From Campylobacteraceae bacterium (GTDB taxonomy: Bacteria > Campylobacterota > Campylobacteria > Campylobacterales > Campylobacteraceae): a stretch of DNA of 64,000 bases. The notes under the pieces were generated by a model. It ran no database searches, was not told the origin of the DNA, and worked only from the letters and a program-made list of their open reading frames with translations. The stretch spans positions 1 to 64,000 of the forward strand of contig JAAYPR010000038.1 of the NCBI GenBank assembly GCA_012519705.1. Reading direction: 5' to 3'. Shown here piece after piece: positions 1 to 64,000 of this stretch; positions within the stretch are counted from its first letter, which is position 1, and each line of letters starts with the position of its first letter. Position numbers and translations under genes: made by a program.

Positions 1-412
1 ACATATCATCAGTAAAGAACGCCCCAACTGCTTGTCTACCAACAGTTACAGTTGTTCCACCGATGTTGTATCCGAAATATGCTCTGTATAAATCGAAGTC
101 ATTACCGCCACTTCTTCCACCAGTTGAAGTACTTGTTGTTGTTGAAGTATCAGATTCATTGTATCTAATACCAACTACAGCAAAGAAGTTATCGTCGATT
201 TTAGTTTTAATGTCTAAAACACCTTTAAAATTCCACTGACCTCTAGTTGTAGTGTTTACGTTTCCATCACCCTCATCATGAGTATATCTTAATCTCGTGA
301 ATCCTGTTACATCTACATCTTTAATAGCTTCTTCTAATGGAACAGCTGAAGCTGTTGTAGCCATAACGCCTGCAGCCATAGCTGCTACTAAACTTAATTT
401 TACTAATCTCAT
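1..412 (-). CDS. porA: Major outer membrane porin (MOMP family), copy A, partial
   Basis: This is the N-terminal part (about 137 codons) of an outer membrane porin; the rest lies beyond the left window edge. It starts at the ATG ending at 412 with an AAGGAG ribosome site just upstream. A signal peptide (MRLVKLSLVAAMAAG...) is followed by the mature start PLEEAIKDVDV, which is the hallmark start of Campylobacter MOMP proteins. The protein is nearly identical to the same part of the next gene (1502-2746), including a Thr/Ser-rich segment around residues 89-98. The family forms trimeric beta-barrel channels for small solutes. Family assignment is strong; substrate preference cannot be read. Confidence 0.85.
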   Translation of the reverse strand, partial: MRLVKLSLVAAMAAGVMATTASAVPLEEAIKDVDVTGFTRLRYTHDEGDGNVNTTTRGQWNFKGVLDIKTKIDDNFFAVVGIRYNESDTSTTTSTSTGGRSGGNDFDLYRAYFGYNIGGTTVTVGRQAVGAFFTDDM

Positions 413-447
413 TTTAGAACTCCTTGTTAAAATTAATAAGATTGCTG

Positions 448-460
448 TAATCTTAGCATA
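448..460 (-). promoter_or_regulatory. Candidate promoter of porin copy A
   Basis: On the minus strand TATGCTAAGAT gives an extended -10 element (TGC-TAAGAT), with the hexamer at 450-455, about 38 bases before the porin ATG. The corresponding place upstream of copy B has diverged (TGCTACTAT), so the two porins may not be expressed equally. No good -35 is visible, which is normal for Campylobacter sigma-70 promoters. Confidence 0.45.
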
Positions 461-560
461 AAAAACTAGAGTTTATGCTTAAATAAATCTGAAATTTACC
501 GGATTATTGCCAAAATGTTGCCAAATATTTACCAAAAAGGTAGTTTTTGAAAGAATTTGA

Positions 561-628
561 GTAAAAGCTAGAGAGGTTTTACCCTCTCTGTAGCTGAAAG
601 GAAGTTCTAATACTTAATATTAATTTGC
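561..628 (-). ncRNA. Candidate small RNA upstream of porin copy A
   Basis: On the minus strand a perfect TATAAT (635-640) precedes about 68 bases ending in a hairpin (arms AGAGAGG / CCTCTCT inside flanking AGCT...AGCT, 567-595) followed by TTTTAC. No ORF is visible. The single-stranded part contains CTTCCTTTCA (595-604), complementary to Shine-Dalgarno sequences. The same block with its -10 box and hairpin is kept at 2893-2961 although flanking bases have changed. Promoter, unstructured seed and terminator hairpin together suggest a trans-acting sRNA. Transcription start is inferred from the -10 position. Confidence 0.5.
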
Positions 629-764
629 AAGATGATTATATACTTTATAGGTAAATGGTTGGAAATGATTTTGTGTTTTGAATTTAAGAGTTTTTATTTT
701 GTGAATTTATAGATAAGAATTTATTAAAGTAGAAATCTTATAAATTTATCAAGCCTTTATTTGA

Positions 765-1354
765 TGGATTGCTTCGTCGCTTGCTCCTCGCAATGACGAC
801 TCTGGGAGCTTTAGTGTTGTTTTGCTTTTTAAATGACGACTCTAGAAGATTAAATTTTTTTCATTTGTAGAAAAAGTTATATTCCTGTATAAAATCTTAA
901 TTCTCTTGTAAATTTTATCTACCAACATCGTCATTGCGAGATTTACGCAGTAAATTGTGGCAATCCATTTGGATAAAGATTTTGTTAGAATTAAGGTGTT
1001 TTATTGTTAAGCTTTTAGAGTTAAAATTCTAGTCAAATTTAAAGGTTTTTCTTTTTGAATTATTTTATAAAATCTATCAAGCTTTTATTTGATGGATTGT
1101 CACGCTTGCTAACGCAAGCTCGCAATGGCGACTATGGTGGTTTTGGTGGATTTAAGTTTTAAGATTTGTTTTAATAAATTTGGCTCTTAATCAAATTCTA
1201 GTTTAAGGTCTAGATTGCTTCGTTTGTTTTACAAACTCGCAATGACGGCGTAGAGAGTGTGGATTGGCACGGCGACTCCATCGCCTTACAATGGCGACTC
1301 TGGGAATTTTAAGAACAAGATTACCACGCCGGACTTCGTCCGTCTCGTAATGAC
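765..1354. repeat. Cluster of GATTGC...GCAATGAC hairpin repeats in a 1.1 kb gene-free stretch
   Basis: The stretch 413-1501 has no credible gene. It holds six copies of a 36-40 base imperfect palindrome, at about 765-800, 929-967 (inverted), 1093-1131, 1212-1250, 1261-1298 and 1319-1354. Each begins GGATTG or AGATTG and ends CGCAATGACG or a near variant. The outer arms ATTGC/GCAAT are constant, while the inner stem differs between copies (for example CTTGC..GCAAG, GGAC..GTCC). The pattern is that of a REP/MITE-like non-autonomous element; no transposase is nearby. Confidence 0.8.
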
Positions 1355-1501
1355 ATGTAGAGAGTGATTTATTTACTTTTCCCACCACAATAACGGGTAA
1401 GATATAAATTTTAAAAGCTATTTCATTTTTTTAGCGATGACAAATATAGTATAAAATAAAAAGGTGTAGCCTAAGCCACACCTTTTAACGAAGAAATAAC
1501 C

Positions 1502-2746
1502 TTAGAAGCTATATTTTGCTTCAAATCTAACTCTTTCGTTTTCGTAGCCTCTGTTGGCCACTCTGTTGTAGCCATCATCTTCAACCCATGAATACCATGT
1601 TTTAAAAGTTAGGTTTTTGTTGTGTTTATAAGTGACTCTAGCGACAACTTCTTGCATATCAAAGTCTTCATTGCCAGCACCCAAATCATAAGTTCTCTCA
1701 CCACTCACATAGTCGACGCCAAATGTCCAGCCCGTATCAGGGATGGTATAAGCTGCCGCTACAAACCATGCCCAGTTCTCACCTCTGTAAAGTGAGTAGT
1801 CAAGCAGTTCTTCGCCTGGGCTTATAAATTTACCTTGATCTTCAAAAGAAGTCACAGATAGGTTGTCTGTATCGGTTGAGAAGTTTAGATAACCAGCTGA
1901 GAAGTCAAAACCAAAAGCACTTGTTGAAGCCTTGATAGCGTAGAAGTCTGAGTCGTCTGCTGCGTTGCCTGTGCCTTCTTTAAAGCTATTTTTTAAATCA
2001 GCAAACGCATACTGACCCATTAACCCCACTGACCACTCATCAGTGATATCAAAGCTTGTTGCCAACTCAGTAACAAATAGAGCACCAACATCTTCTAGTA
2101 TAGAGTACCATAGTTGGAAGCTCACTGGGTCGTAGTTGCCTAGAGCTGCGACACCGTAAAGGTTGTGGTCTGTAACAAGTTTGCCATTTACTCTATCAAC
2201 AACCCCGCCCCTTATACCATCGCCGTTTAAATCAAGTCCACCTATATCGCCATCATCTTCAAAAACATCAAACCAAACAGCTGCCAAAACTAAGCCTTCA
2301 ATGTCTGTGTTTACAACCGCGATACCATCACCATACATATCATCGGTGAAGAACGCTCCAACCTCTTGTCTACCAACAGTTATAGTTGTTCCGCCAACGT
2401 TATATCCAAAATATGCTCTGTATAAATCGAAGTCATTACCGCCAGTTCTTCCACCAGTTGAAGTACTTGTTGTTGTTGAAGTATCAGATTCATTATATCT
2501 AATACCAACTACAGCAAAGAAGTTATCATCTATTTTGGTTTTGATATTTAGCTCACCTTTAAAGTTCCATTTGCCTTCACTTTTGTTGTTGACTTTGCCA
2601 CCCTCTTCATCGTGAGTGTATCTCAGCCTTGTAAAACCTGTCACATCTACATCTTTAATAAGCTCTTCAAGCGGGGCTGCTAAAGACGCCGTAGTCATAA
2701 TGCCTGTAGCCATAACTGCTACTAAACTTAGTTTTGCCAAACTCAT
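1502..2746 (-). CDS. porA: Major outer membrane porin (MOMP family), copy B
   Basis: This is a full-length 414-residue outer membrane porin. The ATG ending at 2746 was chosen over an upstream in-frame start because GGAG lies a few bases before it and a clean signal peptide (MSLAKLSLVAVMATG...) follows. The mature protein begins PLEELIKDVDVTG, is rich in alternating beta-strand residues and ends in an aromatic residue (KYSF), as expected for barrel insertion. Features such as DIEGLVLAA, NLYGVAALG and the C-terminal EVVARVTYKHN follow the Campylobacter MOMP pattern. Copy A lies downstream on the same strand, so these are tandem paralogues, useful for antigenic or permeability variation (inference). 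Confidence 0.88.
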   Translation of the reverse strand: MSLAKLSLVAVMATGIMTTASLAAPLEELIKDVDVTGFTRLRYTHDEEGGKVNNKSEGKWNFKGELNIKTKIDDNFFAVVGIRYNESDTSTTTSTSTGGRTGGNDFDLYRAYFGYNVGGTTITVGRQEVGAFFTDDMYGDGIAVVNTDIEGLVLAAVWFDVFEDDGDIGGLDLNGDGIRGGVVDRVNGKLVTDHNLYGVAALGNYDPVSFQLWYSILEDVGALFVTELATSFDITDEWSVGLMGQYAFADLKNSFKEGTGNAADDSDFYAIKASTSAFGFDFSAGYLNFSTDTDNLSVTSFEDQGKFISPGEELLDYSLYRGENWAWFVAAAYTIPDTGWTFGVDYVSGERTYDLGAGNEDFDMQEVVARVTYKHNKNLTFKTWYSWVEDDGYNRVANRGYENERVRFEAKYSF

Positions 2747-3099
2747 TTTATACTCCATGTTAAATTTAATAAGATTGGTAAAATAGTAGCACAAAAATTT
2801 TCAACCTTTCTATAATGAAAGTTTAAAAGTTACTAAATTGTAACTAAAATGATGCCGAATGTTTACTAAAAAGATAGTTTTGTAAGAATTTAAGAAAAAG
2901 CTAGAGAGGTTTTACCCTCTCTATAGCTGAAAGGAAGTTCTAATACTTAATATTAATTTGCAGGATAATTATATACCTTGTAGGTAAATGGTTGGAAATG
3001 GTTTTGGGTTTTGAATTTAATGATTTTTTCTTTTCTGAATTTATAGATAAGAATTTATTAAAGTAGAAATCTTATAAATTTATCAAGCTTTCATTTGAT
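2747..3099. repeat. Second copy of the porin upstream segment (tandem duplication arm)
   Basis: This stretch is an imperfect copy of 413-764, most clearly from the AGCTAGAGAGG hairpin (2899) to the GGATTGCTTC repeat (3100). The period between the two porin ATGs is 2,334 bases. The duplication therefore includes the porin gene and about 350 bases upstream, and its outer edge coincides with a hairpin repeat at 765 and 3100. The conserved parts are the hairpin, the CTTCCTTTCA segment and TATAAT; intervening bases differ, so the duplication is not recent. Confidence 0.75.
2893..2961 (-). ncRNA. Candidate small RNA upstream of porin copy B
   Basis: This is the duplicate of the 561-628 element. 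TATAAT at 2968-2973 on the minus strand is followed by the same AATTAATATTAAGTATTAG segment, the CTTCCTTTCA seed and a hairpin at 2899-2928 with a TTTTTC tail. Two loop-proximal bases differ from copy A, but the stem is intact. Conservation of promoter, seed and terminator over duplicated, otherwise drifting DNA supports a functional RNA. Confidence 0.5.
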
Positions 3100-3246
3100 G
3101 GATTGCTTCAGCCTAAAGGCTTCACAATGACGACTCTATGAAAATTTTAAGAACTAGATTGCCACGATTTACTTCGTAAATCTCGCAATGACGGCGTGGA
3201 AAGTATGGATTGCAACGCCGGACTTCGTCCAACTCGCAATGACGAG
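3100..3246. repeat. Three hairpin repeats downstream of the lipoprotein gene
   Basis: Copies at 3100-3134, 3156-3196 and 3207-3246 follow one another with 10-20 bases between. Inner stems differ: AGCC..GGCT, GATTTAC-TTC-GTAAATC and GGAC-TTC-GTCC. The remaining bases to 3392 carry no gene; an apparent small ORF here is made of repeat sequence. Confidence 0.8.
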
Positions 3247-3392
3247 TGGAGAGTGAATATAAAAGCTAATTTTACTAAAAATAGCTCTAAGATTTAAAGA
3301 AATAGATTGTTTCAACATGTGGCTTTGCGATGGCGTATGGAGAGTGTGGTACTTCGTCACTATACTTTAACAGTGACGAAAAAGAGTATGTT

Positions 3393-3740
3393 TTAAAAGT
3401 TTATCTTAGTATTTTGCGGAACTGGGACAAGTGACTTTGACTTTCTGGATTTATCCGCTGGAGCTGCTCCATAGTCAACTATAGGTCTAAAAGAGACTAT
3501 ATAGTTATCTTTTAGAGTTATCATCGCTGGTCTTGATGAGTAAGCTATATATGAGTTTGCTTGATACGGCACACCTGAAGAGATGAAGCTACAGATATAC
3601 TCACTTCCACTTGGCTTACATGCAATGCTGTTAGCCTTTAAGATTTGACTTTCGTCTTTTTTTGGCTTTACTGAGCTTGGGTTTGTCGTCACACAGCCTG
3701 TTAAAAAAAGTGCTGTTATAAAAACAGTTAGTTTTTTCAT
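3393..3740 (-). CDS. Small predicted lipoprotein, function unknown
   Basis: This is a 115-residue protein with a lipoprotein signal peptide: a short hydrophobic stretch ends in the lipobox LTGC with Cys16 as the predicted lipidated residue. A Thr/Ser/Lys-rich linker follows. The mature domain has two further cysteines (in ACKPSG and YICSF) that could form a disulfide, and the tail is basic. I do not recognise the family. It stands alone between repeat clusters, about 480 bases downstream of a DUF2130 gene on the same strand. Envelope anchoring is the only inference that can be made. Confidence 0.65.
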   Translation of the reverse strand: MKKLTVFITALFLTGCVTTNPSSVKPKKDESQILKANSIACKPSGSEYICSFISSGVPYQANSYIAYSSRPAMITLKDNYIVSFRPIVDYGAAPADKSRKSKSLVPVPQNTKINF

Positions 3741-3917
3741 AAATATCCTTTTTTTTATTTTTACTTACATTAATATAGAGCTAAAATTTTATAAGCTAAG
3801 TTTGATAAATTTAACACTTGTCAAGTTTATACTATTTTTTTAAACTATTTTTCTTTATATGAATAAATTTTAAAAAACAAGTTTACTAATAAATCTCTTT
3901 TTTGAAATTAAAAAACT

Positions 3918-4183
3918 AGATTGCCACGATGGACTTCGTCCATCTCGCAATGACAGTGGAGAGAAATTTGCTGAATTTAACTCTAAAATTTTAAGAGCTG
4001 GATTGCTTCAGCCTAAAGGCTTCGCAATGACGGGTAGAAAGTGTTTTAAAAGCAAATTTACTAAAAGTCACTTTTAAATTTAACACCTAAATTGCCGCAT
4101 CGCTTCGTTCCTCTCAATGACGTGAAAAAGTGGCTTTGTTTGATATGTTGCCACGATTTTCTAACGAAAATTTTCGCAATGAC
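3918..4183. repeat. Four hairpin repeats between the lipoprotein and DUF2130 genes
   Basis: The gene-free stretch 3741-4221 holds copies at 3918-3956, 4000-4033, 4090-4124 and 4147-4183. The first has the clean stem GATGGAC-TTC-GTCCATC. The copies sit in a longer conserved setting: AAAATTTTAAGAGCTG before, and a GGAGAG- or GGTAGAAAGTG-like sequence after, followed by TTTTAAAAGC. The full repeat unit is therefore nearer 100 bases than 38. Confidence 0.8.
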
Positions 4184-4221
4184 TGTAAAATGTAAATTTT
4201 ACAAAGTTAAAGTATTTTTAA

Positions 4222-5472
4222 CTAATCCTCTTCCCCATCACTAAACGGAAGTTCTAGAATTTCTATCGCTTCTATCTCATTTCCAGCTATGGTTTTTATA
4301 GATGAGTGCATCTCTATGGCACTATCCCTTGCTTTTTCTATAAGTTTTTCACGCTCTTTCCAAATCCTTTTCATAGAGTTTTGCTCTCTTATTAGGTTTT
4401 GCTGCATCGCTGTAAAGCTATCGACGATGGCTAAAACTTGCATTTTAAACTCATTTGACGTTAGATAGTTGTAGAGTAAATCCATCTTTGAGCCTCGGTT
4501 TTGATTAGCTTTATTTACGTAAGCTAAGTCTATAAGTCCTTGTCTAAGAACCGCACAAAGCCCCTTAAACTCTTCAAAGCTACAAACCCAAACGCCATTT
4601 ATTAGCCCTATCCTATCAAGCTCTTTTGGCATAGTTTGAGTAACGATAACGCCTACATTTGCCCCACACTCTCTCATATCTACTTTTAGTTTTTCTATCC
4701 ATTCATTGCTAAAAGCTTTGGTTCGTTTACTTTCATAGAGAATTTTCCCGCAGTTAAAAAGCTCTTTTTCATTTATAGTTTGGATAGTATCAGCACCATT
4801 TACGCCTTTTTTAACCTCATCTATATCATCAAGCGGGAAATTTGTTTTTAAATACTCTTCGATTGCAAGCTCTTGAATCTCACCTTGAAGTTGCTGGGAT
4901 GAAATTTCACTTTTTCTTTTAAGCTCATCAATTTGTTTGATTAAGTTTTCTCTCTCAACGCTAAATTGCTTAAATTTCAGCTCATTTTCTTCGTGAATTT
5001 GCTTTGAGATTTTATCTCTTTCGCTTTGCAAGGTTTCATTTATAAGCTTTTGAGTTTTTAGGCTATACTCCGCTTCCATCTCTGCCATTTTTCTCTTTAA
5101 GGCTTCATGCTCGGCACTTTGTTTGTTAAACTCATTTATTTTTTGTGATTTTTCTACTAGTTCGCTCTCTAGAGCTTTTAGTTTGGCTAAATTTTCACTC
5201 TCAAATTTAGCTTTTATAGAGTTTTCTAAACTCTCTTTTTCTTTAGCTAGGGCTAAATTTAACTGCTCTTTTAACGCCTCGTCAAATTTAGCCTTTTGTT
5301 TTTCAAGTTCTTGAAGAGAGTTTTTATACTCTCTTTCTTCTTTGGCTCTTTTTTCTTCAAACTCTTTTTTTAAAGCTAGGAATTTAGAGTTATATTCAGC
5401 TCTTAGCTCTTTATCTTGAAGCTTGCCGATGTCAATTTGCGAGTTACAATTTGGACATTTTATAAGGCTCAT
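4222..5472 (-). CDS. DUF2130 coiled-coil protein
   Basis: This 416-residue cytoplasmic protein begins with a short zinc-ribbon-like segment (CPNCNSQ, residues 6-12). A long charged coiled coil runs from about residue 20 to 200, and the DUF2130 domain follows (EYLKTNFPLDDIDEVKKGVNGAD... NEWIEKLKVDMRECGANVGVIVTQTMP). The acidic C-terminus ends DGEED. Proteins of this family are widespread but uncharacterised; the C-terminal fold has been likened to nucleases, which I cannot confirm here. It is separated from putP by 5 bases on the same strand and may be co-transcribed with it. Confidence 0.8.
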   Translation of the reverse strand: MSLIKCPNCNSQIDIGKLQDKELRAEYNSKFLALKKEFEEKRAKEEREYKNSLQELEKQKAKFDEALKEQLNLALAKEKESLENSIKAKFESENLAKLKALESELVEKSQKINEFNKQSAEHEALKRKMAEMEAEYSLKTQKLINETLQSERDKISKQIHEENELKFKQFSVERENLIKQIDELKRKSEISSQQLQGEIQELAIEEYLKTNFPLDDIDEVKKGVNGADTIQTINEKELFNCGKILYESKRTKAFSNEWIEKLKVDMRECGANVGVIVTQTMPKELDRIGLINGVWVCSFEEFKGLCAVLRQGLIDLAYVNKANQNRGSKMDLLYNYLTSNEFKMQVLAIVDSFTAMQQNLIREQNSMKRIWKEREKLIEKARDSAIEMHSSIKTIAGNEIEAIEILELPFSDGEED

Positions 5473-5477
5473 CTATT

Positions 5478-6971
5478 TTAGACCCTAGCGATGTCTTGCA
5501 TTTGTTTAAACTCTTCATTTACCACATCGTCTGACATTTTGCCTAGTAAATGACTGTATTTATTAGTAAGCATTATGACTAAACACGAAACCGCAAACCC
5601 TGGAAGAAGCTCATAAACCACGCCTGTTAAGTCAAAAATTATCCAAAGCATTACAGTTGCACCGCCACTTATCATGCCAAGAAGTGCTGAGAGGGCTGTC
5701 ATTTTGTTTGAGTATAAGCTAAAAAGTAACACCGCTCCAAAACTAGCACCAAACCCAGCCCAAGCATTTCCAACTACATTTAGAACCGTATCGCCTGACA
5801 TAAAAGCTAAAAATGTAGCAAATATAGCGATGATTACAACTGAGATTCTACTTATCCAAGTTGCAAATTTAGGGCTCACATCCTTTTGATAAAATGCAAA
5901 AATAAAGTCTTTTGTAACTGAACTTGCTGTAACTAAAAGCTGACTTGACATCGTGCTCATGATAGCGGCTAATACTGCTGAGATGATGATGCCTACGACA
6001 AATGAAGGAAACAGAGTCTTTCCAAGCTCTAAAAACACCGTCTCAGCGTCTTTTAAAGGCATACCTTGTTGATGAAAATAAACATAGCCGATAAGTCCGC
6101 TTAAAATCGCTCCGATTAGACCCAACGCCATCCAAGAAATTCCTATAGTTCTTGCCTCTTTTAGCTCTCTTGAGTCTCTTATCGCCATAAATCTAACGAT
6201 GATATGAGGCTGTCCAAAATACCCAAGCCCCCAAGCAAGAAGTCCCAAAATCCCTAAAAAGCTCTGTCCATAAAAGATATTTAGATGCTCTTTGCCATTT
6301 TCAGAACTAATTCTACTAAGTTCAGCAAAAAATGTAGTTCCTTCTAAATCTAGTGCAAAATACGCAACGATAGGAATTGTCACTAAAACTAAAAACATCA
6401 AAGCACCTTGGAAAGCATCCGTTATACAAACAGCTCTAAACCCACCAAAGAATGTATAAAAAACAACTATAAGCGTAGTAAAAAACGCTCCAAAAGCAAA
6501 GGAAGTGCCAAAAAAACTCTCAAAAGTTTTACCACCTGCGATTATTCCACTACTTACATAAAGCGTGTAAAACACTAAGATTATAAGCCCTGAGACTATC
6601 CTTAAAGCCTTTGTTTTATCATGAAAACGGTTTTCTAAAAAGTCTGGAATCGTAACGCTGTTGTTTGCAACTTCTGTATAAACTCTAAGTCTTTTTGCTA
6701 GGAATTTATAGTTGCACCACGCCCCTACTGTAAGCCCGATAGCTATCCAGATATTGCAAATTCCTGTAAAATACAATGCCCCTGGAAGCCCGAGTAACAT
6801 CCATCCGCTCATATCAGAAGCCCCAGCACTTAGAGCTGTGACAACTGGTCCAAGGCTTCTGTTATCAAGCAGATACTCATCTAAGTTTGCATTTTTGTTA
6901 TAAGAGTATTTTCCTATCAAAAGAAGTATTAAAAAATAAAGCCCGATGGCTAAATACGCACTAAAAGACAT
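5478..6971 (-). CDS. putP: Sodium/proline symporter
   Basis: This 497-residue inner-membrane sodium:solute symporter imports L-proline with Na+. About 12-13 hydrophobic helices follow the SSS-family layout. The GASDMSGWMLLGLPGALY segment (about residues 50-70) is the PutP Na+/proline site region, and GFGASFGAVLLFSLY lies near residue 400. The ATG ending at 6971 was chosen because GGGGGAA lies 5-6 bases upstream; the longer frame would start at TTG. Proline is a common carbon source in Campylobacter, which fits the amino acid transporter next door, transcribed divergently. Confidence 0.9.
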   Translation of the reverse strand: MSFSAYLAIGLYFLILLLIGKYSYNKNANLDEYLLDNRSLGPVVTALSAGASDMSGWMLLGLPGALYFTGICNIWIAIGLTVGAWCNYKFLAKRLRVYTEVANNSVTIPDFLENRFHDKTKALRIVSGLIILVFYTLYVSSGIIAGGKTFESFFGTSFAFGAFFTTLIVVFYTFFGGFRAVCITDAFQGALMFLVLVTIPIVAYFALDLEGTTFFAELSRISSENGKEHLNIFYGQSFLGILGLLAWGLGYFGQPHIIVRFMAIRDSRELKEARTIGISWMALGLIGAILSGLIGYVYFHQQGMPLKDAETVFLELGKTLFPSFVVGIIISAVLAAIMSTMSSQLLVTASSVTKDFIFAFYQKDVSPKFATWISRISVVIIAIFATFLAFMSGDTVLNVVGNAWAGFGASFGAVLLFSLYSNKMTALSALLGMISGGATVMLWIIFDLTGVVYELLPGFAVSCLVIMLTNKYSHLLGKMSDDVVNEEFKQMQDIARV

Positions 6972-7128
6972 AATTTCCCCCAAAATTTAAAACTAAAATT
7001 AAATTTTGAATTTTAACTAAAATTTAATAAAAATTTGCTTTTTACTCAAAAGTTTAAGAAATTTAAGCGAAGTGATATTAAAATTTTTGTATTCTTTTAC
7101 TTTAGTTTTAAGTTTGAAAAGGTTGCTT

Positions 7129-7839
7129 TTGAAAAAGGAAAATTTACTCAAAATTCTGTTTTTTGTAGCTCTAGTTGGAGTTGCGGTTTATTTCACTTAC
7201 CCAAAAGAGTTAAGCGAAGCTCAAAAAATGGCTTATATAACAAGCTATGGCACAACTTTATCTCTAACGGTTGGCGGTATCGCTATAGGTGTTGTTCTTG
7301 GTTTTATCATAGCGTTTGTTAGGTTTTTAAACATAAGACCGATAAATTTTGTTATAGATGAGTACATTGACATCATCCGCGGAACTCCTGTTTTGATTCA
7401 ACTTATGGTTTTTGCATTTATCGTTTTTGCAACTATGTCAAACAGCCTGTATGCCGCTATCATCGCACTTGGGCTAAATAGCTCTGCTTACGTGGCTGAA
7501 ATAGTTCGCTCAGGTATAAACTCGGTTGATAAAGGGCAGATGGAAGCAGCAAGGGCGATGGGGCTAACCTACTCTCAGTCTATGAAAGAGGTAGTTTTCC
7601 CACAAGCTATAAAAAACATAGTTCCAGCTTTGGCAAATGAGTTTATAAGTCTCTTTAAAGAAACATCTGTTGTTGGGATGATAGGGATATTTGACCTGAC
7701 AATGTTCTCTCAAAGCTTACAAGCTACGCTCTTTACAGCAAAACCGATACTTTTTGCGGCAGTTATTTACTATGTGAGCGTTAAGTTTTTCTCACTTTTA
7801 GTAAAAATTTTAGAATCAAGGCTAAATAGAAATGATTAA
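7129..7839 (+). CDS. Polar amino acid ABC transporter, permease
   Basis: This is a HisM/GlnP-type permease of about 236 residues. The start is taken as TTG at 7129, with AAAAGG six bases upstream; a GTG at 7072 in the same frame would add a basic stretch with no good ribosome site. Five to six membrane helices are visible. The EAA loop (EAARAMGLTYSQSMKEVVFPQAIKNIVPA, about residues 135-165) that docks on the ATPase is intact. It overlaps the ATPase gene by 8 bases and heads a four-gene uptake operon. Confidence 0.88.
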   Translation: MKKENLLKILFFVALVGVAVYFTYPKELSEAQKMAYITSYGTTLSLTVGGIAIGVVLGFIIAFVRFLNIRPINFVIDEYIDIIRGTPVLIQLMVFAFIVFATMSNSLYAAIIALGLNSSAYVAEIVRSGINSVDKGQMEAARAMGLTYSQSMKEVVFPQAIKNIVPALANEFISLFKETSVVGMIGIFDLTMFSQSLQATLFTAKPILFAAVIYYVSVKFFSLLVKILESRLNRND

Positions 7840-8560
7840 AGTTAGAAATTTATATAAAAAATATGGTGATTTATCGGTTTTAAAAGACATCAGCGTTGAT
7901 GTTAATAAAGGCGAAGTTATCGCGATAATTGGCCCAAGTGGCGGTGGAAAAAGCACATTTTTAAGATGCCTAAATTTACTAGAAACTCCAACAAGTGGGC
8001 AGATTTTTATAAAAGGGCAAAATATCTTAGATAAAAACTCAGATATTAATAAAATTCGCCAAAAAGTTAGCATGGTTTTTCAGCATTTTAATCTTTTTGC
8101 TAATAAAAATGTTTTAGAAAACCTAACTCTTGCACCGATAAAATCAGGACTTTACACTGAAGAAGAGGCAGTTAAAAAAGCTTATGAGCTTTTAGAAAAA
8201 GTAGGTCTTAGAGACAAGGCAGAGGCCTACCCTCACAAACTAAGTGGCGGGCAAAAACAAAGAGTTGCCATAGCTAGAAGCCTAGCGATGAACCCAGACA
8301 TTATTTTATTTGACGAGCCAACCTCAGCACTTGATCCTGAGATGGTAGGTGAAGTTCTATCCATCATGAAAGATGTAGCAAAAGAAGGACTTACGATGTT
8401 AGTTGTAACTCATGAGATGGGATTTGCTAGAAATGTGGCTGATAGGGTGTTTTTCATAGATGGCGGGAAAATAACTGTTGACAAAGCTCCAAGTGAGTTT
8501 TTCACAAACCCTGAAAATGCAAGACTTGAAGAGTTTTTAAACAAGGTTTTAAACCACTAA
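7832..8560 (+). CDS. Polar amino acid ABC transporter, ATP-binding protein
   Basis: This is a 242-residue ATPase of the GlnQ/HisP family. The Walker A motif GPSGGGKS is at residues 34-41, the signature is LSGGQKQR and the Walker B is IILFDEPTSALDPEMV, followed by the switch histidine in VVTHEM. The start overlaps the permease gene, indicating translational coupling. It energises import of a polar amino acid; the exact substrate depends on the two binding proteins encoded next. Confidence 0.92.
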   Translation: MIKVRNLYKKYGDLSVLKDISVDVNKGEVIAIIGPSGGGKSTFLRCLNLLETPTSGQIFIKGQNILDKNSDINKIRQKVSMVFQHFNLFANKNVLENLTLAPIKSGLYTEEEAVKKAYELLEKVGLRDKAEAYPHKLSGGQKQRVAIARSLAMNPDIILFDEPTSALDPEMVGEVLSIMKDVAKEGLTMLVVTHEMGFARNVADRVFFIDGGKITVDKAPSEFFTNPENARLEEFLNKVLNH

Positions 8561-8631
8561 ATTTAGCGTTATCTAAATTTAGAAAATTTTATGATAGAAT
8601 ACAAGCTTAATTTTAATTTATGGAGAGTAGA
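8557..8631 (+). promoter_or_regulatory. Intercistronic hairpin and internal promoter before the binding-protein genes
   Basis: A hairpin with arms CTAAATTTA / TAAATTTAG (8557-8582) overlaps the ATPase stop codon. It is followed by a -10-like TAGAAT (8595-8600) and a GGAG ribosome site (8622-8625). This arrangement would let the periplasmic binding proteins be made in excess of the membrane components, as is usual for ABC importers. Confidence 0.4.
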
Positions 8632-9357
8632 ATGAAAAAATTACTTAAACTTTGTTTAGCTTCGTTTTTAGCTTTTGGCGTGCTAAATGCTGAGCCTTTA
8701 AAATTTGGAACAAACGCTGCATATCCGCCGTTTGAGTTTATCGATGAAAACTCTAAAATAGCTGGATTTGACATTGATTTAGTTGATGAGCTTAGTAAAG
8801 CGATTGGCTTTGAGTATGAGTTTATAAATATGGGCTTTGATGGTCTTATACCAGCTTTAAAAAGCGGTAAAATAGATGCTATCGCAGCTGCTATGAGTGC
8901 AACTGAAGAGAGAAAAAAAGCAGTTGATTTTACAAAACCTTACTACCATACAGAAAACCTTTACATTATAAAAGCTGACAAAAATGCAACTTTTAAATCA
9001 AAAGATGACCTAAAAGGTAAAAAAATAGGCGTTCAGCTAGGAACTGCACAAGAACAAACCGCTAGAATGCTAGATGTAAAAGTAGCTCCTACAAAGGATA
9101 TCTTTGCTTCAATAATGGCTCTTAAAAATGGCAAAATCGACGCTGTGCTAGTTGACACATCTATCGGTTATGGATATTTAAGAAAAAATGATGATTTAAT
9201 GGAGTTTTTGGTTGAACCTGATGGAAGCGAAGGGTTTTCTTTAGCATTTAACAAAGACAAAAACAAAGAACTTATTGAAAAAATAGATGCTGAAGTTGAA
9301 AAAATGAAAAGTGATGGAAGATTTGACTCATTACTAGAAAAATATGAGCTTAAATAA
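8632..9357 (+). CDS. Polar amino acid ABC transporter, periplasmic binding protein 1
   Basis: This is a 241-residue family 3 solute-binding protein. The ATG at 8632 follows GGAG at proper spacing; an in-frame ATG at 8620 overlaps that site and is less likely. A signal peptide (MKKLLKLCLASFLAFGVLNA) is followed by PLKFGTNAAYPPFEFIDENSKIAGFDIDL, the family signature near the N-terminus. Conserved ligand-site segments MSATEERKKAVDF and GTAQEQTARML are present. The stop codon overlaps the next start by one base (TAATG). The next gene is a close paralogue. Confidence 0.9.
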   Translation: MKKLLKLCLASFLAFGVLNAEPLKFGTNAAYPPFEFIDENSKIAGFDIDLVDELSKAIGFEYEFINMGFDGLIPALKSGKIDAIAAAMSATEERKKAVDFTKPYYHTENLYIIKADKNATFKSKDDLKGKKIGVQLGTAQEQTARMLDVKVAPTKDIFASIMALKNGKIDAVLVDTSIGYGYLRKNDDLMEFLVEPDGSEGFSLAFNKDKNKELIEKIDAEVEKMKSDGRFDSLLEKYELK

Positions 9358-10076
9358 TGAAAATAGTTAGATTTTTACTTTTAGCACTTCTGTGTGTGGG
9401 ACTACAAGCAAAGACGCTTGTAGTTGGAACGGATGGCGTTTATCCACCATTTGACTATAGAGATGAGAGTTCAAAACTAGTTGGTTTTGATGTGGATTTA
9501 ATAGATGAAATTTCAAAAAGAGCTGGTTTTGAGTATGAGTTTGTAGTTATGGGTTTTGATGGGCTAATACCAGCTTTAAAAAGTGGTAAAATAGACATCA
9601 TAGCCTCTGCTATGAGCGTGACAGAAGAGAGAATGAGGGCTGTTGATTTTAGCGATACTTATTTTCTAACTGAAAATTTATACCTTAAAAGAGCAAACGA
9701 TGATAGCCTAAAATCACTAGATGATTTAAAAGGTAAAAAAATGGGAGTTTTACTTGGCTCGGCTCAAGAGTTTAGTGCAAGAAAAATCCCAAATTTAAGA
9801 GTTGTTCCAACTAAGGAAATTTTCACTTCCATAATGGCTCTTAAAAATGGCAAAGTTGATGCTGTGCTAGTTGATAACTCTATCGGCTATGGATACCTAA
9901 GAAAAAATGAAGATTTAACTTGGTTTCATAAGCAAGTTGATGATGGAGAGGGGTTTGCTTTTGCTTTTGACAAAGGAAAATATGAAGACTTAGTTGTTAA
10001 ATTCAACGAAGCCTTAAAGCAAATCAAAGAAGACGGCACTTACGATAAGCTTTTGGACAAATACGAACTTAAATAA
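9357..10076 (+). CDS. Polar amino acid ABC transporter, periplasmic binding protein 2
   Basis: This 239-residue protein is a tandem paralogue of the preceding binding protein. They share blocks such as GFDGLIPALKSGKID and NGK(I/V)DAVLVD(T/N)SIGYGYLRKN, but ligand-facing residues differ (SAQEFSARKI against TAQEQTARML). A signal peptide ends near residue 18 (LQAKTLVVGTDG). The two probably feed the same permease with different or differently tight ligands (inference). Confidence 0.9.
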   Translation: MKIVRFLLLALLCVGLQAKTLVVGTDGVYPPFDYRDESSKLVGFDVDLIDEISKRAGFEYEFVVMGFDGLIPALKSGKIDIIASAMSVTEERMRAVDFSDTYFLTENLYLKRANDDSLKSLDDLKGKKMGVLLGSAQEFSARKIPNLRVVPTKEIFTSIMALKNGKVDAVLVDNSIGYGYLRKNEDLTWFHKQVDDGEGFAFAFDKGKYEDLVVKFNEALKQIKEDGTYDKLLDKYELK

Positions 10077-10078
10077 AA

Positions 10079-10098
10079 TAGCCCCTATTTTGGGGCTA
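10079..10098 (+). terminator. Hairpin after the amino acid ABC operon
   Basis: Arms TAGCCCC and GGGGCTA with a six-base loop lie directly after the stop codon. There is no T-run on the plus side, so termination may be weak and thiE, 10 bases further on, may be partly read through. Confidence 0.5.
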
Positions 10099-10108
10099 TG
10101 ATACTATC

Positions 10109-10717
10109 ATGAAAAATCAACTATATATTTTAACAGATGACTTTTACACTCCCGATGAGACCATAGAAAAACAAGTTTTAGAGATGCTTGAAAGTGGCAT
10201 TAAAATAGTTCAATTTAGAAGCAAAAAGGCTCGTGTTGACGAGGGCATTGTCAAAAATTTAGTCTCTTTATGCGAGGATTTTGGTGCAAGCTTAATAGTC
10301 AATGACGATATAAACTTAGCTAAAAAAGTCAGTGCTCACGGCGTTCACATAGGAAAAGATGACGCTACTTTAACTAAGGCGGTAGAGTTTTTAGGTAAGG
10401 GGAAAATTTACGGAGTAAGTTGCTACTGCGATATGAACTTAGCTCTAAATTTGCAAAGCCTAGGTGCAAGTTACGTTGCTTTTGGCTCTATTTTTAAAAG
10501 CACCACAAAACCAGAAGCTGAGTTTTGCGACATTAATACTCTTGATTTTTCAAAGCTTAATATCCCAACCTGCCTAATAGGCGGCATTAATGCATCAAAT
10601 TTAAATGAAATTTTATATAAAAAGGCTGATTATTTAGCCATAATAAGTGCTACCTATAAGCCAAGGTCTATAAAAGAGAACTTGGCAAATTTACAAAACA
10701 TTATAAAAAAGGATTAA
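10109..10717 (+). CDS. thiE: Thiamine-phosphate synthase family protein
   Basis: This is a 202-residue TIM-barrel enzyme joining the hydroxymethylpyrimidine and thiazole phosphates into thiamine phosphate in the cytoplasm. Family motifs run in order: VQFRSK (pyrophosphate-binding Q-x-R-x-K), LIVNDD, GVHIGKDD, YVAFGSIFKSTTK and LIGGINASN. The related TenI proteins share the fold, but the KSTTK loop favours a true synthase. It abuts uppP with one base between, so the two are probably co-transcribed. No thiamine riboswitch was seen upstream. Confidence 0.85.
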   Translation: MKNQLYILTDDFYTPDETIEKQVLEMLESGIKIVQFRSKKARVDEGIVKNLVSLCEDFGASLIVNDDINLAKKVSAHGVHIGKDDATLTKAVEFLGKGKIYGVSCYCDMNLALNLQSLGASYVAFGSIFKSTTKPEAEFCDINTLDFSKLNIPTCLIGGINASNLNEILYKKADYLAIISATYKPRSIKENLANLQNIIKKD

Positions 10718-10718
10718 A

Positions 10719-11498
10719 ATGAACTTTTTTGAAGCGATAATTTTAGGTATAGTCGAAGGACTAACCGAGTTTTTGCCAGTTAGTTCAACTGGGCATATGA
10801 TACTAACATCTCATCTTTTAGGGCTTGACTTAGAAAGTGCGGCACTAAAATGCTTCATAGTTGCCATTCAACTAGGCTCTATTTTAGCGGTTGTGTTTTT
10901 ATACTTTGATAGACTTAAGCAAGACGTGAGTTTATGGATAAAACTTCTAGTTGGCTTCATACCAACAGCGGTAGTTGGGTTTTTGGCGTATGATTATATA
11001 AAATCTCTCTTTAGAGCTGATACAACTGCTTATATGCTGATAATTTGGGGTATTATATTTATAGTAGTTGAGCTTTGGCGTAAAAAATCACCACCTTTAA
11101 ACGAAACAAAAGAACTAGATAACATAAGCTATAAACAAGCTTTTATAATCGGCTTTTCACAATGCTTTGCTATGGTGCCAGGGACTTCAAGAAGTGGTGC
11201 AACTATTATCACGGGGCTTCTTTCAGGGCTTAGTAGAGAGACAGCGGCGGCGTTTAGCTTCCTCTTAGCAGTTCCAACTATGTTTAGTGCAACTGCTTAT
11301 GATGTTTATAGCAACCTTGATGTTTTTAAAGCAAATTTAGAGTATGTGTATCTGTTTTTAGTCGGCGGGGTTGTTGCCTTTGTTGTGGCGATTCTTGCTA
11401 TAAAGCTGTTTTTAAAATTTGTAAGCAAGTTTGACTATATTCCGTTTGGTATATATAGGATATTTATAGGCTTTGTGTTTTTGATGTTTGTTTTATAA
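10719..11498 (+). CDS. uppP: Undecaprenyl-diphosphatase
   Basis: This 259-residue polytopic membrane enzyme recycles the undecaprenyl pyrophosphate carrier used for peptidoglycan and surface glycans. Both catalytic regions are intact: EGLTEFLPVSSTGH (residues 13-26) and PGTSRSGATI (about 145-155). About eight hydrophobic segments are visible. The ATG follows the thiE stop by one base, with AAAGGA upstream inside thiE. Confidence 0.93.
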   Translation: MNFFEAIILGIVEGLTEFLPVSSTGHMILTSHLLGLDLESAALKCFIVAIQLGSILAVVFLYFDRLKQDVSLWIKLLVGFIPTAVVGFLAYDYIKSLFRADTTAYMLIIWGIIFIVVELWRKKSPPLNETKELDNISYKQAFIIGFSQCFAMVPGTSRSGATIITGLLSGLSRETAAAFSFLLAVPTMFSATAYDVYSNLDVFKANLEYVYLFLVGGVVAFVVAILAIKLFLKFVSKFDYIPFGIYRIFIGFVFLMFVL

Positions 11499-11542
11499 AT
11501 GTTCTTTTTACATTATGGTTGTTTTTCTATCTTAATTTAAAA

Positions 11543-11681
11543 GCTTTTGTGTAACAAAAGCAGTAAAAACCTGTGCGAAGCACAGAACCTTGAACGTCGT
11601 AGGGGGCAAAATGTGCCTATATACGGCACTTTTGGAGTAAAAATAAAAAAGGGGAGCGACTTCGTAATTCAAGCCCCCTTT
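11543..11681. other. Structured gene-free stretch, possible RNA
   Basis: The 642-base gap after uppP contains four hairpins in a row: GCTTTTGT/ACAAAAGC (11543-11561), CTGTGC-GAA-GCACAG (11571-11585), AAAA-T-GTGCC/GGCAC-TTTT (11609-11633) and AAAGGGG/CCCCTTT (11648-11681). The segment between is more GC-rich than the surrounding intergenic DNA. On the minus strand the last hairpin is followed by TTTTTTATTTTT. A 50-codon frame without ATG runs through the plus strand and looks accidental. It could be a structured RNA or a repeat family; I do not recognise it. Confidence 0.35.
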
Positions 11682-11800
11682 CCCCATTTGAATACAATAA
11701 AATAAAACTTTAAGAAATTTAGTACATTTATATTTTTAAAAATTTTATCTCTGAATTTAATAACAAAAACCATTAAATTTAATTCAAATTTTATTCAAAT

Positions 11801-12135
11801 GGATTGCCACGTCGCTTTGCTCCTCACAATGACTAGCAAAGAGTAAATTTATAACTAAATTTATTAAAAAAACTCTCTATCGTCATTGCGAGATTTACGA
11901 AGTAAATCGTGGCAATCTAGTGGTTGAATTAGAATTTGATTAAGAGTCAAATTTTTAAAAAACAAAATCTTAAAATTTAAATTCGCTAAATTTCAATTTA
12001 AAATTTCAAAAACTAGATTTTACTTCGTGCTGTGCACTCGTAACTGCAAGCAGACGTCACGCTTGCTAACGCAAGCTCGCAATGACCGATGGAGAGTGTG
12101 GATTGCCGCGGTGATTTCACCCTATAGCAATGACG
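11801..12135. repeat. Hairpin repeat cluster before the aminotransferase gene
   Basis: Copies lie at 11801-11834, 11881-11919 (inverted, stem GATTTAC..GTAAATC), about 12050-12087 (CTTGC..GCAAG stem, lacking the usual left arm) and 12100-12135 (stem GGTGA..TCACC). They extend to within 6 bases of the aminotransferase stop codon. No gene is visible in 11682-12140. Confidence 0.75.
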
Positions 12136-12140
12136 ACTAA

Positions 12141-13451
12141 TTAACATAAATGTCTTCCGCCAGTCATTTTTATCTTATCTCTTAGTTTTATAACCGCTTT
12201 TATCGCACTTATTAAGTAGTCAATATCATCTTTTGTATGTGTGTAGTGAAGACTTACTCTAACCCAGCCTGGCTTTTCCTCATTTACAAAGTCCACTCCG
12301 TCATCCACTCCCATCAAGTCATGCCCGTAAGGTCCAGCACATGCACAGCCAGAGCGAGTTTCAGCGTTATATCTCTCGCTTAAAAGCGAACCAAAAGTAT
12401 ATGGATCAAACCCTTTTACATTAAATGAAAAAATAGGAAGTTTGTTTTCCACCTCTTTTGCATACAAAGTTATCTCATCAAACTGAGAAAGTTTTTCTAA
12501 AAAGTAAGCTTTTAGCTCTTCTTCTTTTTCTTTTATAACTTCAAAACCGATATCATTTCTAAGTTTTACCGCAAGGTAAGTTCTAATAAGCTCTAAAATC
12601 CCCGGAGTTCCAGCCTCTTCAAGCTTTTCTTTGTCTATTTTATACGCTATTTCACTTCTGCTTACATATCTTACCACTCCACCACCTGCAAATGTTGGCT
12701 CATCACTAGCTAAAAGTGACTTTTTTATCACAAGCACACCTGAACCTCCAACTCCGCCTAAAAACTTATGAGCTGAAAAAAACATCGCATCATAAAACCC
12801 TGACTCAACATGCATATACGGCAGTGCCGCTGTTGCATCAAGCGCTACGATACCACCGTGTGCTTTTATGGTTAAATAAAGCCTTTTATAGTCAGTTATA
12901 ACGCCTGTTACGTTTGATGCTACGCTAAAAGAAGCGATGATTTTTCTACCTTTGTTTTTGGCTAAAATTTCAGTTAAAGCGTTGAAGTCAACCTCGCCCT
13001 TTGTATCAAGCGGGATTCTTACAGTTTCACAAAGTCCTACTCTATAGCTTATCTCATTTGAGTGATGCTCATATGGCGAGACTAAAACTAAAGGCAGGTT
13101 TTCTAAGCTTTTAATATCAAGGTTTAAAAACTCTCTAGTTGCTGGCGAGATGTAAATTCCCATTATCTCTTGAAACTTTTTAATCGCCGCCGTTGCCCCA
13201 AACCCACATGGAATGAGAGCAAATTTATCATCAAGATCTAGCAGATCTTTAAGCCCAGCACGTGAGTTTTCATAGTATTCGTTTGTCCTAATAGCATGCT
13301 TGCTGGTAGTTGAGTGAGTGTTTGCGTAAGTTTTAAGGACTCTTTCCATCTCATTTTCAACAGGCTTGTAAGCTAAAGCCGAAGCTGTCCAGTCAAAATA
13401 CAAAGTTCCCTCTTTTAAAATAACATTTTTTCTAACTTCATCTAAGTTCAT
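12141..13451 (-). CDS. Class V aminotransferase (cysteine desulfurase-like)
   Basis: This is a 436-residue pyridoxal-phosphate enzyme. The PLP lysine lies in SAHKFLGG (about residue 228), preceded by the cofactor aspartate region LDATAALPY and histidines in YEHHSNE. A Cys-rich loop RSGCACAGPYG near residue 372 aligns with the mobile sulfur-accepting loop of cysteine desulfurases, but it also carries a second Cys. N-terminal YFDWTASALAYKP corresponds to the family start. Substrate is uncertain: it may be a desulfurase or selenocysteine-lyase-like protein, or another class V aminotransferase. It is transcribed divergently from the next gene. Confidence 0.75.
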   Translation of the reverse strand: MNLDEVRKNVILKEGTLYFDWTASALAYKPVENEMERVLKTYANTHSTTSKHAIRTNEYYENSRAGLKDLLDLDDKFALIPCGFGATAAIKKFQEIMGIYISPATREFLNLDIKSLENLPLVLVSPYEHHSNEISYRVGLCETVRIPLDTKGEVDFNALTEILAKNKGRKIIASFSVASNVTGVITDYKRLYLTIKAHGGIVALDATAALPYMHVESGFYDAMFFSAHKFLGGVGGSGVLVIKKSLLASDEPTFAGGGVVRYVSRSEIAYKIDKEKLEEAGTPGILELIRTYLAVKLRNDIGFEVIKEKEEELKAYFLEKLSQFDEITLYAKEVENKLPIFSFNVKGFDPYTFGSLLSERYNAETRSGCACAGPYGHDLMGVDDGVDFVNEEKPGWVRVSLHYTHTKDDIDYLISAIKAVIKLRDKIKMTGGRHLC

Positions 13452-13522
13452 CTTTTTCCTTAAAATTTTTGTAAATTATAGCAAAATTTGCTAAAATACA
13501 AAAAACCATAAGGAGCTAACAA

Positions 13523-14374
13523 ATAAAGAGTTTTAAAAGCAGTAGCATCAAATTTCCAAATTTGAGCATCGACGAGCTTATAAAATTTCATCTAGTTTTT
13601 GACACTTTAGATATAGAAAAAAGCTACGATGATATTTTTGAAGCTATAGAGAATGAGATTTTGGCTAAATATCAAGAGTTTAGGTTTGGATTTGACAGCG
13701 ATACTAAAAAAGCTCTTATGAAATTTGCCAAAAATGACAGAAAAAAGTACTCCATAAACCGCTACTTACCCCACTATAAAGCCACAAGAATAGTAAATGA
13801 GCTTCTTGAAAGTGGTTTTTTAGAGTTAGAGTTAAGCAGAGAGCAAAAACCAACTCCAAAACACAAACACGAAAAACTCCCAAAACGACTAAGACGCTAT
13901 GTTATCCACGATAAAGTAAACTTTAGCTCGCATTTTACTCGCTTTTGGTTTCGCTTCATTGAGCCAAATTTAGCCCTTCTTGAACTTGGCAAATCTGATA
14001 TTTTGCTTGATATCATAAAAGATGACTTTGACAACTACCTAAGCCTTGGGTTTGAGATGCTTAGTCAAGAAGTTTTAGCCAAGAAATTTAACCTAAATTT
14101 AGAAGATGTTTATAGCTTTTGGACTAAAGAGCTTGAGATGGACATTTTGACTAAATTTGATGATAAATTTATAGTTGGCGAGGTTAAATATAAAGGCAGG
14201 AAAGTTTGCAAAAGCGTTCTAAATCTCATAAATGCACGGTGTGAAAAACTTGGCATTGAGCCTGATATCATTACCATTTTTTCAAGAAGCGGCTATAGCA
14301 AAGAGCTAAGAAATGTAAAAGATAAAAATTTACTCCTTTTTGGGCTAGATGACTTTAAAATTTTGGTTGAGTAA
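13523..14374 (+). CDS. DUF234 / nuclease-like protein with probable AUA start
   Basis: This is a 270-283 residue protein. The only frame starts are a TTG at 13562 with no ribosome site or an ATA at 13523 placed 7 bases after a perfect AGGAG (13511-13515); an in-frame TAA at 13517 excludes anything earlier. The second half resembles the DUF234 C-terminus of archaeal-type ATPases (SSHFTRFWFRFIEPN at about 120). It ends with EMDILTKFDDKFIVGEVKYKG, a D...ExK pattern typical of PD-(D/E)xK nucleases. The ATPase domain normally found ahead of DUF234 is absent. The role is unknown. Confidence 0.65.
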   Translation: MKSFKSSSIKFPNLSIDELIKFHLVFDTLDIEKSYDDIFEAIENEILAKYQEFRFGFDSDTKKALMKFAKNDRKKYSINRYLPHYKATRIVNELLESGFLELELSREQKPTPKHKHEKLPKRLRRYVIHDKVNFSSHFTRFWFRFIEPNLALLELGKSDILLDIIKDDFDNYLSLGFEMLSQEVLAKKFNLNLEDVYSFWTKELEMDILTKFDDKFIVGEVKYKGRKVCKSVLNLINARCEKLGIEPDIITIFSRSGYSKELRNVKDKNLLLFGLDDFKILVE

Positions 14375-14410
14375 GCTCATAAAAATATACTCAGTATGAA
14401 ATCCATCTAA

Positions 14411-14434
14411 AGAGCGGCGTGCCGCTCTTTTTTT
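14411..14434 (+). terminator. Rho-independent terminator
   Basis: A strong GC stem AGAGCGG / CCGCTCT with a CGTG loop is followed by seven T residues. It ends the DUF234 transcript and also separates it from the convergent binding-protein gene. Confidence 0.9.
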
Positions 14435-14441
14435 ATCCTAT

Positions 14442-15254
14442 TTAGCCGATAATGCTGTAAAACTCGTCTAATAAAAACTGATTTTTATCAACCGTATCTT
14501 TATAAAAAGGTGCAAAAATTTCATCATATGCTTTTTTAAAAAAACCCTCTTTGCTAAGTCCAATCAAAGCTTTATTTATCTCATCAAGGAGTTCCTTATT
14601 TCCTTTTTTTGTCCCAAGACTATAAAATACTGACTGGTCAATTTTTTTAATAGCTACTTCAACACCACCATCAACGGCAGAGTAGCTCATAAGCCTAAGG
14701 TTGTCATCTACATAAGCATCCACTTCGCCACTCTTTACTGCCTCATATGCGTAATCCTCTTCTGGATAAGAGAGAGTATCGATGCCCATTCTTTCCATCT
14801 CAGACTCAGCAAAAGACCAACTTACAACAGCAACTTTTGATTTTCTTAAATCATCAAGCCTAGCTATTTCTGAGCCTGTTTTTGTTAAAGCCGCTAGGTG
14901 AAAACTTACATAAGGTAGTGAAAAATCAACTAGTTTCTCTCTTTCTGGCGTGGATACAAATCCCCAAGCTATTATATCAACCACATCGTCCTCAAGTGCA
15001 GGTATTCTGTCATCAGCATCTAAATCAATAAACATAACTTTACCATCTAAATTGCCGAAAATTTTAGTAGCTATTTTCTTGCTAAGCTCAATGTCAAAGC
15101 CCTTAAACTCTCCACTGTTTCCATCTTTTACGCTAAAAGGTTTCCAATTATCAGCTACCCCTACTCTAATAACTCCACCACTTCTAATCTCATCTAGAGA
15201 TTTTCCAAATAAAAATGTGCTTAGTATACATATAACTAAAACTATTTTTTTCAT
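14442..15254 (-). CDS. Amino acid ABC transporter, periplasmic binding protein (orphan)
   Basis: This is a 270-residue family 3 solute-binding protein with signal peptide MKKIVLVICILSTFLFG and the PEB1-like pattern IRVGVADNWKPFSVKD...GFDIELSKKIA. Further motifs are DIIAWGFVSTPEREKLVDFS and SKVAVVSWSFAESEM. There is no permease or ATPase beside it, so it either works with a transporter encoded elsewhere or is a free-standing binder or adhesin as reported for PEB1 in Campylobacter jejuni. Its own ribosome site (AAGGAG) precedes the ATG. Confidence 0.85.
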   Translation of the reverse strand: MKKIVLVICILSTFLFGKSLDEIRSGGVIRVGVADNWKPFSVKDGNSGEFKGFDIELSKKIATKIFGNLDGKVMFIDLDADDRIPALEDDVVDIIAWGFVSTPEREKLVDFSLPYVSFHLAALTKTGSEIARLDDLRKSKVAVVSWSFAESEMERMGIDTLSYPEEDYAYEAVKSGEVDAYVDDNLRLMSYSAVDGGVEVAIKKIDQSVFYSLGTKKGNKELLDEINKALIGLSKEGFFKKAYDEIFAPFYKDTVDKNQFLLDEFYSIIG

Positions 15255-15401
15255 AAAAAACTCCTTTTTTATTCCAACAAGTTTAGATTATATCATTTTT
15301 TTAAGAAAATGGGAATTTATGTATTTTATTAAGTTATATTTAATTTTAAAAGTTCTTGCTACAACAAATTTAGTGTAGCAAGAAAAGATTTTAAAGGGAG
15401 T

Positions 15402-18400
15402 TTACGCCACTAAAATTTCGCTTAAGTTTTGACCAAACTCATCATCTACAAAAAAGTCTGTCTCAAACACAAATAGTTTTCCAAAAGCTTCAACTTTTAG
15501 GATAAGTCTTTTTGAGTTGTTTGTGCTGTTTGATTTGTGGGCAAGGTTGTAAATTTGGTTTATAATATCACTATTTAAGTCATCAAGTCTTATAAAGTAT
15601 TCAACTTCTCCAAGCACTTTTTTTGGCTCTTTTTTAAAGTTATTTCTTCTTGCATAGCTTCTTGTAACCCCGCCAAGCTCTTTTGCACCATCTAGGTTTT
15701 TAACAAACTCATTCAAGCTTATCTTATACTGAGCTTCATCTCTTTCAATCCTAACTCTAAAAGCGTGTGGTCGCTCCATCTCCTCAACATCCAAGCTCTC
15801 AATCTCGCCCAAAAGCTTATCAAAAACAACCATCTCAAAGTTTCCGTGTAGGTCTAGGATATTTAAAATTCCCATCTTAGAGCCACGTTTTGTTATCTTG
15901 ATATCAAGCTCTTCTATTTTTCCTATAACTAAAGTTTCCGTTATATCCGCAAGCTCATCAAACTCGCTACTTAGGGTATAATCAAGCCCGTCAATCTCAT
16001 TTTTGTAATCATCAAGTGGATGTCCTGAGAGATAAATTCCAAGACTTTCTTTCTCTAGCTTCAAAAGCTGTTTTTGTTCATATTCACTATCGATTATGTC
16101 TAGTTTAACCTCAACTTCGCCAACCTCTTCAAAGTCAGCAAAAAGCGAGTTCTCCATCTCGCTTGCCATTTTAGCAGCATTCTTGGAGGCTTCAGTTATA
16201 TTATCCACGTTTTGAAGTAGCATCTTTCTACTTAAATTTAAACAGTCCATCGCCCCTGATTTAATAAGCCCATCAAGAGCTCTTTTGTTTACTTTAAAAT
16301 TATCTATCCTTGAAGCAAAGTCATTCACATCTCGGTAAGCTCCGTTCGCTTCTCTCTCTCTAACAATATTTTCTATAGCTCCACCTCCAACGCCTTTTAT
16401 CGCTCCCATTCCAAAGACGATAGCGTCTTTTCCCTCGTGCTCAACCGCACTAAACTGCCTAATAGACTCATTTATTGATGGTGGTAAAATTTCAATGTTT
16501 AGTCTCTTAATCTCATCTATATATTTTGCAACTTTATCAAGGTTATTTTCTTCGCTCGTTAAAAGTGCCGCCATAAACTCAGCTGGATAAAAAGTTTTTA
16601 GATAAGCAGTTTGGAAGGTTATCATCGTATAAGCTGCGGCGTGGGATTTGTTAAACCCATAGTCAGCAAAGCTCATAATCATATCAAAAAGCTCGTTTGC
16701 CTTTTTCTCGTTATACCCTTTTTTAACAGCTCCTTTTAGATACTCCTCTCTTATCTTTATCATCTCACTTTCGATTTTTTTACTCATCGCCCTTCTGACG
16801 ATATCCGCTCCACCAAGGCTAAATCCACCTATTCTTTGAACGATTTCCATAACTTGCTCTTGATAAACCACGATGCCGTAAGTTGGCTCTAAAATATCTT
16901 TGATATCATCTATAATATAGCTTATTTCTGACTTGCCGTGCTTTCTATCGCAAAACTCTGGGATAAGATCCATAGGGCCTGGTCTATAAAGTGCTATCAT
17001 AGCGATAACATCTTCAAAGTTATCAGGTTTAAGGTCAGTTGCCAACTTTTGCATGCCGCCACTTTCTATTTGGAAAATTCCAAGAGTATTTCCACTGCTT
17101 ATGGTTTTATAAACCTCTTTTGTATTTACATCTATCTCTTCCCAAACTATCTCTTTTCCATATCTCATCTTAACAAGCTTCATAGCGTCATTTATAACGG
17201 TCAGAGTTTTTAGTCCAAGGAAGTCAAATTTGATCAAATCCACATCTTCTAAATAATCTTTTGTATACTGAGTGATAAGATGCCCGTTTCCGCTATTTGT
17301 CTGTCTAAAAAGTGGGGTTTTGTTCCAAAGCTCTTCGTTACTTATCACAACTCCAGCTGCGTGCATGCCAGCGTTTCTGTTTAGCCCTTCCAAATCAAGT
17401 GCAAATTTCCACACTCTATTTGCTCCGGTGTCATTTTCGATTAACTCTTTTATTTTAGGCTCTAGCTGAAAAGCACCGGGTTTATACTTTTCACTTCCCG
17501 CTTCGCCTTTGCCATTTAAAGTGATGCCAAGCTGGTCTGGGATGAGCTTTGCCATCTTATCGGCCTCAGCATAAGGCATCCCGCAAACTCTTGCAACGTC
17601 TCTTATAACTCCTTTTGCTAAAAGCTTACCAAAGGTTGCAACTTGAGCGACGTTATACTCACCGTATTTGTCTATCACATACTCTATTACTTCACCTCTT
17701 CGCTCCTGACAAAAGTCAACGTCGATATCTGGCATGCTGATTCTCTCGGGATTCAAAAAACGCTCAAAAAGTAAGCTATAAGGAATCGGGTCAATATCAG
17801 TAATTTTAAGAGCGTAAGAGACTAAGCTCCCAGCAGCACTTCCACGCCCAGGGCCAACAGGAATGCCTTGCTTTTTAGCGTAGTTGATAAAATCACTTAC
17901 TATCAGCATATAACCTGGAAATCTCATAGAGTTGATTATCTCTATCTCTTTTTCAAGCCTCTCTTTATACTCAGCGTGTTTTTCCTCATCTATAAATTTA
18001 AGCCTCTCTTCAAGCCCTTTTTTGCTTAGGTGTTCGAAAAGCACTTTGTCATTTTCTAAGTCATCCTCAAGCTCTGGGTTTGGCAGAGTAAGCCCTTCCT
18101 TTTTCGCCTCTTCTAGGGTAAATTTAAAGTTTGGCGGAGTTGGGTGCCCTAAGTCAAGCTCAAGGTTGCATTTATCTACGATTTCCTGAGTGTGAGTTAT
18201 GGCTTCTGGAATGTCCGCAAATATTTTACTCATCTCATCGCTTGTTTTTACATAGAGTTCTTTCATCTCATGTCTTAGTCTATCTGGGTCATCTAAGTTT
18301 TTAGCCATCGCTATGCACATGAAAACTTCGTGAGCTTCAGCTCTTTCTTTGTATGGATAGTGAGCATCGTTTGAGGCTACGACTTTTATACCTGTCTCTT

Positions 18401-19001
18401 TTGCGATTTGTAGGATTTGCTTGTCGATGTTATACTGATCTTCGATGCCATGACGCATGATTTCAAGGTAAAAGTCATCTCCAAAAATTTCCTTATACTC
18501 TAACGCTGCCGCTTTTGCAGCCTCGTATCCTTTTGCACCTCTTTTTACATTTCTCTCACTTAAATTTAAATGAAAGCTAACTTCTCCCTGAAGACAAGCT
18601 GACGTGCAAACTAGTCCCTCGCTATGCTCTCTTAAAAGCTTTTTATTAATCCTTGGGTTAAAATAAAATCCATCAATATAAGCTATAGAGCTTAAATACA
18701 TCAAATTCTTATATCCAACTTCGTTTTTAGCTAGTAAAATAAGGTGAAATCTCTGCCTATCGCTTTTGTCGCTTATATCGTCGTGGTTGTGAAGATAGGT
18801 TTCCATCCCGATGATTGGCTTGATGCCGTTTTTTTTCATAGTTTTATAAAAGTCAATCGCCCCAAACATATTTCCATGGTCTGTCATAGCAACGCTTTTA
18901 ACGCCTTGAGATTTTAAAAGCCCAGCTAATTCATCTATCTTATTTGCCCCATCTAGCAAGGAATACTCTGTATGTAAATGTAAATGTGTAAAATCGCTCA
19001 T
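15402..19001 (-). CDS. dnaE: DNA polymerase III alpha subunit
   Basis: This 1199-residue replicative polymerase subunit has the usual order. An N-terminal PHP domain (HLHTEYSLLDGA at residues 7-18, MTDHGNMFG) comes first. The polymerase core follows with catalytic aspartates in PDIDVDF near residue 420 and the GPGRGSAAGSLV block just before. The FNKSHAAAYT region (about 775) and a C-terminal OB-fold/tau-binding part complete it. Length is normal for DnaE1. It stands alone, with an RRM gene upstream on the same strand. Confidence 0.97.
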   Translation of the reverse strand: MSDFTHLHLHTEYSLLDGANKIDELAGLLKSQGVKSVAMTDHGNMFGAIDFYKTMKKNGIKPIIGMETYLHNHDDISDKSDRQRFHLILLAKNEVGYKNLMYLSSIAYIDGFYFNPRINKKLLREHSEGLVCTSACLQGEVSFHLNLSERNVKRGAKGYEAAKAAALEYKEIFGDDFYLEIMRHGIEDQYNIDKQILQIAKETGIKVVASNDAHYPYKERAEAHEVFMCIAMAKNLDDPDRLRHEMKELYVKTSDEMSKIFADIPEAITHTQEIVDKCNLELDLGHPTPPNFKFTLEEAKKEGLTLPNPELEDDLENDKVLFEHLSKKGLEERLKFIDEEKHAEYKERLEKEIEIINSMRFPGYMLIVSDFINYAKKQGIPVGPGRGSAAGSLVSYALKITDIDPIPYSLLFERFLNPERISMPDIDVDFCQERRGEVIEYVIDKYGEYNVAQVATFGKLLAKGVIRDVARVCGMPYAEADKMAKLIPDQLGITLNGKGEAGSEKYKPGAFQLEPKIKELIENDTGANRVWKFALDLEGLNRNAGMHAAGVVISNEELWNKTPLFRQTNSGNGHLITQYTKDYLEDVDLIKFDFLGLKTLTVINDAMKLVKMRYGKEIVWEEIDVNTKEVYKTISSGNTLGIFQIESGGMQKLATDLKPDNFEDVIAMIALYRPGPMDLIPEFCDRKHGKSEISYIIDDIKDILEPTYGIVVYQEQVMEIVQRIGGFSLGGADIVRRAMSKKIESEMIKIREEYLKGAVKKGYNEKKANELFDMIMSFADYGFNKSHAAAYTMITFQTAYLKTFYPAEFMAALLTSEENNLDKVAKYIDEIKRLNIEILPPSINESIRQFSAVEHEGKDAIVFGMGAIKGVGGGAIENIVREREANGAYRDVNDFASRIDNFKVNKRALDGLIKSGAMDCLNLSRKMLLQNVDNITEASKNAAKMASEMENSLFADFEEVGEVEVKLDIIDSEYEQKQLLKLEKESLGIYLSGHPLDDYKNEIDGLDYTLSSEFDELADITETLVIGKIEELDIKITKRGSKMGILNILDLHGNFEMVVFDKLLGEIESLDVEEMERPHAFRVRIERDEAQYKISLNEFVKNLDGAKELGGVTRSYARRNNFKKEPKKVLGEVEYFIRLDDLNSDIINQIYNLAHKSNSTNNSKRLILKVEAFGKLFVFETDFFVDDEFGQNLSEILVA

Positions 19002-19112
19002 TGATAATCTTTCTTAAAATTTTTAGATTTATTATATAAAAAGGGAGGTAAATTTATAATGAATTTGGGGTAAAAATTTGTAGTTTTAAGATATTAAAAT
19101 TTAAAAAAAAGA

Positions 19113-19142
19113 AATTAAAAAAGGCTACTTTAAAAGTAGCCT
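19113..19142 (-). terminator. Terminator of the RRM gene
   Basis: A nine-base-pair stem AGGCTACTT / AAGTAGCCT with a three-base loop (19122-19142) lies downstream of the RRM stop codon. On the minus strand it is followed by a T-rich tail (TTTTTTAATTTC). Confidence 0.85.
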
Positions 19143-19166
19143 GAAGTGAATTTGGGTTATTAAAAC

Positions 19167-19409
19167 TTAGCTTTTTGGCTTAGCTTCATTAACTCTTAGG
19201 CTTCTGCCAAAAAGCTCTTTTCCATCAAGTGCTTTTATAGCTTTTAGTGCATCAGAGTCTTCCATCTCAACAAAACCAAAGCCTTTTGAGCGATTTGTCT
19301 CTCTATCTTTTACGATTTTTGCACGACTAACTTTTCCAAACTCCTCAAAAGCTTCTCTAAGCTCTGATTCGTCTAAACGAAACGGTAAATTACCTACATA
19401 GATATCCAA
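19167..19409 (-). CDS. Single-RRM RNA-binding protein
   Basis: This 80-residue protein is a single RNA recognition motif: RNP2 is IYVGNL (residues 3-8) and RNP1 is KGFGFVEM (42-49). A short basic tail (EAKPKS) follows. Such small RRM proteins occur in cyanobacteria and Campylobacterota/Helicobacter, where they bind RNA with unknown or cold-related roles. It is monocistronic, with its own terminator. Confidence 0.9.
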   Translation of the reverse strand: MDIYVGNLPFRLDESELREAFEEFGKVSRAKIVKDRETNRSKGFGFVEMEDSDALKAIKALDGKELFGRSLRVNEAKPKS

Positions 19410-19495
19410 TATATATCCCTTAAAAAAATTACCAAAACTGGCAAATGTATTGTATCTAAATTTAAGCTAATTTACACCTAAAAAAGAAATTTCTT

Positions 19496-20041
19496 TTAGC
19501 TAAAAAGAAGTCCTGATTTTATCTCTTGATATTTTGTTTCGCCTTTTAGCTCTTTTACTAAGCTTAGTGCAAACTCCATCGCCGTAGCTGGACCTTTTGA
19601 AGTGATGATATTGCTGTCAACTACAACGTTTTTATCGTCTGTGTAGCCTTTATGAGCTACATTTTTCTCAAACCCTGGGTAGCAAGTATAGCTCTCTTTT
19701 AAAACTCCAGCAGTTGAGAGTGCCCAAGGTGCTGCACAGATAGCTCCTATTTTTAGTCCTTTTTCGTTAAACTCTCTTAGTTTTTCGCCAAGCTCTTTAC
19801 TCTCTGCTAAATATTTAGCCCCTGGAAGTCCGCCTGGTAGAACTATCATAGAAAACTCATCCACATCTATAGCATCTAGGATGGTGTCAGCCTTTATCTC
19901 AACCCCATGAGTTCCTTTTACTATCTTTTTAGTAAGTCCTACGCCCAAAGCATCGATGTCTGCTCTTCTTAAAATATCTATAACAGTAACTGCTTCAATC
20001 TCTTCAAATCCATCCGCTAAAATAACCGCAACTTTGCTCAT
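19496..20041 (-). CDS. DJ-1/PfpI family protein
   Basis: This is a 181-residue flavodoxin-like protein of the DJ-1 family. The nucleophilic-elbow cysteine is in AICAAPW (about residue 99), the conserved acidic residue in FEEIEAV (13-19) and the glycine-rich loop in VLPGGLPGAK. Members act as glyoxalase/deglycase-like or redox-sensing proteins; the exact activity is not readable. It is divergent from the selenoprotein gene, which fits a redox-stress pairing (inference). Confidence 0.88.
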   Translation of the reverse strand: MSKVAVILADGFEEIEAVTVIDILRRADIDALGVGLTKKIVKGTHGVEIKADTILDAIDVDEFSMIVLPGGLPGAKYLAESKELGEKLREFNEKGLKIGAICAAPWALSTAGVLKESYTCYPGFEKNVAHKGYTDDKNVVVDSNIITSKGPATAMEFALSLVKELKGETKYQEIKSGLLFS

Positions 20042-20087
20042 TCTATCCTCCTTTATTAAGTATTTTTATCATATTTACTAAATTTTT

Positions 20088-20096
20088 TGTATAATA
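20088..20096 (+). promoter_or_regulatory. Promoter of the selenoprotein gene
   Basis: TTGTATAAT contains a consensus -10 TATAAT (20091-20096) preceded by a T-rich stretch, 29 bases before the ATG. AAAGG gives the ribosome site. Confidence 0.6.
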
Positions 20097-20124
20097 CAGC
20101 GTATTTCTTAATAAAGGATAAAAT

Positions 20125-20367
20125 ATGCAAGTAAAGATTGCTTTTTGTAGATCTTGAAGCTATAAACCACAAGCTTTCCGTGTGAAAGAAGAAATATTAA
20201 GTGCGTTTCCTAACGCTGACGTGGAGTTTATGGTTGGAGATCGTGGAGATTTCAAAGTTGAAGTTGATGGCGAGGTGGTTTTTTATAACAAAAACTACGT
20301 TGACTATAGATTTCCAAATGTTGGCGAGGTAAACGAGCTAATCGCAAAACTTGCTACAAAAGCGTAG
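20125..20367 (+). CDS. selW: SelW-like selenoprotein (Rdx family), in-frame UGA = selenocysteine
   Basis: Reading from the ATG at 20125 gives MQVKIAFCRS, then TGA at 20155-20157, then SYKPQAFRVKEEIL and on to TAA at 20367: 80 residues. With TGA as selenocysteine this yields the thioredoxin-like C-x-x-U motif (C8-R-S-U11), exactly where SelW/SelT/SelH (Rdx) proteins carry it. The C-terminal half shows family features (DRGDFKVEVDGEVVFYNK...FPNVGEVNELI). A conventional gene call would begin at GTG 20182 and lose the active site. Likely a small cytoplasmic redox protein. The organism would need selA/selB/selC/selD, none of which is in this window. Confidence 0.88.
20155..20190 (+). promoter_or_regulatory. 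Candidate bacterial SECIS element
   Basis: Downstream of the UGA a small hairpin CTTTC-CGTGT-GAAAG spans about 20174-20188. Its apical loop contains GU and lies about 22 bases after the UGA, within the distance expected for SelB recognition. The stem is short, so folding should be checked. Confidence 0.5.
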
Positions 20368-20404
20368 CAAAGTTTAGTCTAAATTTCTTAAATTTAGGCG
20401 GGTT

Positions 20405-20434
20405 GGCAAGGGAAGGTCTCCCTTGCTGCTTTTA
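20405..20434 (+). terminator. Rho-independent terminator after the selenoprotein gene
   Basis: Stem GCAAGGGA / TCCCTTGC with a five-base loop is followed by TGCTTTTATTTT. It also separates this gene from the convergent efp gene. Confidence 0.85.
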
Positions 20435-20442
20435 TTTTGCTT

Positions 20443-21006
20443 TTATTTTACTCTTTCTAAATACTCACCCGTTGTAGTATCAACCTTGATAGTCTCACCC
20501 TCTAAAATGTGAAATGGTATGGTCACAACAGCACCAGTTTCAAGCGTAGCTGGCTTTCTGTTGCTTCCCTGTGTATCACCTCTAAAGTTTGGAGCAGTTT
20601 CTACTATCTTTAACTCAACAGTTGCTGGAAGTTCAAGTCCGATTGGGCTACCGTTGTGAAAAAGCACATCAACCATCATCCCATCAAGCATCCATTTTTT
20701 ATTCTCACCTACTTCTTCGTCACTGATTGCAATTTGCTCGTATGTGTCTGTGTCCATAAATTGGCAGTACTCGCCATCATCATAAAGATACTGCATCTGT
20801 CTCTCTTCCAAATGTGGCTCATCGCATTTATCGCCTGCGTGGAAAGTTTTTTCTAAAACCTTGCCATTTATATATGACTTGATTTTCACACGAACAAAAG
20901 CTGGACCTTTTCCAGGTTTAACATGCTGATACTCAACTATTTTGTAAGGAACACCTTCAATCTCAATCTTTAAACCTTTTTTTAAATCGCTCATAGAGTA
21001 AGCCAT
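20443..21006 (-). CDS. efp: Elongation factor P
   Basis: This 187-residue three-domain beta-barrel protein relieves ribosomes stalled at polyproline. The start [11 protein letters not shown] (ATG ending at 21006) has AAGGAG seven bases upstream; a longer frame is not needed. The conserved loop [14 protein letters not shown] carries the lysine at the tip of domain I that is the modification site in some bacteria. The end ([20 protein letters not shown]) matches the family C-terminus. Confidence 0.97.
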
Positions 21007-21104
21007 AAATTTCTCCTTAATTAAATAATCCATAATTATAGCAAGTATTTCTTTTTCTGTGATAAAATTTGATACAATAGTTAAATTTGAAATAAAGGAA
21101 AAAT

Positions 21105-21860
21105 ATGAAAAAAATTATACTATCATCTTTAGTTTTAGTAGGCTCACTGTTTGCAAATGACTTTAACAAGACTTTTACCCAGACTTTAACAAGTAACTTA
21201 AAAAAAGAGGGAAACGTTAAAATCATCTCAGTTGATGAGCTAAAGTCTTTAAATGGACTTAAGTTTGTGGTGGCTGATGTAAATGGCGACAGCACGCCGT
21301 TTTTCGTTAGTTCAGATGGTAAAAATGCTCTTGGTTTTCCAAGTTTTACTTTAGTTAGCGATGATAAAGATAGACAAATCATTGAAGATAGAATGACAGA
21401 ACTTAAAGCTGAACTTAGAGCAGAACAAGAAAAAATAGCCTATGAACTCATAAAAACCATCCCAGAGGATAGATTTATCCATATTAACTCATTTGATAAA
21501 AATAACAAATTTGTAACTTATATGGTAACAGATCCTGAGTGTCCACACTGCGTAAAAGAAATTTCAAAGATGGTTAAATGGCTAAGAAATGCAAATGTTA
21601 AGCTGATTTTTGCTCCAGTTCATGGAAAAAGTGCATATACAAAGTCAGCCATTATGCTAAAAGAAGCTAAGAAAATAGGACCTGACAACCAAGAAGCTAT
21701 CATGAAGCTTTTAGAGAAATACTACACTCCTGATACGCAAGTTAGCGATGATGAGGCGACTGAAGAAGAGAGACTTATGGTGCTAGAAGATGCTAAAAAG
21801 CTTTTCTCAAAAGGCGTGATTAAGAGTGTTCCATTTAGTTTTACTGTGGAAAAAGAGTAA
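21105..21860 (+). CDS. DsbC/DsbG-like periplasmic thiol:disulfide protein
   Basis: This is a 251-residue secreted protein: a signal peptide ([17 protein letters not shown]), an N-terminal domain of about 110 residues suited to dimerisation, then a thioredoxin-like domain with active site CPHC at residues 146-149 (DPECPHCV). A cis-proline region KSVPFSF is near the C-terminus. The layout is that of DsbC/DsbG disulfide isomerases. It is 6 bases upstream of the pabB-like gene, perhaps only transcriptionally linked. Confidence 0.85.
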
Positions 21861-21866
21861 GGCTAA

Positions 21867-22811
21867 ATGCTTGATATCACAAAAGAAAAACTAAATAATT
21901 TTTCACAAAAAGGTGTTCCTTTTATAGCGGTTTTAGGCTATGGCGAAAATGATTTGGTTTGCGAACTAAAAGACGCTAAGAAATTTGGTGTGGAGTTTAA
22001 ATTTAGCGAGTTTAAACTCCATCAAAATTTAACTTATTCGCTAAATTTAGAGCCGATTTCTTTTGAAAAATACAAGGAGTGTTTTGATAAAACTCTAAAT
22101 TTGATGAAAGAAAACGGTGTTAGTTTACTAAATTTATGTTTTGAAACACCTGCTAAAACTTCTCTTTCTTTAGATGAAATTTACAACTACTCATCAGCAA
22201 ATTTAGTTCTGAAATTTAAAAACTTTGTCTGCTTTAGTCCTGAAATTTTTGTGGAAATTAGTGGGGATAAAATCTCTACTCACCCAATGAAAGGCACGAT
22301 TGACGCTAGTCTTCCAAATGCAAAAGAGATTTTGCTAAATGACAAAAAAGAGCTAAACGAGCAGACTTTAATGTGTGAGTTGATGCTTGATGAGTTATCT
22401 TTGGTTGCGGACTCTGTAAAAGTTGATAAATTTAGATATATAAGTGAAATTTCCACAAAAGATGGCAAAATCCTACAAACTAGCAGTAAAATTTCTGGAA
22501 ATTTAAAAGGCGAGTTTAAGGGTAAATTTGGCGATATTTTTGAAAAACTCCTTCCTGCTGGAAGTATAAGCGGAGCTCCAAAAGAAAAAGCTTGTAAAAT
22601 CATAAAAGGGTGCGAGCTAGTAAAACGCGGTTTTTATAGTGGAGTTTTTATCTACTATGATGGAAAGAGTCTAAAAAGCTGGGTTTTGATACGTTTCATA
22701 GAAAAAAGAGATGAGACTTTTGTTTTTAAAACAGGTGGCGGGATAACCGAAAAAAGTGTTGCAAAAAAGGAATATGATGAGATGCTTAAAAAAGCCTATT
22801 TTACTTTTTGA
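21867..22811 (+). CDS. pabB: Aminodeoxychorismate synthase component I
   Basis: This 314-residue chorismate-using enzyme is shorter than E. coli PabB, as in other Campylobacterota, because the N-terminal domain is reduced. The catalytic core is intact: HPMKGTID (lysine motif, about residue 137), MLDELSLVADSV and the GSISGAPKEKACKII block near residue 235, ending GGGITEKSVAKKEYDEM. With a glutaminase partner it makes aminodeoxychorismate for folate. The 3' end overlaps the next gene by about 35 bases. Confidence 0.9.
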   Translation: MLDITKEKLNNFSQKGVPFIAVLGYGENDLVCELKDAKKFGVEFKFSEFKLHQNLTYSLNLEPISFEKYKECFDKTLNLMKENGVSLLNLCFETPAKTSLSLDEIYNYSSANLVLKFKNFVCFSPEIFVEISGDKISTHPMKGTIDASLPNAKEILLNDKKELNEQTLMCELMLDELSLVADSVKVDKFRYISEISTKDGKILQTSSKISGNLKGEFKGKFGDIFEKLLPAGSISGAPKEKACKIIKGCELVKRGFYSGVFIYYDGKSLKSWVLIRFIEKRDETFVFKTGGGITEKSVAKKEYDEMLKKAYFTF

Positions 22812-23379
22812 AACTATTAAAATAAAAAATAAAAAAGCTCTGAATTTAGAGTTTCACGAAGCTAGGGCAAATTTAGCCTGCAAAGACGGGCTTAAATTTA
22901 GCCTAGCCAAAAAACTAGAGCCAAATTTATCAAATTTAAGTGATGGAATTTATAGAGCAAAACTTATCTACAGCCAGCTTGGAGAGTTTGAAAGCTTAGA
23001 AATTTACCCCTACACTATGCGTAAATTTGAAAGTTTTAAACTAATAGAAGTAAACTTTAACTATGAAAAAAAATATCTTGATAGAAGTTTGATAGATAAA
23101 GCTTTTCAAAAGCGAAATGAGTGTGACGAAATCATAATGATAAAAGATGGTCTAGTAACTGATACAAGTATCGCAAATATCGCTATTTTTGATGGAAATA
23201 GCTGGCTGACTCCAAAAACTCCACTTCTTCAAGGCACAACTAAAGCAAGACTTCTAAAAGATGGTTTTTTAAAACCTTGTGATATAAATGTAGATATGCT
23301 TCTAAATGCTAAAAAATTTGCTATTTTAAACGCTATGATTGAGTTTAAAGAAATTGAAAAATTTAAATTTATAGAGTAA
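22777..23379 (+). CDS. pabC: Aminodeoxychorismate lyase-like aminotransferase class IV
   Basis: This protein of about 200 residues carries a class IV aminotransferase fold. The start MRCLKKPILLFETIKI is preferred because AAAAAAGG lies six bases upstream; the frame also contains earlier ATG/GTG codons. Motifs include the lysine region YRAKLIYSQ, GLVTDTSIANIAIFDG and the closing LTPKTPLLQGTTKARLL. It removes pyruvate to give p-aminobenzoate, following PabB. Gene overlap supports coupled synthesis of the two enzymes. Confidence 0.85.
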   Translation: MRCLKKPILLFETIKIKNKKALNLEFHEARANLACKDGLKFSLAKKLEPNLSNLSDGIYRAKLIYSQLGEFESLEIYPYTMRKFESFKLIEVNFNYEKKYLDRSLIDKAFQKRNECDEIIMIKDGLVTDTSIANIAIFDGNSWLTPKTPLLQGTTKARLLKDGFLKPCDINVDMLLNAKKFAILNAMIEFKEIEKFKFIE

Positions 23380-23419
23380 AGCAAAGATAATAAAATAAAA
23401 CTGTAAAATAAAATAAGTT

Positions 23420-23496
23420 TGGCGACCCTTGCGAGATTTGAACTACGCGTCTTCACACTGAGAATGTGATGTCCTGGGCCACTAGACGAAAGGGTC
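23420..23496 (-). tRNA. tRNA-Glu, anticodon apparently CTC
   Basis: A 77-base tRNA with CCA encoded. The acceptor GACCCTT/AAGGGTC pairs fully and the body aligns with bacterial tRNA-Glu (GTCTAGTGGCCCAGGAC). The anticodon stem TCACA/TGTGA sets the seven-base loop as TTCTCAG, so the anticodon is CTC rather than the usual TTC. The T-arm 5' strand (GCGTAG against CTCGC) carries one extra base. It is last in a four-tRNA cluster transcribed leftwards. Confidence 0.8.
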
Positions 23497-23521
23497 CAAT
23501 GAAATTTGACAGTATAAAAAA

Positions 23522-23597
23522 TGGTGTCCTGCGTTGGATTCGAACCAACGACCCCCTCCTTAAAAGGGAGATGCTCTACCTACTGAGCTAGCAAGAC
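23522..23597 (-). tRNA. tRNA-Lys (TTT)
   Basis: A 76-base cloverleaf: acceptor GTCTTGC/GCAGGAC with one G-T pair, D arm GCTC..GAGC, anticodon loop CTTTTAA giving TTT, and T arm GTTGG-TTCGAAT-CCAAC. CCA is encoded. Confidence 0.95.
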
Positions 23598-23605
23598 ACC
23601 TAAAA

Positions 23606-23682
23606 TGGCGCGGTGGACGGGACTCGAACCCGCGACCCCCGCCGTGACAGGGCGGTATTCTAACCAACTAAACTACCACCGC
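23606..23682 (-). tRNA. tRNA-Asp (GTC)
   Basis: A 77-base cloverleaf with acceptor GCGGTGG/CCACCGC, anticodon loop CTGTCAC giving GTC, T loop TTCGAGT and encoded CCA. It lies between the Val and Lys tRNA genes. Confidence 0.95.
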
Positions 23683-23694
23683 ACCAAAGATAAA

Positions 23695-23770
23695 TGGTGG
23701 TCGCTGTAAGACTCGAACTTACGACATCCACCTTGTAAGGGTGGCGCTCTACCAACTGAGCTAAGCGACC
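23695..23770 (-). tRNA. tRNA-Val (TAC)
   Basis: A 76-base cloverleaf with acceptor GGTCGCT/AGCGACC, anticodon loop CTTACAA giving TAC, T loop TTCGAGT and encoded CCA. It is the first tRNA of the leftward cluster Val-Asp-Lys-Glu. Confidence 0.95.
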
Positions 23771-23898
23771 TTTTCTTAAAAAGGAAATGAAAGTATACAC
23801 ATTAAAAGCTTAAATTTCGCTTAAATAGTCTTTATTTATTGCAAATTTCATTTTTTAGATATAATTCTTCCTTATTAATTTAAAAAATCGAGATTTAC

Positions 23899-24486
23899 GT
23901 GATAATAAAAAGAGTTTTATTGGTTTTTTTACTGCTGTCAAAATTTCTTTTTGCGTATAGTTATGAAGAAATTCTCTACACTATAAGAGATGTGGCTAGA
24001 AAAGAGGGTGTTGCAAATAGGATTTTATACACCATAGTTAAAATAGAGAGCAACTTTGAGCCGTTTGCGATGTCATTTTTAACAAACGAAGAAAATGCCT
24101 TTTACTATAAAGGTTTAGAAAACCAAAATATCACTATAAAAATTTCAAACTACAGCTTAGATAATTCCAAATGGGTCGTTTCTATGTATCCAAAAAGTGA
24201 AATTTATGCCATAGAGGTTTTAAAACAGCTTCTTAAGAGTGGCTTTAGCGTGGATGTGGGACTTGGGCAACTAAACTCTCAAAACTTTGAAACTCATGAA
24301 ATAGACTATGTTTTCAACCCTACTTACAACCTCACAAAATGCTCAAGAGTGCTTAGAATGTGCTTTAATATTAAAAACAAAGATATGCAAAAAACCATAG
24401 AGTGCTACAACTACGGAGTTAGAAACAGAAACTCAAACCCTTACTATAAAAGGTTTTATGAGCATTACATGAGAGAGTTTAACTAA
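23899..24486 (+). CDS. Secreted lytic transglycosylase (SLT domain)
   Basis: This 195-residue periplasmic protein starts at GTG, with signal peptide IIKRVLLVFLLLSKFLFA. The SLT fold follows: catalytic Glu50 in KIESNFEPFAM, VDVGLGQLN (about 110-118), VFNPTYNL and ECYNYG (about 175). It would cleave peptidoglycan glycan strands. Two cysteines in CSRVLRMC are close enough to bond. No secretion-system genes are next to it, so a general cell-wall or flagellar role is as likely as a VirB1-like one. Confidence 0.82.
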   Translation: MIIKRVLLVFLLLSKFLFAYSYEEILYTIRDVARKEGVANRILYTIVKIESNFEPFAMSFLTNEENAFYYKGLENQNITIKISNYSLDNSKWVVSMYPKSEIYAIEVLKQLLKSGFSVDVGLGQLNSQNFETHEIDYVFNPTYNLTKCSRVLRMCFNIKNKDMQKTIECYNYGVRNRNSNPYYKRFYEHYMREFN

Positions 24487-24560
24487 ATATTAAAAAAAAT
24501 TATTAATTCTTAAGATTTATTTTGATAAAATCAATGTTATTTTTTAAAAAAGGAGTCGCC

Positions 24561-25889
24561 ATGAAAGTAGCAAAACTTAGTTTGGCTCTTGTTCTTATGG
24601 GTGGAGTTGCTTGTGCAGAAGATGCTTTTGCAGAAGCTTTTTTAAATGGCAAATTTAAAGGCGAAGTAAGAGCTTGGCACTGGAGCAAAAAGGATGAGTC
24701 AGCTGGCTTTAATGACACTAAAAGGATAACAAACTTTGCAGTTGAGTTAGGTTATGAAACAGCTGATTATTACGGCTTTTACTTAGGTTCAACTATTCAA
24801 GGTGCATTTGCTCCGATAGGAAACAGTGATGCAAAATCTTTATATAACCTAGAGCAAGACACTAAAGGCGTTGTGTTTTCGGAGCTTTATTTAGGGTATA
24901 AATTTGGTAAAACCGATATAAAAGTTGGTCGCCAGTATGTAAATACGCCTCTTGTTGCCATGACAAACTCTAGGATACTAAAAGAGTCTTTCTCAGGCGT
25001 TACTATTTCTAGTAAAGAGCTAGCTAATACTGAAATTTACGCTGGTTATCTAGATAGATATCAAGGCAGAACTAGTAGTGTGGCATCTAATGAAATAGGC
25101 AAAGAACCTAAGTTTAAGAAAAGAATTGTCCTAGGCGGTGTAACTCCTAGAGCTCATGAGTTTGACGGAGTTTACTACGCTGGTGTTACAAACAACTCTA
25201 TATCAAACTTAACTCTCTCGGCTCAATACGCTCTTATAAATGATGTTGAGTTTTGGTTTGCCCCAAACAAAGAGGGCGATATCCAACTTTACTACACAGA
25301 AGCAAACTATGAAGTGCCGATGGACTCATATAAGTTTAAATTTGACGTAAACTTTAGAGGAAGCGAAGTTGATGGCGGACTAGATGCTAGAAACTATGAT
25401 GGCTGGATGTTTGGTGCAAGAGCTGGAGTTTATGGACTAAATGGCTTTAACCTATCAGCCGCATATACAACTGTAAGTAGCGATGACTCTGTTATCATGA
25501 GTGCTGGACTTGGAGGAACTAGCTACACACATATGCCTGTAAGAGGATCTCATCATTTTACCGCTTTAGCTGGAATGGACACATATAAATTCCAAGTTGA
25601 CTATAGCTTTGCAAAAGTTGGCATTAAAGGGCTAGGTGCTTCAGCTCAGTATTACATCACTGACCATGACGCACCAGATAATGTTTACGGAGCACCTGTA
25701 AACAAAGCTGGAATGAAAAGAGAGTTTGATGGATATGTTTTAAGTCTAAACTACAATGTTCCTCAAATTAAAGGGTTAAATCTTAACGTTGTGTGGGCAT
25801 CTCTAGACGAAGAGAGAACTCCAAAAGGTGGCTCAACTACGAAGTATGACACAGATGAGCTTTGGCTAAAAGCTAACTATAAATTTTAA
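24561..25889 (+). CDS. OprD-family outer membrane porin
   Basis: This 442-residue outer membrane channel has the ATG at 24561 preceded by AAGGAG; the frame opens earlier without a ribosome site. A signal peptide ends at ACAEDAF. OprD-type features follow: NGKFKGEVRAWHWSK, VFSELYLGYKFGKTDIKVGRQYVNTPL and the C-terminal barrel strand ELWLKANYKF. OprD channels take up amino acids and small organic acids, including aromatic acids in pseudomonads. A link to the aromatic operon 8 kb away is possible but untested. Confidence 0.85.
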   Translation: MKVAKLSLALVLMGGVACAEDAFAEAFLNGKFKGEVRAWHWSKKDESAGFNDTKRITNFAVELGYETADYYGFYLGSTIQGAFAPIGNSDAKSLYNLEQDTKGVVFSELYLGYKFGKTDIKVGRQYVNTPLVAMTNSRILKESFSGVTISSKELANTEIYAGYLDRYQGRTSSVASNEIGKEPKFKKRIVLGGVTPRAHEFDGVYYAGVTNNSISNLTLSAQYALINDVEFWFAPNKEGDIQLYYTEANYEVPMDSYKFKFDVNFRGSEVDGGLDARNYDGWMFGARAGVYGLNGFNLSAAYTTVSSDDSVIMSAGLGGTSYTHMPVRGSHHFTALAGMDTYKFQVDYSFAKVGIKGLGASAQYYITDHDAPDNVYGAPVNKAGMKREFDGYVLSLNYNVPQIKGLNLNVVWASLDEERTPKGGSTTKYDTDELWLKANYKF

Positions 25890-25918
25890 AACTTAACTAA
25901 CTTTTTTTAGAAACTCCG

Positions 25919-25955
25919 AGCCAAATTTAGGAAATTTCCTTAAATTTGGCTTTTC
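25919..25955 (+). terminator. Terminator of the OprD-type porin gene
   Basis: Arms AGCCAAATTTA / TAAATTTGGCT around a short inner palindrome are followed by TTTTC. It sits between convergent genes. Confidence 0.75.
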
Positions 25956-25962
25956 TCTGTGT

Positions 25963-26760
25963 TTATTTATACAAATTATTCGCACTCATCTCTAAAAACT
26001 GGGTCTGTTTGGCTGCTGGGTAAGCCCTTTTCATCTCAGATATAAACGCTTCTTTTCCAAGGTTTTTATTTAGCAGGTTTTGAGCGGTTTTTAAATACTC
26101 TATCACAAACTCCACTCCACTTGAACTAACAGCTGTCATATGAGATGAAAGTATAGTTCCATGTCCTTTTTTCTTCACATTTTCCCATTTTTTGATCTGC
26201 TCTTTTATAGCGTCCCTACTTGAAATAAAATAGTGTGAATTATCAGCCGCTATATGAGTGAAGTAAATGCTTTGCCCCTCTATCTCAAAGTCGATTTCTG
26301 GCGGAAAAGCGTTGTCGTTTGAGTGGATGATAAAGCTTACTCCATTTATGACGTTTTTACCATCTTCTAAAAAATTTGTCACTCTCATGGACTCTCTTAT
26401 CATGTCTTCTTTGAAAATTTCTCCAAACAAATCTATAAAAAACTGAACTTTCCCACTAGCTACAAACTCATCCATCGCTCTAGTTCCATAAGTTGGAACT
26501 CCTTCATAGACTCCGCTTGAAATAGGATGAGTCGCTAAAATAACCGCCTCAAGAGGCTTATTTAACGTCTCGATAAAGCGGTTTAACGCTCTTTCTGACT
26601 TCACAGTCTCTTGTGGGTCAACTAAAATCAAAAACTCATCAAACTCTAAAATGTTTGAAACACTCCCAGACGCTCCTGTAAATGAGTGGACTTTTAGCCC
26701 TGCCCCAAAAACAAAAGCTACACAGAGAGTTAAAACTGCCAAAACTCTACTAAATTTCAT
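25963..26760 (-). CDS. Secreted metallo-beta-lactamase-fold protein with degenerate metal site
   Basis: This 265-residue exported protein begins with signal peptide MKFSRVLAVLTLCVAFVFG and has the MBL fold outline: SNILEFDEFLILVDPQ, then ILATHPISSGVYEG where the family usually has HxHxDH, ITHIAADNSHYF-like strands and LSSHM. Only the first histidine of the metal motif remains, so hydrolase activity is doubtful. It may bind a ligand rather than cleave one. It is single, with AAGGAG before the ATG. Confidence 0.7.
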   Translation of the reverse strand: MKFSRVLAVLTLCVAFVFGAGLKVHSFTGASGSVSNILEFDEFLILVDPQETVKSERALNRFIETLNKPLEAVILATHPISSGVYEGVPTYGTRAMDEFVASGKVQFFIDLFGEIFKEDMIRESMRVTNFLEDGKNVINGVSFIIHSNDNAFPPEIDFEIEGQSIYFTHIAADNSHYFISSRDAIKEQIKKWENVKKKGHGTILSSHMTAVSSSGVEFVIEYLKTAQNLLNKNLGKEAFISEMKRAYPAAKQTQFLEMSANNLYK

Positions 26761-26887
26761 AAAAACTCCTTTAAATTTTCTCTATTACTAAGTTTAAATT
26801 ATACCACCAAACAACGCTATATTCAAATTTAAAAAATAATATTTTAAAATGTAATCAAAATGTAACTTTTTACTGCTATACTTTGGC

Positions 26888-27051
26888 ATCTTCTTTATAA
26901 AGAGTTAAAACAAAACCGGTTTAGAGAGTTAAACTCTAATCGGTTGTTTTAGCGGTTTAAAAGATGATATTTAGGGATAAACCCCTAAATCTGCTACTTA
27001 AATAACTTACTCCAAGTGCTATTAAATTTTAATAGCACGCTTTTTCTGAAC
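26888..27051 (+). ncRNA. Candidate small RNA in a 311-base gap
   Basis: Within 26761-27071 the plus strand shows an extended -10 TGCTATACT (26874-26882), no ORF, and three hairpins in order. One is ACCGG..TTAGAG/CTCTAA..CGGT (about 26916-26946). The second is TTTAGGG/CCCCTAAA (about 26970-26988). The third is GTGCTATTA/TAATAGCAC (27017-27039), followed by GCTTTTTC. The T-run fits only plus-strand transcription, while both flanking genes are on the minus strand. Promoter, structure and terminator are all visible, but no known family is recognised. Confidence 0.5.
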
Positions 27052-27071
27052 CTAAATTTTAAAAAAACTCT

Positions 27072-27959
27072 TTATTTTTTAGCATTTAAAACTCCGCCAA
27101 AGATGATTAAAACTATACCTAAAAACGCAACTAAATTTGGCAAATCATCTCCCATTAAAGTCCCTATAATGATAGAAAACACGATTACCGAGTAACCAAC
27201 AGCTCCGACAATGCCAGCTTTTGCCACAGCATAAGCCTTTGTCATATAAATTTGCGAAAGTGATGAAAAAAGCCCTATGAAAAATATATAAACCCACTCC
27301 AGCCCGCTTGGCATGATAAATTTCTCCATTATAAAAGAAAATCTCTCGCTCTCAAAAGCTTCTGCCAAAAGCATGATGATGGCTGGAAAAAGAGTTCCTA
27401 TTATCATAAAGCTTAGCACGATAGCTCTTGTATCGTAGTATTTCCTAAGCTCTCTAATGCTAGTAAATGCTAACGCCGCAAAGATAGCGTTTAGTAACCC
27501 AAAGATATGGTTTATATCTAAGTTCATAGTTGGCTGCATTACCAAAAGCATACCAAAAAGCCCTATAGTTATCGCTATCCAGCCTTTTTTGCCGATTTTC
27601 TCGCCTAAAAACACAAAAGCAAAAATGGCGGTAAAGATAGGCGAAAGTCTTGAGTATGTAACGGCGTCAGCTAGCGGGATGGTTGAGACGTTGTAGATAT
27701 ATGAAAACATAGCGATAAACCCAGCCAAACCTCTAAATATAAGAAGCCACGGTTTACCTCCGACTTGCTCTAGCGGGGTTTTAAAAAACGTAACCGCTAT
27801 CAGAACAATGCCTACTAAATTTCTAAAAAATACTATCTCTATGCTTGGTAAATTTGATGATAGTGCCTTCAAAAAAGCTCCCATTATCGCCAAACAAAGC
27901 GATGAAATAGCCATATAAAACATACCTAAATGCACGCTGTTTTTAAACTTTAAACCCAT
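27072..27959 (-). CDS. EamA/DMT-family transporter
   Basis: This 295-residue inner-membrane protein has ten hydrophobic helices in two EamA repeats. The first repeat carries FFRNLVGIVLI and LADAVTYSRLSPIFTAIFAFVFLGEKIG, the second YMTKAYAVAKAGIVGAVGYSVIVFS. Such proteins export metabolites or amino acids. The substrate is unknown. A clear paralogue is encoded at 44705-45610. Confidence 0.85.
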   Translation of the reverse strand: MGLKFKNSVHLGMFYMAISSLCLAIMGAFLKALSSNLPSIEIVFFRNLVGIVLIAVTFFKTPLEQVGGKPWLLIFRGLAGFIAMFSYIYNVSTIPLADAVTYSRLSPIFTAIFAFVFLGEKIGKKGWIAITIGLFGMLLVMQPTMNLDINHIFGLLNAIFAALAFTSIRELRKYYDTRAIVLSFMIIGTLFPAIIMLLAEAFESERFSFIMEKFIMPSGLEWVYIFFIGLFSSLSQIYMTKAYAVAKAGIVGAVGYSVIVFSIIIGTLMGDDLPNLVAFLGIVLIIFGGVLNAKK

Positions 27960-28081
27960 TTTTACCTCTGTTTAAATCTCTGTTATATAATCTCTTAAGA
28001 ATAATACTTTTTTTTAAACAATGTTTGTATATTACACAAATTTTGCTAAAATTCACACAAATTTGTAATGAAAGGAAGAAA

Positions 28082-29104
28082 ATGGAGTATAGATTTATAG
28101 GAAGAAGTGGTTTAAGAGTGACATCTATCGCTCTTGGGACTATGACTTTTGGGATAATGAGCGATAAAAAAGAGAGCTTTAGGATAATGGATAAAGCTTA
28201 TGATGCGGGGATAAATTTCTTCGATACAGCTGAAATTTACCCAGTTCCAGCTCGTGCTGATATGGTCGGAACAACTGAGAGTATCATCGGCGAATGGCTA
28301 AAAGATAAACCTCGCGACTCTTTAATCATCGCTACAAAAGTAGCAGGAGCATCAAGTGGCTGGTTCGTTCCACCTGTTAGACACGGACTTACCTCCATAG
28401 ATAGACATCATTTGATAAAAGGAGTTGAAGGCTCACTAAAAAGACTTGGAACTGACTATATCGACCTTTATCAAGTTCACTGGCCTGATATGGTAGTGCC
28501 ACTTGAAGAGTCGCTGGAGGCTTTAGATAGGCTAGTAGAGAGTGGAAAAGTCCGCTACATCGGCACTAGCAACGACACAGCTTATGGACTAACAAAGGCA
28601 AATGAGATAAGTAAATTTAAAGGGCTTGCAAGGTTTCAGTCTATCCAAAATAACTTCTCGCTAAATAACCCACGTTTTTTTGACGAACTAGCAGAAGTTT
28701 GTAAAAAAGAGCAAATTTCTCTTCTTCCCTACTCGCCTCTTGCTGGTGGAGTTCTAACTGGAAAGTATGATATCGATAGCCTTCCAGAAGGCTCAAGGTT
28801 TCATGAGTATAAATACAAAATGGGCTCAGACAGACATGTGGCGATGATAAATAGGTTTGTAAATGAAAAAACTATCTCTTCGGTTAAAAGATACGCCGAA
28901 ATCGCAAAAGAACACGGCATGAGCCTGACAACTCTAGCAACTGCTTGGAGCAAACACTGGGAGTTTGTAGCAAGTACGATAATAGGCGTTAGAAACGCAG
29001 ACCAGCTAGATGAAATTTTAAAAGCATTTGATGTAAAGTTAAGCGATGAAATCATCGAAGAGTGTAAGAAAGTTCAAAAAGAGTTTTTATATCCGATGGG
29101 GTGA
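28082..29104 (+). CDS. Aldo/keto reductase (Tas-like)
   Basis: This is a 340-residue NADPH-dependent oxidoreductase with TIM-barrel fold. The ATG at 28082 is preceded by GAAAGGAAG; the earlier in-frame start lacks a ribosome site. The catalytic tetrad is visible: Asp and Tyr in FFDTAEIYPVPAR, Lys in IIATKVAG and His in YQVHWPD. The TESIIGEWLKD segment and C-terminal ASTIIGVRNADQL match the Tas/YajO group. The substrate is unknown; it may reduce aldehydes. It converges on the ABC transporter operon. Confidence 0.9.
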   Translation: MEYRFIGRSGLRVTSIALGTMTFGIMSDKKESFRIMDKAYDAGINFFDTAEIYPVPARADMVGTTESIIGEWLKDKPRDSLIIATKVAGASSGWFVPPVRHGLTSIDRHHLIKGVEGSLKRLGTDYIDLYQVHWPDMVVPLEESLEALDRLVESGKVRYIGTSNDTAYGLTKANEISKFKGLARFQSIQNNFSLNNPRFFDELAEVCKKEQISLLPYSPLAGGVLTGKYDIDSLPEGSRFHEYKYKMGSDRHVAMINRFVNEKTISSVKRYAEIAKEHGMSLTTLATAWSKHWEFVASTIIGVRNADQLDEILKAFDVKLSDEIIEECKKVQKEFLYPMG

Positions 29105-29111
29105 GTTTAAG

Positions 29112-29144
29112 GGCTAAATTTGGTGTAAAAAGCTAAATTTAGCC
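29112..29144. terminator. Bidirectional hairpin between convergent genes
   Basis: Arms GGCTAAATTT and AAATTTAGCC flank a 13-base loop between the reductase and the ABC ATPase genes, and touch the ATPase stop codon. A T-run is lacking on both sides. Confidence 0.5.
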
Positions 29145-29908
29145 TAGCTATTTATAGACTCCAGCTTATCTAAAAGCTCTTGATTTAGCTTAGCATATTC
29201 AGGATTTGCCCTTTCTCTAACGCCTGACATTTTTACTTCTATATCAGTTACTATATTTTTCTTGCCTTTGCCCATTAAGATAATCCTATCAGCCAAATAT
29301 ATCGCCTCATCCACGCTGTGAGTAACAAAAACTATAGTTTTTTTATGTTGCTCCCAAATTCTTAAAAGCTCTTTTTGTAACCCAATTCTAGTATATGCAT
29401 CAAGTGCCCCAAAAGGCTCATCCATCAAAATAACATCAGGACTATTTGCCAAAGACCTAGCTATGGCGACACGTTGCTGCATACCGCCGGAAAGCTGATG
29501 CGGGTAAGACTTTCTAAAGTTTGTAAGCCCAACGATTTCAAGATACTCATTAACTATCTCTTCTCTTTTGGCTTTTGGCATTTTTTTAAACTTAAGTCCT
29601 AGTGCGATATTTTTCTCAACATTTATCCACGGCAAAAGCGAATAGTTTTGAAAAACAACCCCTATATCTTTTGTAGGTTTTTTATGTTCTTTTCCCCTGT
29701 AAAGCACCTGTCCACTAGTTGCAGTCTCAAGTCCAGAGAGAATTCTTAGCAAAGTTGATTTCCCACAACCAGAGGGTCCAACCAAGCAGACAAACTGATT
29801 TTCATAGATATCTAAATTTAAGTTATTAATTACATTTAGCGTATCTTTTGAACCTTCTAATTCAAAGGATTTATTAACATTTTTTAACTCAAAAACAACT
29901 TTTTTCAT
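29144..29908 (-). CDS. NitT/TauT-type ABC transporter, ATP-binding protein
   Basis: This is a 254-residue ATPase of the SsuB/TauB family: Walker A GPSGCGKS (44-51), signature LSGGMQQR, Walker B VILMDEPFGALD and switch histidine FVTHSVDEA. It is third in an operon (binding protein, permease, ATPase) and starts 3 bases after the permease gene. The family imports sulfonates, nitrate, cyanate, thiamine precursors and aromatic acids such as phthalate; which one applies here is not readable. Confidence 0.92.
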   Translation of the reverse strand: MKKVVFELKNVNKSFELEGSKDTLNVINNLNLDIYENQFVCLVGPSGCGKSTLLRILSGLETATSGQVLYRGKEHKKPTKDIGVVFQNYSLLPWINVEKNIALGLKFKKMPKAKREEIVNEYLEIVGLTNFRKSYPHQLSGGMQQRVAIARSLANSPDVILMDEPFGALDAYTRIGLQKELLRIWEQHKKTIVFVTHSVDEAIYLADRIILMGKGKKNIVTDIEVKMSGVRERANPEYAKLNQELLDKLESINS

Positions 29909-29911
29909 TTG

Positions 29912-30760
29912 CTACTTTACCTTTGCTTCCCATGAAAAATATTTAGCAGTTATAACTCTAAATACCCCATCAAACAACGCACCTATTACACCTATGCAAA
30001 TAATGCCCGTTATAACCAAATCTATCCTTGATAGTTCATAAGCATGAGTGATCAAATACCCAAGCCCGCTAATGCTTCCAGGAAGCATCTCAGCAGCAAC
30101 CAAACACGCCCAAGCAGCTGTAAGACCAGACCTTAGTCCGCTCACTATCGAAGGTCCAGCAGCTGGTATCAAAACATAGAAAAATATATCTTTTTTTGAA
30201 GCCCCAAGAACTTCCGCACTCTCAATCAAAACTTTTCTAACATTAGCAACGCCTTGCATTGTGCTGCCCCAAACAGGAAAAAACGAACCAAGTGCTATTA
30301 AAAAAATCATTGATAATTTAAAGTTATCAAGCATCGCAAATGTAGGTCCGTATGGCAAGTCTAAAACACGAGCAAAGCTATTTATACCAAACCATCCCAA
30401 AACTAACGGCATCCAAGCGATTGACGGAACCGGTTTAAAAATAGAGATAAAATTTTCAAAAAACGCTCTAATAGGTTTAAAATATCCCATAAGTAGCCCC
30501 AAAGGAATCGCAACTATAACGCCGATAAAATACCCTGATAAAACACGAACTAAGCTATAAGCGATATTTTTTGGGATACTTCCGATACCGATAAAGTTAT
30601 CAAAAGAGTGAAGAAAATTATTTGCAACACTGCTTGCGGTTGCTAAAATAGCAGGCTTAGCAAGTTCCCTAGCACCAACCTCCCACAGCACTATAAAAGT
30701 CACTGGAAGTATTAAAGATAGTAGTATATAAAATAGTTTTTTAAATTTTGTATTTTTCAT
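29912..30760 (-). CDS. NitT/TauT-type ABC transporter, permease
   Basis: This 282-residue inner-membrane permease has about six helices and the EAA docking loop ESAEVLGASKKDIFFYVLIPAAGPSIVSGLR (about 180-210). The early motif LLMGYFKPIRAFFENFISIFKPVPSIAWMPL is typical of the SsuC/TauC group. It is separated from the binding-protein gene by 36 bases holding a strong hairpin. Confidence 0.92.
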   Translation of the reverse strand: MKNTKFKKLFYILLSLILPVTFIVLWEVGARELAKPAILATASSVANNFLHSFDNFIGIGSIPKNIAYSLVRVLSGYFIGVIVAIPLGLLMGYFKPIRAFFENFISIFKPVPSIAWMPLVLGWFGINSFARVLDLPYGPTFAMLDNFKLSMIFLIALGSFFPVWGSTMQGVANVRKVLIESAEVLGASKKDIFFYVLIPAAGPSIVSGLRSGLTAAWACLVAAEMLPGSISGLGYLITHAYELSRIDLVITGIICIGVIGALFDGVFRVITAKYFSWEAKVK

Positions 30761-30764
30761 GTTT

Positions 30765-30791
30765 TAGATAAGGGCTAAAAACCCTTATCTA
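30765..30791 (-). promoter_or_regulatory. Intercistronic hairpin between binding-protein and permease genes
   Basis: A ten-base-pair stem TAGATAAGGG / CCCTTATCTA with a seven-base loop lies just after the binding-protein stop codon. In transcription direction it is followed by AAAACATG rather than a T-run, so it more likely protects the upstream message end or reduces read-through than stops all transcription. Confidence 0.6.
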
Positions 30792-30796
30792 TCCTT

Positions 30797-31918
30797 TTAA
30801 CTATTTGTTGTGATTTTGTTTGAGTACGTAAAATCAAATGCGTTTTTAAGCACTTCGTCAAAACTCTCTTTAGTAAGTCTGCCGTTAAATTTACCCATAT
30901 CTTTCATCACGTTATAGTAAGTTTCCATACCGTTGACGAATTTATCTGTAACTTCTGTAGAGTAAGTTGTATCGTTTTTGATTAATACCTCTTTACTTAA
31001 GCCGATAAACTCAGATAGTAGCTCAGCAGCCTCTTCTCTGTTGTTTTGTGCAAAATTTGAAACATCAGTTGCAACTTGCAAAACTGCTTCAACGATTTCA
31101 GGATATTTTTCCATAACATCACCGCGAACATTCATAGAACAGCATGGAAAATCAATCCATTTTCCACCAGGAAGTTGGTCTAAAGTTGCAATTATCTTAC
31201 CTACACCTTGAGACTCTGCATTTTGAGGGTGCGGAACAGGTCCAGCCCAAATTTCAACTTGACCAGCAGCCATAGAAGGGATTAAGTTTTTTAATCCTTT
31301 TAAGTCTGTAAGTAAAACATCGGCATCGTAGTTTGATGCATCTTCTGTAACTTTTAGCCCAGCATCTTTTAGTGCATACTCAAGCACAACTCTTGGGCTA
31401 CTTACTGCTGAGTGATACCCGCCTAAAACTGGCATTTTTGAGTTTTTTGCATACTCTACAAGTTCTTCAAATGTATTATACGGTGCATCTGCCTTAGCAA
31501 CGATAGAAACACCACCACTTTGAACAGGAGCTAGAATTTTTAAATCAACATTGTTGTCATAAGCAGCTAAAAACGCAGTACTTGAACCAAATGCGATATC
31601 TAAATGACCTTGAGTCATCAGCTGTGCACTCTCACTTCCACCGCGTGTAAAAACATGCTCTAAAACGGCAATAAGTTCGCCGTTTTTATATAACTCTAGA
31701 TGAGTTTTGCTAATAGGCTTCATATGTATAGCGTTATTTGCAAACAGCTCTGGCTTTATGAAATTTAAGTGCATATTACCAGTATGAAGTTCATTATTCC
31801 AAGCCATTCTTAAATTTGGAACATCAGCGTGTGACTTAGCCTCTTTTGCCGAAGCAATCGATGCAAAAGCCATTGTGCCTACAAGGCAACTAAGTAGTAA
31901 ATTTGTGAATTTCTTCAT
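30797..31918 (-). CDS. NitT/TauT-type ABC transporter, substrate-binding protein
   Basis: This 373-residue periplasmic protein has a signal peptide ending ASIASA. The mature protein has the two-lobed NMT1/SsuA-type outline (NLRMAWNNELHTGNMHLNF, LMTQGHLDIAFGSSTAFLAAYDNNVDLKILAPVQSGGVSIVAK). Two adjacent cysteines in DFPCCSMNV are unusual for the family. The ligand is unknown. Proximity to a reductase and the aromatic operon makes an aromatic acid a reasonable guess, but taurine- or sulfonate-type ligands are equally compatible. Confidence 0.85.
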   Translation of the reverse strand: MKKFTNLLLSCLVGTMAFASIASAKEAKSHADVPNLRMAWNNELHTGNMHLNFIKPELFANNAIHMKPISKTHLELYKNGELIAVLEHVFTRGGSESAQLMTQGHLDIAFGSSTAFLAAYDNNVDLKILAPVQSGGVSIVAKADAPYNTFEELVEYAKNSKMPVLGGYHSAVSSPRVVLEYALKDAGLKVTEDASNYDADVLLTDLKGLKNLIPSMAAGQVEIWAGPVPHPQNAESQGVGKIIATLDQLPGGKWIDFPCCSMNVRGDVMEKYPEIVEAVLQVATDVSNFAQNNREEAAELLSEFIGLSKEVLIKNDTTYSTEVTDKFVNGMETYYNVMKDMGKFNGRLTKESFDEVLKNAFDFTYSNKITTNS

Positions 31919-31940
31919 GATAAAAACCTTTGTATTTTAT

Positions 31941-31995
31941 ACACTAGCCTAGTGTCATAAGCGAAATTATATCATAAACGATTGGATTAAGTCAA
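31941..31995 (-). promoter_or_regulatory. Near-consensus promoter with palindromic operator
   Basis: On the minus strand TTGACT (31990-31995) and TATAAT (31966-31971) are 18 bases apart, which is close to textbook sigma-70 spacing. A palindrome ACACTAG-C-CTAGTGT (31941-31955) starts about 4 bases after the predicted transcription start. A repressor bound there would block initiation, so this ABC operon is probably substrate- or metabolite-controlled. No repressor gene is adjacent. Confidence 0.65.
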
Positions 31996-32079
31996 TAAAA
32001 ACATTTATACAAAACTTAGGCATTATGAATTTACATTAATAAATTTGATATAATAAAACTTAAAATTTAGGAGAGTAAA

Positions 32080-32679
32080 ATGGAGTTTTTTATTAGCACT
32101 TTTGTTAAAATGTTTTTTATCATGACGCCGTTTTTTGTGCTTTCTGTTTTTATGAGTTTAACCGAACATGCCACAGAAAAAGAGAGAAAAGCCCTTGCTA
32201 TCAAGGTTACAAGAGCGATTATCATCATCTGTCTTGTGATACTCTTTTTTGGAAAACATATTTTTGCTGTTTTTGGTATAACTTTAGATGCGTTTAAAAT
32301 CGGAGCTGGTGCGATACTTTTCCTAACAGCCATTGATTTAGTTCGTGGCACAAAAGAAGACGCTAAAGAAAACACAAAGTCACTAAGTGAAATCGCCGTT
32401 GTCCCTCTTGCTATGCCGATAACAATAGGTCCTGGAACGATAGGGGTGCTTCTTGTTTTTGGGGTTTCGTATAAAAGCACAGCTGAACTAATCACCATAA
32501 CTTTAGCTTTGATATCTGCTATTTTGCTAATCGGAGCGATGCTTTACACTTCAAATTTCATCCAAAGAGTTATCGGCAAACAAGGGCTTTTAGTAATGTC
32601 TAAAATAACTGGGCTAATTTTAGCTGGACTTTCTGCTCAACTGATATTTGAAGGTATAAAAAGTATGTTAAATTTGTAA
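32080..32679 (+). CDS. MarC family integral membrane protein
   Basis: This 199-residue inner-membrane protein has six hydrophobic segments and the MarC/UPF0056 repeats TPFFVLSVFMSLTE and PLAMPITIGPGTIGVLLV. The family includes amino-acid transport candidates, but no activity is firmly assigned; it is not an established antibiotic exporter. It is single, with GGAGAG before the ATG. Confidence 0.85.
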   Translation: MEFFISTFVKMFFIMTPFFVLSVFMSLTEHATEKERKALAIKVTRAIIIICLVILFFGKHIFAVFGITLDAFKIGAGAILFLTAIDLVRGTKEDAKENTKSLSEIAVVPLAMPITIGPGTIGVLLVFGVSYKSTAELITITLALISAILLIGAMLYTSNFIQRVIGKQGLLVMSKITGLILAGLSAQLIFEGIKSMLNL

Positions 32680-32755
32680 ATTTAACCTTGGGATTTTAGA
32701 GCCGAATTTATTAGTGAATATATTTGCTAAATTTAACTCTCAAATTTTATGAACT

Positions 32756-33408
32756 GGATTGCCACGGCATTTTCAATGCCTCGCAATGACTGATAGAAGG
32801 TAAAATTTTTAAGAGAATTAAGATTTTTTATATAAAAATATAAACTTCTTATAAATAAAAACACTAAATCCACCATAGTCGTCATTGCGAGTTTATAAAA
32901 TAAACGAAGCAATCCATCAAATAAAGGCTCGATAAATTTATAAGATTTCTACTTATAGAATTTTTAATTTATAATTTAATAGAGAAAATACCTTAAGTTT
33001 AACTCTAAATTTACCCAAATGGATTGCCACGTTTGCTAACGCAAACTCGCAATGGCGGGATTAGTAGATAAATTGTCATAAGAAAATTTATAACTAAATT
33101 TGCTAAAGTTCACTTTAAAATTTTAAAAACTAGATTGCCACGCTTGCTAACGCAAGCTCGCAATGACAGGCGGAATGTGTTTTAAAAGCGAATTTCTTAG
33201 GCATAGCTCTGAAATTTTAAGGTCTAAATCGCTTCAACCTAAAGGTTTCGTAATGACGGATGGAAAGTGATTTTAAAACAAATGATAAAACATAAAAATA
33301 TAAATTTTTAAGAAAGAGTTTCTTGCCAAATTTCTTTGACAAGAAAAGTAGTTTAAAAAACTAAATCGCCACGACCTTAACGCTACGCTTTAAGGTCATA
33401 CAACGATG
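32756..33408. repeat. Hairpin repeat cluster downstream of pobA
   Basis: The 741-base gap 32680-33420 has no gene. Copies lie at 32756-32791 (stem GGCATT..AATGCC), 32880-32915 (inverted), 33021-33060, 33132-33170, 33226-33259 and a degenerate one at 33362-33408 (stem GACCTTAA..TTAAGGTC). Around 32916-32960 the inverted form of AGTAGAAATCTTATAAATTT also appears, which precedes copies at 765 and 3100. The repeat family therefore has a longer conserved left flank. Confidence 0.8.
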
Positions 33409-33420
33409 ATAAAAACTAAA

Positions 33421-34614
33421 TTATTTCAAATCTTCATAAGGAAGACCAACGTATTGCTCAGCGATAACTTTTCTACCAGCTTCTGAGTTGATGAAATACT
33501 GAAGTTCTGAAATTTCCATTTTCTTATCAAATACCTCTTTATTTCCACCAAAGTCGTGAAGCATATCAGTCATCCACCATGAAAATCTCACACCATTCCA
33601 TACTCTTCTTAGGGCTATCGGCGAGTATTGTTCGATACATTTTTTATCGCCCTCTTTATAAACTCTAGTCATGATTTTATATAGAGTTGAAACGTCTGAT
33701 GCTGCTAGGTTTAGACCTTTTGCACCTGTTGGTGGAACGATGTGTCCAGCATCTCCAACCAAGAAAAGATTTCCATACTGAAGCGGTTCACAGATGAAAG
33801 AGCGTGTCGGAACTAAGCTTTTTTCGATGCTTGGTTTTCTTATGATGTTTTTTCTAACGCTTTCTGGCATTCTTCTTTCAAACTCATCGTAAAATCTCTC
33901 ATCACTCCAGTCTTCAACATTATCAGTTGCTGGAACTTGGATGTAGAGTCTAGTTAAGTTTTGGTTTCTCATACTTGCTAGTGCAAAACCGTGGTCGCTT
34001 TTTGCGTAAATGAGATGGTCATTTACAGGTTTTGTTTCAGCCATGATACCAAGCCAACCAAATGGATAAACTTTCTCATACTCAGTTCTCACATCAGCTG
34101 GAATAGTCTGCCTTGAAACACCGTGGAAACCATCACACCCTGCGATATAGTCACAATCTAGTCTGTACTCAACGCCATCTTTTGTGTAAGTTACATATGG
34201 GTTGTCGCTTTTTACATCGTGAAGTGCCACATCTTCTGCTTCATAAACAGCTTTTAGTCCTCTTTTTTCTCTTTCTTCCATCATATCTCTTGTGATATCA
34301 ACTTGTCCATACACGATAACATCTTCACCCGTTAACTCTTCAAGATTAATCGGCACTCTTAAGTCGTTGAACGAAATTTCAACGCCGTCATGAACTTCGC
34401 CTAAAGTGTCCATGTTGTGAGCAACACCAGCTTCTCTAACAAGCTTTGCAAAACCTTGCTCTAAAACACCAGCTCTAATTCTTCCTAAAACATACTCGCC
34501 AGTTTTTCTCTCTAGGATAACGCTATCTATTCCTTGCTTATCTAAAAGCAGACTTAAAAGTAGTCCCGATGGTCCAGCACCGATAATTGCAACTTGAGTT
34601 TTTTGAGTTTTCAT
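33421..34614 (-). CDS. pobA: 4-hydroxybenzoate 3-monooxygenase
   Basis: This 397-residue FAD monooxygenase hydroxylates 4-hydroxybenzoate to protocatechuate using NAD(P)H and O2. FAD motifs are in place: GAGPSG (12-17), the DG motif in CDGFHGVSR (about 160) and the GD motif in GDAGHIVPPTGAKGLNLA (about 285-302), whose proline loop closes the active site. The segment SMRNQNLTRLYIQVP corresponds to the substrate-binding strand. It is the last gene of the lig operon, 26 bases after ligC, and supplies the substrate for LigAB. Confidence 0.93.
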   Translation of the reverse strand: MKTQKTQVAIIGAGPSGLLLSLLLDKQGIDSVILERKTGEYVLGRIRAGVLEQGFAKLVREAGVAHNMDTLGEVHDGVEISFNDLRVPINLEELTGEDVIVYGQVDITRDMMEEREKRGLKAVYEAEDVALHDVKSDNPYVTYTKDGVEYRLDCDYIAGCDGFHGVSRQTIPADVRTEYEKVYPFGWLGIMAETKPVNDHLIYAKSDHGFALASMRNQNLTRLYIQVPATDNVEDWSDERFYDEFERRMPESVRKNIIRKPSIEKSLVPTRSFICEPLQYGNLFLVGDAGHIVPPTGAKGLNLAASDVSTLYKIMTRVYKEGDKKCIEQYSPIALRRVWNGVRFSWWMTDMLHDFGGNKEVFDKKMEISELQYFINSEAGRKVIAEQYVGLPYEDLK

Positions 34615-34640
34615 GATTTCTCCTTATTTACAGATTGGTT

Positions 34641-35588
34641 TTATTTTTTTGAATTTAGTTGTTGATCTAGTTTATTTAACACTTCCATAGCACTAAGTGC
34701 TTGTGCAACGCTTGCGTTTGGCTCTCTTTTTTCTTTGATAGCTGCGATAAACTCTCTATCTTGAAGTTCAATTCCGTTCATCGAAACTGCAACTTTGCTT
34801 ACATCGATAGGGTTTTCATATCCATCTACCAAATCATCATATCTTGCTATATATGTTCCATTATCACAAATATATCTAAAGAACGTTCCTAATGGCCCAT
34901 CGTTGTTAAACGAAAGCGAAAGTGTGCAAATAGCACCTGACTTTGACTTTAGGTTGATACTCATATCCATAGCGATGCCAAGTTCTGGATGAATTGGTCC
35001 TTGGATTGCGTTCATATCGATGATTTCCTCGCCTGTTTGATAAGCAAACAAATCCACTGTATGACAAGCGTGGTGCCATAAAAGGTGATCCGTCCAGCTT
35101 CTTGGTTCGCCTAGTGCGTTTGTGTTTGTTCTTCTAAAGAAATATGTTTGAACGTCCATTTGCTGGATATTTAGTTCACCTTTTGTGATTTTGTTATGAA
35201 TCCACTGATGAGATGGGTTAAATCTTCTTGTATGTCCAGCCATAGCAACTACGCCTGTTTCTTTTTGAACTTTAACTATCTCTCTAGCATCTTTTATATC
35301 ATCTGCCATAGGAATTTCTATCATCACATGCTTTCCAGCTCTCATTAGCTTGATAGCTTGCTCAGCGTGAATTTGCGTAGGCGTTGCGATAATCGCCGCG
35401 TCAAAGTCCCACTCTAATGCTTTATCTAAGCTTCCAGTGTAATTTTTTACACCAAACTCATCAGCTGTTTTTTTAGCACTCTCATCTCTACTTCCTACAA
35501 TCCCTACAACCTCAGCTTCTTCGATATTTTGTAAAGCTTGTAAATGCTTCACACCAAAAGCACCATTTCCAATAACTGCTATTTTCAT
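34641..35588 (-). CDS. ligC: 4-carboxy-2-hydroxymuconate-6-semialdehyde dehydrogenase
   Basis: This 315-residue Gfo/Idh/MocA-fold enzyme oxidises the ring-cleavage product hemiacetal to 2-pyrone-4,6-dicarboxylate with NAD(P)+. The N-terminal Rossmann motif is GNGAFGVKHL (7-16). The catalytic EIP segment (about 93) and highly specific stretches GHTRRFNPSHQWIHNKI, PRSWTDHLLWHHACHTVDLFAYQ and LSLSFNNDGPLGTFFRYICDNGTY match sphingomonad LigC as I remember it; length is the same. It sits 12 bases after ligB. Confidence 0.93.
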   Translation of the reverse strand: MKIAVIGNGAFGVKHLQALQNIEEAEVVGIVGSRDESAKKTADEFGVKNYTGSLDKALEWDFDAAIIATPTQIHAEQAIKLMRAGKHVMIEIPMADDIKDAREIVKVQKETGVVAMAGHTRRFNPSHQWIHNKITKGELNIQQMDVQTYFFRRTNTNALGEPRSWTDHLLWHHACHTVDLFAYQTGEEIIDMNAIQGPIHPELGIAMDMSINLKSKSGAICTLSLSFNNDGPLGTFFRYICDNGTYIARYDDLVDGYENPIDVSKVAVSMNGIELQDREFIAAIKEKREPNASVAQALSAMEVLNKLDQQLNSKK

Positions 35589-35600
35589 CTGTTCTCCTTA

Positions 35601-36446
35601 TTAATCGTTTTCTAATACAAGTAAATTATAATTCGTGTTTGACACAGGTGCATGTGCAAATCTATGCTTAACTTTTACTTTTTCATTCATCGCACCTCTC
35701 ATAACTAGCCACATAATCGACTCAGCACCTTCACTCCCAGTCTCTCTGATAAGCTCAGTTGCTGTAATGTCCTTAATAGACACAGGGTCATCTATCAAAG
35801 CATCTAGCCATTTTTTATCATAATCCACGTTTAAAAGCCCTGCTCTTTGCCCTTGAATTTGATGAGATAACCCGCCTGTTCCAACTATCGCAACTTTAAT
35901 ATCCTCAGGATATGACTCGATAGCTTTCCTTATAGCTTTACCAAGGTTATAGCATCTATTTCCAGTAGGTTGTGGATACTGGATAACTCCAACATAAAGT
36001 GGGATTATCTTAAATGGCCACTTTTTTGGTTTATCATAAAGGATAGAAAGTGGCACAGTACAACCATGGTCTAAATCCAGCTCGTGAGATAAAACTATAT
36101 CAAACTCATCAAAAATAAGGCTTTCTGCAATGTGAGCTGAAAGTTCAGGATGCCCTTCAAATGATGGCACTTTACGTCTTCCATAGCCTTCGTCCGCTGG
36201 TAGATACTCTCTACCTATGCCGATACCAAAAGGGATGACGTTTTTTAAAGTCATATTGAAATTTGAGCCGTGGTCGTTATAAACTACGATTAAAACATCT
36301 GGCTGGTTTTCTTCTATCCATTTACGTCCACCGATAATTCCCTCGTTAAACTTCTCCCAATACTCCCCAACTAACTGGTCTGAGTCAATCTTATGACCGA
36401 TTAGTGGGATGTGTGAACTACCGATTCCACCTATTAACTTAGCCAT
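35601..36446 (-). CDS. ligB: Protocatechuate 4,5-dioxygenase beta subunit
   Basis: This 281-residue catalytic subunit of a class III extradiol dioxygenase is non-haem Fe(II) dependent and opens protocatechuate between C4 and C5. Metal ligands can be placed: His12 in GSSHIPLIG, His in YNDHGSNFN (about 59) and Glu in GSEGAESIMW (about 242). The catalytic His lies in GTGGLSHQIQGQRAG (about 195). Its start overlaps the ligA stop by 8 bases, so the two subunits are made together. Confidence 0.95.
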   Translation of the reverse strand: MAKLIGGIGSSHIPLIGHKIDSDQLVGEYWEKFNEGIIGGRKWIEENQPDVLIVVYNDHGSNFNMTLKNVIPFGIGIGREYLPADEGYGRRKVPSFEGHPELSAHIAESLIFDEFDIVLSHELDLDHGCTVPLSILYDKPKKWPFKIIPLYVGVIQYPQPTGNRCYNLGKAIRKAIESYPEDIKVAIVGTGGLSHQIQGQRAGLLNVDYDKKWLDALIDDPVSIKDITATELIRETGSEGAESIMWLVMRGAMNEKVKVKHRFAHAPVSNTNYNLLVLEND

Positions 36447-36846
36447 CTTTACTCCTCTTTTCGTTCTCTTTTATACTTCTATTTCCTTCGATACTTCTGC
36501 CACCTTTTAACATCATAGCTTGAAACTCAGCTTCAGTCATCTTTGGCTCTGCCATCATCCCGCTTGTGCTTTGGATGGAAAGTCCTAAAACTGCTCCGAT
36601 TTTAAAAACATAGTAGATATTTCCACCTAGTTCTAAAATCTTGTTTAAATCTCTATCCTTAATAGCCTGAATTTGCTCTTCACTCATCCCAAATGTTCTT
36701 AAATACTCATCTTCATTATTTAAAAACTGCTCTCTGCCATAGTCTGTATTTAAACTCTCGCAAAATTTATTAACCGGATATCCCATTTGGCTTCTTTTGA
36801 TATCAAAAACATAAGTTCCTGGGATATCTAAATAATCTCTTGTCAT
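36439..36846 (-). CDS. ligA: Protocatechuate 4,5-dioxygenase alpha subunit
   Basis: This 135-residue small subunit caps the LigB active site. It has the LigA signature DIPGTYVFD near the N-terminus and LNDTDYG-like ESLNTDYGREQFLNNEDEYL, followed by MSEEQIQAIKDRD and a conserved GGNIYYVFKIG. The C-terminal 20 residues are charged. It overlaps ligJ by four bases (ATGA) and ligB by eight. Confidence 0.93.
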   Translation of the reverse strand: MTRDYLDIPGTYVFDIKRSQMGYPVNKFCESLNTDYGREQFLNNEDEYLRTFGMSEEQIQAIKDRDLNKILELGGNIYYVFKIGAVLGLSIQSTSGMMAEPKMTEAEFQAMMLKGGRSIEGNRSIKENEKRSKDG

Positions 36847-37880
36847 TTTTTACTCCTATCAATATGAGCCTGAAGTCTTGGGAACACTACTTTAGCGTTC
36901 TCTTCAAACAACATTCTCTTTGTTTTTTCATCTAAATCAATTCTATCAAGGTACTTTTTTGTATCATCAAAATAGTGTCCTGTAAGCGGGTCGATTCCCC
37001 TAACAGCACCTATCATCTCTGAAGCAAAAAGTATGTTTTCAGTCGGAACTGACTCAAGCAAAAGCTCGATCCCTTCTTGATGATAAACACATGTATCAAA
37101 GTAAATATGGTCTTTTATAATCTCATTTAAATTTGGTAGTCCCATCATATCGCAAAGTCCTCTAAATCTACCCCAGTGGTATGGAACAGCCCCACCACCG
37201 TGTGGGATGATAAATTTAAGTTTTGGGAATCTTTTAAAGAGATCCTTACTCATCATAAGCTGGGTAAACGCCATAGTATCGCCACCTAGATAGTATGAGC
37301 TTGTTGTATGGTAGTTAGGGTTACATGAGCCACTTACGTGAATCATCGCTGGAACTTCTAACTCACACATCATCTCATATAGTGGGAACCAGTACTCATC
37401 ATCAAGCGGTGGAACATCGTTAAAATACCCGCCACTTGGATCTGGGTTAAGGTTACAACCGATAAATCCTAACTCTTTTACACATCTCTCAAGCTCTTTT
37501 GCACTTGTCTCCATACCATATCCAGGGGATTGTGGTAGCTGACAAACTCCAGCGAAATTTTCTGGGAACATCTCAACTATTCTATAAATCAAATCATTAC
37601 AATGCTCACTCCAGTTTTTACTAGTGTGGATATTTCCTATATGGTGCCCCATCCAGCTAGCTCTTGGAGAGAAAATAGTTAAGTCTGTTCCACGCTCTTT
37701 TTGAAGTCTAAGCTGGTTTTGCTCGATACTATCTCTAAGCTGTGAATCTGTGATATTTATCTCACCTTTTAAATGCTTAACTTGTGGGTTTTCCTTAAGT
37801 TCAGCTTTTTGTTGCTCTCTATACTCGCCAAGCTCTTTTGGTCCTGTGGTATAGTGTCCGTGACAGTCGATTATCATCAT
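36843..37880 (-). CDS. ligJ: 4-oxalomesaconate hydratase
   Basis: This 345-residue amidohydrolase-superfamily enzyme adds water to 4-oxalomesaconate, giving 4-carboxy-4-hydroxy-2-oxoadipate. Zinc-site residues are visible: HGH at 6-8 (IDCHGHYT), His in AMIHVSGSC (about 178), His in [13 protein letters not shown] (about 223) and the catalytic glutamate in [15 protein letters not shown] (about 284). The body ([20 protein letters not shown]) is characteristic of LigJ. It overlaps both neighbours by four bases, so it is translationally coupled. Confidence 0.93.
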
Positions 37881-38599
37881 TTAATATCCTTTTTAAGTTC
37901 TTCTATATTTTCATAGTATTTAAATCCAGCAGCCGCTAACGGCTCTCTCATCTTATAAATATCAAGCCCTAGAGTTCCTTTTTCAAACTCCACTCTTTTT
38001 GCCTCTTCGTTAGCCACTCTAGCTTCCGCTGCTTTTGCAACCGCATTTGCTTTTTCTCTTGGAACTATGCAAACCCCATCATCATCAGCAACCACAACAT
38101 CGCCTGGATTTACTAGTACACCTGCTACGATGATAGGAACGTTTACAGAACCAAGTGTGTTTTTAACCGTTCCTTTTATACTAACTGCTTTTGAAAATAC
38201 TGGAAATTTCATCTTTGTTAAATCAGCAGTATCTCTAACACCGCCGTCAATTACCAAAGCTTTTACCCCTCTTGCCATAGCCGAAGTTGCCAGCAAATCT
38301 CCAAAAAACCCATCATCACTATCACTTGTGCAACCTGCTATGATGATGTCTCCTTCTTTTGCTACTTCCATAGCTGCGTGAAACATCCAGTTGTCGCCTG
38401 GCTGTAAGAGCACAGTTACCGCACTTCCTGCAACTCTTGCACCGCTATAAATCGGTCTTATATATGGCTTTAAATTTCCTACTCTTTTTTGAGCTTCGTG
38501 CACAGTCGCACTTCCAAACTCTTCTAGTTTTGCAATGTCTGATTTGTCAGCTCTATCTATGTTTTTAACACAAACCCCTAAAATTTGCTCGTTTAACAC
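37877..38599 (-). CDS. ligK: 4-carboxy-4-hydroxy-2-oxoadipate aldolase
   Basis: This 240-residue RraA-fold class II aldolase splits the last intermediate into pyruvate and oxaloacetate. The start is GTG, with AAGGAG five bases upstream. The metal/substrate site is seen in [12 protein letters not shown] (about 115-126), preceded by [20 protein letters not shown]. The longer N-terminus relative to plain RraA fits the LigK/ProA group. It follows ligI by 9 bases. Confidence 0.93.
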
Positions 38600-38608
38600 A
38601 TCTTCTCC

Positions 38609-39478
38609 TTAAAATCCATACAGTCTTGCTGGGTTATCAACCAAAATTTTCTTCTGCGTCTCCTCATCAGGTGCGATTAGTGGCACGAGATCAAGCAAAT
38701 CAGCGTCATTTGGCATATATTTTTTGATATTTGGATGCGGGAAATCTGTCCCCCAAAGTATCCTATCAGGCGCAGTTCTCACTAGAGCCTGCGCGTAAGG
38801 GATAGCATCATAAAATGGCGGAGCTATCGCAATTCTTTCACTTCCACAAATCTTAACCCACCAGTTAGGTCTTTTCATAAAGTCAAGCAAAATCTGAAAC
38901 GCTTCTTGATGAATTCCCTCTGTCGTTGGAACTCTTCCCATATGATCTACCACTATCGTCATATCGAACTTATCAAAGAAATCCGCGTATTTTACGATAT
39001 CTTCAGCGTTTACGTGGATGACTAAATGCCAGCCAAGTGGAACAACTCTGTTTAAAACTCTCTCCATCGCTGCTAAATCAGGTGCACCGCCAAGGTGAGT
39101 AACAAAGTTAAATCTAACTCCGCTAACTCCGTTGTCATTTAGCATCTTAAAGTCATCAGCTGTGAAACTATCGTTTGCTATACAGACACCCTTATATCTT
39201 TTTGGATTTTTTTTGATAGCATCAAGCATAGCTGAGTTATCAGTGCCATGGCAACTTGCTTGAACTAAAACAGCTCTAGAGATGCCTAGTTTATCGTGCA
39301 TTTTTCTTAAAGCTGCTTCTGGCGTATCAGGCGGCCAATAAGTTGCTTTTTGTGAATAAGGGAAAATGTCCCTTGGTCCAAAAACGTGACAATGTGCATC
39401 GCAAGCATTTTCAGGAACCTTAAATTTAGGCTCTTTCGTGTCGTAATCAGGTGGTAAACAACTTTTTTTCTCTTCCAT
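38609..39478 (-). CDS. ligI: 2-pyrone-4,6-dicarboxylate hydrolase
   Basis: This is a 289-residue amidohydrolase-superfamily enzyme opening the pyrone ring to 4-oxalomesaconate. Motifs are DAHCHVFGP (about 27-35, the two metal-adjacent histidines), VVDHMGRVP (about 180) and ILWGTDFPHPNIKKYMP with the catalytic aspartate (about 246). Unlike most of the superfamily, LigI works without a bound metal according to published work. AAAGGAAAG precedes the ATG. Confidence 0.93.
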   Translation of the reverse strand: MEEKKSCLPPDYDTKEPKFKVPENACDAHCHVFGPRDIFPYSQKATYWPPDTPEAALRKMHDKLGISRAVLVQASCHGTDNSAMLDAIKKNPKRYKGVCIANDSFTADDFKMLNDNGVSGVRFNFVTHLGGAPDLAAMERVLNRVVPLGWHLVIHVNAEDIVKYADFFDKFDMTIVVDHMGRVPTTEGIHQEAFQILLDFMKRPNWWVKICGSERIAIAPPFYDAIPYAQALVRTAPDRILWGTDFPHPNIKKYMPNDADLLDLVPLIAPDEETQKKILVDNPARLYGF

Positions 39479-39493
39479 TTTCTTTCCTTTATT

Positions 39494-40573
39494 TTAGTTT
39501 AATTCTAAATCTTCATGCGTAAAAGCTACGCCTTTACTTAGCAGTCTTGCCGTCCTTAAAAGCCCAGCTTTTTGTAGAGCTATCTCATTTCCGTTTTTTG
39601 TGTAAGTTAAATTTACACTAAACTCCCCGCTTGGATGTTCAACGCTAACTCTGTTTTTATCTATTTCAGTGTAAATTCCACTCGCAACGCTTCCTTCAAA
39701 CAGACATGCACTTGCAACTGAAACCGCCCCCAAAACGCCAATAGCTGAGTGGCAAGCGTGTGGGATAAAGGTTCTAGTATTGATACTCCCGCCATTTACA
39801 GGCTTTGAGATAAGAGTCATTTTTGGCACTACTTTTTTACTCACATCGCCTAAGTTCATCATCTCCCCAGCTTTTAGTCTGATATCTTCAAGTCTTTTTC
39901 TAAACTCAGCGTTATTTGTTAGCTCTTCACAGCTCTCATATCCGCTTATGCCGATGTCTCCCGCACGTATTAAAACAACTGGCATTCCGTTGTCTATACA
40001 AGTTACCGGTACGCCGTTTATCTCGTCACTCTCGTTTCCAGTTGGGAAAAGTGCCCCACAACTTGAGCCCATAGTGTCCTCGTAGTTGCAAATTATCGGC
40101 GAACTAGTCCCCATAACTCCGTCAATCCTTGCATCACCTTTAAAGGTAAGCTTTGCGTTTGGTGTTTGCATAACAAGTTCGCAAATAGTATCAGTGTTTA
40201 GCATATTTACTCTAACCTTAGTTTCGCCCTCTTGAGCCGTTACCATACCACTTTCAATAGCAAAAATTCCAACTCCGCTTAGGATATTTCCACAGTTTGG
40301 CGAAGTATCAACTCTGTTTTCTCCAAGTACAACTTGAGCAAAAAGATAATCAACATCGCAAGACTCTTTGGTTGATGGCGAAATGATAGCAACCTTGCAA
40401 GTTAGCGGGTTTGCCCCGCCAAGACCGTCTATCTGAGTTTTGTCTCTACCAACTATGCTTAAAATCACCTCATCTCTAGCTTTCTCATCTTCTGGCAAAT
40501 CTTTTTTGTTAAAAAACACACCTTTTGATGTTCCGCCTCTGATTTGCATATATGGTATTTGTGAAAAACTCAT
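39494..40573 (-). CDS. ligU: 4-oxalomesaconate tautomerase (PrpF family)
   Basis: This 359-residue isomerase has the tandem diaminopimelate-epimerase-like fold of PrpF/GalD/LigU. It converts between tautomers of 4-oxalomesaconate so that LigJ can act. The start MSFSQIPYMQIRGGTSKG (ATG ending 40573) follows AAGGA; the extra upstream residues in the frame lack a ribosome site. Active-site cysteines lie in TSPNCGNILSGVG (about 96-108) and the second-half segment AVSVASACLFEGS. It is the first gene of the lig/pob operon; pseudomonad GalD is the other named homologue. Confidence 0.9.
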   Translation of the reverse strand: MSFSQIPYMQIRGGTSKGVFFNKKDLPEDEKARDEVILSIVGRDKTQIDGLGGANPLTCKVAIISPSTKESCDVDYLFAQVVLGENRVDTSPNCGNILSGVGIFAIESGMVTAQEGETKVRVNMLNTDTICELVMQTPNAKLTFKGDARIDGVMGTSSPIICNYEDTMGSSCGALFPTGNESDEINGVPVTCIDNGMPVVLIRAGDIGISGYESCEELTNNAEFRKRLEDIRLKAGEMMNLGDVSKKVVPKMTLISKPVNGGSINTRTFIPHACHSAIGVLGAVSVASACLFEGSVASGIYTEIDKNRVSVEHPSGEFSVNLTYTKNGNEIALQKAGLLRTARLLSKGVAFTHEDLELN

Positions 40574-40606
40574 CTTAGTCCTTTTTGTTTTAAACATCTG
40601 TTTGAT

Positions 40607-40751
40607 TTCCGTAAATTTAGCATAAAATAAAAAACAATCAAGGATTTTTTAAAATTTGTGACATTTTTGTTACAAAAGTGTGTAGAATATTCACACTTTA
40701 AGAATTTAGGGGTAAAATTTGGTAGTTTTAACTGTTAGTTTGTGACATTTT
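40607..40751 (-). promoter_or_regulatory. Promoter region and operator-like repeats of the lig operon
   Basis: An extended -10-like TGCTAAAT (40615-40622, minus strand) lies about 40 bases before ligU. Upstream are an inverted repeat TTGTGAC-N6-GTTACAA (40656-40675) and a palindrome GTGTAGAATATTCACAC (40678-40694). TTTGTGACATTTT occurs at 40655-40667 and again at 40739-40751, 84 bases apart. The first resembles CRP/FNR-family sites and is centred near -58. Control by oxygen or by a carbon signal is plausible for an O2-requiring pathway. Confidence 0.45.
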
Positions 40752-40823
40752 AGTATCTTTAAATTTTGGTTTTTGTTGTAAATTTGAGAAATAATTATTG
40801 ATATTTATGTATCAGTATAACTT

Positions 40824-41333
40824 CTATTTAATCTCAATTTTTATGGCTTCATTTGGATTTTTGGCAAATCCACCTCTTAGCTTACACATCTTTGCTTTTG
40901 TGCTATTTAAATTTATATCAAAGCAACCACTGCCGATGTTTTTTAAAACCTTTATCTCATCTTTTATTTTTAAAACTCCGGTGTTTGTCGCGTTAAATGT
41001 TATTGTGTCATTCTTATAACTCCAAGTATAAGCTCTCTTGTCATCCCTTAGGTAAACTTCACCATTTTTCTTTAAATCAACCTCCCAGCTTTTAGAAGCA
41101 GTTTGTAAAAATGTTGTGTAAACATTGCCTGTCTCTATTTTCCACACTCCTTCAATTTTTAAATTAGAAAACTCATTGCTTCTCTTTTTTATGCCTAAAT
41201 TTTTACCTACCTCTTTGGCTAATCCATCTATTCCTTGCTTTATTCCATCAGTTACTGCTTTTCCAAAATCAAGCTGAACACTTTCAGCGTTTAAAAATAT
41301 AGTCGTTAAAAATAAAAACAGTATTTTTCTCAT
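40824..41333 (-). CDS. Secreted protein of unknown function
   Basis: This 169-residue protein has a signal peptide (MRKILFLFLTTIFLNA). The mature part opens with an amphipathic segment (FGKAVTDGIKQGIDGLAKEVGKNLG) and then a likely beta domain (GVWKIETGNVYTTFLQTASKSWEVDLKKNGEVYLRDDKRAYTWSYKNDTITF) with two cysteines near the end. I do not recognise the family. The upstream neighbour is tRNA-Ser. Confidence 0.65.
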   Translation of the reverse strand: MRKILFLFLTTIFLNAESVQLDFGKAVTDGIKQGIDGLAKEVGKNLGIKKRSNEFSNLKIEGVWKIETGNVYTTFLQTASKSWEVDLKKNGEVYLRDDKRAYTWSYKNDTITFNATNTGVLKIKDEIKVLKNIGSGCFDINLNSTKAKMCKLRGGFAKNPNEAIKIEIK

Positions 41334-41445
41334 AAGTCAAAGATATCCTTTGATTAAAAAATTGATATAAGTTATATAAAGGTTCGGCAGAGGGTTTTTA
41401 ATTCTAAAAATAAAGTGCTTAAAATATCGCTAGAATGGTAGTTAG

Positions 41446-41536
41446 TGGCGGACAGAGAGGGATTTGAACCCTCGAGCCCCGATTAAGAGCTGCACCCTTA
41501 GCAGGGGTGTGGTTTCAGCCGCTCACCCATCTGTCC
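41446..41536 (-). tRNA. tRNA-Ser (GCT)
   Basis: A 91-base class II tRNA with a long variable arm. Acceptor GGACAGA/TCTGTCC pairs fully, the anticodon loop CTGCTAA gives GCT, the T arm is GAGGG-TTCAAAT-CCCTC and CCA is encoded. It reads AGC/AGU codons. Confidence 0.95.
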
Positions 41537-41608
41537 AAAGTTGTATAATTAAAAAAGAATTATAATTATACAACCACTTAACTGATATAATGCTTAAATT
41601 TAAGAAAT

Positions 41609-42379
41609 TTATCTCTTTTTGACCTCTACAAGCTCACCAACTATATCGCCAAACAAAATAACATCTTTTAAAACAGCTTTTGTAGCATAGCCTTCATCAC
41701 CGATAGCCACATGAAGCTCGCCTTTTTTAGATGAGAAAATCTTTTGATTTATAAAAACGATATAGGGTTTATCTGTCGTGCCAAGGCTTTTTTGAATTCT
41801 CAAAGCCTCTTTATCAGAAGGTATTTTTATCTCAATCTCGCCATTATCATCTTTTGCACCAGCTACGATTAAAATAAAATGGTCTAAATCTTTTCTTATT
41901 TTTGAGAAGTTAAAAAACAGAGTTAGTAAATCATTCGCCCCGTAGTAGTTTAGAACCCTTTCATCTGTTTTGTTTAGGGAGTTACCATTATCACCTTTAT
42001 TTTTATAGATGCTAAGTTTGATTTGATTTTGGCTCTGCTTGAGTTCAAAAACTTTCTCTCTGATTCTTAGCTCACCTCTTTTGTTTCTCTCAACTCTATG
42101 TTTATAAATTTCAGGTAGCAAATACCCTTTATAAGTGGTTCCTGCGCTGTAAAAATACTCTCTCCTATCCCCGCTTAAGGAATTTGCCAAACCAAAGGTT
42201 TTTGCATCCATATAAATTTCATAAGTGCCGTTATTTTCATAAGTTGTAAGCTTTGTCCTAGCCTCTCCAACCTTGCCAAATATCCCAAATTTGACATCAT
42301 AAACAGCACTTAACTCAGCCCCAAAAACAGGGCTTAAAAACAAAAATGAGATAAAAAAAGATAAAACTAACTTTCTCAT
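41609..42379 (-). CDS. DUF3108 periplasmic protein
   Basis: This 256-residue protein has signal peptide MRKLVLSFFISFLFLSPVFG. The DUF3108 beta-rich domain follows (ELSAVYDVKFGIFGKVGEARTKLTTYENNGTYEIYMDAKT...GLANSLSGDRREYF). The family is periplasmic and uncharacterised. It starts directly at the nusB stop codon, so it is the distal gene of the kdsA-SMR-ribH-nusB operon. Confidence 0.85.
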   Translation of the reverse strand: MRKLVLSFFISFLFLSPVFGAELSAVYDVKFGIFGKVGEARTKLTTYENNGTYEIYMDAKTFGLANSLSGDRREYFYSAGTTYKGYLLPEIYKHRVERNKRGELRIREKVFELKQSQNQIKLSIYKNKGDNGNSLNKTDERVLNYYGANDLLTLFFNFSKIRKDLDHFILIVAGAKDDNGEIEIKIPSDKEALRIQKSLGTTDKPYIVFINQKIFSSKKGELHVAIGDEGYATKAVLKDVILFGDIVGELVEVKKR

Positions 42380-42769
42380 CTATCTTGCTATATTATCCAG
42401 TACACCGTTTACAAAACTTGGAGAACTATCGCTTGCAAGCTCTTTTGCAAGCTCTATAGCTTCATTTATAGCTACAGCTTTATCAACGCTTGTAAACTTT
42501 ATCTCATAAGCCCCAAGCCTTAAAATCGCCCTTTCAACCTCTCCAACCTCATCTATCTTATACTCACTTAGATGCTCGTTTAGAGCCGCATCGATTGCCT
42601 CTAAGTTTTCTATAACACCGTTATAAAGTGAGTCTGAGAACTTTTTTTGTTTATTTCTTATCTTTCTATCTTCTAAAAACTCATCTTTGAACTCATCGCT
42701 ACACCCATCCATATCTCTTGCATAAAGTAGCGAAACAACAGCTTGCCTAACCTGCCTTCTTGTAGCCAT
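42380..42769 (-). CDS. nusB: Transcription antitermination factor NusB
   Basis: This is a 129-residue helical RNA-binding protein for rRNA antitermination together with NusE. The start MATRRQVRQAVVSLLYARD matches the arginine-rich N-terminal helix, and the end FVNGVLDNIAR is the family signature. It begins 3 bases after ribH, an order common in Campylobacter. Confidence 0.95.
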   Translation of the reverse strand: MATRRQVRQAVVSLLYARDMDGCSDEFKDEFLEDRKIRNKQKKFSDSLYNGVIENLEAIDAALNEHLSEYKIDEVGEVERAILRLGAYEIKFTSVDKAVAINEAIELAKELASDSSPSFVNGVLDNIAR

Positions 42770-42772
42770 CTT

Positions 42773-43240
42773 TTATCCTAAATTATCATATAAACTAAGT
42801 AGCTCTATAAGTCCACTCATCGCTTCAAAGCCCTTGTTTCCAGCTTTTGACCCAGCTCTTTCAATCGCTTGCTCAATCGTATCAGTTGTCAAAACCCCAA
42901 AAGTTACAGGCTTGTTGTATTGTAAACTTACATTTGCCACGCCTTTTGTTGTCTCAGCACTCACATAGTCAAAGTGTGGCGTTGAGCCTCTAATCACCGC
43001 TCCCACACAGCAAACAGCGTCAAACTTGCCACTCTCTAACGCTCTTTTTAACGCCATAGGGATTTCAAACGCCCCAGGAACTAATATAAGGCTTAGGTTT
43101 TCCTCTTTTCCGCCATGTCTTAAAAACGCATCTTTTGCACCTTCAACCAGCCTATCTGTGATGATATGGTTAAACCTTGAGTTGATGATGGCAACTTTCT
43201 CACTACCTTTTAAACTGAGTTTTCCCTCGATTATTTTCAT
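42773..43240 (-). CDS. ribH: 6,7-dimethyl-8-ribityllumazine synthase
   Basis: This is a 155-residue riboflavin enzyme forming capsid-like assemblies. Signature stretches are [15 protein letters not shown] (21-35), [15 protein letters not shown] (52-66), [15 protein letters not shown] (81-95, with the catalytic His) and the closing [26 protein letters not shown] precedes the ATG. Confidence 0.96.
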
Positions 43241-43250
43241 TTCTTTCCTT

Positions 43251-43570
43251 TTATATAAGTTTTAATATTATAACGCTAACTGCGATAAGCCCGATGCTTA
43301 ACGACTTAATAAGTGTAAATTTCTCATTATCAAAAATCACACCGATAAAAACAGCTCCAACTGCACCTATTCCAGCCCAGATAGCATACGCCACACTCAT
43401 CGGCATCGCTTTCATCGCATACCGTAAAAATAGCAGTGACAAACCAAAGTTTGCCATCACTACCCAAAAGCCGATAAATTTCTTAACTCCGCTAAATTTA
43501 GCTACTCTTGAGTTTAGGTAAATCCCAAAAACTTCCAAAGCCCCTGAAAACAGAAGTGCTAAAGTGTAGA

Positions 43571-43574
<4 letters not shown>
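43251..43574 (-). CDS. SMR-family transporter subunit 1
   Basis: This 107-residue protein has four membrane helices and the SMR signature. The essential glutamate is Glu14 ([18 protein letters not shown]), and [16 protein letters not shown] spans helix 3. It overlaps the companion gene by four bases, so the pair probably forms a heterodimer like YkkCD or EbrAB that exports cations, polyamines or guanidinium-like compounds. Confidence 0.88.
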
Positions 43575-44690
<1,116 letters not shown>

Positions 44691-44704
44691 CTATTTATAT
44701 CATC

Positions 44705-45610
44705 TTATTTTTTGCTTGGTTTTTGTATGGCAACGATGACGCCACTTACAACGACCAAAATTATACCAAAAAAAGCTAATAAATCAGGCAAACTATCTCC
44801 CATAGCGATACCTATTATCAAAGTGAACAAAATATCCACGTAAGAAATCGCTGCGATTACCCCTGCTTTTTTGGTAGTTGCGTAAGCTTTAGTCATATAT
44901 GTTTGAAACATTAACCCACAAAGCCCCATCAAAACTATATAAATCCACATCTTTGGGGTTGGAACTATAAACTTTGCAAACAAAAAGTCAAGACTAGCTG
45001 GAACGTTAAAAAACTCAGCCACCAACATAAAAAGCATCGGCACAACAGTCCCTGTAAAAACGAAAGAAAAAATTATAAGTTTTGTATCGTAGTATTTTTT
45101 AAGCTCATACACGCTCATATAAGCAGCCGCTGCAAGTACTGCGTTTATAAGCCCTGTTAGGTCGTTTTTTGTAAAGCCGATATTTGGCTGCATTATACAA
45201 ACGATGCCCAAAAAACCGACAAATATCCCAACCCAAACCGAAGTACTAAGCCTCTCTTTAAAGAAAATCACCCCAAAAACAGCTACAAATATACTCGACA
45301 TCTTTGCAAAGGTAAATGACTCCGCAAGCCCCATCGTTGCGATGTTATAAAAAAGAGCAAGCATGGAAATAGTCCCAACTAACCCTCTTACAACGAGTAA
45401 AACCGGTCTTCCGCCTTTACTAACATGTCCAAATTTATAAATCGCCCACGCGACAATCGTAAGTCCTACTAAGTTTCTAAAAAACGCAACCTCAACGGAA
45501 CTCATCCCGCCAGCACTTAAGGCCTTGCCAAAAGCCCCTGTAAAGGCAAAAAACAAGGACGCGATAATCATATAATAGACGCCTAAATTTTTTCTAATTC
45601 TAGCTTTCAT
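44705..45610 (-). CDS. EamA/DMT-family transporter
   Basis: This is a 301-residue, ten-helix inner-membrane exporter with two EamA repeats, close to the protein encoded at 27072-27959 (shared blocks include VEVAFFRNLVGL against IEIVFFRNLVGI, ELKKYYDTK against ELRKYYDTR, and YMTKAYA). In Campylobacter a membrane protein also follows kdsA at this place, so this copy is probably the ancestral locus. The substrate is unknown. Confidence 0.87.
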   Translation of the reverse strand: MKARIRKNLGVYYMIIASLFFAFTGAFGKALSAGGMSSVEVAFFRNLVGLTIVAWAIYKFGHVSKGGRPVLLVVRGLVGTISMLALFYNIATMGLAESFTFAKMSSIFVAVFGVIFFKERLSTSVWVGIFVGFLGIVCIMQPNIGFTKNDLTGLINAVLAAAAYMSVYELKKYYDTKLIIFSFVFTGTVVPMLFMLVAEFFNVPASLDFLFAKFIVPTPKMWIYIVLMGLCGLMFQTYMTKAYATTKKAGVIAAISYVDILFTLIIGIAMGDSLPDLLAFFGIILVVVSGVIVAIQKPSKK

Positions 45611-45737
45611 AACTTCCCCATTCTTAAAAACGATATTTTAGTATATCTATGCTTTAATTTTACTCAAATTTAAATAAATTGGACAAAAAGAGTCTTTTTT
45701 AATGATATTTTAAATTCTCTTATTATAGAATTTTGAC

Positions 45738-46949
45738 ATGATGTTAAAACAATTAGCGAATAAACTTCTAAAAAGTAGAAAAAAAGAGCCATCCAGCACC
45801 CAAGAGCTTTTGAATTTACAAAGCCTAAATTTCAAAGCTCAAATTTTAGAAAAAATAGAGCTTTGGTATGCAAAAAGTGGCGACTTTAAGTTCTATGAAG
45901 CTCTAAAACTCAGCACCAAACTCTACTATGAAAAAAGCTTTGACTACAATTTTTCACTAAGCAAACATGACCTTGAGCGGATGTTTAAACTTATCTTTGA
46001 TGATGCAAAAGCAAGGCTTTATGATAGTGACAGAACCATAGATATCTTTTATAAATCGCTCTTTTTAAACATCCCAGCAGATGAAATTCCTTTCGTTACT
46101 AAACTAGATGAAAATCTGGAGTGCTGGATAGAAATGCAAAACCTACTTTTTAAAAAACTTGAGCTAAAGCCCATAAATACAGAGCCAGTTATCCATAAAT
46201 TTGGCAAACTTTTTAAAGAAAACTATCTTGATAAATTCTCGCTTATTACGCTATATCATCAAAAGTTAGAGTTTGCAAATAAAGTCTTTTTTGATCTAAT
46301 TTCCGAAGCTATAAACAAAGCAAACTATAGCTTAGCTGAGTTTGACGTTGAAAGACTTAGTAAAGAAGCTAGAATCCAACTTGTTTTTGAGATAAAAAAT
46401 AGCGGGGATTTAGAACTTTTAAAAGAGTATCTAAAGCTAAACTCCGCAGTTTTAAGAGAGTTTGAGTTCTGGTTTGAAAAACAGCTATTTTTAACAAACT
46501 CAAGGCTTTTACACAACACAAAAGATGAGTTTTATGACTTAGTTTTTGAAAGATACGCAAGCCACCCTTATGAAATTTACTCTCTAAACGCTCCACAGTC
46601 AAAGACGATTTTCAAAGAGTTTTTAAACAAAGCTTTGGATAAAACAGGCTATATAACTAAAAAAATGAGTGAAAATAATGGAATTATTTTACTTAAAAAC
46701 GAAGTAAATCCCGTATTTTTACAAAGCTTTATCTACAACACAAACGCTTGGTGTGCCACGTATTTGCACAACGCCATAACGGATGAAGAAAAAGAAAAAA
46801 TTAACAAAATCAAAGAAACCCTGCTCACCCTTGTGGTAAATGAGATGGATAACTACAGAGCAAAATGGCTCTTAAAAAAAGATGAAAACTTTGGCGAAAT
46901 GCTCTTTTATCAGCTTTTACCGATAGCTTTTTATAAGCTAAGTTTATGA
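45738..46949 (+). CDS. Conserved-looking protein of unknown function before der
   Basis: This 403-residue protein is predicted mainly alpha-helical, rich in Lys, Glu, Leu and Phe, without signal peptide or membrane segments. The first 25 residues are basic. No motif I recognise is present. It ends 50 bases before der on the same strand and is probably co-transcribed. The start [16 protein letters not shown] offers two adjacent ATG codons. Confidence 0.7.
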
Positions 46950-46998
46950 AGCTTTTAAGTATAATGAAAACTCAAATTTTAAATCTAAGGAAAACTCT

Positions 46999-48375
46999 TT
47001 GCAAAAAGTCATCATCATAGGTCGCCCAAATGTCGGCAAAAGCTCACTTTTTAACCGCCTTGCAAACAGGCGTATAGCCATAACTAGCGATGTAAGTGGC
47101 ACTACAAGAGATACAAACAAAGTTGAAACTGAAATTTACGATAGAAACTGCACTCTCATAGATAGTGGTGGGCTTGATGATACAAGCGAACTTTTTAGAA
47201 ACGTTCAAAAAAAGACCCTTGAAGAAGCACAGCAAGCTGATATAATTTTGTTTATGGTAGATGGTAAACTAGCCCCTGATGATGAGGATAGAAGGATAGC
47301 CTACTCGCTTCTAAAACTTAAAAAACCACTACTTTTAATCATAAATAAAATAGATAACAAAAAAGATGAAGCTAGAAGCTTCGAGTTTAACGAGTTTGGC
47401 ATAAAAGAGATGGTACCAGCTTCTGTTAGCCATAACACCGGCATTGATGAGATAAGAGACTTTATCTATCCATATCTATCACCTAAAATCGAAGCTGATG
47501 AAGAAGAGTATTTTGAAGACTTTATCCAAAACTTTGATGATGATGGCGTGGAGAACTTCAGTGATAAAAACATAAGAGTTGGTATAGTAGGACGTGTAAA
47601 TGTCGGTAAATCAAGCCTTTTAAACGCTTTAGTAAAAGATGAAAGGAGCGTGGTAAGCGACATCGCTGGCACTACGATAGACCCTGTAAATGAAAGCTTT
47701 GTTTATGAGGATAGAGTTTTTGAGTTTGTAGATACTGCGGGCATTAGAAGGCGTTCAAAGATAGAAGGGATTGAAAAATTTGCACTTCACAGAACAAAAC
47801 AAGTTTTAGAAAACACAGATGTTGTTCTTCTAGTCCTTGATAGTAGCGAGCCTTTTACCGAACTAGATGAGAGGATAGCGGGACTTGCAAGTGAGTATAA
47901 TATCGGTATCATCATCGTTTTAAACAAATGGGAAGAGAAAAGCGAAAAAGAGTTTGATGAGATGTGTGCTTTAATCAAAGATAAATTTAAGTTTTTAAAC
48001 TACGCACCGATTATCAGCGTCTCAGCCCTTAGCGGAAAAAGAGTTCACAAACTCTACTCGCTCATCTTAGAAGTGTATGAAAACTTCACTCAAAAGCTAA
48101 AAACCTCTCGCCTTAATGAAGTGATAAAAGAAGCAACCATCACTCACCCGATCCCGCACGATAAAGGCAAAAGAGTTAAAATTTACTACGCTGTTCAGTA
48201 TGGTTTCGCACCACCAAGAATTGCCCTTGTTATGAATAGACCAAAAGCACTTCATTTTAGTTATAAAAGATATCTAACAAACCAGATAAGAAAAGAGTTT
48301 AAGCTTGAGGGCGTTCCGCTAATCTTAGTTCCAAGACTAAGGGGCGAAAAAGATGGCGATAGTGATGATGAATAA
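46999..48375 (+). CDS. der: Ribosome assembly GTPase Der (EngA)
   Basis: This is a 458-residue GTPase with two tandem G domains: GRPNVGKS (8-15), DSGG and NKID in the first; GRVNVGKS (about 196), DTAGIRRR and NKWE in the second. A C-terminal KH-like domain ends near [13 protein letters not shown]. It acts in 50S subunit maturation. The start is TTG, with AAGGA upstream. Campylobacter also orders der-aroK-trpS-serS. Confidence 0.96.
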
Positions 48376-48424
48376 AATTTCAGATAAAAAGCAAATTTAG
48401 TGAAGAGCAAAATTTAGATAAAGA

Positions 48425-48952
48425 ATGGAAATGAAAAAGAAAAATAACATTGTTTTAATAGGCTTTATGGGAGCTGGAAAAGGAACTGTGGCAAGAGCAC
48501 TTTACACTGAACTTGGACTTTTTCCAATAGACTGCGATGATATGATAGAAAGTGCCGCAAACAAAAAAATCAAAGATATTTTTGCAGATGATGGAGAGGC
48601 TAAATTTAGAGAAATGGAAGCTGATTTGGCTAAGTTTTTGTTTGACAATGTCGATAACAGCGTCATCTCAACTGGTGGTGGGTTTTACAAAACACCAAAT
48701 TTAAACAAACTTGGAACTATCATCTACCTAAAAGCAGAGTTTGACTATATAATTGATAGGATTAAAAGTAGTCCAAACGCAGAGAAAAAATTTGCAAAAA
48801 GACCGCTTTTAGCAAATTTAGATGAAGCTAGAAAACTTCACAACGAAAGAGATGAGAAATACGCTAAAAAGGCTGATTTTATAGTAGATGTGGCAAACAA
48901 AAAACCAAAAGAGATAGCAAAAGAGATAAAAAAACTAATAAAAGGAAAGTAA
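48425..48952 (+). CDS. aroK: Shikimate kinase
   Basis: This 175-residue enzyme phosphorylates shikimate in aromatic amino acid synthesis. It has DCDDMIE for shikimate binding (about 37-43), REMEADLAKF, STGGGF (about 79-84) and the lid RPLLAN. The P-loop reads GFMGAGKGT (13-21): glycine replaces the usual Ser/Thr directly after the lysine, with Thr one place later, as in adenylate kinases. The stop codon overlaps the trpS start by one base (TAATG). Confidence 0.92.
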   Translation: MEMKKKNNIVLIGFMGAGKGTVARALYTELGLFPIDCDDMIESAANKKIKDIFADDGEAKFREMEADLAKFLFDNVDNSVISTGGGFYKTPNLNKLGTIIYLKAEFDYIIDRIKSSPNAEKKFAKRPLLANLDEARKLHNERDEKYAKKADFIVDVANKKPKEIAKEIKKLIKGK

Positions 48953-49923
48953 TGAGAACTTTAACAGGACTTCAACCCTCAGGCAAACTTCATCTTGGAA
49001 ACTACTTTGCAAGTATAAAACCGATGGTTGATAGGCAAAACTCAAGCAATGATGAGATGTTTATGTTCATAGCAAACTACCACGCCATGACAAGTGTAAG
49101 CGATGCACACCTGCTTGCTGATAACACTTTCGAGGCGGCATGTGCGTTTTTAGCTTTAGGGATAGATCCAAAAAAAAGTATATTTTGGGTTCAAAGCGAT
49201 GTGAAAGAGACGCTTGAACTTTACTGGATACTTTCACAATACACACCAATGGGACTGCTTGAGAGAGCTCACGCTTATAAAGATAAGGTTGCAAAAGGCT
49301 TTGACACAAACCACGGACTTTTTAGTTACCCAGTTTTGATGGCGGCAGATATTTTACTATTTAACGCAAACTTTGTCCCCGTTGGCAAAGACCAAATTCA
49401 GCACGTTGAGATAGCTAGGGATGTGGCTTTGAAGTTTAACAACGCTCACGGAGACATCTTAACTCTGCCAGAAGCAAAGGTTGAGGAAAACATAGCTACC
49501 ATCCCAGGAACAGATGGTGCAAAGATGAGTAAAAGCTATGGAAATACAATCGATATCTTTGCTGATGCAAAAACTCTAAAAAAACAAACCAGCAAAATCG
49601 TAACTGATAGCACGCCTTTAGAAGAGCCAAAAGAGTGGGAAAACTGCAATGTCTATAAACTAGCTGAACTTTTCCTAGATGAGAGTGGCAAAACCGAACT
49701 TCAAGCTAGGTATAAAAAAGGTGGCGAGGGATACGGGCATTTTAAAATGTATCTGAATGAACTAGTTTGGGACTACTTTAAAGATGCAAGAGAGAAATTT
49801 GAGTACTACTCAAACAACAAAAACGAAGTTTATGAAATTTTAGACGAAGGTGCCAAAAAGGCTAAAGAGGTTGCTTCTAAAAATATGAAGATTATAAGAG
49901 AAGCAACTGGAATTTATAGATAA
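48952..49923 (+). CDS. trpS: Tryptophanyl-tRNA synthetase
   Basis: This is a 323-residue class I synthetase. The HIGH-type motif is HLGN (GLQPSGKLHLGNYF, 6-19) and the KMSKS motif is GAKMSKSYGN (about 193-202), with the tryptophan-site stretch PVLMAADILLFNANFVPVGKDQ between. It charges tRNA-Trp and is coupled to aroK. Confidence 0.97.
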   Translation: MRTLTGLQPSGKLHLGNYFASIKPMVDRQNSSNDEMFMFIANYHAMTSVSDAHLLADNTFEAACAFLALGIDPKKSIFWVQSDVKETLELYWILSQYTPMGLLERAHAYKDKVAKGFDTNHGLFSYPVLMAADILLFNANFVPVGKDQIQHVEIARDVALKFNNAHGDILTLPEAKVEENIATIPGTDGAKMSKSYGNTIDIFADAKTLKKQTSKIVTDSTPLEEPKEWENCNVYKLAELFLDESGKTELQARYKKGGEGYGHFKMYLNELVWDYFKDAREKFEYYSNNKNEVYEILDEGAKKAKEVASKNMKIIREATGIYR

Positions 49924-49945
49924 AAATTTAAATAAAAGGAAAAAA

Positions 49946-50368
49946 ATGCAAGCGATTTACCAATACGTCCAAGTAGTTCATCTATTTTTTGCAACTATTT
50001 TTGTGGGATATCTGTTTTTTTATGTTGTTATGTTAAATTTAGCGGCAAAAAAAGCTGGCTCTGAAACAGTGCAGAAAATAAAAGACGCTATTGACTCGGC
50101 TGGAACTAAACTACTTTTTAGTTTGGCTTTAATTTTAGTGCTAACTGGTGGTATGATGATGAGTAGCTGGGTAAATAGCGATATAGGCTATTTTGCTACA
50201 ACTCTACAAAAACTTTTCATGCTAAAAGTTCTTTTAGGTTTTGCGATACTTATCTTGATAACCATAAATTTAGTTAAAAAAGACATTCTTAAAAACTATC
50301 ACAAACACGCTCTTATAGCGTCTCTTGTTGTTGTGCTTCTTGCAAAACTTATGTTTATGATACCTTAA
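49946..50368 (+). CDS. Four-helix membrane protein, CopD-like
   Basis: This 140-residue protein has four hydrophobic helices. The first contains VHLFFATIFVGYLFF, with a histidine placed as in CopD/heme-binding integral membrane families, and another histidine pair lies at NYHKHAL before helix 4. The exact role is unknown. It is wedged between trpS and serS with 22 and 9 bases on either side, so it shares their transcript. Confidence 0.7.
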   Translation: MQAIYQYVQVVHLFFATIFVGYLFFYVVMLNLAAKKAGSETVQKIKDAIDSAGTKLLFSLALILVLTGGMMMSSWVNSDIGYFATTLQKLFMLKVLLGFAILILITINLVKKDILKNYHKHALIASLVVVLLAKLMFMIP

Positions 50369-51619
<1,251 letters not shown>

Positions 51620-51620
51620 T

Positions 51621-51649
51621 TAAATTTAGGGGTTTATCCCCTAAATTTA
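51621..51649. terminator. Bidirectional hairpin between serS and the phosphodiesterase gene
   Basis: A twelve-base-pair stem TAAATTTAGGGG / CCCCTAAATTTA with a five-base loop fills the gap between two convergent genes and overlaps the stop codon of the second. A clear T-run is missing. Confidence 0.6.
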
Positions 51650-52459
51650 TAAAGAAAAGTCAAAAGGCTGGATGTCCATAAAGTCATGGTAGTGAACCAT
51701 GATATTTGGCTCTTCGCCCTCTTCTAAATTTTCATCGATTAAAACTATACTGTACTGTGGCTCTTCATAAGTGCAAATTTCATAACTGCTTTTAAAGTCA
51801 AGCTTTACTTGATGGCTAATCCCTCTAAGACTAGAAAACGATATCCCGCCCCAGTTTCCTGCAAGTGGGCGATGATAATGCCCAAAGAAAATGTGTCTAA
51901 CATTTCCATGCTCTTTTAGAAGTTTTTGGATTTCCAAACTCTCATTTTTACATATTCTAAGCCTATCCATACTATGAAGCCCTGTATTAAATGGTGCGTG
52001 GTGGATAGAGATAAAAACTTTTTTATTTTTATAGTACTCAAGTTGCTCTCTTAGCCAAGCTTGTCTTTTTTTACAGTACTCTCCTGCGTGAGTTCCCTCT
52101 TTTTTACTATCAAGGATAAGTAAAACTGAGTTATCTTTTAGCTCAACTGCTTGCTGGATAAAGCCGTTTTCATCAGCTTTTGCTCCTTTTAAAATAGCAA
52201 GTGCATTTTTTCTATTATCATGGTTTCCTATAGTAAATAAAACTGGGATTTTAAGCTTACTTAAATCACTCATCAAGTACTCATAAGCCCCGAGTTTACC
52301 CTCATGAGCTAAGTCTCCAGTTAGAAGCAAAAAGTCGGCATCATCATGAAGCTCATTTATACTTTTAATCGCTTCTTTCATAATCAAAGCTGGCTCTCTG
52401 TAATGAATCGCCTCACCTCTTTCCCCATAATGGATATCAGTCATATGTATTATCTTCAA
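51647..52459 (-). CDS. Class III metallophosphoesterase (CpdA/GpdQ-like)
   Basis: This is a 270-residue binuclear-metal phosphodiesterase. All metal motifs are present: TDIHYG (7-12), LLTGDLAHEG (about 45), GNHDNR (about 78), SIHHAPFN (about 152) and GHYHRPLAG (about 198). Relatives hydrolyse cyclic nucleotides or glycerophosphodiesters. It is the last gene of a Ugp/Mal-type ABC operon, which favours a nutritional role in splitting an imported phosphodiester (inference), although cAMP hydrolysis is not excluded. Confidence 0.85.
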   Translation of the reverse strand: MKIIHMTDIHYGERGEAIHYREPALIMKEAIKSINELHDDADFLLLTGDLAHEGKLGAYEYLMSDLSKLKIPVLFTIGNHDNRKNALAILKGAKADENGFIQQAVELKDNSVLLILDSKKEGTHAGEYCKKRQAWLREQLEYYKNKKVFISIHHAPFNTGLHSMDRLRICKNESLEIQKLLKEHGNVRHIFFGHYHRPLAGNWGGISFSSLRGISHQVKLDFKSSYEICTYEEPQYSIVLIDENLEEGEEPNIMVHYHDFMDIQPFDFSL

Positions 52460-52477
52460 ATTCTCTCCTTAAAATTT

Positions 52478-52499
52478 GAGCCTGCCTTATGGCAGACTC
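52478..52499 (-). promoter_or_regulatory. Intercistronic hairpin before the phosphodiesterase gene
   Basis: Stem GAG-CTGCC / GGCAG-CTC with one internal mismatch and an ATAA loop sits between the binding-protein stop and the phosphodiesterase ribosome site (AAGGAG). In transcription direction it is followed by an AT-rich AAATTTTAAGG stretch. It may lower expression of the last gene. Confidence 0.5.
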
Positions 52500-52512
52500 G
52501 CAAAATGTAAGC

Positions 52513-53724
52513 TTATGGAAGTAGAGCGTTAACTTTTTCTACTACTTCTTCTAAAACTTTATCATGATCTTTTCTCTCGCCTGTAAATAGTGCGATTGAG
52601 TAGTTGTATATGATATCAGCCGCTTTTAGAGCATTATCACCTGGCAGTGTTGGCCATGGCCCCATTAAGTCTAGCTGCGATGGTGCAACTTGTTGATTTG
52701 GGTTTTTAACATAAAAATCAGCTAAAGTCTCTTCAGTGAGCTTGTTAACAGACATATATCCGGTATATTGTGGAATGTAAGCGTTGCCTATTTTTCCAGT
52801 TACATACTTGATATATTTTAGAGCGGCATCTCTGTTTTTATCGCTTGTTAGCATAGCAATACTTCCGCCAACAGGAAGTTGACCGTTTTCTTTTACGCCT
52901 GGGAATTTATGAGCTCTCATCTCAAAGTTGTTTCCAACTGCTTTTTCAAGACTTACTAAAGCAGCTGAAGATGCTACATAAACACCTATATTTCCTGCTG
53001 CGAAAGATTGTTTAGCACTATTATCGCTTATCGCTGGTGCACCAGCAACAGTATTAAACTCAGACATTAGTTTATAAACTTCTTTTCCTATCTCGTTGTT
53101 AAATCCGATTTTACCATCCTTAACAAACTCTCCGCCATAGCTCATAATAAGTGCCATTTGAAGCCAACTACCAGTATATTCTGCAAAGTAAAAGCCGTGT
53201 TTTCCATCGATTTTTCTTATAGCGTTTGATAGTTCAAAAGCCTCTTCCCAAGTTGATGGAAGCTCTTTGTTCCATCCAGCTTGTTTTACTAAGTCCATGT
53301 TATAGTAAACTACTGGAAGGCTTGCTGCGAAAGGAACAGCGTAAATTGTGCCATCTATTGTAGTTGGTCTAAACATCTCTTTTGTAAAACCATCTTTAAC
53401 ATCCTCTTCTGTAAAATACTCATTTAAAGGAAGTGGAATTTCTTTACTTTTCATAGTATCAAGATAGTTAAAGCTAATGAAAGCAACATCAGGAAGTTTG
53501 TTTACAACTTTTTCTCTTAGAAGCTTAGCAGCGTTGTCTTCATAGGTTACTGTTGGGTTTTGAAGCTTTATAGTAATGTCTGGGTTTTCCTTTTCAAACT
53601 CCTCTTTTAGCTTCTCTTGAAGTTCTGTAAACCACGCATAAGTATATGATACTGTTAATTCTGTTTTTGCAAAAGCTCCAGTAATTAGTGCACCAGCTAG
53701 TGCTAGTTTTAGTAAATTTTTCAT
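52513..53724 (-). CDS. ABC transporter substrate-binding protein (UgpB/MalE-like), paralogue 1
   Basis: This is a 403-residue family 1 solute-binding protein with signal peptide MKNLLKLALAGALITGAFA. Domain landmarks are EEFEKENPDITIKLQNPTVTYEDNAAKLLREKV, AVPFAASLPVVYYNMDLVKQAGW, STWEEAFELS and GSIAMLTSDKNRDAALKYIKYVTG. The stretch TGYMSVNKLTEETLADFYVKNPNQQ resembles the same part of E. coli UgpB. Ligands of the family are sugars or glycerol-phosphate esters. Confidence 0.85.
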   Translation of the reverse strand: MKNLLKLALAGALITGAFAKTELTVSYTYAWFTELQEKLKEEFEKENPDITIKLQNPTVTYEDNAAKLLREKVVNKLPDVAFISFNYLDTMKSKEIPLPLNEYFTEEDVKDGFTKEMFRPTTIDGTIYAVPFAASLPVVYYNMDLVKQAGWNKELPSTWEEAFELSNAIRKIDGKHGFYFAEYTGSWLQMALIMSYGGEFVKDGKIGFNNEIGKEVYKLMSEFNTVAGAPAISDNSAKQSFAAGNIGVYVASSAALVSLEKAVGNNFEMRAHKFPGVKENGQLPVGGSIAMLTSDKNRDAALKYIKYVTGKIGNAYIPQYTGYMSVNKLTEETLADFYVKNPNQQVAPSQLDLMGPWPTLPGDNALKAADIIYNYSIALFTGERKDHDKVLEEVVEKVNALLP

Positions 53725-53747
53725 TTCATCTCCTTTTTGTAGTTGGT

Positions 53748-54968
53748 TTATAAAATTTTATTGATTTTATCAGTTGCTTCTTGCAAAGCACCTTTATAGT
53801 CTGTTATCTCGCCTCTCATAATTCCCTCAACATAGTTTCTTAGGATATCTATAGCTTTTATTGAGTTATCCCCTGGGAAACTTGGCCATGGTCCCATGAT
53901 ATCTGCTTGAGCAGGAGCGGCTTGTTGATTTGGGTTTTTAGCATAGAACTCTTTTAAGTTTTCTTGAGCCAGCTTATTTACAGGCATATAACCAGTGTGT
54001 TTTACGATGATTGTATTTCCATGCTCACCTGAAATGTATTTGATATATTTCATAGCGGCATCTTGCTTTTCTTTTGTAGATGCTGTGAGCATAGCAACGC
54101 TACCACCAACAGGAAGTTTACCACCCTCTTTTACACCTGGGAAAATGCTAGTTTTTAGTTCAAATTTATTAGCTATTCCCTCTTCTTTTGTGCTTAGACC
54201 CGCAGAAGAAGCTACCATTATCCCTAAATTTCCAGCAAAGAATGATTTGTTAGCATTTGAGATATTATAGTTTGGCATTTTGCCTAGACTATACATCTCA
54301 TGAAGCTTTTGGTTTGCCCAAAGTCCGATTTCGTTATTAAATCCAACTTTTCCGTTTTCATCTGTTAAGCTTCCACCTTGACTCATGATAAGAGCGATAT
54401 ATAGCCAGTTATCGTTTCCGTTGTCAAAATACATCCCCTCTTTGCCGTCAAGCTTGCTTATCATAGCAGATAGTTCAAAAAGCTCTTCCCATGTTGTAGG
54501 AAGCTCTTTGTCCCAACCAGCTTGTCTTACTAAATCCATGTTGTAGTAAGTGATAGGAAGACTTGCAACAAAAGGAACACCGTAAATCTTACCATCAATG
54601 ATAGCTGGGTTTAGCATCTCTTTTGTAAAGCCTTTTTTAGCATCCTCTTCAGTAAAAAACTCATCTAACTGAACTGGAACATCTCTTAAATGAAGTGGTC
54701 CAAGGTTGCTAAAGCTGACAAAAGCGATATCTGGAAGTTGTTTGATGATTTTTTCTCTCATCAGTTTAGCAGAACCTTCATTATATGTAGGTGTTGCAAC
54801 TCTTAAGTTTACTTTTATACCTGGGTTTTCTTTTTCAAAGTTTTCAATGAGCTCTTTGTGAAGTGGCTCAAACCAACCTAGTGAATAAGAAATGTCTATC
54901 GTAACGTCTTTTGCTGATAAGCTCGTTACGAAACCTAAAGCTACAATAAATTTTAAAAATTTACGCAT
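53748..54968 (-). CDS. ABC transporter substrate-binding protein (UgpB/MalE-like), paralogue 2
   Basis: This 406-residue protein is the tandem paralogue of the preceding entry and is transcribed before it. Shared segments include KLMREKI against KLLREKV, VPFVASLPITYYNMDLVRQAGWDKELPTTWEE and KHTGYMPVNKL. The signal peptide is MRKFLKFIVALGFVTSLSA. Sequence divergence in the middle third suggests a different ligand range for the same membrane complex. Confidence 0.85.
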   Translation of the reverse strand: MRKFLKFIVALGFVTSLSAKDVTIDISYSLGWFEPLHKELIENFEKENPGIKVNLRVATPTYNEGSAKLMREKIIKQLPDIAFVSFSNLGPLHLRDVPVQLDEFFTEEDAKKGFTKEMLNPAIIDGKIYGVPFVASLPITYYNMDLVRQAGWDKELPTTWEELFELSAMISKLDGKEGMYFDNGNDNWLYIALIMSQGGSLTDENGKVGFNNEIGLWANQKLHEMYSLGKMPNYNISNANKSFFAGNLGIMVASSAGLSTKEEGIANKFELKTSIFPGVKEGGKLPVGGSVAMLTASTKEKQDAAMKYIKYISGEHGNTIIVKHTGYMPVNKLAQENLKEFYAKNPNQQAAPAQADIMGPWPSFPGDNSIKAIDILRNYVEGIMRGEITDYKGALQEATDKINKIL

Positions 54969-54993
54969 ATTTTTCTCCTTTTATTAAGATTAA

Positions 54994-55821
54994 TTATTTT
55001 ATACCTGTATTTGTGATACCTTCAACAAACTTTCTTTGCATAGCTAAAAACGCTATTATCAAAGGAAGTATGATGATAGTAGCAGCCGCCATAAGTGGGC
55101 CGTAGCTGTTTCCAGCCTCATCATTTTTAAACGCTACAACTCCCAACGGCGGTGTGAAAAGCTCTTCTGAACTTAGCACGATAAGTGGCCAGAAGTAGTC
55201 GTTCCAGTGAGCCACTATAGAAAATATCCCAAATGAAACAAGGGCTGGAATTGTCGTAGGAAGCATTATCTTCCAAACTATCGCAAACTCACTATATCCA
55301 TCCATCCTAGCGGCGTGGATTAAGTCATCTGGAACTGAGTTAAAAAACTGCCTTATTAAAAATATCCCAAACACTGAAATCGTAAATGGTGCTATAAGTC
55401 CCGCATAAGTATCTAAAAATCCAAATTTATACATCAAAATATAAAGTGGAACTGAGATGGCTTGAGGCGGTATCAAAAGACAAGCCACAACCACTATCAA
55501 AAGAAAATCTTTTCCTATAAATTTATGTTTAGCTAGTGCGTAAGCACAAGGAAAAGCAACTAAAACTTGAGTGAAAAATATCATCAAAGTTACAAAAACA
55601 CCATTTAGTAAAAACCTTAAAAGTGGTGTTGCTTTAAAAGCTTCTATATAGTTAGCAAAGCCAACTGAGTTTACAGGGAAAAACAAAAGCTCATTTGAGA
55701 AAATTTCATACTCAGGCTTAAAGCTAGTTAGAACCATCCAAATAAATGGAAACAGAAAAAGCAAAGAAAATGACAACAAAAAAACGTGTCTAAAAATAGA
55801 AAAAAAGCTTATCTTTTTCAT
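54994..55821 (-). CDS. ABC transporter permease (UgpE/MalG-like)
   Basis: This 275-residue permease has six helices and the EAA loop HAARMDGYSEFAIVWKIMLPTTIPALVSFGIF (about 165-195). An N-terminal helix is followed by WMVLTSFKPEYEIFS, the typical MalG start. Its start codon overlaps the partner permease stop by one base. Confidence 0.92.
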   Translation of the reverse strand: MKKISFFSIFRHVFLLSFSLLFLFPFIWMVLTSFKPEYEIFSNELLFFPVNSVGFANYIEAFKATPLLRFLLNGVFVTLMIFFTQVLVAFPCAYALAKHKFIGKDFLLIVVVACLLIPPQAISVPLYILMYKFGFLDTYAGLIAPFTISVFGIFLIRQFFNSVPDDLIHAARMDGYSEFAIVWKIMLPTTIPALVSFGIFSIVAHWNDYFWPLIVLSSEELFTPPLGVVAFKNDEAGNSYGPLMAAATIIILPLIIAFLAMQRKFVEGITNTGIK

Positions 55822-56684
55822 TAGTAATGAGTCCTTTTATCTAAATATTTAATCTTTATAACCGTTAAAACAAGTATAAAGAACAAAAACACAACTGAAA
55901 TAGCAGCCGCGTAACCTGTCCTAAAGAAGACAAATGCCTCTTGATAGATAGTGTATAAAAGCACCTCGCTAGACTTAGTTGGTCCACCTTTTGTTAAAAC
56001 AGCAACCGTATCAAAAACTTGAAACGCTTTTATAGAGGTAATCACCACAACAAAAAGCATCACAGGTCCTAAAAGTGGCCAAGTTATAAGCTTAAACTGT
56101 CCCCAGCCATCACTTACCCCGTCCATTCTAGCTGCCTCATAAAGATGTCTTGGTATACTCATAAGCCCAGCGATAAATAAAATCATGTTATATCCAAGCT
56201 GGTGCCAAATCCCAATGCCAGCTAAAACATATAAAACCGTATCTTTGTTATTTAGCCAGTTTTCACCAGTTACTCCAAAGTAGCCTAAAATTTTATTTAG
56301 CATCCCAAAGTCAGGCTGTAAAATATACTCCCAAACTATACTCATGGCAATTAAGGTTGCCATCACAGGAAGGAAAAAAACTGTTCTATAAAAAGCTTTT
56401 CCACTATCTCTTGCCTCAACCATCAAAGCAACAAAAAGCCCACCAAGAACAGATATCGGAACTACGATAGTTACATAGATAAGAGTGTTTTTAACTGACA
56501 TCATAAAACCTTGGTCGTTAAGCATATTTTTATAGTTTTGAAGTCCTATGAAATTTATCTCTAAATCCCCAAGTTGCCAGTCTGTAAAGCTTAAAACAAA
56601 AACACTAAGAATAGGTCCTACCAAAAAAAGTATCATCAAAATAATAGCAGGACTAATGAACGCAAAAGTACTAGCTCTCATCAC
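55821..56684 (-). CDS. ABC transporter permease (UgpA/MalF-like)
   Basis: This 287-residue permease has six helices: FISPAIILMILFLVGPILSVFVLSFTDWQ at the N-terminus and the EAA loop YEAARMDGVSDGWGQFKLITWPLLGPVMLFV (about 180-212). It overlaps the ATPase stop by four bases, so the ATPase gene is read first and the two permeases follow. Confidence 0.92.
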   Translation of the reverse strand: MMRASTFAFISPAIILMILFLVGPILSVFVLSFTDWQLGDLEINFIGLQNYKNMLNDQGFMMSVKNTLIYVTIVVPISVLGGLFVALMVEARDSGKAFYRTVFFLPVMATLIAMSIVWEYILQPDFGMLNKILGYFGVTGENWLNNKDTVLYVLAGIGIWHQLGYNMILFIAGLMSIPRHLYEAARMDGVSDGWGQFKLITWPLLGPVMLFVVVITSIKAFQVFDTVAVLTKGGPTKSSEVLLYTIYQEAFVFFRTGYAAAISVVFLFFILVLTVIKIKYLDKRTHY

Positions 56685-57799
56685 GCACTCATCTCTTTTT
56701 TATCTACTCTATAAACCCTATTTCCCTTTTGGTCGAAATAAAGTGCCTTATCAAGCTCCATCCCTACTCTTATCTCATCGCCTATTTTTACCCCTTTTGC
56801 TTCAGCTGGCGTAGCTTTGATAGCAAAATGTGAGTTAGCAAATTTTGTCTTTACATGGATAATGTATTCATTTCCCATATTTTCTATATTTTTTACTTTT
56901 GCTTTATATCTGCTTGAGTTATCAACTCTTGTGTACTCTGGCCTTAATGCAAAAATTAGATAATCTTGCTCATCTTTTTTAGAAAAATCATTTTCAAATA
57001 TAATATCCCCGCCATTAAAAATAGCTTTTGCAGTATTTATCTTAGGTGTTCCTATAAACTCTGCAACTTTTATGTGGTTTGGGTTGTTGTACATATTATC
57101 AGGGGTATCAACTTGAAGCAGGTTTCCATCGACTAAAAACGCTATCCTATCGCTCATAGTCATCGCCTCAACTTGATCGTGAGTAACGTAGATGAAAGTA
57201 ATGCCAAGTTTTCTATGAAGCTGGGTAAGTTCATTTCTCATATGAACTCTAAGTTTTGCATCTAAATTTGATAATGGCTCATCCATCAAAAACGCTTTTG
57301 GTTTTCTTATCATCGCTCTACCAAGTGCCACTCTTTGACACTGTCCGCCTGAGAGTGCTTTTGGCTTTCTATCAAGAAGGTGAGAAATTTTAAGCCCATC
57401 TGCAACTTCTTTTACTTTTTCATCTATATCTTTTCTCCACTGTTTAGCTTTTGATGAAAACTTTGTAGCAAATGGAAGTTTATATAGAAATTTTCCTCTA
57501 GCAACTAAAGGTGTGGCTAGGTTTTCTTTAACAGTTAAGTGCGGGTAGAGAGCGTAGCTTTGAAAAACCATCGCCATATCTCTATCTTTTGGAGCTCTTT
57601 TTGAAATATCAACTCCGTTTAATAAAAGAGAGCCTTGAGTTTGAGTCTCAAGTCCCGCGATAATCCTTAAAAGAGTTGATTTTCCACTACCACTCTCTCC
57701 TACTAATGTTATAAACTCGCCGTTTTCTATCTCTAAATTTATATTTTTTAAAACCAAAGTTTCGCCAAATTTTTTCTCTAAATTTTGAATGTTTAGCAC
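56681..57799 (-). CDS. ABC transporter ATP-binding protein (UgpC/MalK-like)
   Basis: This is a 372-residue ATPase. The start is taken as GTG ending at 57799 (MLNIQNLEKKFG), with GGAGGAG five bases upstream; a longer open frame has no ribosome site. Walker A is GESGSGKS (34-41), the signature ALSGGQCQRVALG and Walker B AFLMDEPLSNLDAKLR. The C-terminal 130 residues form the OB-type regulatory domain of the MalK/UgpC group. An insertion of about 20 residues (LVARGKFLYKLPFATKFSSK) lies between Walker A and the signature. It is the first gene of the operon. Confidence 0.92.
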   Translation of the reverse strand: MLNIQNLEKKFGETLVLKNINLEIENGEFITLVGESGSGKSTLLRIIAGLETQTQGSLLLNGVDISKRAPKDRDMAMVFQSYALYPHLTVKENLATPLVARGKFLYKLPFATKFSSKAKQWRKDIDEKVKEVADGLKISHLLDRKPKALSGGQCQRVALGRAMIRKPKAFLMDEPLSNLDAKLRVHMRNELTQLHRKLGITFIYVTHDQVEAMTMSDRIAFLVDGNLLQVDTPDNMYNNPNHIKVAEFIGTPKINTAKAIFNGGDIIFENDFSKKDEQDYLIFALRPEYTRVDNSSRYKAKVKNIENMGNEYIIHVKTKFANSHFAIKATPAEAKGVKIGDEIRVGMELDKALYFDQKGNRVYRVDKKEMSA

Positions 57800-57920
57800 T
57801 AATGCTCCTCCATTTTGTAATCTAAAACGGAAGTGTAACAAACTATGAAAACATTTTGGAAACTTTTTTTATTTGGAAATTTTAATATTTTGTTGTATAG
57901 TAAGTAATTTGTAGGCATAT

Positions 57921-57948
57921 AAATTTAGGGGAAATTTCCCCTAAATTT
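57921..57948 (-). terminator. Perfect 28-base palindrome after the BASS transporter gene
   Basis: AAATTTAGGGGAAA and its exact complement TTTCCCCTAAATTT are placed directly at the stop codon. It can form a 12-14 base-pair hairpin on either strand. There is no T-run beyond the stem. Confidence 0.6.
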
Positions 57949-58877
57949 TATTTCATTCTTGAAAAAATAGAAGCTAAAATTCCACCTGAGATGTTGTGCC
58001 ATACGCTAAACAGAGCTCCTGGAACAGCTGCAAGTGGGTGAGCAGCAAAGTGAGTTAAAGCAAGCGAAGCTGCTAAACCTGAGTTTTGCATACCAACTTC
58101 GATTGATAGGGCTTTTACTTTTGCTATATCATCAGTTACAGCTTTACCAACCATATATCCAGTTAGGTATCCAAGCAGGTTGTGAAGCATAACAACGATA
58201 ACTATAATGCCCACGTTTGCTATGATATTGCTAGCGTTTGCAGCAACTACAGCGATAACGATAGCAGTTATACCAAAAGATGAAACCATCGGCAGAATGC
58301 TTTGAAGTGCCTCTGTTAGTTTTGGTAAAAACTGTCTGAAAACTATACCTAAAGTTATCGGAACTATAACAACTTTTACGATACTCATAAACATCGCAAC
58401 TAAGTTGATATCAATGCTTTGTCCAATTAACAGCTTTGTTAAAAGTGGTGTTACAAACGGTGCAAGCAAAGTTGTACAACTTGTAATCGCAACTGAAAGA
58501 GCCACGTCGCCTTTGCTTAAGTAAGTTATAACGTTTGAACTAGTTCCACCAGGACAAGTTCCAACAAGAACAACACCAATTGCAAGCCCTAGAGGAAGGT
58601 TAAAGCCTTTTACTAAAAGATAGGCAAGTAGAGGCATTATCATAAACTGTGCACAAATACCGATAGTAACAAGCTTTGGTCTTACGATAAGCTCTTTAAA
58701 ATCCTCAGTCTTAACAGTAAGCCCCATACCAAACATAACAATACCAAGAATGTATGTAACATACGAGGTTTTAAAAATAGCTTTTGCAACATCTGGCATA
58801 AATAAAGCAAAAATCGTACCTACGATGACTAGTACAGCTATATATCTACCAGCTAAATCACTAAATTTCTTAATCAT
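57948..58877 (-). CDS. BASS-family sodium-dependent organic anion transporter
   Basis: This is a 309-residue, ten-helix inner-membrane protein. Family hallmarks are FGMGLTVKTEDF (about 48-59), VLVGTCPGGTSSNVITYLSKGDVALSVAITSCTTLLAP (about 105-140) and EVGMQNSGLAASLA (about 260-273), the Na+- and substrate-crossing motifs. It belongs to the YocS/PanS branch; possible substrates are ketopantoate, other 2-oxo acids or bile-acid-like anions. Confidence 0.88.
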   Translation of the reverse strand: MIKKFSDLAGRYIAVLVIVGTIFALFMPDVAKAIFKTSYVTYILGIVMFGMGLTVKTEDFKELIVRPKLVTIGICAQFMIMPLLAYLLVKGFNLPLGLAIGVVLVGTCPGGTSSNVITYLSKGDVALSVAITSCTTLLAPFVTPLLTKLLIGQSIDINLVAMFMSIVKVVIVPITLGIVFRQFLPKLTEALQSILPMVSSFGITAIVIAVVAANASNIIANVGIIVIVVMLHNLLGYLTGYMVGKAVTDDIAKVKALSIEVGMQNSGLAASLALTHFAAHPLAAVPGALFSVWHNISGGILASIFSRMK

Positions 58878-58965
58878 AACTCTCCTTTGATTGAAAAACT
58901 TAATTTTACTATAAATTTTATCTTTTTTGCTTAAATTAGGTAAAATTAAGTATAAGGAGACAGTT

Positions 58966-58998
58966 ATGAATAAGAAAATGTGTAGTTTAGTAAAGTGA
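58966..58998 (+). CDS. Tiny ORF with strong ribosome site in an orphan transcript
   Basis: AAGGAG (58955-58960) is followed at ideal distance by ATG and ten codons (MNKKMCSLVK) ending in TGA. A terminator hairpin follows 37 bases later. A possible -10 TAAAAT lies at 58941-58946. The unit is on the plus strand between two minus-strand genes and has no other content. It could be a micropeptide, a leader-like peptide, or an sRNA with a ribosome site. Confidence 0.4.
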   Translation: MNKKMCSLVK

Positions 58999-59035
58999 GA
59001 TTTATTTAAACATCAAAAAATTTAGAGTAGTTTTT

Positions 59036-59068
59036 AGTAGTGCTTTTTAAAGCACTACTAGTGTTTTA
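59036..59068 (+). terminator. Terminator of the tiny plus-strand transcript
   Basis: Ten-base-pair stem AGTAGTGCTT / AAGCACTACT with a four-base loop, followed by AGTGTTTT. Confidence 0.75.
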
Positions 59069-59081
59069 AATTTAGCACAGT

Positions 59082-59687
59082 TTAAAGCGAGTTAAAATAA
59101 CTCTCTATCGCTTCTGTAAGCTCTGCGTGGTTTTCAACCAAAATATCAGCATCTTTTAGCATCTCTTTGCTTTGCCAACCCCAAAGAGCTCCGATAGCAT
59201 AAATGCCGTTACTTTTTGCTGCTTCCATGTCGCTTATGCTATCGCCTATCATGATAGCGTTTTTATCTCTAAACTCTTTTAATCTCTCTTTTTTAGGAAT
59301 CTCAGTTCCGCCGTAAATTTCTGTGAAATAGCCCAAAACTCCTTTATTTTCAAGAGATTTTTTAACAGTCTCTTTTCTTGTTGCACTTAAAACATAAAGA
59401 GTATATTTCTTGCTTAAATTTTCTAAAACCTCTTTTGTGCCATCAAAAAGCTTTGTAGTATGAAGGTTTTCATTTAAATAACCTGTAGCTATCCTATCAA
59501 ACTCGGCTATGTCTAAACCAAGCCTTTTTGCAACTTCATCATAAGTTACTGGGTTTAAATTTAGATATGGGTTTTCGGGAAACTCTCCCTTATATCCAAG
59601 CTGCTCACTAGCAAACCTGCAAGAGTTTACACATAAGCTTAAACTATCCACAAGCACACCATCATAATCAAAAAACACTATTTTCAT
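59082..59687 (-). CDS. HAD-family phosphatase (phosphoglycolate-phosphatase-like)
   Basis: This is a 201-residue HAD hydrolase. Motif I is FDYDGVLVDS (5-14, nucleophile Asp), motif II is VLSATRKET (about 97-105), motif III is Lys in PKKERLKEF and motif IV is MIGDSISDMEAAKSNG (about 142-157). The cap is helical (type C1). It probably dephosphorylates a small sugar or glycolate phosphate. It stands alone, upstream of the BASS gene on the same strand. Confidence 0.85.
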   Translation of the reverse strand: MKIVFFDYDGVLVDSLSLCVNSCRFASEQLGYKGEFPENPYLNLNPVTYDEVAKRLGLDIAEFDRIATGYLNENLHTTKLFDGTKEVLENLSKKYTLYVLSATRKETVKKSLENKGVLGYFTEIYGGTEIPKKERLKEFRDKNAIMIGDSISDMEAAKSNGIYAIGALWGWQSKEMLKDADILVENHAELTEAIESYFNSL

Positions 59688-59798
59688 TTACTATTTCCTT
59701 GGTTGTTTTATAAGCAGATTTGAGTTTTGCCATAGTGGCGTTTTGAAAGATTTATGTATAAATTTGCCCGCCTTAGATAGATAAAGCGGACTTTCTTT

Positions 59799-59834
59799 CC
59801 TAAATCTGCTAGCTAAGAGTGTAGCAAATTTAGG
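59799..59834. other. Hairpin in the 166-base gap between leuA and the HAD gene
   Basis: Arms CCTAAATCTGCT and AGCAAATTTAGG pair with one mismatch around a 12-base loop, and on the plus strand AAACTTTTTAATT follows. On the minus strand, where both neighbouring genes lie, there is no T-run. It may still end the leuA message. Confidence 0.4.
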
Positions 59835-59854
59835 AAACTTTTTAATTACAAAGC

Positions 59855-61369
59855 TTATTTAGCCATGTTTAGATAGCTATTTAGTGCTGAGACATAAGCT
59901 TTAGCACTTGAAAGCATAGTATCAACGTCAAGCCCGTGTCCGATAACTGTTTTTTTGCCTTCAAACTCAACTTTTACCACAACTCTAGCTATAGCGTCTT
60001 TTCCTTTACTAACAGCACCAACTTGGTAGTCTTTTAAAACACCAGTGATTTTAGTTATCCTATCAACTGCTTTAAATATCCCATCAACTGAGCCGTTTCC
60101 TATGGCTGAGTCGCTGATTAGCTCGTCGTTATATTTTAACGTTAAACTCGCACTTGCGTGACCTTTGTTACATGAGCTTGAAGTTAGAGTTACTATCTCA
60201 TAAACTTCAGGAACTTTTACTAACTCATCAGAGATTAAAGCTCTTATATCATCATCATAGATATCTTTTTTCTTATCAGCTAGAACTTTAAATTTCTCAA
60301 AGCTGTTATTTAACTCCTCTTCGCTTAACTCAAAACCTAAAGATTTAAGTTTATCTTTGAAAGCGTGTCTTCCTGAATGTTTTCCTAGAACGATATTATC
60401 ATTTTCAAGTCCGATATCTGAAGCTTTGATTATCTCATAAGTTTCAGGGTGTTTTAAAACGCCGTCTTGGTGAATTCCACTCTCATGTAAAAATGCGTTT
60501 TTGCCAACTATGGCTTTATTTGCTTGTGGTTCCATCCCTGTGATAGAAGCAACTAACCTACTTGTTGGGTAAATTTCTTTTGTATTTATATCAGTGTAGA
60601 GACCTTTAAAGATATCTTTTCTAGTCTTTATCGCCATAACTATCTCTTCAAGTGAAGCGTTTCCTGCTCTCTCGCCGATTCCGTTTATAGTACACTCAAC
60701 TTGTCTTGCTCCAGCCATAACACCAAACAAACTATTTGCCGTTGAGACGCCCAAGTCATCGTGATTATGAACAGAGACTATCGCTCTACCATTGATATAC
60801 TCAACCATATCTTTTATGAAATCATAAATTTCATTTGGAAGTCTATACCCAACAGTATCTGGTAAATTTATCGTTGTTGCACCAGCTTCGATTGCTGCAT
60901 CAACCACCTCTTTTAAAAAACTTATCTCACTTCTTCCAGCATCCTCACAACTAAACTCAACGTCATTTACAAAAGTTCTTGCATAAGCAACTGCATTTTG
61001 TGCTATCTTTATAACTTCAGCTGGAGATTTTTTAAGTTTATACTCCATATGAATCGGGCTTGTTGCTATAAAGGTGTGAATTCTCCTGTTTTTTGCCGGA
61101 GCGATTGCATCTCCTGCTGCTTTGATATCTCTCTCAACTGCTCTTGCAAGTGAGCAGACATTTATCTTAGAGCTTGCTTTTGCGATTTCATGAATCGCTT
61201 CAAAGTCCCCTGGACTAGCCGCTGCAAAACCTGCCTCTATAACATCTACTCCAAGCTTTTCAAGTTGTAATGCAAGTCTTAACTTTTCCCCTGCATTCAT
61301 CGAAGCTCCTGGGCTTTGCTCGCCATCTCTTAACGTTGTATCAAATATAATTATTTTGTTATTATCCAT
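59855..61369 (-). CDS. leuA: 2-isopropylmalate synthase
   Basis: This 504-residue enzyme performs the first committed step of leucine synthesis (2-oxoisovalerate plus acetyl-CoA). The catalytic TIM barrel carries [16 protein letters not shown] (9-24), the metal-binding HNHDDLG (about 201-207) and [14 protein letters not shown]. The C-terminal LeuA-dimer regulatory domain (from about 390) ends the protein and is the site of leucine feedback. AAGGAT precedes the ATG. A leucine-rich leader peptide lies just upstream. Confidence 0.96.
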
Positions 61370-61395
61370 TTTTTATCCTTAGTTTTATTTTGTTT

Positions 61396-61485
61396 TTATA
61401 TGAGTTTTAAATTGAAAAAATTTAAGAGCAGGAGAGTATAAATGCTTGTGTAGAATTTTTGATTATGAGTAGTATCGGTTTTCAT
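61396..61485 (-). CDS. leuL: Leucine-rich leader peptide of leuA
   Basis: This 29-codon ORF starts at the ATG ending at 61485, with AAGGGAG upstream, and ends in TAA 26 bases before leuA. Residues 17-22 read T-L-L-L-L-N, encoded by CTC CTG CTC TTA, followed by two more Leu codons. CTC and CTG look uncommon in this AT-rich DNA, which would sharpen sensing of charged leucyl-tRNA. Position, size and the LLLLN run parallel enterobacterial leuL. No classical terminator fits into the 26-base gap, so control would be by translation coupling or by Rho rather than by a standard attenuator. Confidence 0.7.
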   Translation of the reverse strand: MKTDTTHNQKFYTSIYTLLLLNFFNLKLI

Positions 61486-61552
61486 TTTATCTCCCTTAAA
61501 TAATAATTTTTATTGATTATACTACTTTTTCTATTAAATTTCAATGCTTTTT

Positions 61553-61583
61553 TAAATTTATAGGGAAAATCCCTATAAATTTA
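61553..61583 (-). terminator. Hairpin at the ftsH stop codon
   Basis: A thirteen-base-pair perfect stem TAAATTTATAGGG / CCCTATAAATTTA with a five-base loop overlaps the ftsH stop codon. It is followed in transcription direction by AAAAAAG rather than a T-run. Confidence 0.55.
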
Positions 61584-63536
61584 GTTTTTACGTTTGCTTT
61601 TTGCTTCTTTTATATCTTGAAGCTCATCATCTTCATCAGGCTCAATTGTAAGTCTAGTTTTTAAACCTTTCTCGTTTTCATAGTTAGAAATTATCTCTCT
61701 AACTTTTTCGCCATCAATCGTTTCAGATTTATAAAGCTCAACTACCATGTTTTCAATCGCACCCTTGTAAGTTTCAAGAGTTTTTAAAACATCTTTCATT
61801 CTCTCATCAAGCATAGTTTTAACTGCATTATCTAAAGCTTCAGCTGTTTTTTCGCTATAGTCTTTAACACTTTGTCCACCAAGGAAAGTATTTCTTTGTT
61901 TCTCTAGTACCATAAGCCCCGCAACATCGCTCATACCATACATTGAAATCATCGCTTTTAAAATGTCAGTTGCCCTTTCTAAGTCATTGCTTGCACCTGT
62001 TGAAATCTCTTTTATAAATACCATCTCAGCTGCACGCCCACCTAAAAGCACATCAACCTCAGCGATAAGCTCATGCTTTTGCATTAAGAACTTATTTTCT
62101 TCAGGTGCGTTTAGAGTGTAGCCTAAAGCTGAAAGCCCTCTTGGGATGATAGAAACTTTTGTAACTTTTTTAGCACCTTTTGTAACTTCAGCGATAAGTG
62201 CGTGACCACATTCGTGGTAAGCGACAATTCTTTTTTCCTTTGGATTAACACGGCGAGATTTTTTCTCTAGCCCTGCGATACTTCTCTCAACTGCTTCTAT
62301 TAAATCTGCTTGTTCAACCTCTTTTTTAGACTCTCTACCAGCTAAAAGAGCCGCTTCGTTTACCACGTTTTCAAGGTCAGCCCCAGCAAGTCCTGTTGTA
62401 AGTCTAGCAATCTCTTCAATATCCACATCTTTAGCAAATTTAACGCCTTTCATATGGATTTTTAAGATATCAATTCTTCCTTGAAAGTCTGGTCTATCAA
62501 CTAAAACTTGCCTATCAAATCTACCAGGTCTTAAAAGTGCTGCGTCTAGAATTTCAGGTCTATTTGTCGCTGCCATTACGATAACTGGCGATTTATCAGC
62601 GTCAAAGCCGTCCATCTCAGATAGTAGCTGGTTTAAAGTCTGCTCTCTTTCATCGTTCCCACCCATCGGTCCACTTGATCTACTCTTTCCAATCGCGTCA
62701 ATCTCATCTATAAATACAATCGATGGAGCCTCTTTCTTAGCAGTTTCAAATAGATCTCTTACTCTACTTGCACCAACCCCAACAAACATCTCAATAAAAC
62801 TTGACGCTGAAATTGAAAAAAATGGCACGTCCGCCTCGCCCGCAACTGCTCTAGCTAAAAGAGTTTTTCCAGTGCCTGGAGGTCCTACTAGTAAAATACC
62901 TTTTGGAATTTTTGCTCCAAGGCGTAGGTATTTATCTGGGTTTTTTAAGTAGTCAACAATCTCTTGAACCTCTTCTTTAGCCTCTTCAACGCCTGCTACA
63001 TCGTCAAATTTAACATTTGGTTTTTCAGAGTTTACAAGCTTTTTACTACTTCCAATTCCTAAAATTCCCCCGCCTGCACTTTTTTGCATTCTGCTTATCA
63101 AAAACATCCAAATTCCAAAGAAAATGAAAATCGGAATTATCCATGAAAAGAGAATTTCAGTCAATGGATTTACTTCATTATATGCTGTGTAAGGGATTTT
63201 TTTCTCTTCAAGAAGAGTTACCAAGCTTGGGTCTTGCACCTTTTTAGCAGTGTAAACCATACCACTACCCTCGCCTTTTACCATACCCTGACCGATATAA
63301 ACTTTTGCAATTTGTTTATTTTCCACTAAAGTTTTAAACTCAGAGTAAGCAACAGTCCTGCTTCCCATCCCGCCTCCAATGTTTGCATCTGGCGACATAG
63401 ATTTAAACAGCGTAATAATAATAACCGCAAATATTAAAAACACAAAAATAGGATTTTGGTTAAAAAAGTTGTTGTTATTTTTGTTGTTTGGGTTGTTTGG
63501 ATCGTTTTGATTCCTGTTTTGGTTGTTAAAATTCAA
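61581..63536 (-). CDS. ftsH: ATP-dependent membrane zinc protease FtsH
   Basis: This is a 651-residue inner-membrane quality-control protease. The start is TTG, with AAAGGAAG upstream. An Asn-rich cytoplasmic tail (residues 2-28) precedes the first helix (IFVFLIFAVIIITLF). A periplasmic loop and a second helix (about 128-147) follow. The AAA+ domain has Walker A GPPGTGKT (218-225), Walker B IVFIDEIDAIG and a second region of homology RPGRFDR. The protease motif HECGH is near residue 442. The order prmA-ftsH is as in Campylobacter jejuni. Confidence 0.97.
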   Translation of the reverse strand: MNFNNQNRNQNDPNNPNNKNNNNFFNQNPIFVFLIFAVIIITLFKSMSPDANIGGGMGSRTVAYSEFKTLVENKQIAKVYIGQGMVKGEGSGMVYTAKKVQDPSLVTLLEEKKIPYTAYNEVNPLTEILFSWIIPIFIFFGIWMFLISRMQKSAGGGILGIGSSKKLVNSEKPNVKFDDVAGVEEAKEEVQEIVDYLKNPDKYLRLGAKIPKGILLVGPPGTGKTLLARAVAGEADVPFFSISASSFIEMFVGVGASRVRDLFETAKKEAPSIVFIDEIDAIGKSRSSGPMGGNDEREQTLNQLLSEMDGFDADKSPVIVMAATNRPEILDAALLRPGRFDRQVLVDRPDFQGRIDILKIHMKGVKFAKDVDIEEIARLTTGLAGADLENVVNEAALLAGRESKKEVEQADLIEAVERSIAGLEKKSRRVNPKEKRIVAYHECGHALIAEVTKGAKKVTKVSIIPRGLSALGYTLNAPEENKFLMQKHELIAEVDVLLGGRAAEMVFIKEISTGASNDLERATDILKAMISMYGMSDVAGLMVLEKQRNTFLGGQSVKDYSEKTAEALDNAVKTMLDERMKDVLKTLETYKGAIENMVVELYKSETIDGEKVREIISNYENEKGLKTRLTIEPDEDDELQDIKEAKSKRKN

Positions 63537-63555
63537 ATCGTCTTCCTTTTATCAT

Positions 63556-64000
63556 TTATTTTTTTCTATACACGAAACTAAGCCACTCGTTTTTTTGTAA
63601 AACTTCCACAAGTTCTAGCTCTTTAAACTCAGCTTTGATAATCTCTTCATATCTATCAAGCACACCAGACATTATCAAAACCCCGTTTTTTTCTACGCTT
63701 TTTATAAGCTCTTTTTTTAGCATTAAGATAATATCAGCTATCAAATTTGCTACAACTAAGTCATACTTTTTATCTAAACTCGCTATGCTTCCAGTCCAAA
63801 TTTCATTTAAGCTTACGCTATTTTTTAAAGCATTTTCTTTAGTTGAGCTAACCGCCAAAGAGTCTGTATCACACGCACTTGTATTAAGTCCTAGCTTTGC
63901 TAAAGCGATACTTAAAATGCCACTTCCACACCCTACATCAAGAGCGGTTTTGTAGCCATTTTTATACTTTTGAATCAGGCTTAAGCACATATTTGTACTT
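63556..64000 (-). CDS. prmA: Ribosomal protein L11 methyltransferase, 3' part
   Basis: This is the C-terminal part (about 147 codons) of a Rossmann-fold methyltransferase; the gene continues past the right window edge. The SAM-binding motif is ALDVGCGSGILSIALAKLG, followed by ACDTDSLAVSSTKENALKN and the catalytic-type DLVVANLIADI, which is the NxxP/NxxA motif of PrmA. The end (EVLQKNEWLSFVYRKK) matches the family. It lies 19 bases upstream of ftsH. Confidence 0.92.
   Translation of the reverse strand, partial: STNMCLSLIQKYKNGYKTALDVGCGSGILSIALAKLGLNTSACDTDSLAVSSTKENALKNSVSLNEIWTGSIASLDKKYDLVVANLIADIILMLKKELIKSVEKNGVLIMSGVLDRYEEIIKAEFKELELVEVLQKNEWLSFVYRKK

Follow-up and report, generated by a model that had tools for sequence, protein, structure and literature searches.

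The window, as we call the whole stretch of DNA analysed here, covers 64 kb from the start of a 132-kb contig in a 1.72-Mb genome. It contains two genes for MOMP porins, both on the minus strand, and upstream of each, co-directional and about 150 nt off, lies a copy of a predicted small RNA (sRNA). Reading along the minus strand, the order is lipoprotein, sRNA B, MOMP B, sRNA A and MOMP A, and the duplicated unit would consist of an sRNA and a porin, sited after the small lipoprotein gene. The features are:

2–412, minus strand: MOMP A porin gene, truncated at the contig end (PF05538, Campylo_MOMP, E 7e-42)
414–425, minus strand: AAGGAGTTCTAA, ribosome site of MOMP A, complementary to the sRNA seed with one bulged base (duplex comparison)
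450–458, minus strand: TGCTAAGAT, extended -10 of MOMP A's own promoter (sequence)
496–533, minus strand: four GGYAA repeats with 11-bp spacing, upstream of MOMP A (20/20 match, 0/200 shuffles)
560–628, minus strand: sRNA copy A, predicted 69-nt transcript (model match E 2.4e-12, copy A being included in the model)
566–595, minus strand: terminator hairpin of copy A, then a T-run (folding)
595–604, extended match 596–610, minus strand: seed CTTCCTTTCA of copy A (sequence, relatives)
635–640, minus strand: TATAAT -10 box of copy A (sequence)
650–665, minus strand: 11-bp direct repeat TTTCC-N6-TTACC before copy A, a possible regulator site (TTRCC-N6-TTTACY-N9-TATAAT in relatives)
1502–2746, minus strand: MOMP B porin gene (PF05538, Campylo_MOMP, E 3.3e-102)
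2830–2867, minus strand: degenerate GGYAA repeats upstream of MOMP B (15/20 match)
2893–2961, minus strand: sRNA copy B, predicted 69-nt transcript (model match E 1.2e-11, copy B lying outside the model)
2899–2928, minus strand: terminator hairpin of copy B, then a T-run (folding)
2928–2937, minus strand: seed CTTCCTTTCA of copy B (sequence)
2968–2973, minus strand: TATAAT -10 box of copy B (sequence)
2983–2998, minus strand: 11-bp direct repeat before copy B (conservation in relatives)
3393–3740, minus strand: small lipoprotein gene, a neighbour that the sRNA retains in relatives (locus comparison)

The contig breaks off inside MOMP A at window position 1, perhaps because of a near-identical porin repeat, and the assembly may be missing further porin copies.

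We took the bounds of each sRNA as the predicted start and the end of the T-run; in both copies TATAAT lies 7–12 nt ahead of that start, and folding of the complete sRNA gives a z of about -2. A sequence-only reading of this DNA had proposed one sRNA per porin, each with a TATAAT, a pyrimidine-rich segment and a terminator hairpin. All of this is present at 560–628 and 2893–2961, one copy upstream of MOMP A and one of MOMP B, and we add that both lie on the minus strand. The same reading held that the linking bases had drifted; within the RNA just 2 of 69 positions differ (97.1% identity), and drift is confined to the flanks. As the spacer between sRNA and porin is 70.9% identical between the two units, the first 411 nt of the MOMP genes 83.0% and the segments upstream of the sRNA 83–87%, the sRNA is the best-conserved part of the duplicated unit.

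Directly next to both sRNA promoter regions (678–740 and 3013–3074) lies an intergenic repeat, of which more than 20 matches are dispersed through the genome, and similarity of the two units beyond about position 678 is partly due to this repeat and not to the sRNA. It is very improbable that the likeness of the copies as a whole reflects part of such a repeat rather than a gene. The repeat does adjoin the element and accounts for some of the upstream similarity, but its matches stop some 38 bp short of the -10 box. The sRNA part itself occurs at no third place in the genome. A model built from the window genus alone (R2) gave strong matches to the two sRNA copies and to nothing else in 437 kb of the window genome, and the sRNA part recurs across genera, so that model searches of both the relatives and the window genome contradict the repeat as an explanation.

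To follow this recurrence we examined the regions upstream of MOMP genes in the window genus (g1) and then surveyed 100 genomes of the family. The same layout returns: TTRCC-N6-TTTACY-N9-TATAAT, a variable linker, AACU(U)CCUU and, in nearly all cases, a hairpin. The terminator stems keep their position after the seed and are unrelated in sequence between species; they do not align, which is why they were folded singly, species by species, and covariation on a MAFFT alignment was not used. A sequence-only model of 18 sequences (R1) matched strongly in 14 of 14 window-genus genomes and 48 of 48 genomes of the sister genus g4, as well as in many genomes of g2, g5, g10 and others, and R2 recovered sites outside its training set in the window genus, g4 and g5. 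Taken together, synteny and profile reveal a counterpart of the sRNA in most of the family's genomes that were searched. When the sRNA was compared directly with 100 relatives by BLAST, the matches were mostly weak and were informative only upstream of MOMP, and a pattern scan of wider genome contigs gave mainly chance matches, of use for just a few Campylobacter records. In one scanned record (L107; JAADDG010000093.1, titled Campylobacterota bacterium) two pattern matches, at 977–1043 and 1193–1261, lie about 200 bp apart and are possibly another tandem sRNA pair.

The family-wide comparison of promoter, seed and terminator thus gives good support to the original call of an sRNA with an anti-Shine-Dalgarno seed. 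Judged from sequence, the element is genuine: a family-wide sRNA belonging to a known kind, which in this genome forms two sRNA–porin units and is predicted to be transcribed. The neighbourhood recurs as well: a small lipoprotein gene ending in ..VPxxExISF stands close before the sRNA in many genomes outside g2. The window lipoprotein, for which a Pfam search gave no match, is tied to those of the relatives solely by its lipobox, its place and its C-terminal motif (hhalign E 2.8e-5 over 17 columns). Duplicated sRNA–porin units are present in a second genus, g2, where seven genomes (G042, G109, G121, G124, G117, G032 and G135) have two distant MOMP loci, each with its own sRNA copy.

The co-directional position of the sRNA, about 150 nt upstream of each porin, and the complementarity of its pyrimidine segment to the porin A ribosome site would also suit a 5' leader or attenuator of the porin mRNA, which would start at the upstream TATAAT, set read-through by the hairpin and act as an anti-Shine-Dalgarno in cis. 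Each porin, however, has its own TGnTAnnAT promoter, sited after the sRNA terminator. Moreover, the element lies far from MOMP in two genomes (G004 and G008) and about 1.2 kb from it on the opposite strand in a third (G002), with complementarity to the porin kept. On the strength of these relocated copies we set the leader model aside as decidedly improbable. Within the stretch read in each of four further genomes (G130, G134, G151 and G153), no porin start was found after the element.

The promoter of this separately encoded sRNA carries a repeat whose form, TTRCC-N6-TTACY, is the reverse complement of the GGYAA-N6-GGYAA found before MOMP A and, in similar form, before other MOMP genes of the genus. 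Direct repeats of 11 bp suit a response regulator of the OmpR type. Because the repeat is common to both promoters, inverted, and has this spacing, sRNA and porin may share a regulator. In g1 and g2, MOMP upstream regions (for example L052 and L056) also have TTAAG-N6-TTAAG before the porin -10 box, which we take to resemble a site of the HP1043/CosR type.

The known sRNA that this architecture recalls is CjNC140 (CJnc140) of C. jejuni, a 73-nt, northern-confirmed RNA directly upstream of porA; its CUCCUU binds the AAGGAG in both CjNC110 and p19 mRNA (PMC3656092, PMC3847290, PMC10470494). It regulates p19 positively, and its mutant has unchanged PorA; a BlastN comparison reportedly found it in none of the non-thermotolerant Campylobacter examined, and it has been linked to thermotolerant host adaptation (PMC10470494). 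Genomes of g2 have a jejuni-type porA leader with an element directly upstream. We infer that this site is CjNC140 from its place, size and motif rather than from sequence identity. When all g2 sequences were left out of the model (R3), the top rank in 400 kb went to the jejuni-type site that lies upstream of porA in one g2 genome (G129; E 0.002), and R3 also gave the best match in most of 20 g2 porin loci. R2, built from window-genus sequences alone, did not detect the jejuni-type g2 site; the kinship is therefore distant, and its basis is intermediate sequences together with synteny. A search against Rfam found tRNAs alone above the gathering score in the window, and nothing relevant at relaxed thresholds.

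The window elements resemble CjNC140 in lying directly upstream of, and co-directional with, a MOMP/porA gene, in having at the sequence level their own promoter and an intrinsic terminator with a similar length (69 nt predicted, about 73 nt in the family), and in a pyrimidine-rich anti-Shine-Dalgarno seed. That seed, CUUCCUUU, is one base longer than the CUCCUU of other genus members and sister genera, reading CUUCC instead of CUCC; profile similarity to the jejuni-type site is seen solely through the intermediates in R3. The two RNAs differ in that sequence similarity is scant outside promoter and seed, and in that the window sRNA is duplicated, matches the porin ribosome site more strongly and occurs in a genome where p19, a known partner of CjNC140, was not found. 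We put at about 0.8 the probability that these elements represent two paralogous genes, each encoding a short, separately transcribed, trans-acting sRNA of the CjNC140 family, acting likely via Shine-Dalgarno regions. The sequence-only reading is well supported in its sRNA call and correct on one copy per porin; it overlooked both the conservation of the element across the family and its relation to CjNC140.

What such an sRNA would act on is best approached through the porin start regions. In the window the sRNA segment UUAGAAC-(U)-UCCUU can pair with AAGGAGUUCUAA before MOMP A, the extra U of the seed forcing a bulge in the duplex; in g4, CUCCUUUUAAGG can pair with CCUUAAAAGGAG before MOMP. 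Across clades, the assignment of each sRNA to its cognate MOMP had the lowest mean duplex energy of 120 permutations. We ranked predicted targets among 324–398 sampled genes per genome, about a quarter of the window genome being sampled. By best helix, MOMP ranked 4/398 in the window genome, 8/324, 5/359 and 19/356 in three others and 223/356 in the jejuni-type genome (Fisher p 4e-4); by plain energy the window porin ranked 24/398, not the single best target (Fisher p 2e-3 over genomes); and by pairing beyond the AAGGAG core, with comparison genes limited to those having AAGGAG before ATG, MOMP ranked 1/55 in the window, 1/71, 2/54, 5/46 and, jejuni-type, 48/48 (Fisher p 0.002 over all five genomes), all these p-values being indicative only, because we settled on the measures in the course of the analysis and tried several of them, and because the genomes are related by descent. 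The last place in the jejuni-type genome agrees with the published unchanged PorA of the CjNC140 mutant. At the start of porin B, TGGAGTATAAAATG, the seed match is lost (rank 355/398), and porin B has probably escaped control by the sRNA.

The sequence-only reading had favoured a different target, an aldo/keto reductase, on the basis of a perfect ten-base seed match in its ribosome site region (28069–28078). The match is there: the 10-mer TGAAAGGAAG occurs three times in the window against 0.29 expected, in both sRNA copies and at this site only. A perfect 10-nt match is nonetheless found in 3 of the 398 sampled genes, the reductase included; a close relative of the reductase exists in just 1 of 13 other genus genomes, and the start region of that relative was found to have no seed site. 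We therefore rejected the reductase, and the rankings suggest porin A as the better target candidate. We also rejected p19, since its family (PF10634) was not found in the window genome. Seed matches are present in many genes, and in the genus we found no other full 15-nt seed complement and no single genus-wide target carrying one. Two further possible targets came to light in relatives: a 12-nt seed match at the start of a gene resembling a methionine-synthesis sulfhydrylase (G122, C1, about 761 kb), and a match with an 18-pair score at the start of a 'MKAKSFLFVPSIYPERF' gene (G129, C1, about 1.36 Mb).

Repression of porin A by the sRNA is, on these alignments, a serious possibility that we rate a little below an even chance. 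The same grade, just short of evens, goes to a CjNC140-type sRNA with no action on the porins, its seed serving other mRNAs or another sRNA and its linkage to MOMP being a matter of history. The unchanged PorA of C. jejuni, where the partners are CjNC110 and p19, the abundance of genes that match the seed, and the extra U relative to the porin site in part of the window genus speak for such a reading. It has to contend with four genomes from beyond the jejuni group in which the seed match of the MOMP start extends past the Shine-Dalgarno core, and with the absence of p19 here. In G004 and G008 the match is moreover retained even though sRNA and MOMP are not linked there, which speaks for action in trans. 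A tentative evolutionary scenario, to which we give perhaps one chance in three, is that the CjNC140 family was ancestrally porin-linked with repression of the major porin as its original job, seed and leader having co-evolved; the link would have been lost in the jejuni group, which would account for the negative PorA result in C. jejuni, and one porin would have escaped here after joint duplication.

Our model for the action of the sRNA is that it would be transcribed from its own promoter, whose 11-bp direct repeat resembles a response-regulator site, and end at the intrinsic terminator as a short transcript; its unpaired pyrimidine-rich seed would then most likely pair with Shine-Dalgarno regions and block ribosome entry. 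Such an arrangement has a counterpart in MicF of Escherichia coli, an anti-Shine-Dalgarno sRNA encoded beside the porin gene ompC and acting on porin mRNA. We claim no homology; MicF is encoded divergently from ompC, and its target is ompF. RepG of Helicobacter pylori and CJnc190 of C. jejuni, cited as sharing a style in which a pyrimidine-rich seed pairs with mRNA, are alike in that seed, and Campylobacter is without Hfq (PMC10470494). These two differ in genomic place and targets.

A family-wide counterpart changes the evolutionary story of CjNC140 as a thermotolerant-only sRNA, and makes many species available for seeking conserved targets of the family. The duplicated sRNA–porin units offer a natural experiment on the divergence of paralogues. 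The analysis also predicts that, outside the jejuni group, the major porin would be a target of the RNA.
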